Source: Paracoccaceae bacterium (lineage in GTDB: Bacteria; Pseudomonadota; Alphaproteobacteria; Rhodobacterales; Rhodobacteraceae). From it: a stretch of 64,000 nt of DNA. The notes beneath the pieces are model-generated. The model did not search any database. It had not been told where the DNA came from and saw only the letters and a program-made list of their open reading frames with translations. Location of the stretch: contig JASBTX010000009.1 of assembly GCA_030148225.1 (NCBI GenBank), positions 186,001 to 250,000 of the forward strand, in the 5' to 3' direction. The position numbers and the translations under genes are program-made. Of this stretch, positions 1 to 64,000 are shown piece after piece; position 1 is the stretch's first letter; each line of letters begins with the position of its first letter.

Positions 1-36
1 CGCATCGAGTATATCGCGCTGATGGGGATGGAGTGA
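1..36 (+). CDS. 3' end of a CDS truncated by the window edge (...RIEYIALMGME*)
   Basis: Open frame 1 runs from the window start to TGA at 34-36; only 11 codons are visible, so this is weak evidence. Confidence 0.3.
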   Translation, partial: RIEYIALMGME

Positions 37-160
37 CCAACCGCGGGCGGCGAACCACGCATCAAATGCCGGGGGCAGGGACATGGGCCCGTTCTAGCCG
101 GATCAGCAACGAAATGAAAAGCGGCGAACGCGTTCGACTGCCGCGCCCGGGGCGCAGGGC

Positions 161-1474
161 CTATTTCGCGATTTCTTCGTCGCGCACGAACATATTGCTC
201 CAGGCCGCTTCCAGCATACCGGGCGTCATCTGATAAGGAATGCCTTCAAATTCGCAGATCGCGATTAGCTGGTCGATCAAAAAGACTGGCTGATAATTGG
301 CAAAGTTGTTGTCGATCGTGGGGTATTTGGTCTGCATGAGATAGATGAGGCTATCCTCATCCAGCGGCATGCCTTTTTTCTTGGCCACGAGCGCGAATAT
401 CTTGAGAAATCCTTCGGCGTCGGGGCCGTCAATCTTGATCTTGTGGGCGATGCGGCGCAGCGCGGCGCCGTCAAAAATTTCGTTCGGGTGATAGTTGGTT
501 GAAAACACCACAAGTGTATCAAAAGGCACCATGAATTTCTCGCCCGATTGCAGGGCAAGGATGTCCTCGCCCCCCTCGAGCGGGACGATCCAGCGGTTGA
601 CGAGCGCCTGTGGCGGGTCTTCCTGCCGGCCAAGGTCGTCGACGATAAAGAGCCCGCCATTTGATTTGAGCTGCAATGGTGCCTGATAGGTGCGGGCTGT
701 CGGATTGTATTTCAGGTCCAGCATGTCGAGCGTCAGTTCACCGCCGGTGATGACGGTGGGGCGCACGCAATACACATAGCGCCGGTCAAATTGTGCGCCG
801 GTCCTGCGCAGGCTGTTGCCTTGCGTTTCTTCGATGCCGACCGGTGTGTGAATGATCGGATCATAAACCGAAATGATCTGCCCGGAATATTCGATGGCCT
901 GTGGAACATAGATCGTGTCGCCAAGCGCGTCGCGGATGCCGTTCGAGATCGAGGATTTGCCGTTGCCGGGCGGGCCATACATCAGGATCGATTTGCCCGA
1001 CGTAACGGCGGGGCCCAGCTTGTCCAGCAGGCCGGGCGGCAGGATCAGATGCCCCATCGCGGCAATCAGTGCCTGCCGCGTGAGCCTGATCTTGCGGATC
1101 GACTGTGCCTCGACCTGTTTTTCGTAGGCGGCAAGCGGCACGGGCATCGCGCCGTAATATTCAGACTGAGCCAATGCATCCAGCGCGCGCGCCTTGCCGG
1201 CATCAGAGAGCTGATAGCTCATCTCATTGCTGGCGGCCGCGGCACTGAGCGTCCCCATCGCCTCGATCAGTTTCTGTTCGCGCGCCATATCGATCAGTTC
1301 CTGCGTCAGGGGCAGGGATAGCGCGATGCTTTTTGAAATGTCGGTTGCGCGTTGCAGATTGCGCCGAAAGATTGTCTTGAGAAGGATATCACGCATCATG
1401 ACCATGGTCAGACCGGTTTCATCCAGCGTCTTGGGTGCGCGCGGGGCCATCTGGTCAATATTCTGAACGTTCAC
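161..1474 (-). CDS. AAA-type ATPase with N-terminal helical/winged-helix-like region, adjacent to tad locus
   Basis: 437-aa ORF; Walker A GPPGNGKSS, Walker B-like GGLFIVDDLG, sensor FSTNYHP. Confidence 0.85.
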   Translation of the reverse strand: MNVQNIDQMAPRAPKTLDETGLTMVMMRDILLKTIFRRNLQRATDISKSIALSLPLTQELIDMAREQKLIEAMGTLSAAAASNEMSYQLSDAGKARALDALAQSEYYGAMPVPLAAYEKQVEAQSIRKIRLTRQALIAAMGHLILPPGLLDKLGPAVTSGKSILMYGPPGNGKSSISNGIRDALGDTIYVPQAIEYSGQIISVYDPIIHTPVGIEETQGNSLRRTGAQFDRRYVYCVRPTVITGGELTLDMLDLKYNPTARTYQAPLQLKSNGGLFIVDDLGRQEDPPQALVNRWIVPLEGGEDILALQSGEKFMVPFDTLVVFSTNYHPNEIFDGAALRRIAHKIKIDGPDAEGFLKIFALVAKKKGMPLDEDSLIYLMQTKYPTIDNNFANYQPVFLIDQLIAICEFEGIPYQMTPGMLEAAWSNMFVRDEEIAK

Positions 1475-1581
1475 CGTATCATCCTCGGGCTGTCTGTTCT
1501 TGTCCTTGCACTCAACAATCTTAAAAAAATGGCCTCATCATGGCAGTTTATGTGTTTCGGCCAGTGGAATCGGGTGTCTGG

Positions 1582-2085
1582 TCATCCGCCCGCTCCGCGC
1601 AGCACGGAAAGCAGCAGATAGGCAAAGAGCGTAAAACTGATCGCCAGCCCCATGGGAAAGAGTCGCTCTTCCTGCCACGATTTCCAGTCTGGCGTGGCCC
1701 GCTGCATGGCGGGGATGAATTTGAAGATGCGGTGCGTGACAAAGGCCGCCAGCAAAACGCCGGAAAAGAGGAAGATCACAGGCATCGTGTCTTCGGGGGC
1801 GATGAATGGTGCCATTGCCGCGGCATATTTCGCATCCCCCGCACCCAGCACCCCGGCAGCGTTAAAGAGAATGCCCAGCACCAGGACGATCAGAAACTGC
1901 AGCCAGCGCCAGAGATAGACATCAAAGCTGAAGGCAAAGGGACCGATCACCAGAAAGATCAGCATCAGCGCCAGCACGGCCTGGTTCTTGATGAGCATGA
2001 ATTTCATGTCGGTCCACGACACATAGATCGTAAGAAGCGCGACAAAGGGCAGGAACCAGATCGCCTCGGCGAAGGTGGTGTTCAT
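1582..2085 (-). CDS. Prepilin peptidase, CpaA/TadV type (A24 family)
   Basis: Small polytopic membrane protein with the conserved GAGDAKYAAAMAPFI motif; upstream of the other tad genes. Start chosen at MNTTFAEA. Confidence 0.85.
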   Translation of the reverse strand: MNTTFAEAIWFLPFVALLTIYVSWTDMKFMLIKNQAVLALMLIFLVIGPFAFSFDVYLWRWLQFLIVLVLGILFNAAGVLGAGDAKYAAAMAPFIAPEDTMPVIFLFSGVLLAAFVTHRIFKFIPAMQRATPDWKSWQEERLFPMGLAISFTLFAYLLLSVLRGAGG

Positions 2086-2089
2086 GCCG

Positions 2090-2941
2090 TCAGCTTTCAC
2101 TTTCCAGCGTTCTGAGGCTGCGTACGGCAGCCTCGAAATGCTGGGGATGCGTATCTATGGCATCTTTTAGCAGGCCCCGGCCCGTCGCGCTGTCACCCTG
2201 TTTTATCGCCGCAAGCGCCATCGTATAAAGAAGCTGCGCGCGTTCGACCTGGGTCATGGGCACGACCGGCAACTGATAATTGCGTTGTGCCGCACGGGCG
2301 AGGACCAGATTGTTCTTGGCCGTAAACAACTGATCTTCGTAAGTAATTGCCTCAACAAACAGCTTTTCCGCTTTGACATATTCCCCGCGCGTAAGTTTCG
2401 AATAGCCCCAGTTATTCAAAACGGTGGCGGGTTTTGTGGTCAGGCCAACGGCGGTTTCATAAAAGCTGTCTGCCTTTTTCCACTGCTCCTTGCTGTCGGC
2501 GATCATCGCCTCAAGACGGTAGCGTTTGAATGTTTCGTGGGTGGGGGGCACTTTGTTCAATTCGGCCTCGGCCTGATCCCACTCACCCGTTCGGATCAGC
2601 GCATCGGCATATTCGACACGGTCATTGTCGTTGGCGCCGTCCATGTCCAGTATCGTGCGATACACCCCGACGGCGCGTTCGGGTTTCTTGGCCCGGATCA
2701 GTGATGTGGCAAGCCCGCGCTGCAGATCGATCCGATCCGGCAATTCTTCGGTGGCGCGGCTGAAATAGGCCACTGCTTCGTCCGGGTCGCCAGCGGTCAG
2801 CATCACCTCGTTCAGGTTTGATTCGTCGATCACGTTGACGCTGTCCAGCGCGCGGTCGACATCGGCATTACGTGATTGCTCGCACGAAGAAAGAACAATT
2901 CCACCTGCAAGGCAGATTGCAATCGTCACGGGGTGGCGCAT
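2090..2941 (-). CDS. TPR-containing lipoprotein, TadD-like
   Basis: Signal peptide with lipobox-like LSSC; repeated TPR-like helices; tad context. Confidence 0.75.
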   Translation of the reverse strand: MRHPVTIAICLAGGIVLSSCEQSRNADVDRALDSVNVIDESNLNEVMLTAGDPDEAVAYFSRATEELPDRIDLQRGLATSLIRAKKPERAVGVYRTILDMDGANDNDRVEYADALIRTGEWDQAEAELNKVPPTHETFKRYRLEAMIADSKEQWKKADSFYETAVGLTTKPATVLNNWGYSKLTRGEYVKAEKLFVEAITYEDQLFTAKNNLVLARAAQRNYQLPVVPMTQVERAQLLYTMALAAIKQGDSATGRGLLKDAIDTHPQHFEAAVRSLRTLESES

Positions 2942-2971
2942 GTTCTGCGTCCTTTTCCTGCTCTCACCTTC

Positions 2972-3526
2972 CTAGGGTAGGGTACTCAGCTTGTAGGTGC
3001 CGGTCCCGGTTGTTGTTAACAGGAAGGTACTGTCCTCACCGGCACTATAGTTCTTGTTGTCGATTTTTGCGATAGCAAGGCGAAGATTTTCGCGGATGTG
3101 ATCTGTTTGCCCGTTATCAAGCGCATAGGCGGTGCGAAACACCTCTTTCGCTTCTCCGATCTCGCCCTTTTCCATCAGCACGACACCCAGATTATTCCAT
3201 GCCGGAACAAAGGATTTGTCCTGACTGATCGCATTGCGAAGGAGCTGTTCAGCCTGCCCAAGACGGCCCAGCCGCAGATTGGCCGATCCGATCGAGGTGA
3301 TGATTTCCGGATTTGCGCCTTCTTCTGAGGCGGCCCTGAGATAGGATTTCAGCGCCAGTTCGTATTCACCGGCTGCCATCAGACGATGACCAACTGTCAG
3401 GCCGTCAACACTCGCGCGGGTGACATCCTGACCGGTGGGGCCGGTATCGACCGGGTTCAGATTGCCCGACTGCCCGCAGGCTGCCAGCAGGCCGAGTATC
3501 AGTAATGTTGGTCCCCACCGCTTCAT
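2972..3526 (-). CDS. tadD: TPR lipoprotein, TadD
   Basis: Lipobox LLAAC, TPR repeats (PAWNNLGVVLMEKGEIGEAKEVFRTAYALD); start at MKRWGPTLL. Confidence 0.75.
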   Translation of the reverse strand: MKRWGPTLLILGLLAACGQSGNLNPVDTGPTGQDVTRASVDGLTVGHRLMAAGEYELALKSYLRAASEEGANPEIITSIGSANLRLGRLGQAEQLLRNAISQDKSFVPAWNNLGVVLMEKGEIGEAKEVFRTAYALDNGQTDHIRENLRLAIAKIDNKNYSAGEDSTFLLTTTGTGTYKLSTLP

Positions 3527-3536
3527 GATCGCCGTC

Positions 3537-4502
3537 CTAGTTAAAGTTCTGTACGATGGAATAGACCGAGGGTCCAACCATGATGATCAAAAGAGCGGGC
3601 ACACAGAACATCATCGTGCCCAGCGTCAGCTTCGTCGGCAGAACATTGGCCTTTTCCTCGGCCCGCATCACGCGTTTGTCGCGCATCTCTTCGGAATAAA
3701 CCCTCAGCGCCTCGGCAATCGAGGTGCCGAAATTGGTGGACTGGATCAGCACGGTGACAAAGGACTGGATATCCTGAACGCCGCAGCGCTCGCCCAGATC
3801 CTTGAAGACCGTGGTCTTGTCCTTGCCGGCTTTGATTTCATAGGCCACGATTTCCAGTTCATCGGCCAGATCGGCAAAGCCTGAACGGATCTCCTGACTG
3901 ACCTTGATGATCGACTGGTCCATGGACTGACCCGCCTCGACACAGACCAGAAGAAGGTCCAGCGCGTCAGGAAAACCGGCCTCGATTTCCTGTTTGCGGG
4001 TCGCCTGTCGGCGCGTCACCCAGTATTTCGGGGCCATGTATCCGACACCGCCGGGGATGGCGATATACATCATCAATGTCTTGGGCGCGAAATCCCCGTT
4101 GGCCATTGTATAAAGCGCACCCAGGATCAGCCCCGCAATCCCCAGCGCGAACTGAAGAAAATGATAGGTCTGGACGGCTGATTTCGACGTATAGCCTGCC
4201 TGCAGCAGTTTAAGCTTGATGGCGGAGTATTCCTCGGCGTCCTGCGGCTCGAGAAATCCGGCGAATTTATCGAGTTGATCCGAACCCTTGTTGCTCTCGC
4301 GCAGCGACTTGCGCTTGCCATCGACAACGGTTTCGGTCTTGGTTTCCTTTTCGGCCTTGTTCAGCTTGGTGAACGGATCGTTCAGGTTGGACATATAGAT
4401 CCAGCCCGCGATGCAGATCAGGACAAATCCCAGCGCACCCACCACGATCAGCGGCCCAAGCTCTCCGAAAATGGAAACCAGTATTTCGTTGATTGCGGAC
4501 AT
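3537..4502 (-). CDS. tadC: Type II secretion system F family protein TadC
   Basis: T2SSF domain pattern (FPDALDLLLVCVEAGQSMDQSI...), C-terminal TM segments. Confidence 0.9.
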   Translation of the reverse strand: MSAINEILVSIFGELGPLIVVGALGFVLICIAGWIYMSNLNDPFTKLNKAEKETKTETVVDGKRKSLRESNKGSDQLDKFAGFLEPQDAEEYSAIKLKLLQAGYTSKSAVQTYHFLQFALGIAGLILGALYTMANGDFAPKTLMMYIAIPGGVGYMAPKYWVTRRQATRKQEIEAGFPDALDLLLVCVEAGQSMDQSIIKVSQEIRSGFADLADELEIVAYEIKAGKDKTTVFKDLGERCGVQDIQSFVTVLIQSTNFGTSIAEALRVYSEEMRDKRVMRAEEKANVLPTKLTLGTMMFCVPALLIIMVGPSVYSIVQNFN

Positions 4503-4510
4503 CTCTGGCC

Positions 4511-5479
4511 TCAGACTTTAATATTCACCATCATCCGCATGAAGATGATGTTCACGACAAGAAGGATGGCAACGATGATAACGGCCGGGATAAAGGCCGA
4601 GGTCGTCTTGACCTCGTCATAATAATCCGGAACCACGACATTGACGGCCAGCGCTGCGGCAATAGGAAAGCCCGACAGGAACATGCCCGAAAACTTGGCC
4701 TCGGATGTGATCGCCTTGACGCGCCGAAAAAGCTTGAAACGCGACCGGATCACATAGCCGAGACCGGCAAGGATTTCGGCGAGGTTACCGCCCGATTTTT
4801 GTTGAATACCCACCGCGACGGCCAGAAAGCGAAGGTCCTGGCTGTCCATACGCTCGGCCAGTTCCTTGAGCGCTTCGGTGATATCGCCGCCATAGGCCGC
4901 TTCATCGGCAATGAAACCGAATTCCGTACCCAGCGGGTCCTGCACCTCTTCGGCGACCGAACCGATGGCCGATGAAAACGGATGGCCAACCTTGAGCGAA
5001 CGCACCATGAGGTCGATTGCTTCGGGCAGTTGCTCTTCCAGCATGGCCGAGCGTTTCTTGGCCTTGTTGTTGACCCACATATAGACCCCGCCAACCCCGA
5101 CGCAGAGCGCGACGATGGCGCGAACCGGCAGTGCCGCTTCGGTGCCGAACGACAGGCCGAAGAACACGAAAACGGTAATCCCGATCATGATCGTGACCAG
5201 TTGCTGGGGCGAGAACGCGATATTGGCGCGCTGTGCGCGGTTGGCCAGAATGGAATAAAGCGGGATGCTGGTGCCGGAAATATGCTGGCTCATCTCCTTG
5301 CGGAGCTGTTCCAGCACCTCCTGGCGCTGGGCGCCTTTGTCCATCATCTCGAGACGACGATTGACGCGGCTGTTCAGGCTGATGGATTTGCCAAATACCG
5401 TCAGGTACAGACCCTCGACCAGCAGGATGACACCGATAAAGATGCCGATGTAAATGATTGCTTCGACGCCGAAACTCAT
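4511..5479 (-). CDS. tadB: Type II secretion system F family protein TadB
   Basis: LPEAIDLMVRSLKVGHPFSSAI T2SSF signature; adjacent to tadC. Confidence 0.9.
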   Translation of the reverse strand: MSFGVEAIIYIGIFIGVILLVEGLYLTVFGKSISLNSRVNRRLEMMDKGAQRQEVLEQLRKEMSQHISGTSIPLYSILANRAQRANIAFSPQQLVTIMIGITVFVFFGLSFGTEAALPVRAIVALCVGVGGVYMWVNNKAKKRSAMLEEQLPEAIDLMVRSLKVGHPFSSAIGSVAEEVQDPLGTEFGFIADEAAYGGDITEALKELAERMDSQDLRFLAVAVGIQQKSGGNLAEILAGLGYVIRSRFKLFRRVKAITSEAKFSGMFLSGFPIAAALAVNVVVPDYYDEVKTTSAFIPAVIIVAILLVVNIIFMRMMVNIKV

Positions 5480-5484
5480 GTCGA

Positions 5485-6921
5485 TTACTCCCCGCGGGTC
5501 GGTTCGTATATGTTGGCCGGCAGGTCATAGCCCCACTGGCGGAAACGCTCGGCATAATGCGAGCGCATGCCGGCGGCAGTGAAATGACCGATGATCTTGC
5601 CACCCGGGCCAAGGCCGGTGCGCTGAAAACGGAAGATTTCCTGCATCGAGATAACTTCGCCCTCCATGCCTGTGATTTCCGTGACCGAAATCATCCGGCG
5701 TGAACCGTCCTGCAGGCGGCTGGCCTGCACGATCAGGTTGACGGCCGAGGCGATCTGGGACCGTACCGCCTTGAGCGGCATTTCGATCCCGGCCATGGCG
5801 ACCATGTTTTCAAGGCGGCTGACGCCGTCGCGGGCCGAGTTGGCGTGGATCGTGGTCATTGAGCCGTCGTGGCCTGTATTCATGGCCTGCAGCATGTCGA
5901 TGACTTCCTCACCGCGCGTCTCGCCGACGATGATGCGGTCGGGGCGCATCCGGAGGGCGTTGCGCAGACAGTCGCGCTGGGAAACCTCGCCTTTGCCCTC
6001 GACGTTGGGCGGGCGGCTTTCCATGCGGCCCACATGCTCCTGCTGAAGCTGAAGTTCCGCCGTATCCTCGATGGTCAGCACACGTTCGGCGTTGCCGATG
6101 AACGACGAGAGCGCGTTCAGCGTGGTCGTTTTACCCGAACCGGTACCGCCCGAGACGATGATGTTCAGACGACAGGCAACCGCCGCCTCGAGATACATCG
6201 CCATGTCTTCCGAAAAGGCGTCGAACTGGACGAGGTCGCGAATGCCGAGCTTGTCCTTCTTGAACTTACGGATGGAGACGAGCGAGCCGTCAACCCCGAT
6301 GGGCGGGACCATTGCGTTGAAACGTGACCCGTCGGCCAGACGGGCGTCGACATAGGGGTTGGATTCGTCAACACGACGACCCACGGCCGATACGATCTTG
6401 TCGATGATGCGCAGCAGATGTTTTTCATCGCGAAAGGTTATCGGCGATTTTTCCAGCTTGCCGGCGCGTTCGACAAAAATGCTCTTGGGGCCGTTGATCA
6501 GGATATCGTTAACCGTCTCATCTTTCAGAAGCGGCTCGATCGGGCCCAGGCCCGTCACTTCGTCATAGAGGTCCTGATGCAGGGTGGCGCGCTCTTCCTT
6601 GTTCAGGACAAAGCCCATGTCGTTCAGGGATTCCGCGCAGATTGCCGAAATCTCGGCCCTGAGATCCTGCTCGGAGGCATGTTCAAGCGCAGACAGGTTC
6701 AGGTTCTCAAGCAGCGCCTTGTGCAGCTCGACCTTGACTTCGGTCAGCTTCTCGCGCCGCTTGGCCTCTTTGTCGGGCGGGGCAGGGCGCGCAGGTGTAC
6801 GGGCGGGCTCGACCGTCTGTGCGCGAACCGGCGTGTTCGGCGTACCCCGGTCAGCCCGCGGGGGCGGGCTTGCGGGGTGGGGTCTGTTGGGTGTCTCGGT
6901 TTTTTTATATTTTGAGAACAT
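5485..6921 (-). CDS. cpaF: Secretion ATPase CpaF/TadA
   Basis: Walker [42 protein letters not shown]; GspE/VirB11 family. Confidence 0.95.
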
Positions 6922-6948
6922 GGTTTACTGCGGCCTCTTTGTTGATGT

Positions 6949-8232
6949 CTATGCGGCGACATCCGTTGCTGCGATTTCGTGAACTGACTGCGCGAGTTTC
7001 TGAATTTCCTTGCGCAGCGGGTTTTTTGGGGCCGTCTGCGCAAGCGACAATCCGTGATCATTGGATTGGGTGATCTGCTTGCCACCTTCGGGCAATTGCA
7101 CCTCAAGATCGATTTCCAGGCTCTCGGCCATTTTGCGTACGCGCGATTTCCCCGAGATATCGGTGAATTTCGGCGCCTTGTTCAGCACGTATTTCATCTT
7201 TTCATAGGGCAGGTCCTCGGCCTTGAGGGCACGGACCAGGCGCATGGAATTCTGCGCCGAACGCAGATCAAGCTCGATCAGCGAGAAATAGACATCAGAC
7301 TTGTCCAGCACCGTCTCAGACCATTGGACCAGCGTTGTGGGCATGTCGATGATGACATAGTCGAAATTCGAGCGCGCGCGTTCGATCAGCAGCTCGATGT
7401 CCTCTGGCCCCAGCAAATCAAGCGGCAACAGCTCGGGCGGATTGGACAGGACCTGAAAATTCGCATCAACCGTGACTAGCGCCTGCTGAAATACCTCGTC
7501 ATCCATCGAGGCCACGTCAGACAAAAGCTCGAACACGACTTCGCGACGTGGCAGGTCCAGATATGTTGCCGATGATCCGAACTGCAGATCGAGATCCATC
7601 AGCAGAACCTTTGGATTATCGCCTTTTTCAAGATGCGACAGTTCCCATGCCAGATTGATGGCAAAGGTCGAGGCGCCGACGCCACCGGCCAGTCCATGGA
7701 CCGCGAAAACGGCGCCGTTCCGGGTTGCACGCTGAGACTGACCCTGAGCACCGCCCATCTGAACGGGCACTTCGACCACTTTCTGGACGATGACTTCCTT
7801 AGGGCGGCTGATGCGCTGAATGGCATCCGACAATGCGCCCTGAGGGATGGGGTAGGGGATAAATTCATCTGCACCGAGCCGCATCAGCTGGTGCAGGATG
7901 GCCGGTGACACATCCTTGGTCACAAGGATCACCGCGATATCATATTCCTTGACGGTGTTGATGAGCGTCGCCGCGCGCAACAATACATCTTCGTCCCGAC
8001 CCCAGACGGTGATCGCGACGAATTCAAGCTCTTCCGATTCCGGCGATTTCAGAAATGCCTCGGCGTCATCGAAATTGAGGTCGCCCCAATGTTCACCCAG
8101 TTCGGTGTCCATGGTTTCGACCAGTTGACCAAACTCGCCCAGGTCATGCGCGATCGTGCAGGCAACGATCGGCTTTGGTTCGGTTTCTGTTACTGCGCTC
8201 GACATGACGCCCGTAGTCCTTTTCCCAATCAC
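6949..8232 (-). CDS. cpaE: Pilus assembly/localisation ATPase CpaE/TadZ
   Basis: N-terminal receiver-like domain and deviant Walker A in a MinD/ParA-like fold (VHGLAGGVGASTFAINLAWEL). Start may be internal (MSSAVTETEP). Confidence 0.88.
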   Translation of the reverse strand: MIGKRTTGVMSSAVTETEPKPIVACTIAHDLGEFGQLVETMDTELGEHWGDLNFDDAEAFLKSPESEELEFVAITVWGRDEDVLLRAATLINTVKEYDIAVILVTKDVSPAILHQLMRLGADEFIPYPIPQGALSDAIQRISRPKEVIVQKVVEVPVQMGGAQGQSQRATRNGAVFAVHGLAGGVGASTFAINLAWELSHLEKGDNPKVLLMDLDLQFGSSATYLDLPRREVVFELLSDVASMDDEVFQQALVTVDANFQVLSNPPELLPLDLLGPEDIELLIERARSNFDYVIIDMPTTLVQWSETVLDKSDVYFSLIELDLRSAQNSMRLVRALKAEDLPYEKMKYVLNKAPKFTDISGKSRVRKMAESLEIDLEVQLPEGGKQITQSNDHGLSLAQTAPKNPLRKEIQKLAQSVHEIAATDVAA

Positions 8233-8411
8233 AGAGAGGCAAAACGGAACCCTGTCTGCTTGTTTCCAAGCGCGCCCATCATGCCCCCAACGAGTGCATC
8301 ATCTCCGCGATGCCACCCATTGCACTGGCGTGTTTGTGGCCGTCAAAAATGTTTTGATCAGGGCGAAATTTGGCCCAATGAAAGGTCTTATTGGGATGCG
8401 CCGGCGGGGGC

Positions 8412-9101
8412 TTATTGCGTGGCCGTTGTGGCGGCCAGCTCGGTGGTCGACGTGGTGTTCAGACCATGCTCTGGCGCTGCACTTTCGACATATTTGCGGA
8501 ACACGACCTCGGCATATTTGCCGTTCAGATTGCCGGTTTCCGACCCCACGAACCCGGTGACTTCGGTCACCGTCCGCCTGTTCCGGGGCTCACGCCCCTG
8601 GCTGATGACGACAGGCTGGGTTTCGCCAAAGGACGCGACAGCCTCGAGCCGGGAACGCGATATCCCGCGCGCGCCGAGATAGGCCACGACAGCATTGGCG
8701 CGCTGCAGGCCTAGGCGCTTGTTATAACTGGCTGATCCCACGGCATCTGTATGCCCGTAGACGCGAAAACGAATTTCGGGAAACTGCGCGATCCAGCTTG
8801 CCTGCTTGTCCAGCGCCTGACGCGCCGTTGCATCCAGCTGTGCACTGTTGAAAGCGAAGTTGACCGTGTTGGGAACCTCGTTCTCAAAACGGCGCAACAA
8901 TGTCTCGGTGGCGTCCCGCTTGCCTGTCTGCAACAGCATGTTGTTCATCGTCGGGTTGCCAAAGGCACCCTCGTCCAACTCTGTGCCGACGGGTTGGTTG
9001 AAATTTGAGGTTATGAATTGCTGGTTAAAGCCCTTGCCGCAGGCAGAGAGCACCACCAGCGTCAGGCCGGACAAGATCACGGATGTTTTCATCGTCTTCA
9101 C
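8412..9101 (-). CDS. OmpA-family lipoprotein in tad locus
   Basis: Lipobox VLSAC; OmpA C-terminal domain (FRVYGHTDAVGSASYNKRLGLQRANAVVAYL). Confidence 0.88.
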   Translation of the reverse strand: MKTMKTSVILSGLTLVVLSACGKGFNQQFITSNFNQPVGTELDEGAFGNPTMNNMLLQTGKRDATETLLRRFENEVPNTVNFAFNSAQLDATARQALDKQASWIAQFPEIRFRVYGHTDAVGSASYNKRLGLQRANAVVAYLGARGISRSRLEAVASFGETQPVVISQGREPRNRRTVTEVTGFVGSETGNLNGKYAEVVFRKYVESAAPEHGLNTTSTTELAATTATQ

Positions 9102-9104
9102 CCC

Positions 9105-10553
9105 TCAATCCATCACATAGCCATAAGAGCCCGAGAAATCCTGCCGCGCCACCTCTGCTTCGGCGCCTTCCGTCTCGGCGCCGCGCTTCTTCTTCTCGTT
9201 GCCAGTTACAGCCCCAAAGAGAAAGAGATCACGCTCGGTGGGGATCTGGACACGGTCCGTCGGCAGCGCGAGCGCCTCTCCCCGGACAGGCGTGACCAGA
9301 TGCGGTGTCACGATGATCACCAGCTCGCTCTGATTGCGTTCATACGAGGCACTGCGGAACAGCGCGCCCAGAATGGGCACATCGCCCAGCCACGGGACCT
9401 GACCACTCAGATCGGTAAAGTCATCCTGCAAGAGACCCGCGATGGCAAAGCTCTGGCCATCGCGCACCTCGATAGTCGAGGTCGCCTTGCGCGTCCGGAA
9501 GCCGAATACGGTGAAACCGGCCGAGTTTGAGACAGAGACGGTCTGATCAAGGCTGCTGACCGAAGTGTCCAGTTTGAGGTTGATTACATCGCCATCAATG
9601 ACCGTGGGCGTAAAGCGCATTTCGACGCCAAAGGGGCGATATTCGATGATCGGGTTGCCTGCGGAGTCGATTGAAGGTGTCGGATATTCACCGCCCGCCA
9701 GAAATTCGGCCTCTTGTCCTGACAGGGATGTCAGGTTCGGTTCGGCCAGCGTGCGGACAACACCTTTGGATTCAAGCGCTTCGAGCAGGACCTGAAATCC
9801 TATTCCGCCCGCGTTCAGCGCGATGGAGAACGCGCCTTCGCGCTCGGTTGTTGAACTGACGCCTGTGGTTGCATCGCCGTCGAATCCGGTCACGAAGTTA
9901 TTGCCGTCTGACAGCACCTGCGACGCACCCTTGACGAGGCTGTCAGCCTCACCCACCGACGCGCCAAGCGAGGCAGTCAGGTTTTTGGAGACCGAGCGCT
10001 GCATTTCAGCAAAGCGAATCTTGAGCATCACCTGCTGCGTGCCGCCGACGGACATGAGGTTTGACACCCGCGTCGGCGCGTAACGTTCGGCCAGGTCCAA
10101 CGCGCGGTCCATGCGCCCGATCGACGAGACGACGCCGCTTAGAACAATGCCGTCATTGGCGGTACGAACCTCGATTTTCTCATTCGGAAGGATCTGTTGC
10201 AGCCGTTCCTTGAACTCGGCGATATCAGGGGTGACATGCACCTCGACATTCGTGATCAGCCGGCCCGAGCCATCCAACAGCGTCAGAGTCGTGCGCCCCG
10301 GCGCCTTGCCCAGCACGTAAATCGTGCGGTCCGACAGGGTTGCGATATCGGCGATGCCGGGATTGGCCACGGAAAGCTCGGCGAAAACGGATTCGCTTTC
10401 GACAACCACCGCGCGGTTCATCGGAACGCTCAGCGCCGAACTGGAGCTGCCCTTGAGCACCTTCAATGTTTGCGCGGAAACCGTGGGCACAATGGCCCCT
10501 GTGCCCAGCGCCAGGCCTGCGAGGCCCGCATAAAATAGCCGTTTCAGTTTCAT
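9105..10553 (-). CDS. cpaC: Outer membrane secretin, CpaC/RcpA
   Basis: Secretin domain (VPWLGDVPILGALFRSASYERNQSELVIIVTPHLV), BON/N-terminal secretin domains, signal peptide. Confidence 0.93.
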   Translation of the reverse strand: MKLKRLFYAGLAGLALGTGAIVPTVSAQTLKVLKGSSSSALSVPMNRAVVVESESVFAELSVANPGIADIATLSDRTIYVLGKAPGRTTLTLLDGSGRLITNVEVHVTPDIAEFKERLQQILPNEKIEVRTANDGIVLSGVVSSIGRMDRALDLAERYAPTRVSNLMSVGGTQQVMLKIRFAEMQRSVSKNLTASLGASVGEADSLVKGASQVLSDGNNFVTGFDGDATTGVSSTTEREGAFSIALNAGGIGFQVLLEALESKGVVRTLAEPNLTSLSGQEAEFLAGGEYPTPSIDSAGNPIIEYRPFGVEMRFTPTVIDGDVINLKLDTSVSSLDQTVSVSNSAGFTVFGFRTRKATSTIEVRDGQSFAIAGLLQDDFTDLSGQVPWLGDVPILGALFRSASYERNQSELVIIVTPHLVTPVRGEALALPTDRVQIPTERDLFLFGAVTGNEKKKRGAETEGAEAEVARQDFSGSYGYVMD

Positions 10554-10747
10554 GTGATCCTGCCTCGTTGATCACGTTTGTCGCGAATACTTTTCCACTG
10601 CCTTTGCTCGGCACAATGCGCCAAGTCAACTTTTTTTCAAGTTTCAATATGTTGTAGGCAATAGTTTGACTGTCCTTTCGCAACATGTTGTGTGGATAAC
10701 TTTGCCCACTCCCCAGATCGGGGAATGGGCGTGTTCAGCCGTGCCAC

Positions 10748-11593
10748 CTAATTCGAGCACGGAATGGGTATCTTGATGACTTCAACGCCTTTGCGGGTTG
10801 AGATCGTGCAGATCCGGGTTTTCTCGACCGAGACCACCTGTTCAGCCTGAACGCCCAAGAGCGTGTTCTGGTCAACATCGACCACCTGGGCAACGCTGTT
10901 ATCGCTGGTGCCGACCAGTGACAGCGTCAGCTTGCCCGAGTTCTGGGCCTGGGTCAGGGCTGCGACCTGCTGGGGTGCGACGGCAACGGTGACGGTCCGT
11001 GCGATCTGTGGATTGGCCTGATCCTTGTCGGCGCGCTGATCCACGGCAATGACCTGCACATTTGTTGCGATCAGCTTGGTCAGGCCGCCTTCGAATTCGG
11101 TATTGCGCGATGCGGACCAATAGACATCGACACGGTCATCAGGGCGCACAAAGCCCGCAACACCGGTGGCGACATCGACCTTGATCGCAAAGGCACGCAT
11201 GCCCGGCTCGAGCAGCGAGGCAAAGCCTGCGTTCTCACCCGGGCGGGTCACCTTGACATCCATCAGCACTTCACCGGCTTCGACACGGCGCAGGACAAAA
11301 CGGGTTTCTTCGGGGTCCTCGGAAAAGAGGACAGCCATATCCTGAAACGCACCCTTGGGGATGCTGTCGACCGGAAAGAGCGCCTCTTTGACGTCTTCTT
11401 CGGCAAGGAGTTCACCATAGGAAAGCGCGCGCGTCGTGACGAATACCGTCTCGAGCGGTACGTTCGCTTCCAGCTTCTGCCGCTGCTCTTCGACAACGGA
11501 CTGATACTGACCGATCCGGTCCTGCGCCATATAGACGGCAAATCCGGCAAGGCCGATGCCGAGGCAAAGTACAAATCCAAACAGGAGTCTCAT
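10748..11593 (-). CDS. cpaB: Flp pilus assembly protein CpaB/RcpC
   Basis: SAF-domain architecture (AFAIKVDVATGVAGFVRPDDRVDVYW); tad context. Confidence 0.88.
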   Translation of the reverse strand: MRLLFGFVLCLGIGLAGFAVYMAQDRIGQYQSVVEEQRQKLEANVPLETVFVTTRALSYGELLAEEDVKEALFPVDSIPKGAFQDMAVLFSEDPEETRFVLRRVEAGEVLMDVKVTRPGENAGFASLLEPGMRAFAIKVDVATGVAGFVRPDDRVDVYWSASRNTEFEGGLTKLIATNVQVIAVDQRADKDQANPQIARTVTVAVAPQQVAALTQAQNSGKLTLSLVGTSDNSVAQVVDVDQNTLLGVQAEQVVSVEKTRICTISTRKGVEVIKIPIPCSN

Positions 11594-11735
11594 GTTTCAC
11601 CCTTTCGATGTCGACCAACAGGTCAGCCAAATGGCACCATGCCCAATTCAGCAGTTTCCTTTTGCGAAACAACTTGGTCAAAAACATGATCGGAATGGGG
11701 AAAATTCAGGCCGTGGGAAACAATGGACCCGGGCG

Positions 11736-11915
11736 TCAGGCGCCGTTGGAAATGTTGCCGAGTATGGTGGCGATCTTGTAGAGAATCTGCGGCCCGATCG
11801 TACCCCAAAGCATGGCGCTGATGATCAGCGTTCCGCCGCTGATCACGACCCACTCCACCGTGCAGCCGCCATCCTCGGCGCTGATAAATTTGCGGATCGA
11901 TCTGTGCATTGCCAT
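11736..11915 (-). CDS. Small Flp-pilin-like protein (59 aa), not in the ORF track
   Basis: My translation: MAMHRSIRKFISAEDGGCTVEWVVISGGTLIISAMLWGTIGPQILYKIATILGNISNGA*. Basic N-terminus, class III (G|xxxxE-W) processing-like motif and a single hydrophobic segment, located between cpaB and flp. Confidence 0.75.
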   Translation of the reverse strand: MAMHRSIRKFISAEDGGCTVEWVVISGGTLIISAMLWGTIGPQILYKIATILGNISNGA

Positions 11916-11966
11916 ACTTTTTACCGGGGTTTCGGGCCAAGGTGCATCCGGGGATGGAGGCCCGAG

Positions 11967-11996
11967 TAAAAAGGGCCGCAGCGTTGACTGCGGCCC
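11967..11996 (-). terminator. Rho-independent terminator downstream of flp
   Basis: On the minus strand: GGGCCGCAG-TCAACG-CTGCGGCCC followed by TTTTTA. Confidence 0.8.
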
Positions 11997-12047
11997 TGAA
12001 TTCCAGTGTCATCCGCCATCAGGCGGCGACGCGGGAGTAGCGTCGGA

Positions 12048-12215
12048 TTATGCACCGTCGCTGATGTTACCCGTGATGGTCGAGCCTTTCGACGTCAGGG
12101 CGGTACCAACAGTGGATACAACGCCAGCGCCCATCAGAACGACAGCAGCGGTCAGAACAACCCAGTCAACTGTTACAGCGCCGGACTCGTCTTTTGCGAA
12201 TTTGAAAAGTTTCAT
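12048..12215 (-). CDS. flp: Flp-family type IVb pilin (55 aa)
   Basis: MKLFKFAKDESGAVTVDWVVLTAAVVLMGAGVVSTVGTALTSKGSTITGNISDGA; good RBS (GGAGGG) 8 nt upstream. The ORF track start (12278) is upstream of the likely true start. Confidence 0.85.
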   Translation of the reverse strand: MKLFKFAKDESGAVTVDWVVLTAAVVLMGAGVVSTVGTALTSKGSTITGNISDGA

Positions 12216-12347
12216 GATTTCATCCCTCCAAGGATATAGATTTTGAGCCGCCTTCGAGTGATGACGGAATGACTGCAACTAGCCCCGGAATAGAGGCGAG
12301 ATTGTGACCTGTTTCGCGTATTTTAAGGGTAATTCGGGGGTTGGCAT

Positions 12348-12447
12348 TTCGCGATTTCGCGAAGGAAGATATGAAAGATACCAGATAAAAATTAATAAAA
12401 ACAGTGCGATGCGTGGAATCGCGAATTTGATTCCCTGACAAATTCGC
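12348..12447. promoter_or_regulatory. flp upstream region with two strong inverted repeats
   Basis: TTCGCGA-TT-TCGCGAA at 12348-12363 and GCGAATTTG-N9-CAAATTCGC at 12421-12447, in an AT-rich leader. Confidence 0.5.
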
Positions 12448-12508
12448 GCAAACGCCGCGCCGCACAGCGCTGGATGGGAATCTTCTGAACGCTTTGGTCG
12501 TTGCGCTG

Positions 12509-14086
12509 CTAGGGCGCCGCCGCACCCACAGAAAGCTGATAGGATGTGAAGCGGCTTGCGCTTTTGGGCTCTCGGTTTTCGATCCTCAGTGAAAGCGCCT
12601 CGGCATCGGCGGGCAGTTCGACGATCAATTCCTCACCAATGGTCTCGCCGCTCAGCCGTCGCGATGCGCCATCCTTGACCGATGCCAGCCGTATACGATG
12701 CCGGAAATCGGCAAGCTCGGGCGCAAAACGCACGGCAAAGCGGCTTACGCCCGGGATTGCAGGCAAAATCCATGTATCTTCGGCATCATCCAGCCCGATA
12801 TGCCCTGTGATGGGAAATTCGGGGATGAGGGTGGCGGGCCGGTCCTCGGATGCATCTGCGACATCACCATCCGCCGCAGGCACCAGATCGATGGCAAAGA
12901 GCGTATCTGGTGCAACGTAATCGTAATTGTCGCCAATCCTGAGCGTGACACCGGTGCCGTCTGTATCCAGATACTCGAACCGAGCTGAGGTTCCGGGCAG
13001 ATCGCGCACACGTCCCGGACGTGATCCGACGGGTTTTTCATTCGCATCGACGCCCGCAATCGTGAACGCCCCCAGCGCATAGTCGGTTTCCACCGCGTTG
13101 CCGGCAGCGTCCGGCAGGTTGCGGCGCGATTGAAGCAGGCCACGGATAACTACCCTCTGGCCCGCCTCAGAGGCGATGCGGTAATACCGCCCCTCACTCT
13201 TTTCCAGCAATTCGCCAATCGTGTAGAGACCGGGTTCAACCGGAACCGCCGTTTCCAGCGTTGGGCCACCCAAGAGCGGGTTGATGCATTTTTCGATGAC
13301 ACGTTCCTGTTTGCGCACGGTCACCCCGACAGCGTCATCAATGGCCCGCGCGAGCGACGCCTTGTCCCGCGCGTCGAAATAGGCGCCGCCACCCGCCTGT
13401 GCGATGGCCTGCATCTGGGCGCGCTGGTCGGCATCCAGATCAAAGCCCACCACATTGGTCGAGAGGGCGACACCCTGGGCATTCAGATCGGCTGCGGTCT
13501 GGACTGGATCGCCACCGCAGGTCTCTTCCCCGTCCGAGATCAGGATGATCATCCGGTCGCGCGCCTCGAGCGCGGCTAGGTCGATCCCGGCTGCCGCAAG
13601 GCTGGCAGCAATAGGCGTATACCCATAGGCGCTCAGCCCACGTACGGCACGCCGGTGCGCCGGAGCCGCGTCAGTGGCAAAACTGCTGATCAGTGCCGTA
13701 TTGGGGCACGAGGCCGCTTCGGTCTTGTCGACACTGGTGTCAAACCCATAGGCGCGCAAACCGACCATCGCACTGGTCTGATCCAGCCGTCCCAGCGCCA
13801 GTTCCAGCGCGTCCTTGGCAAGCGACAGCTTGGTGTCGCCACCGATCCGGCCCGCCATAGAACCGCTGGCGTCAAAGATGATCTCGACGGCGACCGCGGC
13901 TGTATCTTCAGGGGTGATTTCTTGGCCATCTGAGCCGCGCGTCACCTCCAGTATGCGCCGTTGCACAACGTCAAAGGCCGGGCATTCGGGCACGTCGTTT
14001 GCCACCAATGTCGTTGTTGTCTGGCCATTGCCCGCGATGGTCGTGGACAACAATAATGCTGCGGCAAGCGTGCTGGTGCGGATCAT
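12509..14086 (-). CDS. Secreted VWA-domain protein
   Basis: Signal peptide MIRTSTLAAALLLSTTIAG; VWA MIDAS IIFDASGSM; T/D residues conserved (ISDGEETCGGDP). Confidence 0.85.
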   Translation of the reverse strand: MIRTSTLAAALLLSTTIAGNGQTTTTLVANDVPECPAFDVVQRRILEVTRGSDGQEITPEDTAAVAVEIIFDASGSMAGRIGGDTKLSLAKDALELALGRLDQTSAMVGLRAYGFDTSVDKTEAASCPNTALISSFATDAAPAHRRAVRGLSAYGYTPIAASLAAAGIDLAALEARDRMIILISDGEETCGGDPVQTAADLNAQGVALSTNVVGFDLDADQRAQMQAIAQAGGGAYFDARDKASLARAIDDAVGVTVRKQERVIEKCINPLLGGPTLETAVPVEPGLYTIGELLEKSEGRYYRIASEAGQRVVIRGLLQSRRNLPDAAGNAVETDYALGAFTIAGVDANEKPVGSRPGRVRDLPGTSARFEYLDTDGTGVTLRIGDNYDYVAPDTLFAIDLVPAADGDVADASEDRPATLIPEFPITGHIGLDDAEDTWILPAIPGVSRFAVRFAPELADFRHRIRLASVKDGASRRLSGETIGEELIVELPADAEALSLRIENREPKSASRFTSYQLSVGAAAP

Positions 14087-14149
14087 CCTATCCTCCGGTT
14101 GTTGCCCATCGCATAGCACAGCGGGCGGGCATCGTCACCGGAGGTTGCG

Positions 14150-14989
14150 TTATGCCCCGCCGGGATATCCGAAATTACGAATGACACGCCGTGCTGCATC
14201 GACAAGCGGATCATGCAGTTCCGACAGGATGGCAACACGGTCAAAGCGTTTGGGATCGGCCGCCAGCACATCGCGCAATGTCGTTCCAAAGGCCATCCGA
14301 AGCTCGGTGCCGATGTTGAATTTGCAGATCGCACTGTTGCGGGCGAGGTAGAGACGTTGTTCGACGGGAACGCCCGAGCCTCCATGTATGACCAGCGGCA
14401 GATCGGTCGCCGCGTCGATGGCGTCGATCCGCTCCTGATCCAGCCCGCCCTCCTTGTTTTCCTGGAGATGCACATTGCCAACGGAAATGGCCATGGCATC
14501 CACACCCGTCTGCCGGGCGAATTCGCGCGCCTCCTCCGGGTCGGTGCCTGCGGAAGTCTCGCCGCCGGAATAGCCGACAAAGCCAATCTCACCCTCGCAT
14601 GAAATTCCGGCCTTATGCGCCATTTCGGCGATTTCGGCGGTTTCCTCGATATTCTGGTTCAGCGGTTTGCGCGATCCGTCATACATCAGCGATGTAAATC
14701 CGGCATCCAGCGCCTCGCGGCATTCCTGCATGGTGTAGCCGTGATCAAGATGAGCGACCACGGGAACGCTGACCTCGTCGGCGAGGTGGCGGAACATGGC
14801 ACCCAGTACGGGCAGGGGCGTATGTGCCCGGCACGAGGGACCGGCCTGAAGAATGATCGGGGCGCCTTCGGCCTCGGCCGCATGGGCATAGGCGCGCATA
14901 TCCTCCCATCCCAAAGTCACCAAACCGGCGACGGCATACCCGTTGGTCAGTGCGGGTTGCAGGACCTCTTTCAGCGTCGCGAGTGTCAT
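14150..14989 (-). CDS. Class II ketose-bisphosphate aldolase (GatY/KbaY/Fba family)
   Basis: VVAHLDHG, GFTSLMYDGS, CEGEIGFVG, LVIHGGSGVP motifs. Confidence 0.88.
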   Translation of the reverse strand: MTLATLKEVLQPALTNGYAVAGLVTLGWEDMRAYAHAAEAEGAPIILQAGPSCRAHTPLPVLGAMFRHLADEVSVPVVAHLDHGYTMQECREALDAGFTSLMYDGSRKPLNQNIEETAEIAEMAHKAGISCEGEIGFVGYSGGETSAGTDPEEAREFARQTGVDAMAISVGNVHLQENKEGGLDQERIDAIDAATDLPLVIHGGSGVPVEQRLYLARNSAICKFNIGTELRMAFGTTLRDVLAADPKRFDRVAILSELHDPLVDAARRVIRNFGYPGGA

Positions 14990-15033
14990 GGGGGCAGGCC
15001 TCTCTGGGGTGGTCAGAGAGACTCATAGCACTT

Positions 15034-15049
15034 TTGCAACCGGTTGCAA
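15034..15049. promoter_or_regulatory. Perfect 16-bp palindrome, LacI/GalR-type operator candidate
   Basis: TTGCAACCGGTTGCAA, about 45 bp upstream of the aldolase start. Confidence 0.6.
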
Positions 15050-15067
15050 TACCGGCGGGAGGCGCTG

Positions 15068-17488
15068 TCAGCCCCGCATCAGGCTGAATTCCGGGTCATA
15101 GAGGCAAGAGGGGACGACCGTGGCAGGTGTCGCCTCTCCGATCACCTCGACATGCAGCGCGGTTCCCGGGTGGCACAGCCGTGCATCCAGAAAACCCATA
15201 GCCAGATTCTTGCCGACGCGATAGCCCCAGGCGGCTGATGTGATGGTTCCGACAACATTGCCGTCCGAAAGGATGCTGTCGCCCGGATGGGCAGGGGCAT
15301 GGCTGCACCCGATCTCAAGCGTGACGAAACTGGTCTTCAACCCGTTCACATTGCGCTCCAAAAGTGCGGATTTGCCGATGAAATCCTCCTTTTTCATGTC
15401 GACAAACCGGTCCAGGCCACTTTCGAAAGGGTCGTATTCGGTGATCAGGTCCGCCTTCCAGTGGCGGAAGCCCTTTTCGATACGCATGGATTCGACGGCA
15501 TGGCCGCCAAAGAGCCTGAGGTCATATTTTGCACCTGCTTCGCGCAGGGCCAGATAGGCGGCATAAAGCTGATTATTGGGGATATGCAACTCGTAGGCCA
15601 GTTCACCTGAAAAGCTGACCGACATCACGATTGCCGGGGCGATACCGATAAAGGCAGGCCGTACCGACAGCCAGGGGAATGCCGCTGCTGACCAGTCCCC
15701 GCGCGCCACATCCGACAACAGATCGCGCGCCCGCGGCCCGGCGATCACAAGGATCGTCATGTCATTGGTGAGCGAGCGGATATTGACCGAACCGTCATCG
15801 GGCATATGGGCCCGCAGCCAGTCCATGTCATGCCACTCGGCCGCCGCTGCCGAGCCATACCAGACACGACCATCGGGCAGATTGCTGATCGTGGCCTCGG
15901 CCTTGACGCAGCCAGCGTGGTTCAACAGATAGCCAAGGCCGATCCGCCCGGACCGGCGCGGAACGCGGCTGCAGATCATACGATCCAGAAAGTCGTGCAC
16001 GCCCGGCCCGGTCAGCTCATAGCGATTAAAGCCATTCACCTCGGCCATACCAACACCGGTGCGAACGGCCTCGACCTCGGCGGCGATGATGTCAAAAGTT
16101 TCGTTAAAGCGGAATGAGTGCGTTTCGTGGAAGTCCGGATCGGGCTTGTAGTAAAGGCTGCGTTCCCAGCCATTGACCACGCCGAACGCGGCGCCTTCCG
16201 CGGCCAGAACCGGCGTCAGCGGTGTGGTCTTGATCGGCCGCCCTGCCGGGCGATGTTCATGCGGAAAATGAAAGCGGAATTCGTTCTGATAATCCTCGAT
16301 CGCCTTGAGGGCGGTCAGTTCGACATTGCCATGCCCGGTAAACCGGCGCGGATCAAGGCACCAGGTGTCATAGCAGGCCTCACCGTGCACGATCTGCTGG
16401 GCCAGCAACCAGCCATGTCCGCCACCCTCGCCCAGACCGGCGCGCAGCCCGATGATGCAAAAGGCGTTGCGCTTGCCCGGGATCGGGCCGACCAGAGGGG
16501 CGCCGTCAATCGTATAGGTAATGGGCCCGTTGACGATGGTGTGAATGCCAACTTCCTGCAGCGCTGGCATGCGCGCGAACGCCCCCTCCAGCACATCTGT
16601 GACCCGGTCCAGATCATCAGGGCAGAGCGCGTTGGTGAATTTGGGGTCGATCCCGTCCATTCCCCATGTCTTGCAATCCTGTTCGTAAAATCCGACCAGC
16701 AGCCCCTGCTTTTCCTGACGGCAATAGTAATCGCTGATCGGGCAGCGCAAGAGGGGCATCCGGTGACCGGCATCCTGGATCGCCTGTATCGGTTCGGTCA
16801 GGAAATACTGATGCTCCATCGAGGCGACAGGGTGATGCACACCCATCATGGCCCCCACCTCGTTGACGCGGTAGCCACAGGCATTCACGACGATTTCGCA
16901 ATCGATATCGCCCTTGGTCGTGTGCACCGTCCAGCTGAAATCGGGATGCTGCGTCAGCGCGGTGACTGGCGTGTGGCGATAAACCTCGGCCCCTGCGTGG
17001 CGCGCGCGCCGCGCCAGCGCCTGACAGAGCTGCGCCGGGTCGATGTCGCCGTCCAGCGGATCCCACAGACCGCCGACCAGATTGTCGGTTGAGATCAGCG
17101 GGTGCCGGCGGGCGCATTCCTGGGCATCGATCACCTCGAAATTCACGCCCATGCCTTTGGCCATCGAGGCAAAATGGCGATAGCCTTCCATTTGCGCCTC
17201 GGTATTGGCCAGCCGGATGCCGCCGTCACCATGGTGATAGTTGATCGGATATTCCGGGTCTTCGGCAAGTTCCTTGTAAAGGTTGATCGAATGGGTCTTG
17301 AGCCCGACCATCGTCTGGTTCATGCCGAAATTCGTCACCTGCGCCGCCGAGTGCCAGGTTGTGCCGGATGTCAGTTCGTCCCGCTCGACCAGAACCACAT
17401 CGTTCCAACCCTCTTGGGTCAGGTGATACAGGGTTGAGCATCCCGCGATGCCACCCCCGATGACAACGGCCCTGGTTTGCGTCTTCAT
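15068..17488 (-). CDS. FAD-dependent oxidoreductase/GcvT fusion, dimethylglycine/sarcosine dehydrogenase-like
   Basis: N-terminal dinucleotide-binding motif VVIGGGIAGCSTLYHL; C-terminal aminomethyltransferase (GcvT) domain. Confidence 0.88.
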   Translation of the reverse strand: MKTQTRAVVIGGGIAGCSTLYHLTQEGWNDVVLVERDELTSGTTWHSAAQVTNFGMNQTMVGLKTHSINLYKELAEDPEYPINYHHGDGGIRLANTEAQMEGYRHFASMAKGMGVNFEVIDAQECARRHPLISTDNLVGGLWDPLDGDIDPAQLCQALARRARHAGAEVYRHTPVTALTQHPDFSWTVHTTKGDIDCEIVVNACGYRVNEVGAMMGVHHPVASMEHQYFLTEPIQAIQDAGHRMPLLRCPISDYYCRQEKQGLLVGFYEQDCKTWGMDGIDPKFTNALCPDDLDRVTDVLEGAFARMPALQEVGIHTIVNGPITYTIDGAPLVGPIPGKRNAFCIIGLRAGLGEGGGHGWLLAQQIVHGEACYDTWCLDPRRFTGHGNVELTALKAIEDYQNEFRFHFPHEHRPAGRPIKTTPLTPVLAAEGAAFGVVNGWERSLYYKPDPDFHETHSFRFNETFDIIAAEVEAVRTGVGMAEVNGFNRYELTGPGVHDFLDRMICSRVPRRSGRIGLGYLLNHAGCVKAEATISNLPDGRVWYGSAAAAEWHDMDWLRAHMPDDGSVNIRSLTNDMTILVIAGPRARDLLSDVARGDWSAAAFPWLSVRPAFIGIAPAIVMSVSFSGELAYELHIPNNQLYAAYLALREAGAKYDLRLFGGHAVESMRIEKGFRHWKADLITEYDPFESGLDRFVDMKKEDFIGKSALLERNVNGLKTSFVTLEIGCSHAPAHPGDSILSDGNVVGTITSAAWGYRVGKNLAMGFLDARLCHPGTALHVEVIGEATPATVVPSCLYDPEFSLMRG

Positions 17489-17660
17489 GGTGATCCCTCG
17501 CTTTGCGATCTCAGATTTCCCGGAAGTCCGATGCCGTCAAGCCCCATTCGGTTTCTTTGTTCTTTGCCGAATTTCAGCTTTGGAAATTGTGAAATCGCTT
17601 GGGGCTGCTTGCAATGTCGCCCGGCCCGCATTTCTATGGTCGCGCTGTGCGGAGGGAACG

Positions 17661-19163
17661 ATGGGCGCGAGACGACAGGGACGACGCGAAAGGCTGGCGG
17701 CGCGGGCGCTGCCGCCGGTATTTGATCCATGCCCGCCGGGGCAGATCGGCGGGCAATACACACCGCTGACCGAGGCCGATATGCGCGCGATCTACGACAC
17801 AGCGCTCAGGCTTCTGGACCAGTTGGGGATGGGAGAGGTGCCCGACGCGCTGGCGCGCCAGATGCTGGCGCATGGCGCGCGGCAACGCGCAGACCGGATT
17901 TGTCTGCCACCAGCGCTGGTAGAGCGGGCCATGTCGACTGCAGCGCGGCAATTTCCGCTGCATGGGCGCGACCCGGCCCGGTCCATCGACGTGGGCGGCG
18001 ACCGGGTTTATTTCGGCACCGGCGGAGCAGCGGTCCAGACGCTGGATCTGGACACGGCTTCCTATCGCCCCTCCACCCTCAGGGACCTTTACGACTTCAC
18101 CCGCCTTCAGGATCAGCTTGCCAATGTCAGCTGGTTCACGCGCTGCTGCGTGGCTACGGATGTGCCGGATAATTTCGATCTGGACGTGAACACGGTCTTC
18201 GCGCTCCTGAAGGGAACGACCAAGCCTGTGGCAACTTCGTTCACGCTTGCAGCGCATATCGGCCCGATTGTCGATATGCTGAATATCGCATCAGATGGCG
18301 GATTTCGCGACCGTCCGTTCGTCAAGGCGCATATCAGCCCCGTCATCTCGCCCATGCGGTTCGGCGAAGACGCGGTGGATGTCACGCTGGAATGTCTGCG
18401 CCACAATATCCCGCTATCCTGTATCACCGCGGCGCAATCCGGCGCGACCGCACCAGCCACACTGGCCGGGTTTCTAGCGCAGTCCCTGGCCGAGACGCTG
18501 GCGTCACTGGTGATGGTCAACGTGTTCGAACCGGGCCATCCCATGGTATTTTCGAACTGGCCTTTCGTGATCGACCTCAGAACAGGCGCGTTCAGCGGCG
18601 GCGGTGGGGAAACGGCGGTGCTGAACGCGGCATCGGCGCAGATATCGAACTGGCTGGGCCTGCCATCCGGGGTCGCGGCCTCGATGACCGACGCCAAAGC
18701 TCTGGATGCGCAATATGGTGCGGAAAAGGCGATGACCGCGACGGCCGCAGCGCTGGCTGGCGGTAACCTGATCTACGAAAGCTCGGGCATGACGGCCGCG
18801 CTTTTGGGTGCCTCGTTCGAGGGTTTTGTGCTGGATGACGAGATGCATTCGCATATCTACCGCGCACTGAGGGGGATTGAAGTAAGCGACGAAACGCTTG
18901 GATTTGATGCCATCTGCGAAGCGGTGCTGGGCGAGGGCCATTTCCTGGGCGGCAATCACACCATGCAGGCGATGGAACGCGACTATTTCTATCCAAGGCT
19001 GGCGGATCGGGATGCGCCCATCACGTGGGAGGAAGGCGGTCGTCAGGACGTGTGGACAAAGGCGCGCGCGCGGGCCCGCGATATCCTGAGCACCCACCAT
19101 CCCGAATATCTGTCTGCAAGTGATGAGGCAGCGATACGGCAGCAGTTTAACATTCTGCTTTAA
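17661..19163 (+). CDS. Trimethylamine methyltransferase (MttB) superfamily protein, non-pyrrolysine
   Basis: MttB-like sequence over ~500 aa (LTEADMRAIYDTALRLLDQLGMGEVP...; EILSTHHPEY-like C-terminus); no in-frame amber codon. ATG at 17661 preferred over 17448. Confidence 0.85.
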   Translation: MGARRQGRRERLAARALPPVFDPCPPGQIGGQYTPLTEADMRAIYDTALRLLDQLGMGEVPDALARQMLAHGARQRADRICLPPALVERAMSTAARQFPLHGRDPARSIDVGGDRVYFGTGGAAVQTLDLDTASYRPSTLRDLYDFTRLQDQLANVSWFTRCCVATDVPDNFDLDVNTVFALLKGTTKPVATSFTLAAHIGPIVDMLNIASDGGFRDRPFVKAHISPVISPMRFGEDAVDVTLECLRHNIPLSCITAAQSGATAPATLAGFLAQSLAETLASLVMVNVFEPGHPMVFSNWPFVIDLRTGAFSGGGGETAVLNAASAQISNWLGLPSGVAASMTDAKALDAQYGAEKAMTATAAALAGGNLIYESSGMTAALLGASFEGFVLDDEMHSHIYRALRGIEVSDETLGFDAICEAVLGEGHFLGGNHTMQAMERDYFYPRLADRDAPITWEEGGRQDVWTKARARARDILSTHHPEYLSASDEAAIRQQFNILL

Positions 19164-19655
19164 CTTTGCCGGTACAAAATTTAATCAACAGCGGTACTTT
19201 CTAAATTCATACACATATGTATGTGGAAAGAATTATATATTATAATCAATATTTTAAGATCAGAAATGCAGTCATAAGGTAAATATTGAAATTTCACTGC
19301 AAGAGAGTGAGTCACCGATATGGACTGTGTCCCCAGCCATTCTGGATAAATTTGTTGTTTAGTTTCGTGTGATTAATAGCAATTACACGACTCCGGTCTG
19401 ACCTTTTCGATGATAAATATCGGAGCGCGTAGTCGTTTCGACCGACATTTTTATCCACAGAAATGCGCCAAAGATGATCGAAATTCGGGTGTGCTGGATA
19501 TAATCAGGCACTGATTTTGACCTGTGGATAAGTCAGTTGTTTTTCGCACAAATATCGCGTGAAAACAACATTAATAGCTTTAAAATCAACAGGATATGGT
19601 CAGTTTCAATGCTGAAGACGGTGTTTTCTCGTCCTTGTCGGGCCGAAATTGCCGC
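19164..19655. other. AT-rich intergenic region with two perfect DnaA boxes
   Basis: TTATCCACA at 19451-19459 and TGTGGATAA at 19523-19531 (inverted pair); near-match TCTGGATAA at 19341-19349; very AT-rich stretch at 19180-19300. Confidence 0.55.
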
Positions 19656-20357
19656 CTAACCGGTGCTCATCGCAAGGACGCGGCTGATCTCGGTCAGTGG
19701 GCGTCCGGACTGGTCCATCCATGTGTTGAACGCGTCCTGCGTCTTGCGCATTGCCGTTTTGGATGTGGGCGGTTTGTCGATCACACCTTCTGCGATCAAA
19801 CGTGCCACGACATCGCGCGACAGGATAAAACTGTCGACCCCTGAAAACCGCAGGAAATATTGACCGGTCGTTCCACCCAGCCGCGCGCCGCGCCGTTTCA
19901 TCAACTCGAGAAGCCCGACAAAATCCCGCGCAGGCCATTCGCGAAACGCCTTGCCGGCGCTGCCATATTCCTGTGCCAGTTCGCTGACGAAGACCGCGTT
20001 TTCCTGTACCGCCCGGATTTTGGTACCATTGCGGATGATGGCAGGGTCGGTGATCAGCCGATCAAACCATTCATCATCCATCATGGCGCAGGCCGCGACA
20101 TCGAACCCGCGAAAGGCGGTCTCGAAGCCGGGCCATTTCGCCTCAACAACCTTCCACGAGAAACCGGCCTGAAAGATCGCGCGCGTCATACGGGAAAGCC
20201 AGCGGTCGTCGCCTTCATCTAATGCAGGGCTCTTGGCGCCAGCCTCAGCTAGCCGGGCGTTCAGCGCAGCAGCCCCGCCGTGACGATTGGCCGAAATCTC
20301 GAATATCTGATCAAAGCTACGCATCGCCTGCCCCTCCGCCGGTTCGAAGAAGTTCAT
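19656..20357 (-). CDS. DNA-3-methyladenine glycosylase I-like protein
   Basis: MNFFEPAEGQAMRSFDQIFEISANRHGG...; HhH-GPD/Tag-like sequence. The 694-aa ORF track call is an over-extended frame. Confidence 0.7.
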   Translation of the reverse strand: MNFFEPAEGQAMRSFDQIFEISANRHGGAAALNARLAEAGAKSPALDEGDDRWLSRMTRAIFQAGFSWKVVEAKWPGFETAFRGFDVAACAMMDDEWFDRLITDPAIIRNGTKIRAVQENAVFVSELAQEYGSAGKAFREWPARDFVGLLELMKRRGARLGGTTGQYFLRFSGVDSFILSRDVVARLIAEGVIDKPPTSKTAMRKTQDAFNTWMDQSGRPLTEISRVLAMSTG

Positions 20358-20453
20358 ATCCCAAATGCGCGCCAATTGAAATTCGCGCGGCAAATTCAGG
20401 TCCCGCGCTTGCGCCCCGCCCGGCAATTGCCGATGAAAGGCGCGAGCGCGGAG

Positions 20454-21713
20454 ATGGTTTCGATGAATGCCGAGAATATCCTGAGAGAGCTTTTCAAGGT
20501 AGCCGTCGATGCGGCTGATCCGATGCTTGCAGTGCCGGTCGCGCTGCCGCCCCGACCCGAAGGACGGATCGTCGTGGTGGGTGCGGGCAAAGCGTCCGCC
20601 CGTATGGCCGAAGCCGCCGAAACCGCCTGGGGCCCGCTGACCGGCCTTGTCATCACGCGCTACGGTTTTGGACGCCCGACAAAGGGTATCGAGATTGCAG
20701 AAGCCGCGCATCCCGTGCCCGATGCCGCCGGGCAGGCGGCGACAATGCGGATGCTCGATCTGCTGGATACTCTGGGTGGGGACGATTTCGTGCTCTCGCT
20801 CATCTCGGGCGGTGGCTCGGCGCTGCTGACCGCCCCGGCCGGCGATATCACGCTTGCCGAAAAGCAGATGCTGAATGATGCGCTTTTGCGCTCGGGTGCG
20901 CCGATCGACCAGATGAATACGGTGCGCAAGCATCTGAGCAGGGTCAAGGGCGGGCAACTGGCAGCGCGGGCCGCACCCGCACGGATGCTGTCGCTGATGA
21001 TTTCTGATGTGCCGGGCGATGATCCGGCCTTTATCGCGTCGGGCCCGACTGTCGGAGATGATACCAGCCCTGCAGATGCGCTCGGAATTCTGGAGGCATA
21101 CAGGATCACGCCCGTGCCATCGGTCAGGGCGGTCCTTGATGGGGGTTCCGGTGTGTTGCCGGTGGGTCATCCCGATCTCACCCATTGCCGCAACATCGTG
21201 ATTTCCGCACCCTCGCAATCGCTGGCCGCCGCCGCCCGCGCCGCAGCGGCACGTGGACTGGATGTCGAGGTTCTGGGCGACGCGCTTGAGGGGGAGGCGC
21301 GCGATCTCGCGCGATCTCAGGCTAAGCTTGCGATGGATATACAAAGCGGTCTCAAGAAACCCAAGCTCTTGATTTCCGGGGGTGAATGCACTGTCTCGCA
21401 TCGTGGCGGCGGCACCGGTGGACCGAACGCGGAGTTTGCCCTTGCGGCAGGCATCGCGCTGAAGGGCGCCCCGGGTATTCATTTGATTGCATGCGATACC
21501 GATGGCGTGGACGGCGCTGCCGATGTTGCTGGTGCCGTTGTTGGCCCGGACTTTCCCCAGCGCGCCATCACTGCCGGGGTTGACCCGCATGAGGCGCTTG
21601 ATCGCAGCGATAGTCATGGGTTTTTCGAGCGGATCGGCGGGCAGGTGGTGACGGGCCCGACCCTGACAAATGTCAATGATTTCCGGGCCATTCTGATCGA
21701 GCCACTCAGATGA
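20454..21713 (+). CDS. Glycerate 2-kinase, type II (MOFRL family)
   Basis: IVVVGAGKASARMAEAAE, LISGGGSALLTAPAG, LLISGGECTVSHRGGGTGGPNAEFALA. Confidence 0.88.
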   Translation: MVSMNAENILRELFKVAVDAADPMLAVPVALPPRPEGRIVVVGAGKASARMAEAAETAWGPLTGLVITRYGFGRPTKGIEIAEAAHPVPDAAGQAATMRMLDLLDTLGGDDFVLSLISGGGSALLTAPAGDITLAEKQMLNDALLRSGAPIDQMNTVRKHLSRVKGGQLAARAAPARMLSLMISDVPGDDPAFIASGPTVGDDTSPADALGILEAYRITPVPSVRAVLDGGSGVLPVGHPDLTHCRNIVISAPSQSLAAAARAAAARGLDVEVLGDALEGEARDLARSQAKLAMDIQSGLKKPKLLISGGECTVSHRGGGTGGPNAEFALAAGIALKGAPGIHLIACDTDGVDGAADVAGAVVGPDFPQRAITAGVDPHEALDRSDSHGFFERIGGQVVTGPTLTNVNDFRAILIEPLR

Positions 21714-21841
21714 TTCATATTCGCGAACTGCAAACGTCACCCGTTCGGAACGCCTTGGTATTGTCTCGTGTATCCGAATGAAATCAGTATCCGAACCGGA
21801 ACTGACAGCCCCATAACGGAGTGCGCACGATCTTTGGCTGC

Positions 21842-23242
21842 ATGAGGAAACACCGGGCCATCACCGCCGCACTGATCACCGGATGGGGTGTTATCCAGGC
21901 CCATTCGGCAGAGGCCCATGCGGCGGAGCAGGGATTTGTCCTGTTGTTGCCGACGGGATATTATTCAGCCGCCGGAACGGGGGTTGTATTGTTGACCATC
22001 GTCATTCTGGCCCGCCGCCGGTATAAACCTCTCTACAGCGCTCTGGTGCTTTGTCAGTTGTCCCCGCGCGGATGGCCCAGATTCCGGATTTTCACAAGTA
22101 TACTAACATTCCTTCTGTTCCTGTTTCTGCTGTGGCAGGGGGTATTTGGCCCGGCCGATCCGCTGCGTAATCTGCTGCCGCTGGTCCTTTGGACGTTGTG
22201 GTGGCCGCTATTGCCCGTCGCGCAAGGGCTTTTTGGCAATCTATGGCGCTGGTGCAATCCGTGGGATGGCCCGCTCTGGCTTATCCGGCGCATGACAGGC
22301 CGCCGATATGGCCGCAAATATCCCACAAACCTCGGGTATAGCATTGGAATAATTTCCTTTTTGGGTTTCATGGGGTTCCTTGTCGTTGATCCTGCCCCCG
22401 CCGATCCTGCGCGTCTGGCCATGGTGGTGGGTTTGTATTGGCTGGCGCATCTTTTTGGGGGGCTTGTCTTTGGGCCGGTCTGGTTTCGACGCGCCGAAGG
22501 GATAACGATGGTGCTGCATCTCTTTGCCGGGGTCAGCATGCTGGGCCGTGCCCGTGCGCGCTTGAAACTGGGCCTTCCGGGCTGGCGAGTGACCGGGCGC
22601 CACGCACCGCCCCTGGGTTGGGCAATCCTCGCGCTCCTGATGCTGGGCAGTGGCAGTTTTGACGGTCTGAACGAAACATTCTGGTGGTTCGGAATGATCG
22701 GTATCAACCCGCTGGAGTTTCCGGGCCGCAGCGCTGTCATCCTGCCGAATTTCGTTGGCCTTTTGATCGCCAATTTGCTGCTTTTGACCATTTTTGCAGG
22801 AGTCATCCGGGTGGGAGGCACCATCGCTGGGCGGTCCGGTTCGTTTGCGCCGGATTTTCGGCGCTTTGCGCTGACGGTGCTGCCAATCGCGCTTGGCTAC
22901 CACATTGCCCATTTCCTGCCGGGTTTTCTGGTTGAGATACAGTATGTTGCCCTTGCCCTGAACGATCCGTTCCGTACCGGTGCAAACTTTCTGGGGCTCG
23001 AAGGGTACTATGTGACAACCGGGTTTTTCAATACTCGCGACAGCGTGCGGCTGATCTGGCTGACGCAGGCCGGGGCCGTGGTGCTGGGCCATGTGATGGC
23101 CGTTTTGATGGCGCATGACTTGGCGCAAGGATCGGGTTCCGCGGCCGGTCGGAACCGGTGGGCAGAATTCCCGACAGCGATTTTCATGGTGGCCTACACG
23201 GTTTTTGGTCTGTGGTTGCTGGCGGCACCGCGCGGGCTTTAG
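21842..23242 (+). CDS. Polytopic membrane protein of unknown function
   Basis: ~470 aa with many hydrophobic segments; signal-like N-terminus MRKHRAITAALITGWGVIQAHSAEAHAAEQGFVLLLPTGYY. Confidence 0.7.
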   Translation: MRKHRAITAALITGWGVIQAHSAEAHAAEQGFVLLLPTGYYSAAGTGVVLLTIVILARRRYKPLYSALVLCQLSPRGWPRFRIFTSILTFLLFLFLLWQGVFGPADPLRNLLPLVLWTLWWPLLPVAQGLFGNLWRWCNPWDGPLWLIRRMTGRRYGRKYPTNLGYSIGIISFLGFMGFLVVDPAPADPARLAMVVGLYWLAHLFGGLVFGPVWFRRAEGITMVLHLFAGVSMLGRARARLKLGLPGWRVTGRHAPPLGWAILALLMLGSGSFDGLNETFWWFGMIGINPLEFPGRSAVILPNFVGLLIANLLLLTIFAGVIRVGGTIAGRSGSFAPDFRRFALTVLPIALGYHIAHFLPGFLVEIQYVALALNDPFRTGANFLGLEGYYVTTGFFNTRDSVRLIWLTQAGAVVLGHVMAVLMAHDLAQGSGSAAGRNRWAEFPTAIFMVAYTVFGLWLLAAPRGL

Positions 23243-23341
23243 ACGGCGAAAAAACTAGACAAGTCTGAAAATTGTTAGCACGATATCGATTATCAGCGCC
23301 CGTCTGGTGGCGCTGGCTGGCTGGACACGGGGGATTGAGAC

Positions 23342-24634
23342 ATGACCAAATCGGTAAAATCAGGTGCGGTGACGACACGTCGCGGCGCATTGAAAACGCT
23401 GGGTATCGGGGCGGGCGCCGCCACGCTGCCGCTATGGGCACGTTACGCGGATGCGCAATCATCTGCACCGATCAAGATCGGATTTCAGGTTCACCGGACG
23501 GGGATCGGCGCGGCCTATGGGCGCTGGTATGATCGTACCACCACGGCAGCGGCAAAGATGATCAACGACAATGGCGGCATCAACGGGCGCATGGTCGAAA
23601 TCATTGCCGAAGATGACGGCACCGACCCCAAGCGGGGCGCGGAAGTGGTAGAGAAATTCGCGACACAGTATAATTGCGATGTCGGTTTCGGCACGCTGTT
23701 CAGCCACGTGGTATTTGGATCTGCACCGCGCGCGGGTGAACTGAAACTGCCTTATTTCGTGGTTTCCGAGGGCCATCATGTGGCCAGTGGTGCGCTGAAC
23801 CGCTATACGCTTCAGCCCGGTATCACCGATGTGAAAAGCCAGGTTCAGGCCATGGCGCCGTTCGTGGCGTCGAACCTGGGCAAAAAGGTCACGATGATCT
23901 TCCCTGATTTTGCCTTTGGGCATGATCACCGGGATTTCTTTACCGCCGCGATCGAGGCGCAGGGCGGTCAGGTTCTTGAGCATATCGCCATTCCGCCGAC
24001 CGAAACCTCCTTTACCCGGTATTTCCCCAAGATCCCGCGCGACACCGAGGTGATCTATCATGTCATGGTTGGGCCTGCGGTGCTGACCTTTGTCAAAGAG
24101 CTTGGTGAATTCTTTGGCCCCAGCCGCCCGGAACTCTTTGGTTTCATTGATAGTCTTGAGGCTGTCGATATCGGCAGCGCCGGGCTGGAATTCCTTGACG
24201 GCACCTATTTCTGGGAGGGCAATCCGCGCTATGCGCAGGAAAACCAATCCGAATTTGACAAGGCCTATCGTGCCGCAGTTGGTGTGGACGACAATGGCGC
24301 GTCGCTGTCGGACTCCAAGGATATCGCGACCTATTCCCACATGTTCGGCTGCTGGGAGACGCTGAACATCATCAAGCGCGGGATGGAGGCCTCGGGATAT
24401 GCCGGGCCGGATGATCGCGCCAGCCTCATCGAGGCCGTGGAGGCGATGTCGGACATGCCGCATTCGCTGGAACATCCGCAGGGGGCCAAACGCTTTAACG
24501 GCAAAACGCATCAGACATTCGGACACCAGTACATCACACGGGTGACCGATGGAAAACTGATCCTCGCGCATACAACGTCGATCGAGGATACGCTTTATCC
24601 AGACGAGGTCGATTACACGACACAGTCCTTCTGA
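23342..24634 (+). CDS. Liv-type ABC transporter substrate-binding protein, Tat signal
   Basis: TTRRGALKTLGIGAGAATLPLWA twin-arginine signal; Peripla_BP_6-like body. Confidence 0.88.
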   Translation: MTKSVKSGAVTTRRGALKTLGIGAGAATLPLWARYADAQSSAPIKIGFQVHRTGIGAAYGRWYDRTTTAAAKMINDNGGINGRMVEIIAEDDGTDPKRGAEVVEKFATQYNCDVGFGTLFSHVVFGSAPRAGELKLPYFVVSEGHHVASGALNRYTLQPGITDVKSQVQAMAPFVASNLGKKVTMIFPDFAFGHDHRDFFTAAIEAQGGQVLEHIAIPPTETSFTRYFPKIPRDTEVIYHVMVGPAVLTFVKELGEFFGPSRPELFGFIDSLEAVDIGSAGLEFLDGTYFWEGNPRYAQENQSEFDKAYRAAVGVDDNGASLSDSKDIATYSHMFGCWETLNIIKRGMEASGYAGPDDRASLIEAVEAMSDMPHSLEHPQGAKRFNGKTHQTFGHQYITRVTDGKLILAHTTSIEDTLYPDEVDYTTQSF

Positions 24635-24705
24635 TCGGCGCTGATCCTGCCCTGCCATCATCGGTGGCAGGGCGGTGCCCCGGGGTGGTGAGCCGGATGT
24701 AACCC

Positions 24706-25644
24706 ATGGAATTTGGTCCTTATCTCATGCTCGCCTCACTCGAAGGGGCGGTCACAACGGCGGTGCTGAGCCTGACAGCGGTCGGACTGAGCCTTGTTTT
24801 CGGGGTGATGCGGGTCGTCAACGTGGCCCATGGCGAATTTTTCATGCTGGGCGCGGTGCTGGCCTGGTGGATCGCATCCGCCATTGGCGGCATGGGGGGC
24901 AATCCGGCGCTGGGCTTTGTGATCGCGCTGGTGCTGGCACCGCTTGTGGTGGGCAGTATCGCCGCGGTGGCCGATCTGACCATCCTCAGCCGGATCGACT
25001 ATGACCCCGAGCGGACGATCGTCGCAACGATCGGGCTTCTTTATATCATGCAGCAGGTCACGCTGATGACTTACGGTCCGGATGCCCGCCCGGTCGAGGC
25101 ACCGTTCAACGCCCGTATCGCGCTGCCCTGGGTCGAATTCGCGGACGGGCGGCCCCAGATCTACTGGCCGTGGGGGTTTGGCACCACGACCTACAAGCTG
25201 GGCGTAATCGTGGCGGCGGCGATTGTGCTGCTTGGGGTCTGGTTCGTGATGGCGCGTACGCGCATCGGGCTGATCATGCGCGCCACACAGCTGGACCGTG
25301 ACATGGCGCTAGCCTTTGGGATACCGGTGGGCCGGGTCTATGCCTTTGTTTTCGGTCTTGGGGCTGGGCTGGCAGCGCTGGCGGCGGTTCTGGTCGTGCC
25401 GATCCAGCAGGCGCACTACCTGATGGGGGGTGATCCGCTGCTCTTGTCATTTATCGTGGTGATCATCGGCGGGCTGGGCAGCCTGCCGGGCACGGTGCTG
25501 GCCGCGCTGCTGATCGGGATGAGCGATGGTATCATCTCGGTCTTTTTCTCGCCGACACTGGCCAAGATCATCGCGACGTTGCTGGTGGCGCTGGTGCTGG
25601 TATTTCGCCCGCAGGGCCTCTTTGGCACGCGGGCAACACGATGA
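24706..25644 (+). CDS. Branched-chain amino acid/amide ABC transporter permease (LivH-like)
   Basis: LSLVFGVMRVVNVAHGEFFMLGA motif; operon context. Confidence 0.92.
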   Translation: MEFGPYLMLASLEGAVTTAVLSLTAVGLSLVFGVMRVVNVAHGEFFMLGAVLAWWIASAIGGMGGNPALGFVIALVLAPLVVGSIAAVADLTILSRIDYDPERTIVATIGLLYIMQQVTLMTYGPDARPVEAPFNARIALPWVEFADGRPQIYWPWGFGTTTYKLGVIVAAAIVLLGVWFVMARTRIGLIMRATQLDRDMALAFGIPVGRVYAFVFGLGAGLAALAAVLVVPIQQAHYLMGGDPLLLSFIVVIIGGLGSLPGTVLAALLIGMSDGIISVFFSPTLAKIIATLLVALVLVFRPQGLFGTRATR

Positions 25645-26585
25645 CGGCGGTGCGAAAATCACTGCTTCTGCATGGCGGGCTTCTGATCGTGCTTTTCGGA
25701 CTTCAGTTCGTGCTGCCAGCTTATCACCACGGCAATCTGGCGCGGATCATGGTGCTGGCCAGCTATGCCATCGGATATAACGTGCTCTTTGGCTATACCG
25801 GCCTGCTCAGCCTTGGTCATGCGATGTTCTTTGCCGCCGGCATGTATGGCATGGGGCTTGGCATCCGGTTTCTTGAGATGTCACCGGCGCTGGCGCTGCT
25901 GGCGGGGCTGGCGGCGGGGCTGATTCTGGCGCTGGTGGTGGGGTATCTCGCGCTCAGAACGGTGGGCGTGGCCTTCATGATCGTCACGCTGATGTTCGCC
26001 CAGGCGCTGTTCCTGACGATCCTCTATTTCGGGAAATGGACGCGGGGCGACGAGGGCTTTGTCATCCAGCAGCCCGAGCGTGTGCTCTGGGGGATTGATC
26101 TGAGCGATCCGGTAAACCGGTACTTCGCGGCGCTGTTGCTGTTTGCCGTCTGCCTGCTGGTTTCGCTCTGGCTGATCCAACGACCGGTCGGGCGGGTGCT
26201 GATCGCGATCCGGGAAAATCAGGAGCGGGCCCGGATGCTGGGCTATGACATTTTCGCGCATAAACTGGCGGCGGTGATGATTTCGGGCGGAATATCGGCC
26301 CTCGCAGGGGCGGTCTACGGGCTGCTATTCGGCTATGTCGGGGCCACTTTCGCATCGGTGCAATATTCGATCTTTCCGCTCTTATGGGTCCTTTTGGGTG
26401 GTGCGGGCACGGTGTTGGGACCCTTTGTCGGAACGCTGTTCATGTTTTACCTGATCGATCTCTCGAGCGCGCTGACCACGGCACATATGCTGATCGCCGG
26501 GGTGGTGCTGGTGGCGGTCACTTTATTCGCACAGCAGGGGATCGTCGGTGAACTGCGCCGCCGGTTCTGGCGGTGGCTGCCGTGA
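25641..26585 (+). CDS. ABC transporter permease (LivM-like)
   Basis: GYTGLLSLGHAMFFAAGMYG, IRENQERARMLGYD motifs; overlaps livH-like stop. Confidence 0.92.
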   Translation: MTAVRKSLLLHGGLLIVLFGLQFVLPAYHHGNLARIMVLASYAIGYNVLFGYTGLLSLGHAMFFAAGMYGMGLGIRFLEMSPALALLAGLAAGLILALVVGYLALRTVGVAFMIVTLMFAQALFLTILYFGKWTRGDEGFVIQQPERVLWGIDLSDPVNRYFAALLLFAVCLLVSLWLIQRPVGRVLIAIRENQERARMLGYDIFAHKLAAVMISGGISALAGAVYGLLFGYVGATFASVQYSIFPLLWVLLGGAGTVLGPFVGTLFMFYLIDLSSALTTAHMLIAGVVLVAVTLFAQQGIVGELRRRFWRWLP

Positions 26586-27298
26586 CGCTCTTGTCAACGC
26601 GCGGCCTGTCGCGGCAGTTTGCGGGTCTGCACGCGGTGCAGGACGTGGATTTCGATCTGCCCGCGGGTCAGATCAGGGCGCTGATCGGCCCGAACGGCGC
26701 GGGTAAGACGACCTTTGTGTCCATGCTTTGCGGCCGGATCGCCCCCAGCGCGGGGGAAGTGATTTTTGACGGACAGAATGTGACCGGCCTGCCAGCGCAT
26801 AAACGGATATCACTGGGTATGGCCTATACGTTTCAGGTCACCTCGATATTTGCCAACCTGGATGTGGCCGAGAACGTCGCGCTGGCTGCGCGGCGGCATC
26901 TGCGCGGGGCGGCCCGGGTGCGCGGCGCTGTAGACAGGGCGCTGGAACAGGTGGGGCTGGCAGACCGGCGCGACCAGCCCGCGGGCGATCTGGCCTATGG
27001 TCATCAGCGCCTGCTCGAGATCGCGATGGGGCTGGTTCAGGCGCCGCGACTTCTGATCCTGGATGAACCGACGCAGGGGCTGTCGGAAGGCGAGATCGAG
27101 GATTTCGTGGACCTGATCAAGGGCTTGTCGGGGGAGACCACGATCCTGCTGATCGAGCATAACATGCGCGTCGTCATGGCCAGCGCGGATCACGTCTCGG
27201 TCCTGAATTTCGGAGAGATTCTGGCAGAGGGTACGCCAGACGAAATCCGTGCCAACCCGCAGGTTCAGGCCGCCTATCTGGGCAGCCCCGATGCTTGA
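26573..27298 (+). CDS. ABC transporter ATP-binding protein (LivG-like)
   Basis: Walker A GPNGAGKTT, LLILDEPTQGLS; GTG start. Confidence 0.9.
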   Translation: MAAVTLLSTRGLSRQFAGLHAVQDVDFDLPAGQIRALIGPNGAGKTTFVSMLCGRIAPSAGEVIFDGQNVTGLPAHKRISLGMAYTFQVTSIFANLDVAENVALAARRHLRGAARVRGAVDRALEQVGLADRRDQPAGDLAYGHQRLLEIAMGLVQAPRLLILDEPTQGLSEGEIEDFVDLIKGLSGETTILLIEHNMRVVMASADHVSVLNFGEILAEGTPDEIRANPQVQAAYLGSPDA

Positions 27299-27989
27299 GG
27301 TCCGCGACATATCCGCCGCATACGGGCCGGTGCAGGTATTGCGCGGGGTATCCTTCAGCCTGGGGGCGGGCGAGATCATGTGCCTCTTGGGGCGCAACGG
27401 TGCGGGCAAGACCACGGTGATGAAATGCATCATGGGGCTTTTGCCGCTGAGTGCCGGGCAGATCACGCTGGGCGGTATCGCGCTCGACCGGCTTGCCGCG
27501 CATGAGATCTCGCGCCATGGTGTCGGCTATGTGCCGCAGGGCAGGCGGCTTTTCTCCGAACTGACTGTGGCGCAAAATCTTGAGGTTGGCAGGCTGGCGC
27601 GCCGGAGCGGGCCCGAGGTGCTGGATCACGTTCTGGGCATTTTTCCCCGTTTGGCCGAGCGGCTGGATCAGCGGGCCGAGACCCTCTCGGGTGGTGAGCA
27701 GCAGATGCTGGCCATGGCACGGGCGCTGTGTCTGGAGCCGCGCCTCCTGTTGCTGGACGAGCCGACGGAAGGATTGCAGCCGTCGATGATCGAGGCGATC
27801 CGGCATGTGGTGCTGGATGTGCAGGCCGCTGGCGTGGCGGTGCTCTTGGTTGAGCAGCGGGTGGATGCGGTTCTCTCGGTGGCCAGCCGCGTGACATTTG
27901 TCGAAAACGGGCAGAGCCGCGAGGCGATGGATATCGAAGCCTTGCGCGCGGACCGGTCAGCGCTGGTCAGGTATCTGGGGGTTCAGTAG
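27291..27989 (+). CDS. ABC transporter ATP-binding protein (LivF-like)
   Basis: GRNGAGKTT, LSGGEQQMLAMARAL, LLLLDEPTEGLQP; start MLEVRDISAAYG. Confidence 0.92.
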   Translation: MLEVRDISAAYGPVQVLRGVSFSLGAGEIMCLLGRNGAGKTTVMKCIMGLLPLSAGQITLGGIALDRLAAHEISRHGVGYVPQGRRLFSELTVAQNLEVGRLARRSGPEVLDHVLGIFPRLAERLDQRAETLSGGEQQMLAMARALCLEPRLLLLDEPTEGLQPSMIEAIRHVVLDVQAAGVAVLLVEQRVDAVLSVASRVTFVENGQSREAMDIEALRADRSALVRYLGVQ

Positions 27990-28065
27990 GGGGCGTTGCC
28001 CGCTCTTTGCCGCGCAGGCTGCGCAGCAAATTCACCCCGAAGGTATTTCAGAAACAATGAAGCGA

Positions 28066-29421
28066 TCAGGTCGGGTTTTGCAGCCAGTCCGGCAGCCAGT
28101 CACCATGACGCGCGATCAGGGCATCGACGAGGGCCCATATCTGATCGAGATCCAGCTCGGCGCCGGTATGCGGGTCCATCATGGCGGCGTGATAGACGTG
28201 ATCGCGGTTTTCTTCGATCAGCGCGGCGACGGTCAGTTCCTGCACGTTGATGTTGGAGCGCATGAGCGCGGTAAGTTGCGGGGGCAGCGCGCCGATATGG
28301 GTGGGCTGGATACCGTTGCGGTCAACAAGGCAGGGCAGTTCGACCGCGCAGCCGTCGGGCAGGGAGGTGATGTAGCCCCGATTGGGCACATTGCCGTAGA
28401 TGACGGCGGGTTCACCCGTCCAGACAGCGTGCAGGATATCGGCGGCAAACTCGGCACTGTTTTCGAGTTCGATGGGCCCGGCCTCTTTCAGTTCTGCGGC
28501 CTGTTCCTGCCACTCGGCGATCTGTTCGCGGCAGCGCATCGGGTATTCGTCAAGCGGTATCTGGAATTTCTCGATCAGGTCCGGCCTGTGGGATTTGATG
28601 AACCAGGGCACGTATTCGGCAAAATGTTCCGAACTTTCAGTGACGAAATAGCCCAGCCGGGTCATCATCTCGTAGCGCACCTTGTTCAGGCAGCGCGCGT
28701 TGTCGCCGTAATTCGGTGCGCGGCCATCGCGGTAGGCCTGATGGAGATCGGGATAGAGATCGCGCATGCTGCCATCGGGCATGATCTCTTCGAATTTCAG
28801 GAAGAAGGCGACATGGTTGATCCCGGCGACATGGTAGCGCACGCGATCAAGCGGGATGCCGAGATCGGCGGCCAGCGCGGCAGAAGTATGCTGGATCGAA
28901 TGGCAGAGCCCGACCTGGCGTATCTGCGGGAAGCGGACTGAAATCGCCCAGGTGTTGATCGCCATCGGGTTGACATATTGCAGCATCAGCGCGTCGGGAC
29001 AAAGCTCGGTCATGTCTGCGCAGATTTTCCAGAGATGCGGCACGGTTCTGAGGCCGCGCATGATGCCGCCGATGCCCAGCGTGTCGGCAATGGTCTGACG
29101 CAGGCCGAATGTCTTGGGAACCTCGAAATCGGTGATGGTGCAGGGGTCATAGCCGCCGATCTGGAAGGCGACGATGACGAAATCGGCATCGGCCAGCGCC
29201 TCGCGCTGATCGAGATGCGTGGTGATCCGGGCCGGAACGCCAAGGGTTTCGACGATCTTGTCCGCGACGATGCGCGATTCCGTCAGCCGGTCGGTATCGA
29301 TATCCATCAGCGCTACATGGGCACCGGCCAGTTCCTGCCGCCGGAGCACATCACCGACGATGTTTTTCATGAATACCGTCGATCCGGCGCCGATGAATGC
29401 AATTTTGGGAGCAGCGCCCAT
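28066..29421 (-). CDS. Glycoside hydrolase family 4, alpha-galactosidase/alpha-glucosidase-like
   Basis: NAD-binding IAFIGAGSTVFMKNIVGDVL; YVNPMAINTWA, LCHSIQHTS motifs of MelA-like GH4. Confidence 0.88.
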   Translation of the reverse strand: MGAAPKIAFIGAGSTVFMKNIVGDVLRRQELAGAHVALMDIDTDRLTESRIVADKIVETLGVPARITTHLDQREALADADFVIVAFQIGGYDPCTITDFEVPKTFGLRQTIADTLGIGGIMRGLRTVPHLWKICADMTELCPDALMLQYVNPMAINTWAISVRFPQIRQVGLCHSIQHTSAALAADLGIPLDRVRYHVAGINHVAFFLKFEEIMPDGSMRDLYPDLHQAYRDGRAPNYGDNARCLNKVRYEMMTRLGYFVTESSEHFAEYVPWFIKSHRPDLIEKFQIPLDEYPMRCREQIAEWQEQAAELKEAGPIELENSAEFAADILHAVWTGEPAVIYGNVPNRGYITSLPDGCAVELPCLVDRNGIQPTHIGALPPQLTALMRSNINVQELTVAALIEENRDHVYHAAMMDPHTGAELDLDQIWALVDALIARHGDWLPDWLQNPT

Positions 29422-29456
29422 CAGGTGATCCTCGTCATTTGTGGCTGATCCGTGAT

Positions 29457-30392
29457 TTAGCGCGAAGAGGCATCAGAATCTTCCGGGAATTGCGAATTAA
29501 TCTCCGGATTTCGTGACTTGTGCCATTTGTTACGGTCGCGATAGGCGGTTGGGCTGAGGCCGGTTCTGGTGCTGAAAATCTCGTAGAACTGGGAAACCGA
29601 GCCAAAGCCGCTGTCGAGTGCGATGCTCAGCACCTTGTCATCGGTCTGCACCAGCAGCATCCGGGCATGGGCAAGGCGCAGACCCAGCAGGTATTCGCGC
29701 AGGCCCATCCCGGTGCCGCGACGAAAAAGGGCCGAGGCATATCCGGGGCTGAGATCAAGCGCCCGTGCCACATCGGCGATGGTGATCGGACGGGCATAGT
29801 TATCGGCGACAAAGGACAGCATGCTATCGACATGGGTCAGCGGACGGTCACGTCGTGCGGTGGACCTGTCCGTCGGGTGTTTCAGAACGCGGTAAGGCTC
29901 GAGCGCAAAGCGCAGGATACGCGCGCGTATCTCGGCCAGGATCAGCCCCTGCCATGCCGGGTCGCGCTGTTGGTCGCGACGCGCCCATTCCTGCGCGCGC
30001 GCCGCATCATTCGCGGTCGGTTCGGCATTTTCAATGACCGCGCCGCCCAGTATCTGCTGGCGGAATACGCCCGGCAAATGCCAAGCCAGCAATTCGCTGA
30101 GCGGCAGGTAGATATTGATCATGCGCCCGCCAGCATCGGCATGGGTGACCGAATGCGGGGCGGCACCCCAGAAAAGCGTGAAATGGCCCGGCGTCAGGTC
30201 GATGGGGTGATCAGAGAAGGTATAGCGCAATCTGCCCGTGATCAGAAGATTGACCTCGACCGATGCGTGGTGGTGATAGATCTGCTCCAGTTTGCGAGGG
30301 GCGTGATCCTGAATGAGATACCCGTTGGCACCCGGAACAAGTGAGGTTTCGGCAAAGGTGCCTTGGGGGTGCTGGTCGGGGTCGGACGCCAT
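29457..30392 (-). CDS. AraC-family transcriptional regulator
   Basis: C-terminal double HTH (ITIADVARALDLSPGYASALFRRGTGMGLREYLLGLRLAHARMLL...SVSQFYEIFSTRTGLSPTAYR), N-terminal cupin-like domain. Confidence 0.9.
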   Translation of the reverse strand: MASDPDQHPQGTFAETSLVPGANGYLIQDHAPRKLEQIYHHHASVEVNLLITGRLRYTFSDHPIDLTPGHFTLFWGAAPHSVTHADAGGRMINIYLPLSELLAWHLPGVFRQQILGGAVIENAEPTANDAARAQEWARRDQQRDPAWQGLILAEIRARILRFALEPYRVLKHPTDRSTARRDRPLTHVDSMLSFVADNYARPITIADVARALDLSPGYASALFRRGTGMGLREYLLGLRLAHARMLLVQTDDKVLSIALDSGFGSVSQFYEIFSTRTGLSPTAYRDRNKWHKSRNPEINSQFPEDSDASSR

Positions 30393-30667
30393 AGGGTTCA
30401 GTTCCTGAAATTCCGCAGGGTTGGGTGACGGTATTTATGCGCACGGTGCCCAATGCCTTGGTCTTGGGTGATATCGCCAGTGCGGGCGCAAGACCAGATA
30501 CCGTTGCGCGTGTTCACGGCGGAAATATTTTTGGCAGTCACTGGTCATGGGTCTGGCGAAAATCCGGAGCGTATTCCATGGCTTTGAGCGTATAAGGATG
30601 CCGCTCCGGTCCCTTTATCCCGTCCGTCTCTCACCTTGGCGCAATGTCAATCTCCGCAGGTAAGTGC

Positions 30668-31969
30668 TCAGCGATTGTCCAGCACCCGCTTCGCCTTGCC
30701 TTCGGATCGCGCGATCGCACCGGGTTCACTGACCTGAACTTCGACGCTGATGCCCGAAACCTCGCGGATTTTCCGGCGCAGTGTGTCGGCGGCGGCAGTG
30801 CGCGCATCGGCATCCGTGTTGTCGGGCAGGGCTTCGACGTGAACGCGCATCGCATCCATCGCACGGGATTTGAACAGCTCGATCTGATAATGGGGTGATA
30901 ATCCCGGTGTGGCCAGCATCTGTTCTTCGATCTGGGTCGGAAAGATATTGACGCCGCGCAGGATGATCAGATCGTCCGAACGCCCTGTTACTTTTTCCAT
31001 GCGTCGCATCGACCGCGCAGTTCCCGGCAAAAGCCGGGTCAGATCGCGGGTGCGGTAGCGAATGACTGGCAGTCCCTCTTTGGTCAGCGTGGTAAAGACG
31101 AGTTCGCCCAGTTCGCCGTCCGGCAGCACCTCTCCGGTGTCGGGATCGATGATTTCGGGCAGGAAATGATCTTCCCAGATATGCAGGCCGTCTTTTGTTT
31201 CGACGCATTCATTGGCCACGCCCGGGCCCATCACCTCGGACAGGCCGTAGATATCCACGGCATGCATGTCAAAGGCGGTCTCGACCTCGTGGCGCATGGC
31301 ATTGGTCCATGGCTCTGCGCCAAATATCCCGACCTCGAGCGAGGAGTCGCGCGGATCGATCCCCGCAGCGTGGAACTGTTCGAGGATATTGAGCATATAA
31401 GATGGGGTGACCATGATGGTTGTCGGTCTGAAATCGGTGATCAGTGTGACCTGCCGCGCGGTCATTCCACCCGATACCGGCACCACGGTCGCACCCAGTG
31501 CTTCGGCCCCGTAATGCGCGCCCAGCCCGCCGGTAAAGAGGCCATAACCATAAGCCACATGCACGATGTCACCCGCCCGCGTGCCGCTGGCGCGCATCGA
31601 CCGCGCGACCAGCGCCGCCCAGTTGTCGATATCGCGTTTGGTATAGCCGACAACCGTCGGCTTGCCGGTCGTGCCCGAACTGGCATGCAACCGCAGGATC
31701 TGTTCGCGCGGTACGGCAAACAGGCCAAAGGGGTAGTTGTCCCTGAGATCGGTTTTGTGGGTGAAAGGAAACCGCGCAATATCGGCAAGCGTTGTCAGGT
31801 CATCGGGGTGCACGCCTGCCGCATCGAAACGCTCCCGGTACATGGGGACGTTCTGATAGGCGTGGTTCAGCGACCATTTCAACCGCTCCAGCTGCAGCGC
31901 GGCAATCTCGTCGGTCGATGCGGTTTCGATGGGTTCCAGATCGCCGGGTCTGGGGCTGAGGTCTCTCAT
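30668..31969 (-). CDS. paaK: Phenylacetate-CoA ligase
   Basis: LHASSGTTGKPTVVGYT, GAEPWTNAMR, YRTRDLTRLLPG, GRSDDLIILRGVNIFPTQIE. Confidence 0.92.
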   Translation of the reverse strand: MRDLSPRPGDLEPIETASTDEIAALQLERLKWSLNHAYQNVPMYRERFDAAGVHPDDLTTLADIARFPFTHKTDLRDNYPFGLFAVPREQILRLHASSGTTGKPTVVGYTKRDIDNWAALVARSMRASGTRAGDIVHVAYGYGLFTGGLGAHYGAEALGATVVPVSGGMTARQVTLITDFRPTTIMVTPSYMLNILEQFHAAGIDPRDSSLEVGIFGAEPWTNAMRHEVETAFDMHAVDIYGLSEVMGPGVANECVETKDGLHIWEDHFLPEIIDPDTGEVLPDGELGELVFTTLTKEGLPVIRYRTRDLTRLLPGTARSMRRMEKVTGRSDDLIILRGVNIFPTQIEEQMLATPGLSPHYQIELFKSRAMDAMRVHVEALPDNTDADARTAAADTLRRKIREVSGISVEVQVSEPGAIARSEGKAKRVLDNR

Positions 31970-32397
31970 GACGCCTCCTTGAAGAGCTGGCCTGAAATCG
32001 TACGGGACAAACCGCGCATTTCCGCAACGATCTGCCCGGTCTGATTGGTGACGCTCACGTCATAAATGCCGTTGCGTCCGTTTAGTGAGACTTCCTCTGC
32101 AATTGCCGTCAGCGCATCGCCTTCGTGCGCCGGAACGACAAAAGAAATCATGTTGTGCTGGGCCACGGTCGCCTGATTGCGACTGTTGCAGGCAAAGGCA
32201 AAGGCGCTGTCGGCAAGTGCAAACACGACCCCGCCATGGCAGATACCGTGCCCGTTCAGGTGGTGCGGTTCGACGACAAGGCTCAGTTCAGCCCGGCCTT
32301 CATGCATGCTGACAATGCTCAGGCCCAGCCAGGACGATGCCTTGTCATTTGCCCACATTGCCGCGGCGGCCATTTCGGCGCGTTCGTCAGGTGTCAT
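31966..32397 (-). CDS. paaI: Hydroxyphenylacetyl-CoA thioesterase PaaI
   Basis: Hotdog thioesterase (LNGHGICHGGVVFALADSAFAFACNS); 4-nt overlap with paaK. Confidence 0.88.
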   Translation of the reverse strand: MTPDERAEMAAAAMWANDKASSWLGLSIVSMHEGRAELSLVVEPHHLNGHGICHGGVVFALADSAFAFACNSRNQATVAQHNMISFVVPAHEGDALTAIAEEVSLNGRNGIYDVSVTNQTGQIVAEMRGLSRTISGQLFKEAS

Positions 32398-32711
32398 CCT
32401 GATGCGATCCTCCCTCATCCTGCATCTTGGTCGCATAGTCGCCCCTTCGGGTCAAATAGGAGGGCGCAGGGGGCTGCTGCCACCGTCAAACGGCTGCGGC
32501 GCCGGTATGAACTGCCCGATGAGCTGAATGTGTCACCTGGGTTTGGGCATCCTCTAACCATCTGATATCGCGTGGAAATATTCTGTCAGTGATTGTTTCG
32601 CCTTTCATTCGTTGCGGCGGTGGGCCGTGGGCCGAGAACTGCAAGGGTTTACTCGGGCAAAGCCTTGCGCCAAAGGGGAGGTGACACGGAAATCTCGGGG
32701 GTGCTGAGGGC

Positions 32712-33722
32712 ATGGGAACGGACATTCTGGAGCAAATATTTGCCACAGCGCGCGCGGCCCGACCGCGCGTTGTGCTGGCCGAAGGGGATGATCAGCGTGT
32801 TGTCGAAGGTGCCGCGCGCGCCGCGCGTGACGGTCTGGCCGAGATCCATCTGGTTGACGTGACCGGCGGCTTTGGCCGCTATGCTGGTCAACATGACGGT
32901 GCCGACCTGCTGAACGTGCATGATCCGCAAAATTCAGCGCAGTTTGAGCACTACACCGAAGCCTATTTCGCGCTGCGTCAGCACAAGGGGATCGATAAGG
33001 CCGAAGCGCGCCGGGTGATGGGCACAAATCTGGGCTTTGCGGCGATGATGGTGCGACAGGGCGACGCCGATGGGACGATCGGTGGCGCTGTCGCCACAAC
33101 CTCGGACACCGTGCGCGCCGCGCTGCAGATCGTTGGGCGTGATCCGGGGGCCGGGATTGTATCCAGCTTCTTTCTCATGCTTCTGGCCGCGCCCTTCGCG
33201 CGCCCGGTTGTCTTTGCTGATTGCGGCCTGATCATCCAGCCCGACGCCCGTCAGCTTGCCGAGATCGCGGTCGCTTCGGCCCGGTCCTTTGCGATGCTGA
33301 CCGGTCAGGACCCCCGGGTGGCGATGCTGTCCTTCTCGACCATGGGCAGCGCGCGCCACAGTTCGGTTGACCGCGCCGGCGAAGCGGTGGCGCTTGCCCG
33401 CGAGATTGATCCGGAATTGCAGATCGATGGCGAGTTTCAGTTCGATGCCGCCATTGTGCCGTCGGTCGCCGCGAAAAAGGCCCGGGGATCGCCGGTGGCC
33501 GGACAGGCGAATGTTTTTGTCTTTCCCGATCTCAACGCGGGCAATATCGGCTACAAGATTGCGCAGCGGCTGGGCGGTGCGACGGCGCTGGGGCCGATCC
33601 TGCAGGGATTGTCGAAACCGGCCAACGACCTGTCGCGCGGCTGTTCGGCGGATGATATCTATCAGATGATCGGGATCACCGCCGCACAGGCGGCCGGGGC
33701 CGCGGCAGAGGCGCAGAATTGA
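32712..33722 (+). CDS. pta: Phosphate acetyltransferase (PTA/PTB family)
   Basis: Pta motifs: [48 protein letters not shown]. Confidence 0.87.
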
Positions 33723-33798
33723 CAGCCCGCCCTGACCGGGGTGTGATTGCGCCGATGTCAGCAATTGTCGGTATATGCGCCGGGTCAGAGAGGAAAAC

Positions 33799-34116
33799 AT
33801 GGAATGGGTTTTGGGTGTCGGCGCCTCGGTCATCGTGGCATTTTGCACGGCCTATTTCGCCGCCCGGGCCGAATTGGCAAAGCTCAGGGAAGAGTTGAAA
33901 TTCGACTATTCTGTTGAAAAGGTCATCCGCCACCTTCTGAACCACCCCGAGCATCGCAAGCGCAGTTTCAGCGTCATTCGTCACCACCTCAGGGGGTTCG
34001 AGACAGACAATGATCTGCGCATGGCGCTGATGCGAGCGGGCGCTGTTGCCTTTGACAGCGACGATCTGGGCGAGGTTTGGGGATTGCTGGAGCGCAACGA
34101 GCGCGACATCACCTGA
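33799..34116 (+). CDS. Small single-TM hypothetical protein
   Basis: MEWVLGVGASVIVAFCTAYFAARAELAKLREELKFDYSVEKVIRHLLNHPEHRKRSF...; good coding character. Confidence 0.65.
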   Translation: MEWVLGVGASVIVAFCTAYFAARAELAKLREELKFDYSVEKVIRHLLNHPEHRKRSFSVIRHHLRGFETDNDLRMALMRAGAVAFDSDDLGEVWGLLERNERDIT

Positions 34117-34142
34117 GTATCCCCTGGGACAGGCCCTATAAC

Positions 34143-35165
34143 CTATTGCTGGATGGCGTCGGTCCAGCTGCGCAGAAAGGCGTCGCGTTTCAGCCGATCC
34201 AGAAAAACCAGAAGCTCGGGCCCAAGGCGGATCGGGCGCAACGCGTTGTTGGACCTCAGCGCCACTTCGTCGATCGGCGGCAATCCGGAAAGGTTGTTCA
34301 GCGCAGGACGCGCATTCAGCGTCGCCAGAAAATCGACCATGGCCTCGGCGGCGGTGATGTTTTCGGCGCTCGTCGGGATCACGGCGGTGCGCAGCATCAC
34401 GCTCAGAAAATCGTCCATCTCGATGATCCTGAAACCGGACGTCGCGTGTTTCTGGGATTCGGCATAGCTGCCCAGGACGTTATAGGCAAAGGCCAGCTCG
34501 CCCGAGGCGACATCGCGGATCATATCCGATGAGCAGCAATAGAGACGGGCATCGAGGCTGCCCATCACCTCGGTCAGGCGCCAGTAACTTTCGCTGTTGC
34601 GCGAATCCTGCGTGGCAAACAGATAGGCCGCGCCTGATACGCGCACATCATAGGTGCCAACCCGGCCACGCAACTGTTCGGGCCGGTTGCGCAACAATTC
34701 GATCAGTTCCTGCCGGTTTCGCGGGACATCATCATCGCCAAAGAACCGCTCTGAAATCACCAGAACCGCAGGTTCCTGTGTGAAGGCAAAGACCTGATCG
34801 CGCCATTTCGCCCAGTCGGGCAACGCGGCGGTGGGTGCGGAAACATAGCTGCGGGCAAAGCCGTCATTGGCAAGTTTTGTTTGCAGATCCATCGCCGATG
34901 AAATCGCGAGGTCGAAAACCGCGCCTTCGACATAGATTGCGCTCATCAGTTCGGTCGAACTTGCGATGGTGTAGTCCACCGAAATACCGGGATTCTCGGA
35001 TTGATAGGCCAGGATGATCGGCTCGAACGCATCGATATCGGTTGTCGAGATGATGCGCAGTACGCTTGTTTCGTTGGTTGCGGCGTAAAGTTTCTGATCC
35101 TCGATCTCAAAGCCGAATGCCGCCGTGTGGGTCATGATCCCCAGCACAAGCATCAACCGCATCAT
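34143..35165 (-). CDS. Orphan periplasmic substrate-binding protein, coupled to tctE
   Basis: Signal peptide; SBP-like ETSVLRIISTTDIDAFEPIILAYQSENPGISVDYTIASSTELM. The 4-nt ATGA overlap with the tctE stop supports the start at 35165. Confidence 0.8.
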   Translation of the reverse strand: MMRLMLVLGIMTHTAAFGFEIEDQKLYAATNETSVLRIISTTDIDAFEPIILAYQSENPGISVDYTIASSTELMSAIYVEGAVFDLAISSAMDLQTKLANDGFARSYVSAPTAALPDWAKWRDQVFAFTQEPAVLVISERFFGDDDVPRNRQELIELLRNRPEQLRGRVGTYDVRVSGAAYLFATQDSRNSESYWRLTEVMGSLDARLYCCSSDMIRDVASGELAFAYNVLGSYAESQKHATSGFRIIEMDDFLSVMLRTAVIPTSAENITAAEAMVDFLATLNARPALNNLSGLPPIDEVALRSNNALRPIRLGPELLVFLDRLKRDAFLRSWTDAIQQ

Positions 35166-36544
35166 TGTTTTGGAAAGACCAGCGAAACGCATGCGCCAAC
35201 TCCGTTCGTGTTCTCAGATATCTCCAGCCGCCCGCCATGGGTCAGCGCGACTTCGTCGGCGATCGTCAGGCCCAGCCCGGACCCGACGATATCGGATACG
35301 TTCGATCCGCGCGAAAACCGCGTAGTCAGCTCGGTGTGCGCTGCGCCGCCAAATCCGCGCCCCTCGTCACTGACACTCAGCCTGTAGGCATCGCCGTCAG
35401 TGGCGCGCACGATGATACGGCTGTCGGCGGGGGAATACTTGATCGCATTGTCCAGAATATTTCTCAGCGCGCTTTGCAGCAATATGCGGTCGCCCACCAT
35501 CTCGCAGGGGTGTTCGGGCAAATCGCGGATGAGATCGATATCCTTCAGATCGGCGGTCGGTCCCAGCCGGTTGCACGTGTCGTTCAAGAGATCGGTCAGG
35601 TCGAGCGCATCACGCTCGTGACTGTCGGCGCGAAACGTGACCATGGCATGATCCAGCAATTGCCCGGCCGAGCGGGAGCTTTCGTCGATGGCGCGTATCA
35701 TCTCGCGAATGGCCTGACGATGTTCGGGTTTGTTCAGGCGGTGATGGGTGATTTCAGCCTGAGCGCGCACGGCGGCAAGCGGGGTGCGTACCCGGTGCGC
35801 AGCCTCGGTGATCAGGTCTTCGCTGCGCGACAGCGAGGTTCCAAGACGTGAGATGAACTTGTTCAGTTCCTCGACCAGCGGGACCAGTTCGGTTGGTGTG
35901 TCGGTCACAACCGGGCGCAGGTCCTGCGGACCACGGCGCGAGACGGAGCGGGTCAGGCGACCAATCGGTGCCAGGGCGGAACGGGCCGCCAGCAGGATAA
36001 GTGCCATCGCTGCCAGGAAAAAGCCCACCGCGATCGCCGTCGCCGTTGCGGTGATCCGGCTTGATATCTCGGCCAGTCCCAGCTGGGTCTGCGCGACGGT
36101 TACCGTGACATTGACGGGCTGGTTGCCGACACTGACCGACCGCAGCACCGTGGCGACCCGCACGCTTTCGCCGCGATAGGGAAATGTGGTGAAATTCGGC
36201 GCTGGCCCCAATGTCTGTGCATCCGGGCTTGGCAGGTCGTCATAACCCGTCAGCGTCGTGCCATCCGCGACGACACGGTAAAATACACGATCCTGGCTGA
36301 TGGTGCCCAGCATCGATATGGCCGAATAGGGCAGTTCCAGGCTGACAGCGTTATTGTCGGTATAAAGCGCATCGGCAATCGCAGTGGCCGATGCGGCAAG
36401 AATATTGTCCTGAGTGTCCTCGGCAGCCTGTCCGGCCACGCCACGCACGATCAGGAAAAACGCGACCGACAGCACCGCTGCAACTGCCGCCAGCTGCCCG
36501 ACAAGGCGCAGCCGGATCGAGCCGCGACCGAAACGGCCTGTCAT
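35162..36544 (-). CDS. tctE: Sensor histidine kinase, TctE-like
   Basis: H-box EAAHRVRTPLAAVRAQAEI, N-box LRNILDNAIKYSP, two TM segments. Confidence 0.9.
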   Translation of the reverse strand: MTGRFGRGSIRLRLVGQLAAVAAVLSVAFFLIVRGVAGQAAEDTQDNILAASATAIADALYTDNNAVSLELPYSAISMLGTISQDRVFYRVVADGTTLTGYDDLPSPDAQTLGPAPNFTTFPYRGESVRVATVLRSVSVGNQPVNVTVTVAQTQLGLAEISSRITATATAIAVGFFLAAMALILLAARSALAPIGRLTRSVSRRGPQDLRPVVTDTPTELVPLVEELNKFISRLGTSLSRSEDLITEAAHRVRTPLAAVRAQAEITHHRLNKPEHRQAIREMIRAIDESSRSAGQLLDHAMVTFRADSHERDALDLTDLLNDTCNRLGPTADLKDIDLIRDLPEHPCEMVGDRILLQSALRNILDNAIKYSPADSRIIVRATDGDAYRLSVSDEGRGFGGAAHTELTTRFSRGSNVSDIVGSGLGLTIADEVALTHGGRLEISENTNGVGACVSLVFPKQ

Positions 36545-37209
36545 GTTCTGTCAACCATGCGATAGCCCAGACCACGCACCGTTTCGATCTGGACACCCGA
36601 GGATGTCAGTTTCTTGCGCAGGCGGCCGACATAGACCTCGATCGCGTTTTCCGAGACATCGTCGGAAAAGGAAAACAGGCGGTCCATGAGATGTGTCTTG
36701 GAGAATATCTGGCCGGGCGCGCCAAAGAACACCTCGAGCAGGCGCAGTTCCCGGTTGCGAAGCGTCGTGGTGCCCGCCGCGGTCGTAAGCGTGCCGGCAG
36801 TCGAATCAAACACGGCGTCGCCAAAGGTTTTCTGGTTCGCCGCATTGCCGCCCTGACGGCGCAAAACCGCCCTGCACCGGGCCTGAAGCTCGGAAAAATC
36901 GAAAGGTTTGGTGATATAGTCATCCGCACCCAGATCCAGAAGGCCCACCCTGTCGGACACTTCCGAGCGCGCGGTCAGCACGATGACGGGCGTGCGTTTT
37001 CGTGCCTGTCTTTGTTCTGTCAGAAAGGTGCGCCCGTCGCCGTCGGGCAACATAATATCCAGCAATATCAAATCATAATCGGCCAGACCTATGCTTTCGC
37101 GGGCCGAGGTCAGATCGGGGGCGTGGTCAACCGCATGGCCGTCCAGCTGCAGCCGGTCGGTGGTTGCGCGGGCCAGCTGTTCGTTATCTTCAACCAACAG
37201 GAAACGCAC
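36541..37209 (-). CDS. tctD: OmpR-type response regulator, TctD-like
   Basis: Receiver (LILLDIMLPDGDG) plus winged HTH; overlaps tctE by 4 nt. Confidence 0.9.
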   Translation of the reverse strand: MRFLLVEDNEQLARATTDRLQLDGHAVDHAPDLTSARESIGLADYDLILLDIMLPDGDGRTFLTEQRQARKRTPVIVLTARSEVSDRVGLLDLGADDYITKPFDFSELQARCRAVLRRQGGNAANQKTFGDAVFDSTAGTLTTAAGTTTLRNRELRLLEVFFGAPGQIFSKTHLMDRLFSFSDDVSENAIEVYVGRLRKKLTSSGVQIETVRGLGYRMVDRT

Positions 37210-37234
37210 GGGGGTCCTTATTATTTTACTGGCG

Positions 37235-37250
37235 TGACAGGTAGGTGTCA
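37235..37250. promoter_or_regulatory. Inverted repeat TGACA-N6-TGTCA in the divergent tctD/tctC promoter region
   Basis: Sequence TGACAGGTAGGTGTCA between the divergent starts at 37209 and 37314. Confidence 0.35.
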
Positions 37251-37313
37251 GGTTCGCGACGTTGAGTGCAAGTGTGAGCGGGCGATGCCCGTTATGTCAA
37301 TTGGGAGGACATC

Positions 37314-38294
37314 ATGACAAAACGCATCCTGGCAGCGGCCCTGGCCGGTGCCGTAATGACTGTTGGCGCAGGCTTTGGTACCGTCGCCTCGGCGCAGGCT
37401 ACTGAATGTATCGCACCCGCCAACCCCGGCGGTGGCTGGGATTTCACCTGCCGTCAGATCGGCAAGATCCTGTTCGATATCGGTGCCGTGGACAAACCCG
37501 TTCAGGTCACCAACATGCCGGGTGCCGGTGGCGGCCTCGCTTATAACCACGTGGTTTCCGAGCGTGGCGATGATGCTGATCTGATCGTCGCGGCCTCGTC
37601 GGCAACGACGACGCGCCTCGCGCAGAACGCCTATGCCGGCATGACCGCCGATCAGGTCCGCTTTGTTGGTGCCATCGGTGCCGATCCCGGCGTGATCGCC
37701 GTGGCTGCCGACAGCCCGTTCCAGTCGCTGGGCGATCTGGTTGACGCGATCAAGGCCGATCCGGGTTCGGTTGCCTTTGCCGGCGGTTCCGCGGTCGGTG
37801 GCTTTGACCACCTGAAACCGCTGATGATCCTGAAAGAGGCCGGTTTCACCGATATCACCAAGGTGAAATATATCGGTGTTGATGGCGGCGCGGACGCGAT
37901 CACGCAGACAGTCGGCGGGTTCACGCAGGCCATGACGGGCGACATGTCCGAAATCGTCAGCTTCCTTGCCAATGGCGATATCCGTGTGATTGCCGTGCTG
38001 ACAGACGAGCGTGTGCCGGGCTTTGAACAGATCCCGACCGCGACCGAGCAGGGCTTCCCTGTCGTTGCCGTGAACTGGCGCGGTCTCTATGTGCCTAAGG
38101 GTATCTCGGACGACCGTTTCAACGAATGGGCCGGTAAACTCCAGCAGGTTGCAGACAGCGCCGAATGGGCCGAAGCGATGGCAGCAAACGGTCTGGCACC
38201 GTTTACCCGTGTTGGCGGCGACTTCCAGTCCTATGTCGACAGCCTTGTCTCTGACATCAACTCGATGTCCAAAGAGCTCGGGGTCATTCAGTAA
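37314..38294 (+). CDS. tctC: Tripartite tricarboxylate transporter substrate-binding protein
   Basis: TctC/Bug-family sequence (CIAPANPGGGWDFTCRQIGKIL); tctB/tctA downstream. Confidence 0.92.
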   Translation: MTKRILAAALAGAVMTVGAGFGTVASAQATECIAPANPGGGWDFTCRQIGKILFDIGAVDKPVQVTNMPGAGGGLAYNHVVSERGDDADLIVAASSATTTRLAQNAYAGMTADQVRFVGAIGADPGVIAVAADSPFQSLGDLVDAIKADPGSVAFAGGSAVGGFDHLKPLMILKEAGFTDITKVKYIGVDGGADAITQTVGGFTQAMTGDMSEIVSFLANGDIRVIAVLTDERVPGFEQIPTATEQGFPVVAVNWRGLYVPKGISDDRFNEWAGKLQQVADSAEWAEAMAANGLAPFTRVGGDFQSYVDSLVSDINSMSKELGVIQ

Positions 38295-38782
38295 TGGCTT
38301 CTGACCGGATATTTGGTCTGGTCGCTCTGATCACGGCGGTCGCGTATATCGCGGCCGCCACGCAGATTCAGACGAATTTTTTCTCGGGCGAGTTTCTGCC
38401 CAAGCTCTTTCCGCTGATGATCGGGGGCGTTGCCGCAATCTGTTCGCTGGTCATGGTCTTTCGTCCTGACCCCGAGCCGGACTGGCCTGCGGCTGGTTCG
38501 TGGATCAACATGGCGCTGGCCGTGGTTGTTTTGGCGGTCTACGCGGTGATGCTGTCGCCCTTGGGTTTCATCCTGCCTACGGCCATTGCGGCAGGTATTC
38601 TGAGCTATCAGATATCGCCGCGCGCAATGCCTGCAATGCTGTCGGGGATCGGATTGTCGCTGGGTCTGTTCGTCCTGTTCAAATTCGCGCTTGGGCTTGG
38701 CAATATTGTCGCCTACCGCATTCCCACGCCAGAAAAGCTGTGGGAAGCATTCGCAATTCTCATTCCATTCGTAGGATCCTGA
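38294..38782 (+). CDS. tctB: Tripartite tricarboxylate transporter small membrane subunit TctB
   Basis: 162-aa four-TM-like protein overlapping tctC by 1 nt. Confidence 0.88.
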   Translation: MASDRIFGLVALITAVAYIAAATQIQTNFFSGEFLPKLFPLMIGGVAAICSLVMVFRPDPEPDWPAAGSWINMALAVVVLAVYAVMLSPLGFILPTAIAAGILSYQISPRAMPAMLSGIGLSLGLFVLFKFALGLGNIVAYRIPTPEKLWEAFAILIPFVGS

Positions 38783-38785
38783 GAT

Positions 38786-40291
38786 ATGGAAATCCTGTCT
38801 AATCTCGCGCTGGGCTTTGGCGTTGCGCTGTCGCCGTTTACGCTGTTTCTGGCTGTATGCGGCTGTTTTCTGGGCACGATCATCGGGGCGTTGCCCGGTC
38901 TTGGCCCCTCCAACGGCGTGGCCATCCTGATTCCGATCACATTCACCATGGGGCTGGATGCGACCAGCGCGCTGGTGCTGATGACGTCAGTCTATTACGG
39001 GGCGATGTATGGCGGCCGGATTTCATCGATCCTGCTGAATATTCCCGGCGATGAACCGGCGCTGATGACAACGCTGGACGGTTATCCAATGGCCAAGCAG
39101 GGCCGGGCGGGTGATGCGCTTGTCCTGTCGGGCGTGGCGTCATTTGTCGGCGCATTTCTGGCGACGATCGGGCTGATGCTGCTGGCGCCTTCGCTGGCGC
39201 GTGTGGCGTTCCTGTTCGGACCGGCAGAATATTTCGCACTTTACCTGCTGGCCTTCTGCACGCTGGGCGGCATGGCCTCCAACAACCAGGCCAAGTCGGC
39301 ACTGGCGGCCTGTCTTGGTTTGGGTATCGCGATGATCGGGGTCGATTCTTCTTCCGGTCTGCCGCGCCTGACGGGCGGCAATCTGCATCTTTATGACGGC
39401 ATTGATTTTCTGGTGGCAATCGTCGGCCTTTTTGCCATCGCCGAAGTGTTCTTTTTCATCGAAAGCCATGGCAAGGGGTCGTCCATCGGTGTCAAACTGG
39501 GCAAGGTCTCGATCCCGTGGAAAGACATACTTGTCAGCAAATGGACCATGCTGCGCGCCTCTGGCGTCGGGTTTATCGCGGGTATCCTGCCGGGTGCCGG
39601 TGCTTCGCTCGGGTCATTCTTGGCCTATATGTCCGAAAAATCGCTGGCCGGTGAAGAGGGCAAGTTTGGCACAGGTGTGCCCAAGGGCGTAGCCGCACCC
39701 GAGGCCGGCAACAACGCTGCCGCCGGTGGGGCGCTGGTGCCGATGCTGACGCTGGGTGTGCCCGGTTCGGGCACGACCGCTGTGCTGCTGGCGCTGCTGG
39801 TTACGCTAAACATCACGCCCGGCCCGACGCTCTTTTCTGACCGGCCCGAGGTTGTCTGGGGGCTGATCGCCGCGCTTCTGATCGCGAATATCGTGCTCCT
39901 TCTGATGAACGTGCCGATGGTCAAAATGTTCGTGCGCGTCCTCGAAGTGCCGGCATGGGTGTTGTTGCCGGGGGTCACGATGGTGTCGTTCGTGGGGATC
40001 TTCTCACTCTCGGGCAGCTATTTCGACCTCCTCCTCATGATCGGGTTTGGCATATTGGGCTATGTACTGCGCAAGCTCGATATCCCGACCGTGCCCGTAA
40101 TTCTGGGCATTCTCCTGGGCGGCAACATGGAGGATGCGCTGCGCCGCGCGATGACGCTCTCGGACGGGGATGTCACATTCCTCTTTTCCAGCCCGATTGC
40201 TGTCGGGCTCTGGATTGCGGCGATTGCCGGGTTTGTCGCACCCATGTTCCTGCGCAATATTCTGAGGAAACCGCAACGTGTTACAGACTAA
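38786..40291 (+). CDS. tctA: Tripartite tricarboxylate transporter large permease TctA
   Basis: GALPGLGPSNGVAILIPITF, GKFGTGVPKGVAAPEAGNNAAAGGALVPMLTLGVPGSGTTAVLL. Confidence 0.95.
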   Translation: MEILSNLALGFGVALSPFTLFLAVCGCFLGTIIGALPGLGPSNGVAILIPITFTMGLDATSALVLMTSVYYGAMYGGRISSILLNIPGDEPALMTTLDGYPMAKQGRAGDALVLSGVASFVGAFLATIGLMLLAPSLARVAFLFGPAEYFALYLLAFCTLGGMASNNQAKSALAACLGLGIAMIGVDSSSGLPRLTGGNLHLYDGIDFLVAIVGLFAIAEVFFFIESHGKGSSIGVKLGKVSIPWKDILVSKWTMLRASGVGFIAGILPGAGASLGSFLAYMSEKSLAGEEGKFGTGVPKGVAAPEAGNNAAAGGALVPMLTLGVPGSGTTAVLLALLVTLNITPGPTLFSDRPEVVWGLIAALLIANIVLLLMNVPMVKMFVRVLEVPAWVLLPGVTMVSFVGIFSLSGSYFDLLLMIGFGILGYVLRKLDIPTVPVILGILLGGNMEDALRRAMTLSDGDVTFLFSSPIAVGLWIAAIAGFVAPMFLRNILRKPQRVTD

Positions 40292-41654
40292 ACCGGTTCG
40301 CGTCCTGATCCCGAGCGGGGCGCTGGGCCTCAACTATGACCCCGTTGCGCTGCAGCGGGGTCTTGACGCTGGGCCTGATATCATCGCCATCGACGGCGGC
40401 TCGACCGATAGCGGCCCGGCCTATCTGGGCCGCGGGGTTTCCAAATATTCCCGCAGTTCGACCCGGCTGGAGTGGAAGGGTCTGATGGAGGCGCGTGAAG
40501 CTGCCGGGGTGCCGCTGGTCATCGGCACTGCCGGAACATGCGGAACTGACAGCACCGTTGACTGGATGCTGGAGATCACGCGCGAGATTGCCGATGAACT
40601 CGGCCAATCGCCGCGCATCGCCGTTCTCAGATCCTCGCAGGACCCGGCCATGATCACGCGCAAACTTAACGCCGGGGAAATCAGCCCGCTGCCGCATGCG
40701 CCGCGCATCGACGCCGGGACCATCGACAGTTGCACCAATATCGTGGCACTTGCCGGGGCCGAACAGATCGCTGCTGCGTTGGAAACCGGTGCCGATATCG
40801 TCATCGCCGGTCGTACCACCGATACCGCGATCATCGCGGCGCTGCCCCTGATGCGGAAATGCCATGCCGGTGCCGCGTGGCATGGCGCCAAGATCGGGGA
40901 ATGCGGCGCGCTCTGCGCCTCGAACCCCCAATCGGGTGTGATACTGGTCGATTTCGACAGTGATGGGTTCACCGTTACCCCGCTGGCGGACGGGGCGCAT
41001 GCCACGCCGCACACGGTTTCGGCCCATATGCTCTATGAGAACAGCAATCCCTTTATCCTCTATGAGCCGGGTGGCCATCTGGATGTGACCGGCGCCCGGT
41101 ATGATGCGCTGGATGAAAGGCGCGTCCGGGTGACCGGGTCAGAATGGATGCCCTCGGACACCTATACAGTCAAGCTCGAAGGCGCGCGGCTGGCAGGGTA
41201 TCAGACGGTCATGATGGCCCTTTTGCGGGATGCACATTACGTCGAGAACGCCGAGAGATGGGCCGAGGACATCCTTGCCAAATGCCGCGCCAAGGTGATG
41301 GACCGGATGGGGCTGGGGGCATATGATTTCCGGATCGAACTGCGCCTGATCGGTCAGTCCGCCAGTTTCGGCGCACTGGAAAACCGCGTGGCCACGCCGG
41401 TCGAGATTGGCGTTTTGGGCATCGTCACCGCCGAAACACCGGAATTGTCCAACGAAATTGGCAAGATGCTGAACCCCTATCTGCTGCATCATCCGCTGAC
41501 ACAGGAAGAAGAAGTGCCGACCTTCGCCTTTCCGTTCTCACCGGCCGAGGTGGACCGGGGCGCGATCTACAGTTTCTGTCTCAACCATGTGATGCGCATC
41601 GACGATCCGATGGAGGCATTCACACTAGAGGTTCTGGATCATGGCGATGCTTAA
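40278..41654 (+). CDS. DUF1446/AtuA-family protein
   Basis: AIDGGSTDSGPAYLGRG, DIVIAGRTTDTA motifs of the AtuA-like/DUF1446 family; 14-nt overlap with tctA. Confidence 0.8.
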   Translation: MLQTKPVRVLIPSGALGLNYDPVALQRGLDAGPDIIAIDGGSTDSGPAYLGRGVSKYSRSSTRLEWKGLMEAREAAGVPLVIGTAGTCGTDSTVDWMLEITREIADELGQSPRIAVLRSSQDPAMITRKLNAGEISPLPHAPRIDAGTIDSCTNIVALAGAEQIAAALETGADIVIAGRTTDTAIIAALPLMRKCHAGAAWHGAKIGECGALCASNPQSGVILVDFDSDGFTVTPLADGAHATPHTVSAHMLYENSNPFILYEPGGHLDVTGARYDALDERRVRVTGSEWMPSDTYTVKLEGARLAGYQTVMMALLRDAHYVENAERWAEDILAKCRAKVMDRMGLGAYDFRIELRLIGQSASFGALENRVATPVEIGVLGIVTAETPELSNEIGKMLNPYLLHHPLTQEEEVPTFAFPFSPAEVDRGAIYSFCLNHVMRIDDPMEAFTLEVLDHGDA

Positions 41655-41946
41655 GGACGTAGTCCAGAAGGTCAGGTCCAAGAATGCCGGCCCTTTCTGG
41701 CTGACGGTTGACATATTCTGCGGCAGTTCGGATGCGTTTCAGATCGTCACGAACGGGTTGTCGGGCGACCGTGTGGCGCAGGTTTTCGGGGCCGATCCGG
41801 CCGATATCAACACCTATCACATCCCGTCGCTCAACGTGGTCAAGTTCAGCCTGCCGCGCCCCACCATTCAGGGTTCACCCGAAGACCGCGATATGCATGG
41901 CGCGTCATGGGCGGCGCTTTTGTCCGAGGTGGAACTGAACGGCTGA
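41641..41946 (+). CDS. DUF4387-family protein
   Basis: 101 aa; SKNAGPFWLTVDIFCG...DINTYHIPSLNVVKFSLPRP; 14-nt overlap with the DUF1446 gene. Confidence 0.78.
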   Translation: MAMLKDVVQKVRSKNAGPFWLTVDIFCGSSDAFQIVTNGLSGDRVAQVFGADPADINTYHIPSLNVVKFSLPRPTIQGSPEDRDMHGASWAALLSEVELNG

Positions 41947-42046
41947 GCCCTGCGTTGACCGCCCGTGCGGCGTATCGTTATGGTTGTTTCATTGGAAAAG
42001 CGAACAGCTACCGGTGCCGGTTGCGGCGCCCGGTCAGGGGGATGCC

Positions 42047-42418
42047 ATGCAGCTTGGAAATTTTTCCGTCAGTCTGACGGTGAAGAATATTGCGCGGTCC
42101 AGGGATTTTTACGAAAAACTCGGCTTTCAGGCGATCAGCGGAGAGGCGGGCGCGGGCTGGCTGATCATGGCGAATTCCGGCTGTGTGATCGGCCTGTTTC
42201 AGGGGATGTTTGATCGAAACATGCTGACCTTCAATCCGGGTTGGGACTCAGACGGCAATACGCTCACGGAATTTCAGGATGTGCGCGAGATACAAAAGGC
42301 GCTCAGGTCAGCAGACGTCGAATTCGTCACCGAGGCCGATGAAGACACATCCGGCCCCGCCAGTTGCATCGTTGTCGATCCGGATGGCAATCCCATCCTG
42401 ATCGATCAGCATGTGTGA
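42047..42418 (+). CDS. VOC (glyoxalase/bleomycin resistance) family protein
   Basis: MQLGNFSVSLTVKNIARSRDFYEKLGFQ...CIVVDPDGNPILIDQ. Confidence 0.85.
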   Translation: MQLGNFSVSLTVKNIARSRDFYEKLGFQAISGEAGAGWLIMANSGCVIGLFQGMFDRNMLTFNPGWDSDGNTLTEFQDVREIQKALRSADVEFVTEADEDTSGPASCIVVDPDGNPILIDQHV

Positions 42419-43564
42419 TCATCCCTTATGAATCCATCCGCCGCCCAGAACGCGCGAGCTGTCCTGTGCATAGAAAACGCAGGCTTGTCCGGGGCTTACG
42501 CCCTCTTCCGCCGTCAAAAGCTCAACCTCTGCCGTAGTGTCGGAGAGTGGCCGTAGGATGGCAGCGCGGGGTGGGCGGGTTGAGCGTATCTTGACATCGA
42601 TATCGATCTCTCTGCCCTGTACAAAAGGCTGATCGCCCAACCAGTTCACCTCTTTCACCGGTACCTTACGCCGGGCGAGCAACTCTTTCGGGCCGACGAC
42701 GACCCGGCGGTCCTCGACATCCAGTCTGACGACATAGAGCGGGTCTGCCAGGCCGCCGATACCCAGCCCCCGGCGCTGGCCGATCGTGTAGTGGATAACG
42801 CCCTCGTGCCGGCCCAGAACATGGCCATCGACATCCACGATCTCGCCGGGTTCGGCGGCCCCGGGGCGCAGTTTCTCGATCACGGCAGCATAATTGCCTT
42901 CGGGCACGAAACAGATATCCTGGCTGTCGGGCTTGTCGGCAACAGACAGCCCGTAGCGCCGCGCGAGATCGCGCGTTTCAGCCTTGGATTTCAGATGTCC
43001 CAGCGGAAACCGCAGGTATTCCAGCTGTTCGCGGGTGGTCGAAAACAGGAAATAGCTCTGATCGCGCACCGGGTCGGCTGCCATGTGCAATTCGGCCCCG
43101 GCAGGCCCGGATTTGCGCTGAATATAGTGGCCGGTGGCCATGCAATCCGCATCCAGATCACGCGCGGTTTCCAGAAGATCGCGGAATTTGACACGTTCGT
43201 TGCAGCGAATGCAGGGCACCGGTGTCGCACCGGCCAGATAGCTGTCGGCAAATTCGTCGATCACCGATTCCCGAAAACGATTTTCATAATCGAGAACGTA
43301 ATGCGGAAAGCCCATGTTTTCGGCAACGCGCCGCGCGTCGTGAATATCGCGCCCGGCACAACACGCACCCTTGCGGGCAAGCGCCGCGCCGTGATCATAA
43401 AGCTGCAGCGTCACCCCCACGACATCATAGCCCTGTTCGGCCAGATGCGCGGCCACGACCGAACTGTCCACGCCGCCCGACATCGCAACAACAACCCGCG
43501 TGTCAGCGGGTGCCTTGGCCAGGCCAAGCGAGTTCAGCTCGGGTTTCAATGCAATAGCGGTCAT
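42419..43564 (-). CDS. mnmA: tRNA 2-thiouridine(34) synthase MnmA
   Basis: [61 protein letters not shown]; internal ATG at 43564 preferred over the ORF-track start. Confidence 0.93.
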
Positions 43565-43680
43565 AACGTCCTCCGGGGATGATGCGGAATATAGGAAAAT
43601 GCCACCTACTCTCAACCCCCCGGTTTCACGCTTCGTTAGGGCAGATGGCGAATTCTGCGCCGGTAACGAGGGTTCTGATT

Positions 43681-43959
43681 GTGTATATCCGAAAATCCGA
43701 TTGGCCGAACGTTGTCCGGCTCCCCGATGGCAGCTATTTGTCCCGGTCTGATCTGCCGCCGCCGGATACGCGGCGCTGGGTCGCCAGCCGCAAGGCCGCC
43801 GTGGTCCGCGCCGTCCGATATGGGTTGCTGTCTCAGGACGAGGCCTGCGCGCGATACGACCTTTCGCCCGAAGAACTGACAAGCTGGCGCGAAGCGGTCG
43901 CCAGTCACGGGGAAGCCGCGCTCAAAACAACGTCCTTACAGAAATATAGACAACTTTAA
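43681..43959 (+). CDS. sciP: DUF1153 protein, SciP-like CtrA inhibitor
   Basis: Likely GTG start: (V)[76 protein letters not shown]; immediately upstream of ctrA. Confidence 0.82.
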
Positions 43960-44046
43960 ATTGTATATATACTTTTGGAGTATCGATAATATTGCATTAA
44001 CCAATTGGCGGCAAAGATCGGAGAGCAGTCAAGTCGGAGAATTCGG

Positions 44047-44760
44047 ATGCGTGTATTACTGGTCGAAGATGACAAAACCACCTCGCGCAGCATCGAAATG
44101 ATGCTGACCCATGCGAATCTGAACGTCTACGCGACCGAATATGGCGAAGAAGGCGTCGATCTGGCCAAGCTCTATGATTACGACCTGATCCTGCTTGATC
44201 TTGGTCTGCCGGATATGAACGGCCATGACGTGCTGCGCAAGTTGCGGCTGGCGCGCATCGAAACGCCGATCCTGATCCTGTCGGGCTCTGATGACACGGA
44301 AAGCAAGCTCAGGGGCTTTGGCTTTGGCGCGGATGACTACATGACCAAACCCTTCCATCGCGAGGAACTCGTGGCGCGTATCCACGCGATCATTCGTCGC
44401 TCAAAAGGGCATTCGCAATCGATCATCGAAACCGGCAGCATCGCGGTCAATCTTGATGCCAAAACGGTTGAGGCCAAGGGAACGCCTGTGCACCTGACCG
44501 GCAAAGAATACCAGATGCTCGAGTTGCTGAGCCTGCGCAAGGGCACAACCCTGACCAAGGAGATGTTCCTCAATCATCTTTACGGCGGCATGGATGAGCC
44601 CGAGCTGAAAATCATCGATGTCTTCATCTGCAAGCTGCGCAAGAAACTCAGCCAGGCCACGGATGGCGAAAACTATATCGAGACAGTGTGGGGCCGCGGC
44701 TATGTGCTGCGCGACCCGGTGGAAGAGGAACTGACACCCCGTCTGGCCGTAGCGGGGTAA
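44047..44760 (+). CDS. ctrA: Cell-cycle response regulator CtrA
   Basis: [67 protein letters not shown]...; ATG at 44047. Confidence 0.95.
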
Positions 44761-44806
44761 GCGCACGGCGTTGCCGCCGCTGCCACGGCCGGCGGGTACG
44801 AGTGAA

Positions 44807-44839
44807 GCGGCCTGCACCCTCTCTGCAGGTGCAGGCCGC
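44807..44839. repeat. 12-bp perfect inverted repeat between ctrA and ligA
   Basis: GCGGCCTGCACC-CTCTCTGCA-GGTGCAGGCCGC; no T-tract follows. Confidence 0.6.
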
Positions 44840-44892
44840 GCGTGACCGCACATGGCCAACTGCCATCGTGACAATTTCCCGAGCAACCGTAA

Positions 44893-47082
<2,190 letters not shown>

Positions 47083-47086
47083 GGGC

Positions 47087-49177
47087 ATGGCGGGTCGGCC
47101 CGATATCCTGTTCCCGCTTTTCGCAGAGCTCGTCTCGCTCGCGGGGGTGGGCCCCAAGACGGCGGGGCATTTCCGCGCGCTGAATGTTGAGCGCCCGCGC
47201 GATCTGCTCTTTACCCTGCCTTATGCCATCGTCGACCGGCGCCTTGGTGACAGCGTGCAGGGCAAAGAAAGTGGTAGCATCGTCACGGTGGCCGTGACGG
47301 TCGAACGACACATCGCCGCCCCGTCGCGGGGCAGGCCACATCGCGTCATCGTCAGCGACAAATCCACGACCTTTCCGCTGGTATTCTTTCATGCCAATGC
47401 CGAATATCTTCAGCGTCAGCTTCCCGTTGGTCAGCGCCGGATCATCTCGGGCAAGCTCGAGATCTTTGACGGTGTCGCCCAGATCGTGCACCCGGATCAT
47501 ATCCTGCGTGAGGCAGAGCAGGATGAATTGCCCGCGTTCGAGCCGGTCTATCCGCTGACGGCGGGGATCACGCAGAAAATCATGGCGAAATCCGTCGCCG
47601 CCAGTCTGGAGCGGCTGCCTGATTTGCCGGAATGGATCGACCCGGCGCTGTGCCGGCAACGCGACTGGCCCGGTTGGGCGATAGCGGTCAGGCGGGCGCA
47701 TCACCCGGAAGGAGCCGGTGATATCTCGCCCGAGGATCCCGCGCGTCAGCGCATCGCCTATGATGAGTTATTCGCCCATCAGCTGACCCTTTCGCTCGCG
47801 CGTCAGAGGCATCGGACACGGCCGGGCCGATCCTCTGTCGCGAGTGGCCGGTTCCAGTCTCGGGTTCTGGCCGCGCTGCCCTATACGCCCACGCAGGCAC
47901 AGGAACGCGCGATCCGTGAAATTTCAGACGACATGGCCGCCGAGAGCCGCATGAACCGGTTGTTGCAGGGTGATGTCGGTGCGGGCAAGACGCTGGTGGC
48001 GTTGATGGCGCTGCTGGTCGCGGTCGAGGCTGGGGGGCAGGGGGTCATGATGGCACCCACAGAGATATTGGCGCGCCAGCATCTCGAGGGGCTGCGCCCG
48101 CTGGCCGAGGCGGCAGGGGTCGTCCTCGACATTCTGACCGGGCGCGACAAGGGTGCCGAGCGACGCGCCAAGCTGGCGGCACTGGCGGCGGGTGACATCC
48201 AAATTCTGGTCGGCACGCATGCGGTGTTTCAAAAGGATGTGGAGTTTGCCGATCTGCGCCTGGCCGTGATCGATGAACAACACCGTTTTGGTGTGCGTCA
48301 GCGGCTGGAACTGGGCGCCAAGGGGCAGAAGGTTGACATTCTGGTCATGACGGCGACACCCATCCCGCGCAGCCTGTCACTGGCGCAATATGGCGATATG
48401 GACATTTCCGTCCTTGACGAAAAACCGCCGGGGCGGACGGCGATCAAGACGGCGCTGATCCCGACCGACAGGATGGACGAGGTGACGGATCATCTGCGCC
48501 AGGCCATCGCCGACGGGAAACAGGCCTATTGGGTGTGCCCGCTGGTTGATGAGAGCGAACTAAGCGACCTGACCGCGGCTGAAGAAAGGTTCAAGCGGCT
48601 GCGCGCCACGTTGGGTGAAGGTCAGGTCGGCCTCGTTCACGGCCAGTTGCCGCCACGGGAAAAAGATGCCGCGATGCGGGATTTCGCATCAGGCAAAACA
48701 TCTGTTCTGGTGGCCACGACGGTGATCGAGGTTGGTGTCGATGTGCCCAACGCAACGATCATGGTTATCGAGCGGGCAGAAAATTTTGGGCTGGCCCAGC
48801 TGCACCAGCTTCGCGGTCGTGTGGGCCGCGGGGCTGCGGCGTCGACCTGCCTGTTGCTCTATCATGCGCCGTTGACGGAATCGGCTGAAAGGCGGCTGCG
48901 GATATTGCGCGAGAGTGAGGACGGCTTTCGCATTGCCGAAGAGGATCTGGCCATCCGGGGCGCGGGCGACATGATTGGTACGGCGCAATCGGGATTGCCG
49001 GTGTTCCGCGTAGCCGATCTTGAGCGTCAGGCCGGTCTCATGGAACTGGCCCGCAATGATTCCCGCAGCCTGCTGGCGCAGGACCCGACGCTGTCATCCG
49101 AACGTGGGCGCGCCGCGCGCGTCCTGCTCTGGCTGATGGAACAGGACAAGGCGATTCAATTGATTTCAGTTGGTTAG
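47087..49177 (+). CDS. recG: ATP-dependent DNA helicase RecG
   Basis: RLLQGDVGAGKTLVALMA, VIDEQHRFGVRQR, VMTATPIPRSL, QLHQLRGRVGRG; internal ATG at 47087. Confidence 0.95.
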   Translation: MAGRPDILFPLFAELVSLAGVGPKTAGHFRALNVERPRDLLFTLPYAIVDRRLGDSVQGKESGSIVTVAVTVERHIAAPSRGRPHRVIVSDKSTTFPLVFFHANAEYLQRQLPVGQRRIISGKLEIFDGVAQIVHPDHILREAEQDELPAFEPVYPLTAGITQKIMAKSVAASLERLPDLPEWIDPALCRQRDWPGWAIAVRRAHHPEGAGDISPEDPARQRIAYDELFAHQLTLSLARQRHRTRPGRSSVASGRFQSRVLAALPYTPTQAQERAIREISDDMAAESRMNRLLQGDVGAGKTLVALMALLVAVEAGGQGVMMAPTEILARQHLEGLRPLAEAAGVVLDILTGRDKGAERRAKLAALAAGDIQILVGTHAVFQKDVEFADLRLAVIDEQHRFGVRQRLELGAKGQKVDILVMTATPIPRSLSLAQYGDMDISVLDEKPPGRTAIKTALIPTDRMDEVTDHLRQAIADGKQAYWVCPLVDESELSDLTAAEERFKRLRATLGEGQVGLVHGQLPPREKDAAMRDFASGKTSVLVATTVIEVGVDVPNATIMVIERAENFGLAQLHQLRGRVGRGAAASTCLLLYHAPLTESAERRLRILRESEDGFRIAEEDLAIRGAGDMIGTAQSGLPVFRVADLERQAGLMELARNDSRSLLAQDPTLSSERGRAARVLLWLMEQDKAIQLISVG

Positions 49178-49205
49178 CGTTGATATTTTCAGTTTGTTCA
49201 CAAAT

Positions 49206-49220
49206 GTTCCTAAAAAGTTC
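49206..49220. promoter_or_regulatory. LexA-type SOS box (GTTC-N7-GTTC)
   Basis: GTTCCTAAAAAGTTC matches the alphaproteobacterial LexA consensus exactly; 65 bp upstream of a small ORF. Confidence 0.65.
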
Positions 49221-49285
49221 TTTACAATTCGGGTGTGATATGAGAACAAATTAGCAACAAAAGCAATCAAATACAGGTTTCCATC

Positions 49286-49408
49286 ATGATTACCCAGATC
49301 AAAACGGTGTTTCGTCGGTCCCCGCTGGATTTCCTTGAGGATTTGCTTGGCGTGTCATCGCTGTTTTTTCTGTTGATGGTCGGCCTGTCCCTGCCTGGCT
49401 TGTACTGA
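49286..49408 (+). CDS. 40-aa putative single-TM microprotein, not in the ORF track
   Basis: ATG-TGA frame: MITQIKTVFRRSPLDFLEDLLGVSSLFFLLMVGLSLPGLY*. Amphipathic basic N-terminus, hydrophobic C-terminal segment, SOS box upstream, terminator downstream. Confidence 0.65.
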   Translation: MITQIKTVFRRSPLDFLEDLLGVSSLFFLLMVGLSLPGLY

Positions 49409-49536
49409 CCTCTGCCTGCGGCACTCGTCCGGTCAGAACATGTCGTCTGTCCCCAAATTTGTCGGCATGATTTCGTCCCACTGACCCGCGCCCCGCCTCA
49501 ATACGGCGCGTCACCCGGAAAAGAGAACCGCACCTT

Positions 49537-49574
49537 GCCGCCGCCTTGCCACCTGCAAGTGCGGCGGCTTTTTT
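49537..49574 (+). terminator. Strong Rho-independent terminator
   Basis: GCCGCCGCCTTGC-cacct-GCAAG(T)GCGGCGGC followed by TTTTTT; abuts the convergent xerD stop. Confidence 0.85.
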
Positions 49575-50490
49575 ATGACTTGGCCAGCGGATGGTGTTCC
49601 AGCACCAGTTCGCGCAGCCGTTCATCCAGCACATGGGTATAAATTTCGGTGGTCGAAACGTCGGCATGACCAAGCAACACCTGTATCGACCTGAGATCAG
49701 CACCATTCGCCAAAAGATGGGTCGCAAAGGCATGCCTGAGCGTGTGCGGACTGACACGCGCCGGATCAAGGCCCGCTGCCAGCGCCAGCTCTTTGACAAT
49801 CAGGTAAAACCTGTGCCGCGTGAGGTGGCCGGATTTGCCCTGTGACGGAAAGAGAAACGGAGACTTTGATTTTCCGGCCTCATGTCGACGACTCTCTGCC
49901 GTGTCGCGCTGCACGAGCCAATCTGCCATCGCCTGCCGAGCAGGAGGTGAGAGAGGGACCATGCGTTCCTTGCCGCCCTTGCCCCGCACCAGCAGCATGC
50001 GCGGATCGCCCCGCGCTGCCGCAACCGGTAGCTCCACAAGTTCGGAAACACGCATTCCCGTGGCATAAAGCAACTGCATGAGACATTGGTTGCGCAGGCG
50101 GTCACGATCCCGACCCGAGGTCTCGGTCGCTTTTAAAAGCGCGTCAACCTCATCCACGCTCAGCGTCTGTGGCAGGCGGTGGTTGCGGCCTGGCCCCTTG
50201 ATCTGCTGGGCCGGATTGTCCTTGCGCCAGCCTTCTTCATAGGCAAATCGATAGAATTGGCGTATCGCCGACAAAAGTCGCGCCCGGGTCGACGCGGCCA
50301 GCCCGTCGGATTCGCAGGCGATCAGATAGTCTTCGATATCGCTCTGCGCCGCCTTCTCGTCCGAAAGCCCGCGATCCCCGAGCCATTCCGCGAAATCCGT
50401 CAGGTCACGCGCATAGGCCAGCAGCGTATTCTGCGCAGCGTTCAGTTCTGCCGCCTGTGCATCCAGAAAGGCCGAGATACGCCGCTTCAC
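49573..50490 (-). CDS. xerD: Tyrosine recombinase XerD-like
   Basis: SAM-like N-terminus; catalytic motifs LLYATGMRVSELV, HTLRHAFATHLLANGADLRSIQVLLGHADVSTTEIYTHV. Confidence 0.9.
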   Translation of the reverse strand: MKRRISAFLDAQAAELNAAQNTLLAYARDLTDFAEWLGDRGLSDEKAAQSDIEDYLIACESDGLAASTRARLLSAIRQFYRFAYEEGWRKDNPAQQIKGPGRNHRLPQTLSVDEVDALLKATETSGRDRDRLRNQCLMQLLYATGMRVSELVELPVAAARGDPRMLLVRGKGGKERMVPLSPPARQAMADWLVQRDTAESRRHEAGKSKSPFLFPSQGKSGHLTRHRFYLIVKELALAAGLDPARVSPHTLRHAFATHLLANGADLRSIQVLLGHADVSTTEIYTHVLDERLRELVLEHHPLAKS

Positions 50491-52007
50491 GCCGGCCCAC
50501 GTGCCAGCAGCAGCACCTCGAGCGCGGCCTGTCGCGCCACACGTTCAAACCCGTTTTCGCGCAAAAGCGACAGCGCCGCCGTCAGATCATCCGGATCAAC
50601 CGTTTCGCCCCCGCCGATCAACAGGATCGATTCCAGCAGGGCCTCACCCATCCGGCCATCGCGGATGCGGGCGGCGAAATGCGTGCTGAGCTCAGGTGAG
50701 GTGAATGCGGCCAGTATGGCCGCCTCGCGCGGGTCATTGGATGCCAGCCCGTCAACTTTGCCACGTGCAATTCCGCCCAGAATTCTGTCCTGGTCAGTCT
50801 CGGGTACGCGCGCAACAGATGCCGGTTCAGCGATGTCGGAAAGGAGCATCACCGGATAGGCGACCATTGCCGCCTCGGCCGGCAGAGGCAGCCCCAAAAG
50901 GCGAACGCCGAAATAGCGCGCAAATGCCGGGGCCAGATCGGCATTGCGGAATTCCGACCATGCCTCGGGCAGGATACGGGCCGTTTCGGCCGTGTCGCGC
51001 CGTTGTGTTGCCTTTTCCAGATCACGGACATGACGTGCGCGTTCCCAGACCCCGCCCGAAGCAGCAGGCGTACGCAGGGCATAGATGCTCATCAGTTGCG
51101 CGGCATCTATCGCCCCGTACCGGGACAGGCGCTCGGCGGCTTCGATCTGGGCCTTCCAACCGGCATCTGCCGTCAGTTCCGCATGGGCAAATGCCACGGG
51201 CAGGCCGCTTGTCGGGATCGGCTCTCCGATGGCCTGAAGCATGCGGAAGGTCAGCGGTGTCATCGGATCGGGCCGCGCGAGTGGCGCCTCTTCGTCAGCC
51301 AGGAACGGATCAAGAAACTGTCTGAGGAGATTGTTCTCGTCTTCGCGTACTTCGCCGAGAGCGGCAGCTGTTTCCAGTGTCAGCGCGGCAGCATTCCAGT
51401 CACCCCCCCGCGCAAGGCAGAAAATGCGCGCGCTCATCGTCGGGGCGATCTCGGGGCTGTCGCGCATACTGGCGCAGGCCCGGTCCTCGCGCGAGATCAG
51501 AAGCGAGGCGTCAAACCAGCGGCGAAACAGTTCGGCCTCATCGGGTTGTGCCTCAACCAGCAGCGCCAGCACCTGATCAACCGCACCGAAACGCAGCAAC
51601 GTGTCAATCCGCGCCAGCAACAACTTACCGTCGCCGCCTTGCGCGGGCGGTGCCTCCAGTTCGGCCAGGATTATGGAAAAAAGTAGTTCGCGCAGCGACG
51701 GCAGCAGATTTGTGGGCATGGCGCTGATCAGTGCAGCCACATCTTCGGCCTGCGAAGCCGACCACAGCGTCACCGGCAGACCGGCCGCGCGCGCCGAAAT
51801 GACCCCGGTCGCATCCTTCCGGGTCTGGTCCAGCGACGAAACCGTGATCTCATCGAGCGCGGCACCGCTGGCCACCGGCTCTTCGTTTAGCCGTTCGGAT
51901 TCATTGACGACCGACTGGCTGAGCCAGTCAATCGCAGAGAGTGGCGTTTGCGCCGACAGAGGCGCAGGAAATATCAGTGCAAAGAGAAGGCCGGCCCTAT
52001 AGATCAT
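50487..52007 (-). CDS. Secreted hypothetical protein
   Basis: Signal peptide MIYRAGLLFALIFPAPLSAQ; ~506 aa helical; overlaps xerD by 4 nt. Confidence 0.7.
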   Translation of the reverse strand: MIYRAGLLFALIFPAPLSAQTPLSAIDWLSQSVVNESERLNEEPVASGAALDEITVSSLDQTRKDATGVISARAAGLPVTLWSASQAEDVAALISAMPTNLLPSLRELLFSIILAELEAPPAQGGDGKLLLARIDTLLRFGAVDQVLALLVEAQPDEAELFRRWFDASLLISREDRACASMRDSPEIAPTMSARIFCLARGGDWNAAALTLETAAALGEVREDENNLLRQFLDPFLADEEAPLARPDPMTPLTFRMLQAIGEPIPTSGLPVAFAHAELTADAGWKAQIEAAERLSRYGAIDAAQLMSIYALRTPAASGGVWERARHVRDLEKATQRRDTAETARILPEAWSEFRNADLAPAFARYFGVRLLGLPLPAEAAMVAYPVMLLSDIAEPASVARVPETDQDRILGGIARGKVDGLASNDPREAAILAAFTSPELSTHFAARIRDGRMGEALLESILLIGGGETVDPDDLTAALSLLRENGFERVARQAALEVLLLARGPA

Positions 52008-52131
52008 CCAGATCAACCGATTTGGTGATGATGCCCGTTTCGGGGGACAGATCCCCCAGATAGGCATATCCAACCACGCCGATTCCCCCGAGGATAGCGA
52101 GGTAAATCAGGCCCTTAACCACTCGAAACAT
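51997..52131 (-). CDS. 44-aa putative single-TM microprotein, not in the ORF track
   Basis: MFRVVKGLIYLAILGGIGVVGYAYLGDLSPETGIITKSVDLDDL*; RBS AAGGA upstream; its stop overlaps the ATG (52007) of the next gene. Confidence 0.72.
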   Translation of the reverse strand: MFRVVKGLIYLAILGGIGVVGYAYLGDLSPETGIITKSVDLDDL

Positions 52132-52250
52132 TCTGCATCCTTTGCAAATATATGCCTATTGGCTGGCATCTTCGCCTTTTATATATGGCTTTTTCCAGAA
52201 ACTCACGTCATTCAGGTCGAAAGATTTGACCAAGCAGGACACTGCCGACT

Positions 52251-52787
52251 GTGGCGCGCAAACTGACAAGAACCGTCGTGATGGTTGGCATGATGGGATC
52301 GGGCAAGACAGCGATCGGAACCGCGTTGGCGCGCAGGCTGGCGGTGCCCTTTCTGGATTCGGATCACGAGATCGAGCTTGCTGCGGACCGTACCGTCGCC
52401 GAGATTTTCAGCCGCGACGGAGAGGCGTTTTTCCGCGCCAAGGAAACGCAGGTTATCGAACGGTTGCTCGAAGGGCCCTGCGGTGTGCTCTCGACCGGGG
52501 GCGGTGCGTTTCTGAAGGAGGAAAACCGGGAAATCATTGCAAGAAAAGGCGTATCGCTTTGCCTGAAGGCCGATGTTGATCTGCTCTGGTCGCGGGTCGC
52601 GCATAAAACGACACGGCCGCTTTTGCTGACAGACAACCCCTTTGAGACGCTGAAATCGATCTATGCCGAGCGCGCGGCAATTTACGAAATGGCGCAGATC
52701 GTTGTACCTGTGTCGGCGAAATATTCGATCGAGGAAACCACGGGCCGGGTTGAGCAGGCGCTGATCGATCACGGGATTCTGGTTTAG
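52251..52787 (+). CDS. aroK: Shikimate kinase
   Basis: VVMVGMMGSGKTAIGTALARRLAVPFLDSDHEIE, LSTGGGAFL; GTG start. Confidence 0.93.
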   Translation: MARKLTRTVVMVGMMGSGKTAIGTALARRLAVPFLDSDHEIELAADRTVAEIFSRDGEAFFRAKETQVIERLLEGPCGVLSTGGGAFLKEENREIIARKGVSLCLKADVDLLWSRVAHKTTRPLLLTDNPFETLKSIYAERAAIYEMAQIVVPVSAKYSIEETTGRVEQALIDHGILV

Positions 52788-52796
52788 GAGCAAGGC

Positions 52797-53918
52797 GTGG
52801 AAACGGTACATGTCGATCTGGGTGAGCGGTCGTATGACATCAGGATCGGGCAGGGTCTGATTGACCGGGCCGGTGCGGAAATCGCACCGTTCCTTGCGCG
52901 CCCGCGCGTTGCCATTGTCACGGATGAGACCGTCGCCGCGCTGCATCTGGACAGGCTGGTGGGTGCGTTGAAGGCAGCGGGCATTGTCGCCACGACCCAC
53001 GCTCTGCCCCCCGGCGAAGCGACCAAAGCCTGGCCTGCCTTTACCGAAACCGTCGAGTGGCTGCTCGAGGAACGCATTGAGCGGCGCGATGTCGTCATCG
53101 CCTTTGGCGGCGGTGTCATCGGCGATCTGGCCGGTTTTGCGGCTGCGGTGCTCAGGCGCGGAATACGCTTTGTCCAGATACCGACCAGCCTGCTGGCCCA
53201 GGTCGACAGTTCGGTTGGGGGCAAGACCGGAATCAATGCACCGCAGGGCAAGAACCTGATCGGTGCCTTTCATCAGCCCAGCCTCGTTCTGGCCGATATC
53301 GATGTTCTGGGGACAATGACGCCCCGCGATTTTCTGGCGGGTTACGGCGAAGTGGTGAAATACGGGTTGCTGGGGGATGACGCGTTTTTTTCCTGGCTCG
53401 AGGAGAACGGCCCGGCCCTGGCGGCGGGAGACGCGGCAAAGCGCATTCATGCGGTCAGGCGTTCCTGCGAGATGAAGGCCGAAATCGTGCAGCGGGATGA
53501 AACCGAGCAGGGGGACAGGGCGCTTCTCAATCTGGGGCATACCTTCTGTCACGCACTCGAGGCAGCGACGGGGTATTCAGATCGTCTGTTGCACGGCGAA
53601 GGCGTGTCGATCGGCTGCGCGCTGGCCTTTGAACTGAGCGCGCGGCTGGGACTGTGTGCGCAAGAGGACCCAAGCCGCGTCCGTGCCCATCTGAGCGGGA
53701 TGGGCATGAAGACCGATCTGCGGGATATTCCCGGCGATCTGCCGGATGCCGACGCGCTTCTGGCGCTGATGGCGCAGGACAAAAAGGTGATTGACGGTCA
53801 GCTTCGTTTCATCCTCGCGCGGGGAATTGGCGATGCCTTTGTTGCCAGCGATGTCCCCACCGACGTGACCCGCGCAGTGATGCAGGACGCGCTGGATATG
53901 CGCGTGGTGTCAGACTAA
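52797..53918 (+). CDS. aroB: 3-dehydroquinate synthase
   Basis: VIAFGGGVIGDLAGFAAAVLRRGIRFVQIPTSLLAQVDSSVGGKTGIN. Confidence 0.96.
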   Translation: METVHVDLGERSYDIRIGQGLIDRAGAEIAPFLARPRVAIVTDETVAALHLDRLVGALKAAGIVATTHALPPGEATKAWPAFTETVEWLLEERIERRDVVIAFGGGVIGDLAGFAAAVLRRGIRFVQIPTSLLAQVDSSVGGKTGINAPQGKNLIGAFHQPSLVLADIDVLGTMTPRDFLAGYGEVVKYGLLGDDAFFSWLEENGPALAAGDAAKRIHAVRRSCEMKAEIVQRDETEQGDRALLNLGHTFCHALEAATGYSDRLLHGEGVSIGCALAFELSARLGLCAQEDPSRVRAHLSGMGMKTDLRDIPGDLPDADALLALMAQDKKVIDGQLRFILARGIGDAFVASDVPTDVTRAVMQDALDMRVVSD

Positions 53919-53945
53919 CGGATAGGCGGGCGTAGCATTTTCCCG

Positions 53946-54413
53946 TTAGAACGGGATTTCGTCATCCATGTCGGACGGGCCAGAGGACGGCCCGCCAAAG
54001 CCGCCAGAATAGCCATCATCAGACGACCCGCCCGCGCTGTAACCGCCGCCACCGCTATCGCCGCGGCTGTCGAGCAGGGTCAGTTCACCCTTGTAGGGCC
54101 GCAGCACAACCTCGGTTGAGTACCGGTCCTGGCCTGACTGATCCTGCCATTTGCGGGTTTCAAGCTGACCTTCGATATAGACCTTGGAACCCTTGCGCAG
54201 ATATTGTTCGGCGATGCGCGCCAGAGGTTCCGAGAAAATGGCCACCGAATGCCATTCCGTGCGCTCGCGGCGTTCGCCTGTGTTGCGATCCTTCCAGTTT
54301 TCCGATGTGGCAATGCGCAGGTTGCACACCTTGCCGCCGTTCTGAAATGTCCTGACCTCGGGGTCGCGCCCCAGATTTCCGATAATGATAACCTTGTTTA
54401 CCGACCCTGCCAT
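53946..54413 (-). CDS. ssb: Single-stranded DNA-binding protein
   Basis: [43 protein letters not shown]-terminal acidic tail MDDEIPF. Confidence 0.95.
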
Positions 54414-54515
54414 CGCAGCCCCCATCGAATCTGATTTGTTAACCATGAACTCTAAAGTGTGAAGGCAGGTTTAAAAAGCGGCATTCGCTGAATTGGTGGA
54501 AAAACCGGTCCCGAG

Positions 54516-55133
54516 TTGAGTGTGGAAATTTCTCTGTGCTGGTATTATATTCCCGGCAGTTCGGAGGATGTTCAGATAAAGCTGCTTGCTGGGTCCCTGA
54601 TGGTGTTGCTGCTGCCTGCGCTGGCGCTGGCACAGTCGCGCACGTCCTTGTTTTCGGCGCAGACCAAGCTTTTGGATTCGCGACTATCCAATCAGTACAA
54701 CTATTCGACGCGGCTTCAGCCCGGCGCATCTCAGGCCATTACCGTGCTGCCGCGATACACCGGCAAGTACAAAGGCCAGTATCTGCGGATGGCGCGCAAG
54801 GCCGCGCGCAAACATGGTGTACCCGAGGATTTATTCCTGCGACTGGTCCAGCAGGAAAGCGGCTGGAACCCCGGCGCGGTTTCGGTCAAGGGGGCGATCG
54901 GACTGGCGCAGCTCATGCCGGATACGGCCAGCCTGTTGGGTGTCAATCCCGCTGATCCCAAGGCCAATCTGGAAGGCGGCGCGCGTTATCTGCGCCGCCA
55001 GTTCGAACGCTTCGGCACATGGCGGCTGGCGCTGGCGGCCTACAATGCCGGTCCCGAAGCGGTTGAGCGCTATGACGGCATCCCACCCTATGAAGAGACG
55101 CAGAACTATGTGCGGATCATTCTGGGAAGCTGA
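54516..55133 (+). CDS. Lytic transglycosylase domain protein
   Basis: SLT motifs: [47 protein letters not shown]. Confidence 0.88.
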
Positions 55134-55341
55134 ATTCAGGCAAGCCCACAGCCTTTGAACTAACGGGCCCGGGCGCGTTGCCGCAATGACATTCCGGTCA
55201 CGAAAACGGGAGTGTAGCTCCCCCGTAAGTCACAGAAAAGTCAGTAATAATTCTCGCTCTCATGGCATTGAACGTGTTTTGCCATGTCACCGGTACTGCC
55301 CGTAAGAAGCGCTTGTCTGAACCATTGAGAGGAGACAGAGA

Positions 55342-55875
55342 ATGAAGAAAATGTTCCTGATGACGGCTGCCGCCACGCTTTTTGCCGGGGTTGCATCCGC
55401 CCAGTCCATGGCCACCACCTATTCGGTCACCGTGACAAATAACATGGCCGAGGAACTGCTCGCGCCGATCCTGATCACCGACGCGATGAATGATGCGCAT
55501 ATTTTCAAGGGCGACTATGTCACTGCCGAGGCAGAAGAGCAGATCCTGACCGGCGATCCTGGCAAGCTGGCGATGCGGATCGGTCCCGATGCCATGGTTG
55601 GCAAAGGCACTGACGGACCTCCGGGTGTGCTGCTGGCGCCCGGCAAATCGGTGACATTCGAAATCACGACCGAAGCGACATCCGTGCGCGTTCTGTCGAT
55701 GGTCGCGCCCACCATGGTGCCGGATAATTATGTGTCCAATGTGGTTGATCTGCATGCACAGTCGATGGTCGCCACGGATCTGAACCGGTTTGATATCGGC
55801 TATGATGAAGGTACGATGAAAAACATGGCCCTGGATGAAACTGCCCCGGCCACAATCACCTTCAAAAAGCTCTGA
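55342..55875 (+). CDS. Secreted spondin_N-domain protein
   Basis: Signal peptide MKKMFLMTAAATLFAGVASAQ; spondin-like YSVTVTNNMAEELLAPILI...SVRVLSMVAPTMVPDNY. Confidence 0.75.
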   Translation: MKKMFLMTAAATLFAGVASAQSMATTYSVTVTNNMAEELLAPILITDAMNDAHIFKGDYVTAEAEEQILTGDPGKLAMRIGPDAMVGKGTDGPPGVLLAPGKSVTFEITTEATSVRVLSMVAPTMVPDNYVSNVVDLHAQSMVATDLNRFDIGYDEGTMKNMALDETAPATITFKKL

Positions 55876-55901
55876 ACAGAGCCATTTGGCGAACGGTGCG
55901 G

Positions 55902-55926
55902 ACGGGCGGCTTTGGCCGCCCGTTTT
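55902..55926 (+). terminator. Rho-independent terminator after the spondin-domain gene
   Basis: CGGGCGGC-TTTG-GCCGCCCG followed by TTTT. Confidence 0.75.
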
Positions 55927-55931
55927 CGCGT

Positions 55932-57554
55932 TCAGCCTCCGCGCAGGAATTCAAAAAGCGCGTAGCCCGCAATCGTATCGATATAGCGAACGTTCAGGTT
56001 TTCGGTCCGTTCGATCCGGTTGAGCGCGATGCGCCGATGCGGTGGTGATGCAGGGCAGAGCGGTACCATCAGGAAATCCGCTGCCGCGAACCCCTTGGCG
56101 TCGCCGTAATACCAAGGCGCGCTGTCAGGCACCGGCACGGTATCACTAAAAAGCCACATGACCGAGACGATATCGGCAACAAAAATCGGACGGTCCCGGG
56201 CCACGCCCAGCTTGTCCAGTGCGGCACCGGCCTCTTGCAGCGCTGCCGGATACCCCGTCATCAACTCGCAAAAGGGCAGGTCTACGCCGCCAAAGCTCAG
56301 GAATTCGGATGCGGTCGGCCCGGTCGGATCAGCCCATTCTGCTGGCGATCCGTCCGGAATATAGACCTCAGCCTTACCCCATGGCTGTTTCAGCCGGGTG
56401 ATCCTGATATCGGCAAGCGCCGGTTTGGCAAATGCAGGGGTGTAATCGGCAATCGGCGTGATGGCATGATTGACGGTGCTGCGCGCCATATTCACCGCCG
56501 TGGGCGCGATGACGATCAATGCGACCAACGCATATATCTTGAGCACTCTACGCCGCTGTTGCGTTTCGACGTCGCGTCCGTTCAGCACGAATGCAATCTG
56601 GAGCAGGATCACCGCCAGCGGCAGCAGCCACAGCTGATCATTGCCGAAATTCTGATAGGTGATCCAGATCAGACCGGGTGCCGCGGCGGCCAGAACCACC
56701 GCCTCGCGCGCCTTGCCGGTGGCATAAAGCTGAATGGGTGCTGTCAACAGAAGGAGCGAGCCGATGAAAGCATCGGGTTTGACCACCACGTCATAAAAAG
56801 TTGCCGTGGCGTAAGGCCGGGCAGGTGAGCGCGAAACAGCCAACAGATCCCTTGCGTAATCCGCGATCAGGCTGGGTGAGCCCGCCAAGAGGCTGACGGC
56901 ACCGCTCATGACCAGTCCCGCCAGCAACCCGGCGAGGAGGGCCTTCCAGCGGCCGGCCAAGATAAGCGCGATCAGCACCGCCGGGAAGAGGCCCAGAAAG
57001 TAGGTAACCTTACCCAGCGCCAGAAAGGCCATCATCAGGCCCAGAATGATGCCATCGGCCAGATCATAGCGCCGGTTGCGCAGGGGCAGCATGATCGCGG
57101 TCAGTACGCAAAAGGCCACCGCCCATGCCCAGCGATTGTAATGCATGGAAATCGCGAGATTGGGCGTTGGCCCCACGACCATTGCAAACAGCATAATCTG
57201 GGCCGAGATGACAAACAGGACCGCAGTGGCAAAGGACAGCCGCGTTTGCGCAATCCAGAACAGGAAAGGCGCGGCGATGACCGAAAACAGGATGAAGCCC
57301 GACAATATCGCCTCGCCCATACCCGTGCTGCCACCGGTAAAGGGTGCGAATGGTGCAAACATCAGGATGCCGATCGGCGTCGTAAAGTCCTGATGTATCG
57401 TCTGGCCCAGCGACAGGCGGCCCAAGATATCGACGAGGTGGAAAGTGTCGATCTCGTGCAGGCTAAAGGAAATGCCGTCCGGCAGCCACAACAGTAATGC
57501 GCCGATCAGCGTCGTGATCACCACAAGAAGCGCGTTTTGACCAAGCCTCGCCAA
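55932..57554 (-). CDS. Polytopic membrane protein, glycosyltransferase-like architecture (function unknown)
   Basis: 540 aa, many TM segments in the N-terminal two thirds and a soluble C-terminal domain. Confidence 0.6.
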   Translation of the reverse strand: MARLGQNALLVVITTLIGALLLWLPDGISFSLHEIDTFHLVDILGRLSLGQTIHQDFTTPIGILMFAPFAPFTGGSTGMGEAILSGFILFSVIAAPFLFWIAQTRLSFATAVLFVISAQIMLFAMVVGPTPNLAISMHYNRWAWAVAFCVLTAIMLPLRNRRYDLADGIILGLMMAFLALGKVTYFLGLFPAVLIALILAGRWKALLAGLLAGLVMSGAVSLLAGSPSLIADYARDLLAVSRSPARPYATATFYDVVVKPDAFIGSLLLLTAPIQLYATGKAREAVVLAAAAPGLIWITYQNFGNDQLWLLPLAVILLQIAFVLNGRDVETQQRRRVLKIYALVALIVIAPTAVNMARSTVNHAITPIADYTPAFAKPALADIRITRLKQPWGKAEVYIPDGSPAEWADPTGPTASEFLSFGGVDLPFCELMTGYPAALQEAGAALDKLGVARDRPIFVADIVSVMWLFSDTVPVPDSAPWYYGDAKGFAAADFLMVPLCPASPPHRRIALNRIERTENLNVRYIDTIAGYALFEFLRGG

Positions 57555-57665
57555 TGGTCCCTCATGCCCGATGGGTTTTTGGTGACTATATCGGATGCCC
57601 GCCGGTTGAACAGGGATTTGTCAGCTCATCCCCGGAACGGCCTGTTCACGCCGGTTACCACTAAA

Positions 57666-57688
57666 AAGGCGCCGGAATGACCGGCGCC
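57666..57688 (-). terminator. Rho-independent terminator after the ABC ATPase gene
   Basis: GGCGCCGG-AATGA-CCGGCGCC with an A-run on the + strand (T-run on minus). Confidence 0.8.
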
Positions 57689-57710
57689 CCAGTCTCGTAT
57701 TCTGCCTGGC

Positions 57711-59798
57711 TTATTCGGCAGCAATCTTGATCACCGGCTCCATCTTGTTCAGGGAATCCGCACTCAGATGGCATTTGATCTGATGGCCGCTGGCCAGCTG
57801 TTGCACCGGCGGAATTTCTTTGTCGCAAAGCCCCCCGGGCACTTCGGATTTCCAGCGGCAGCGTGTCTGGAACGGACAGCCCGATGGTGGGTCCATCGCC
57901 GACGGAATGTCGCCCTCCAGCACGATATGCTTCTTCTCGACGCTGGTATCGGCGATGGGCACCGCCGACAACAATGCCTCGGTATAAGGGTGATAGGGCG
58001 GTGAGAAGACCTGTTCGGTATCGCCCAGCTCAACCACATGTCCCAGATACATGACCATCACCCGATCACTAAGATAACGTACAATCGACAGGTCGTGGCT
58101 GATAAACAGCAGCGTCGTCTTTTCGTTGCGCTGGATCTCCATCAGAAGGTCTGTCACCGCCGCCTGCACCGACACGTCCAGCGCCGAAACCGGTTCATCG
58201 GCAACCACGATCCGCGCACCGCCGGCAAAGGCCCGCGCGATCCCGACCCGCTGTTTCTGCCCGCCGGATAACTGACGCGGCATACGCTCGGCAAAGGCGC
58301 GGGGCAGCTTGACCAGGTCCAGCAGTTCCAGCATGCGCTTCTGCCGGTCGGCATCGCTGTCGCCGATCTTGAAGATCTCCAGCGCCCGCACGATCTGGCG
58401 CCCCACCGACATTGACGGGTTCAGCGTATCAAACGGGTTCTGGAATACCATCTGGACAGACGACACGGTTTTGGTGTCCCGTTCTTCGATGGGTGTGTCC
58501 TGAATGGATTGGTTGTCCAAGAGGATTTCACCATCGGTCGCCGTTTCCAGCCCCATCAGCACCTTGGCAAAGGTGGATTTACCGCAACCGGACTCGCCGA
58601 CGATGGCCAGTGTCTCGGACTCGCGGGCCTCGAAGCTGAGCGTTTCATTGGCCTTGACGACCTTCTTGCCACCGCTGCTGCCAAAGAGAGAGTTGGCCGA
58701 GACCTCGTAATATTTCTTGAGATCGTCCATTTTCAGGACAACATCGCCGGGTTCGGCCTTTTCTGTCTGGTTGCCCGCCTGAATGGGGGCATTCCAGTCG
58801 ATTTCCTGAAACTTCAGGCACCGGCTGTCGTGGCGTTCGTCCCCCTCGATCGGGGCCATTCGGATATCGGTTGCTTCGCAGCGGCCCTCTTCGAAATAGT
58901 CGCAGCGCGGGCCGAAATTGCAGCCGTTCGGCCGCTCATGCGGCAAGGGAAAGTTGCCGGGAATGGCCACCAACGGGCGCGCATTTTTGTCCGCACCGGG
59001 AAGCGGGATCGAACGAAAGAGCGCCTGCGTATAGGGATGGCGCATCTTGTCGAACACATCCTCAATCGAGCCGGTTTCCACGGCCTCACCGGAATACATG
59101 ACCGTGATCCGGTCGCATGTTTCCAGAACCAGCCCGAGGTTGTGCGAGATAAACAGCATCGATGTGCCGTATTTCTTACCCAAATCCTTGACGAGTTCGA
59201 CCACCGCCGCCTCGACCGTCACATCCAGCGCGGTTGTCGGTTCATCAAGAATCAAGAGCGACGGCTTGGACATCAAGGCCATGGCGATCACGATACGCTG
59301 CTGCTGACCGCCCGAAAGCTGGTGCGGATAACTGTTCAGCATCCGCTCGGGGTCGGGCAGGCGCACATCGGTGACAACTTCCAGCGCGCGCGCGGCGGCC
59401 TCTTCGGCACTGACCCCTTCGTGGATCATCGGCACTTCCATCAGCTGGCGCCCGATCTTCATGGCCGGGTTCAGTGATGCCATCGGTTCCTGATAGATCA
59501 TCGCGATCTGAGAGCCGCGAATATCGCGCAGTTCCTCATCGCTCATCTGGTTCAGATCGCGGCCTTTGAACTTGATCGAGCCGCCGACGATGCGGCCATT
59601 CACGCCAAGGTCCTGCATCACGCCGAGCGCGACGGTGGATTTGCCACAGCCGGATTCCCCGACAAGGCCCATCGCCTCGCCGGGTTTGACCACACAGGAA
59701 AAATCCATCACCGCCGGAATTTCCCTGAGCCGCGTGAAGAAGCTGATCGAGAGATTGTCGATCTCAAGGATCGGGCCGTCATATGTTTCGTCAGACAT
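57711..59798 (-). CDS. Fused oligopeptide-type ABC transporter ATP-binding protein (two nucleotide-binding domains)
   Basis: Two Walker A motifs (VGESGCGKST twice), two LSGGQ signatures, two oligopeptide C-terminal Cys motifs; start MSDETYDGPILEI. Confidence 0.92.
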   Translation of the reverse strand: MSDETYDGPILEIDNLSISFFTRLREIPAVMDFSCVVKPGEAMGLVGESGCGKSTVALGVMQDLGVNGRIVGGSIKFKGRDLNQMSDEELRDIRGSQIAMIYQEPMASLNPAMKIGRQLMEVPMIHEGVSAEEAAARALEVVTDVRLPDPERMLNSYPHQLSGGQQQRIVIAMALMSKPSLLILDEPTTALDVTVEAAVVELVKDLGKKYGTSMLFISHNLGLVLETCDRITVMYSGEAVETGSIEDVFDKMRHPYTQALFRSIPLPGADKNARPLVAIPGNFPLPHERPNGCNFGPRCDYFEEGRCEATDIRMAPIEGDERHDSRCLKFQEIDWNAPIQAGNQTEKAEPGDVVLKMDDLKKYYEVSANSLFGSSGGKKVVKANETLSFEARESETLAIVGESGCGKSTFAKVLMGLETATDGEILLDNQSIQDTPIEERDTKTVSSVQMVFQNPFDTLNPSMSVGRQIVRALEIFKIGDSDADRQKRMLELLDLVKLPRAFAERMPRQLSGGQKQRVGIARAFAGGARIVVADEPVSALDVSVQAAVTDLLMEIQRNEKTTLLFISHDLSIVRYLSDRVMVMYLGHVVELGDTEQVFSPPYHPYTEALLSAVPIADTSVEKKHIVLEGDIPSAMDPPSGCPFQTRCRWKSEVPGGLCDKEIPPVQQLASGHQIKCHLSADSLNKMEPVIKIAAE

Positions 59799-59808
59799 GT
59801 TGTTCTCC

Positions 59809-61011
59809 CTAGTCCTTGAGTGACTCTTCGCGCAGGCCATCGGCCAGCAGGTTCAGGCCCAACACCAGCGACAACAGCGCCAGCGCCGGTGTGATGGCCG
59901 GATGCAGATAGACCGACAAGAGCTTGCGCCCCTCGTTAATGGTCGATCCCCAATCCGGGCTTTCGGGCGGCAGGCCCAGCCCAAAGAAGCCGAGTGTCCC
60001 CAAAAGGATGGTGGTATAGCCGATGCGCAGACAGAAATCGACGATCAGCGGACCGCGCGCATTGGGCAGAATTTCCCACAGCATGATGTACCATGCGGAT
60101 TCACCCCGCGTCTGGGCCGCAGCCACATAATCGCGCGATTTCAGGTCCAGTGTCAGCCCCCGTATGATCCGGAAGATCGTGGGCGAGTTCACGAATACCA
60201 CCGAGACAAAGACCACCAGCACGCCGCCCGGAATGTTGAAAAGATCAAGCGCGCTGGGCCAGAAATCGACCAGTGTTCCGCGACCCCATTCCGAAATGGT
60301 GGAGAGATACACCCAGATGCCGATGATCAGGAATATCGCGATCAGCCGGTTCCTGAGTTTGGGCAGCACGTGATAGCGCGAATTCAGAAGTACGGTGACA
60401 AAGATCAGCGGAAAGACAAAGAACACCGCCGCCATATAGCTGGGGATACCTGTCGCCACGATTTCCGGAGTGACCAGCAGGTAAAAGAGCAGGATGACAG
60501 GAAAGGCCAGAATGAGATTGGCCATGAAGGACAGGATCGTGTCCAGCCTGCCGCCGTAATAACCCGCCGGCAGACCGAGTGTTACCCCGACGATATAGCC
60601 GAACAGCGTCGCCAGCGGTGCGATGGCCAGCACGATGGCCGAGCCCTTGACCATGCGCGTGAACACGTCCCGCGCGAGGTTGTCACCACCCAGAAGGTAA
60701 TAGACATATTGCCCGTCCTCGGGCCGGGGCAGGGGGGTGCCGGGTGCCTTGTTCTTCATGCCCGATAGCTGCGCCAGCGGGTCATGCGTGGCGATCAGGT
60801 CAAAGAAACCGGCGTAAAAGGCGGTAAAGACCCAGAATGTCACAAGGCCATAGCCGATGATGCCGATGGGGCTGTCAAAGATGCGGCCATAAAGGCCCAG
60901 CTTTCGTTTGAAGGATATCGAGGCCAGAAACACCACCAGCATGGAAATCCAAACCGGGATGAACTGATAAAGAATGCGGGTGATAATCTCGAAAGTCGTC
61001 AGAGGTTCCAT
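59809..61011 (-). CDS. ABC transporter permease (DppC/OppC-like)
   Basis: BPD permease motif AAAQTRGESAWYIMLWEILPNARGPLIVDF. Confidence 0.9.
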   Translation of the reverse strand: MEPLTTFEIITRILYQFIPVWISMLVVFLASISFKRKLGLYGRIFDSPIGIIGYGLVTFWVFTAFYAGFFDLIATHDPLAQLSGMKNKAPGTPLPRPEDGQYVYYLLGGDNLARDVFTRMVKGSAIVLAIAPLATLFGYIVGVTLGLPAGYYGGRLDTILSFMANLILAFPVILLFYLLVTPEIVATGIPSYMAAVFFVFPLIFVTVLLNSRYHVLPKLRNRLIAIFLIIGIWVYLSTISEWGRGTLVDFWPSALDLFNIPGGVLVVFVSVVFVNSPTIFRIIRGLTLDLKSRDYVAAAQTRGESAWYIMLWEILPNARGPLIVDFCLRIGYTTILLGTLGFFGLGLPPESPDWGSTINEGRKLLSVYLHPAITPALALLSLVLGLNLLADGLREESLKD

Positions 61012-61024
61012 ATCTTCACCCTCC

Positions 61025-62071
61025 TTATGATATTCTGATACGAGGGTTCAGGTAGACATAGCCGATATCCGAGATCAGCTGGGTCAGCAGCACAATCACC
61101 ACCGACACCACGGAAACGCCCAGCAACACATCGATATCGTTGTTGCCCGCCGACTGAACCAGCAGCCAGCCGAAACCCTTGTAGTTGAACAGGGTCTCGG
61201 TGATCACCACGCCGGTCAGCAGATAGGGGATCTGAAGAATGATCACGGTGAAAGGGGCAATCAGCGCATTTCGCAGCGCGTGTTTCAGAACGATATTGGG
61301 AAACGACACGCCCTTGAGGCGCGCGGTTCGGATATATTGCGCGGTCATCACCTCGGTCATGGATGCGCGCGTCATGCGGGCGATATAGCCGATAGAGAAT
61401 AGTGCAATCGTCAGCACCGGCAGCGTGAAATTGACCAGATTGGCATCGTTCATTGCCGAAGCTGCCGATCCTTTAAACCATTTCAGCCCCACGGCTGATG
61501 ACGAGAATATGGCGATCAGGACCACCCCGGATACATATTCCGGCGTCGCCGATGTGATAATCGAGAATGTCGAGAGGCTGCGATCGGTCCGCGAGCCCTC
61601 GCGCATACCCGCAAGGATGCCGACCACAAGCGCGGTGGGGACGGTGACGATCAGCGCCCATAGCATCAGAAAGCCCGTCAGCTTCAGCGCCTTGAACATT
61701 ACGATGCCAGCGGTTTCCTTGGCGCGGGTAGAATACCCCCATCCCCCCTGCAGAATGCCGCAATATCTTGGTGCATCTTCCAGCGCGAGGCCGCGCGGGG
61801 CGCAGCGCGCCCGGGTTTCCCCGTCGCTGCCCTCGATGACATAGCCGGGTATCACCCCCAGCCATTCGCCATATTTAGCCACAGTGGATCGTGTATACCC
61901 CCGGTTGCCAAGCCAGGTGGCAACCTCTTCTTCCGTCATGCGGAAATTGCCCTGCGTTTTGGCGAGTTTTTCAAGGTTGGGGTAAAGGTTGGTCAGAAAG
62001 AAGACCACGAATGTCAGGCAGATCGCCGTGAGGAGCATCACCCCGAATCGGCGCAATAAGAACAGTCCCAT
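61025..62071 (-). CDS. ABC transporter permease (DppB/OppB-like)
   Basis: YIRTARLKGVSFPNIVLKHALRNALIAPFTVI EAA-like motif. Confidence 0.9.
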   Translation of the reverse strand: MGLFLLRRFGVMLLTAICLTFVVFFLTNLYPNLEKLAKTQGNFRMTEEEVATWLGNRGYTRSTVAKYGEWLGVIPGYVIEGSDGETRARCAPRGLALEDAPRYCGILQGGWGYSTRAKETAGIVMFKALKLTGFLMLWALIVTVPTALVVGILAGMREGSRTDRSLSTFSIITSATPEYVSGVVLIAIFSSSAVGLKWFKGSAASAMNDANLVNFTLPVLTIALFSIGYIARMTRASMTEVMTAQYIRTARLKGVSFPNIVLKHALRNALIAPFTVIILQIPYLLTGVVITETLFNYKGFGWLLVQSAGNNDIDVLLGVSVVSVVIVLLTQLISDIGYVYLNPRIRIS

Positions 62072-62133
62072 ATCAATCCCTGTGGTTTTTGTTGTCCGGC
62101 GGGCCCGCAGCAGAAGCGGGTTGAAACCCCGTC

Positions 62134-62166
62134 AGAAAAAAGGCCGCCCCGTTTGGGGGCGGCCTC
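62134..62166 (-). terminator. Strong hairpin between the SBP gene and its permease genes
   Basis: Minus strand: AGGCCGCCCCC-AAAC-GGGGCGGCCTTTTTTC. Confidence 0.8.
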
Positions 62167-62182
62167 GTGTCGGATCAGGTGC

Positions 62183-63862
62183 TTAGGCAGCCCAGCCCCA
62201 CTTGTAGATTTGCGGCAGGTACGCGATGTGCATATCCATGCCGACTACGCCTTCGACGTGGTGACGCGTAATGGTGCGCCAGTATGGCTGGATGGTCACG
62301 CCTTCATTGATCATGATGGCCTGCAGTTTGCCCATCACGCTGCGACGTGCATCCGCATCCGCGATCGAGTTCGCTTCGGCCAGCAGCGCGTCGAACTCGG
62401 CATTGGCAAAGCCGGTTTCGTTCCATGCTTCGCCCGAGCGATAGGCCAGACCCAGAACCTGTGTGCCCAGCGGGCGGTGGTTCCAGTTGGTCGAGCTGAA
62501 CGGATATTTCGCCCAGTCGTTCCAGAAGGTCGAGCCGGGCAGAACCGTCCGCTTGACGTTGATACCCGCGTCGCGCAGCTGTGCGGCCACGGCGTCGGTT
62601 GTCGGCTTGCGCCAGTCATCGTCAATCGAGATCAGCTCATGCTCGACATCGGCCATGCCAGCCTCATCGATCAGCGCCTTGGCACCTGCCGGGTCGAACG
62701 GAATGCGGGTGACTGTCGGATCCCATTCAGGATGGACCGGACCCACATGGCTGTTATCGGCCGGGATACCCTGACCGTTCACACCCAGTTCAAGGCAGAC
62801 CGCATTGTCGACCGCCATCGCCAGTGCGCGGCGAACGCGCACGTCCTTATAAAGGTCCGAAGACTCCTGGTTCGGACGGATAACGATGGTCGCGCCGGAA
62901 ACAACATCCGACTGCACAAGGCCAAGGCCGGTCATCACGTCGATGAATTCACCGGTGGATTCCCAGTTGGCATCGATTTCTTCGGCTTCGTAAGCGGCGA
63001 CAAATGCGGCTGCATCAGTGCCGTAGTCGATGAACTCGATCCGGTCCAGATAACCACCCTTGCCAGCGGCTGTACCCCACCACTCGTGGCCTTCATTGCG
63101 CACGATAGAGCCGCGCACACCAACTTCGAGCGTTTCAGGCATCATGTAGCCCGTGCCAACAGCCGTACCCAGCATGTCATCGGGGTTATGGCTGGAATGG
63201 ACGATAGCTGCAGGATAGTCTGCCATGCCCGGAATGATCGTGATATCCGGGTTTGGCAGATTCAGTTGCACCGTGTGGCTGTCAACGACAACAATCGCAC
63301 CGTCGATCGCCTTGTTCGTTTCCGGATCGATCATGCTCGACATACGACCGGCCATCGAGTTACCTTCGACGTCCTTCTCGCACCAGCCTTCGATGTTGCG
63401 CGCCACGTCCTCAGCGGTGAAGTCATCACCGTTGTTCCACTTGACGCCTTTACGGACGTTCAGCGTGTACTGCGTGGCGTCAGCGTTGGCTTCCCAGCTC
63501 TCGAGCAGCATAGGCTCGAAAGAACCGTCCGAGTTATACTCGACAAGATACTCCAGCCAGCCGGCGGTGTAGGTCGCGATCTGGGTCCAGTCAAAGGTCC
63601 GCGGATCCTTGAGCGCGCGCACTTCCATCTGAAGGCGGATCGTGCCGCCCTGCTGTGCGTTGCCTGCGGCCTTGGCCGGTGCAGACACACCGAGCACGCC
63701 ATAGGCGCCCAGTGATGTTGCACCCAGCGCGGTTGCGCGCGCCATGAACTCGCGGCGGCTCAGTTTGCCAGCTGCGACTTCTTTCGCATACATCTCTACT
63801 GCGGGATGCATGGGCGCTCCGGTTAGTGTTTTTTGCGTCATAATTTTCTCCCTGTGACACAA
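62183..63862 (-). CDS. Oligopeptide-type (SBP_bac_5) ABC transporter substrate-binding protein with Tat-like signal
   Basis: [24 protein letters not shown] signal; SBP_bac_5-like [29 protein letters not shown]. Confidence 0.9.
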
Positions 63863-64000
63863 TGATTGGTTCGTTCTGGTGCTGGTGGCGACGACGCCTC
63901 AGACACGCGCGCCCATCGGGCGGGCGGACATTATCCATTCGGTATAAGCAGCACGAGTCACCTTGATATGGTCGACTGTACAGGCGTGAATAGCGTATCG

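Follow-up and report, generated by a model that had tools for sequence, protein, structure and literature searches.

What is encoded between recG and xerD in this alphaproteobacterial genome, and does it belong to the response to DNA damage? In the window, i.e. the whole stretch of 64,000 nucleotides that was analysed, recG ends at 49177 and the convergent xerD begins (with its stop, on the plus-strand scale) at 49573, leaving a gap of 395 bp. The original prediction placed a compact one-gene unit for an SOS-regulated membrane microprotein here, and its parts were found as described. A perfect GTTC-N7-GTTC box at 49206-49220 was read directly from the sequence as GTTCCTAAAAAGTTC, and a 40-aa ATG-TGA frame on the plus strand at 49286-49408 gave exactly the translation quoted (MITQIKTVFRRSPLDFLEDLLGVSSLFFLLMVGLSLPGLY). 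Sequence and fold revealed an intrinsic terminator on the same strand (49537..49574), consisting of a 13-pair stem (49537-49568) and a T6 tract (49569-49574). Box, frame and terminator therefore stand, but a third half-site, a second operator and a structured 3' RNA had been overlooked, and the latter two make the locus more than a one-gene unit. Our best reading, held with moderate confidence, is a monocistronic, LexA-repressed transcript with two outputs, an inner-membrane effector and a 3' regulatory RNA.

A search with the 40-aa sequence against 60 relatives detected homologues in 18 genera of the same family, and a profile built from 18 sequences (A1) recovered the frame in 258 of 298 Rhodobacteraceae genomes (one genome per genus), almost always as a single copy. 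The number 258 is a lower bound, because three of four inspected genomes that have the extended box without a profile match encode a divergent small hydrophobic frame in its place (L287, L288, L289). The tail of recG lay upstream in 36 of 38 distinct loci found by protein alone; plasmid copies of the gene were looked for and none was found. In 22 close pairs, differences were concentrated at the third codon position (312, versus 152 and 76 at the other two) and pN/pS was about 0.26; judged from these substitution patterns, selection on the 40-aa frame is purifying. Together with its conservation, this rules out a chance ORF. M1, D19 and G22 were invariant among 58 members, and L26, L34, L36 and P37 nearly so. 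At the curated cut-offs of Pfam and NCBIfam the window protein had no match, and the 58 homologues produced no more than stray weak single-member matches.

The box count alone does not exceed chance, since the window contains three perfect boxes where 2.1 are expected; a chance box was nevertheless rejected on the grounds of conservation. Operators were counted in the 38 distinct loci that had been picked by protein homology alone. A perfect GTTC-N7-GTTC was present at most 140 nt upstream of the start in all 38, TTTAC was fixed beside the box in 36 and GAAC-N7-[C/G]AAC was found in 35, so the joint conservation of frame and box at recG, which the original prediction had made its first check, was borne out. 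In the window the first operator, O1 (49196..49220, plus strand), has the form GTTC-N6-GTTC-N7-GTTC and includes a third in-phase half-site, GTTC at 49196-49199; the upstream half-site recurs in 32 of 37 and in 94 of 117 loci. Directly 3' of the box lies TTTACA (49221..49226, plus strand), a conserved putative -35 element; its promoter role is assigned by inference, as no consensus sigma-70 site was called at the locus. The second, imperfect operator, O2 (GAACAAATTAGCAAC, GAAC-N7-CAAC; 49244..49258, plus strand), was recognised by conservation and sits near the expected -10 and start region; a perfect GAAC-N7-GAAC occupies this position in 8 of 117 loci. The promoter consensus reads GTTC-N6-GTTC-N7-GTTC-TTTACA-N14-TGAGAACAAA, with CAAC seven bases after GAAC. 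Across 121 family genomes the pattern GTTCN7GTTCTTTAC occurred in 86, nearly always once per genome, and the reversed control pattern was rare.

In Caulobacter, experiments support GTTCN7GTTC as the LexA box, and about 97% of the SOS promoters there carry a single one (PMC12700426), which makes two conserved operators unusual. In family genomes the lexA promoter has GAAC-N7-GAAC after TTGACAC, and the recA promoter contains GAACAAGAGGCGAAC, closely resembling O2. The genome of the window itself has boxes of this kind in front of recA (GAACN7GAAC), lexA, dinB, pdeM and an imuB-like gene. LexA control of the gene is thus well supported by comparative evidence, LexA binding being deduced from these operators, and the proposal of an SOS-controlled, real 40-aa membrane microprotein gains strong support. 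A regulator other than LexA could be invoked on the grounds that the block GTTCTYAAAAAGTTCTTTAC-N15-TGAGAACAA, usually present once per genome, is conserved beyond what LexA needs, but we regard this as very unlikely given the kinship of O2 with the recA operator and the occurrence of this kind of box at recA, lexA, imuB-like, dinB and pdeM in the same genome. LexA would not need so long a conserved promoter block (TYAAAAA spacer plus TTTAC), and the block is largely unique to the recG locus, so another factor may bind in addition to LexA.

Several further observations concern SOS promoters in these genomes. In the window's genome (G000; L291, L292, L294, L296), perfect GTTC-N7-GTTC boxes stand before pdeM, the imuB-like gene, a PA0069-family radical SAM gene and dinB, and, as far as boxes can tell, these genes are a readable SOS regulon. 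The imuB-like gene, encoding a Y-family (IMS-domain) polymerase, has two overlapping boxes upstream. At the lexA promoter (L224 and the family lexA loci) the second half-site overlaps the expected -10 element (TAGAAC), and a double box occurs in several genera.

What kind of protein does the frame encode? In the window protein, as in the median of the family, the most hydrophobic 19-residue segment starts at residue 20. The C-terminal half is uncharged, since all 93 homologues of 40 aa lack charged residues beyond residue 19. AlphaFold2 modelled helices at residues 2-11 and 13-35 with a mean pLDDT of 82.6. The product is accordingly predicted to be a small inner-membrane protein with one membrane span, most likely a specific inner-membrane effector. 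SidA of Caulobacter crescentus, a 29-aa SOS inner-membrane division inhibitor that acts on FtsW (PMC4211646), is comparable in being a very small alphaproteobacterial inner-membrane protein under a LexA-type GTTCN7GTTC box (PMC4211646, PMC12700426). It differs in its length of 29 aa, as against 40 aa here, and the structured 3' RNA and the location at recG are features of the present gene. The SidA- or TisB-like character originally suggested is supported only as functional analogy. The family profile, searched through 240 genomes sampled across the class, matched the window's genome and two further genomes of Rhodobacteraceae; outside the family the one match was weak and partial, covering 18 residues (E 0.002), and no credible homologue emerged there. 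We take SidA as the nearest functional analogue rather than as a demonstrated homologue. By that analogy only, the favoured role of the peptide would be a brake on cell division exerted through a membrane divisome protein, much as SidA of Caulobacter blocks division through FtsW/FtsN; it is favoured because the gene belongs to the core set, is single-copy at one locus and encodes conserved polar residues.

The peptide might instead be a toxin that, like TisB or DinQ, induces dormancy by depolarising or perforating the inner membrane. Its small size, hydrophobicity, single predicted span and apparently tight repression by two operators would fit, and the E. coli SOS type I systems TisB/IstR-1 and DinQ/AgrB likewise produce a single small hydrophobic peptide under SOS control (PMC3567139, PMC8145889). 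We nevertheless consider a toxin unlikely. A nearly universal gene, single-copy at one locus in Rhodobacteraceae and with D19 and G22 unchanging, points to a specific partner, and the C-terminal half lacks charge throughout the 93 homologues; single-copy presence across a whole family and this uncharged half also distinguish it from TisB and DinQ. A weak search of the locus identified no antisense RNA that could serve as antitoxin, a scan that was not tuned to alphaproteobacteria called no promoter-like site on either strand, and the conserved RNA here is the 3' end of the same transcript. This RNA does not mask the ribosome site of its own message, as the accessibility of the site was 0.34 with the RNA and 0.36 without it. 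The effector could also modulate another membrane system after damage, e.g. a sensor kinase of the CtrA phosphorelay or a respiratory or transport complex. Small membrane peptides are frequent tuners of larger membrane proteins. The LexA and CtrA networks are linked in Rhodobacteraceae (PMC6473078), but any such partner is hypothetical and we rate this alternative as rather doubtful, keeping the SidA-like brake as the preferred role.

Downstream of the stop codon, the 3' untranslated region (49409-49568) is a conserved, folded RNA. Between stop and terminator it repeats C-rich motifs, with CTGCCTG in 105 and CTGTCCC in 91 of 138 relatives, compared with approximately 5-8 after shuffling and 2-3 when the reverse complement was counted. 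On folding, a long helix P1 closes about three hairpins and CUGCCU/UGUCCC are placed in loops. When the strands of P1 were swapped between species, the pairing energy was -11.9 kcal/mol compared with -17.4 kcal/mol for own strands, and own strands paired better in 88 of 97 cases (control, 36 of 97). Run against 100 sources, a covariance model built from 45 sequences found 62 matches with E no higher than 0.1, almost all of which lay outside the building set; L117 was common to building and test sets, although in a different register (a mis-registered row in alignment A2), and the sets were otherwise separate. Compensatory double changes were observed at all 20 modelled pairs in 59 matched sequences, so the pairs are kept by compensatory change. 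The covariation score was 0.504, whereas shuffled controls gave 0.174 and slid controls reached 0.109 at most; the alignment behind it was fitted to the model and leans towards the model's structure, a bias that does not touch the P1 swap test.

The window copy itself is a weak match to the model (49409-49536, 24.3 bits, E 0.0075 in the window), and it folds into the same architecture with a z-score of -4.06. A pre-filtered search of its own genome missed it and listed two places at chance level. In the window the structured RNA spans 49409..49532 on the plus strand, according to covariance model, fold and covariation, and comprises an unpaired CUGCCU, P1 and about three enclosed hairpins. The P1 strands pair 49417-49421 with 49528-49532, 49424-49426 with 49523-49525, and 49428-49432 with 49515-49519. 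Hairpin H2 (49436..49474), seen in the fold of the window copy and covarying in relatives (helix 4; swap test), exposes CUGUCCCC in its loop, and hairpin H4 (49487..49510), seen in the same fold and in the loop-motif survey of 118 relatives, exposes CCGCCUC; both lie on the plus strand. The adjoining terminator has no T tract on the side of xerD, which abuts it (49537-49600), so that read-through from xerD may produce RNA antisense to the 3' RNA. At gathering score, Rfam had no match to the RNA in the window or in ten relatives; a match to Atu_C7 in the window was at chance level, with 13.4 bits where the gathering score is 45, and was dismissed. Searching 61 genomes with the covariance model gave no further RNA copies at E up to 0.001; matches occurred in seven genomes, one in each, and those within collected loci were the recG locus. 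Covariation identifies the 3' RNA as a conserved structured RNA, and it is one without a match in Rfam.

Each RNA contained a median of four YUGYCY motifs, which were unpaired in 72% compared with 45% for all C. The loops of inner hairpins carried a C-rich motif in 71% (118 relatives), against 27% of random windows, and 90% of the pairing was internal, i.e. the RNA is self-contained. Could such an RNA be what the locus mainly makes, acting by itself as a regulator or decoy while the frame matters little? The covariation of every modelled pair and the exposed motifs are in favour, but the frame is under purifying selection, and frame and box persist where the RNA has been lost (L175) or reduced (Paracoccus-type loci), which leaves this interpretation improbable. 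Both Planktomarina loci (L175, L090) retain the box together with a peptide of 47 aa that is extended at its N-terminus; L175 has no 3' RNA, and in L090 it appears to have been lost. The Paracoccus-type loci (L079, L133, L178, L192) have a shorter 3' RNA and a peptide shortened to 31-36 aa, which in three of the four begins with CUGCCCCGCG. Planktomarina without the RNA and the reduced Paracoccus-type loci indicate that the two outputs are separable, and since peptide and box are kept where the RNA is lost or reduced, the peptide seems to be the more indispensable of the two.

Structured 3' ends are frequent stabilisers of mRNAs, and the 3' structure could serve in cis alone, protecting the message it belongs to or aiding its processing. 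In line with this, complements of the loop motif were not enriched at 1210 ORF starts, where AGGAG and GGAGG are; loops acting as generic anti-Shine-Dalgarno seeds were therefore rejected, and the RNA does not behave like a generic anti-Shine-Dalgarno RNA. Simple stability, however, needs no repeated conserved loop sequences, and other sRNAs derived from 3' UTRs exist in the lineage (PMC8625941, PMC9779115), so that we consider a pure cis element possible but not the leading explanation. UdsC and Pos19 of the same family are related in kind, as a small-ORF mRNA with a 3' UTR-derived sRNA or a small coding RNA (PMC9779115, PMC8625941, PMC5036791). UdsC of Rhodobacter, derived from RSP_7527, is 67 nt long with an RpoHII-dependent promoter (PMC9779115, PMC8625941, PMC5036791), in contrast to the LexA-type operators and multibranched RNA of about 160 nt found here, and was ruled out as the same RNA. 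The 3' RNA shares one design feature with decoys of another kind. In decoy RNAs of the CsrB/RsmZ type, a short motif recurs in several hairpin loops of one RNA, as it does in the present RNA, whose motif is YUGYCY instead of GGA and which is attached to a coding mRNA.

Under the favoured dual-output reading, DNA damage would make LexA leave the two operators flanking the promoter, and an RNA of about 320 nt would be transcribed; we infer the release step because the operators are conserved and the same box occurs at known SOS genes. Translation would yield the 40-aa peptide, whose coding conservation is evident and whose topology, an N-terminal helix and one membrane span, is predicted. By analogy with SidA, the peptide may bind a membrane divisome protein and brake cell division. 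Meanwhile the 3' UTR would fold on itself into the multibranched structure indicated by covariation, exposing about four CUGCCU/UGUCCC motifs, and would probably persist as a 3' UTR-derived regulatory RNA or act as a decoy. We tentatively suggest that the transcript may represent a new class of SOS-induced dual-function RNA, in which a membrane microprotein brake is combined with a CsrB-like decoy or multi-seed RNA bearing repeated CUGYCY loops.

The open-licence literature yielded no report on the recG-adjacent locus and no described SOS division checkpoint in Rhodobacteraceae, and we know of none. The Rhodobacteraceae are abundant in the sea and serve as model phototrophs. The gene, unnamed and nearly universal among them yet outside Pfam and NCBIfam, is probably an overlooked core part of their DNA damage response and, as a candidate for the damage effector that the family lacks so far, can be tested directly. 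Its RNA, outside Rfam, is a new RNA family, and the repeated loops suggest a partner. If the transcript is indeed a dual-function RNA, it would connect post-transcriptional control with DNA damage throughout the Rhodobacteraceae.
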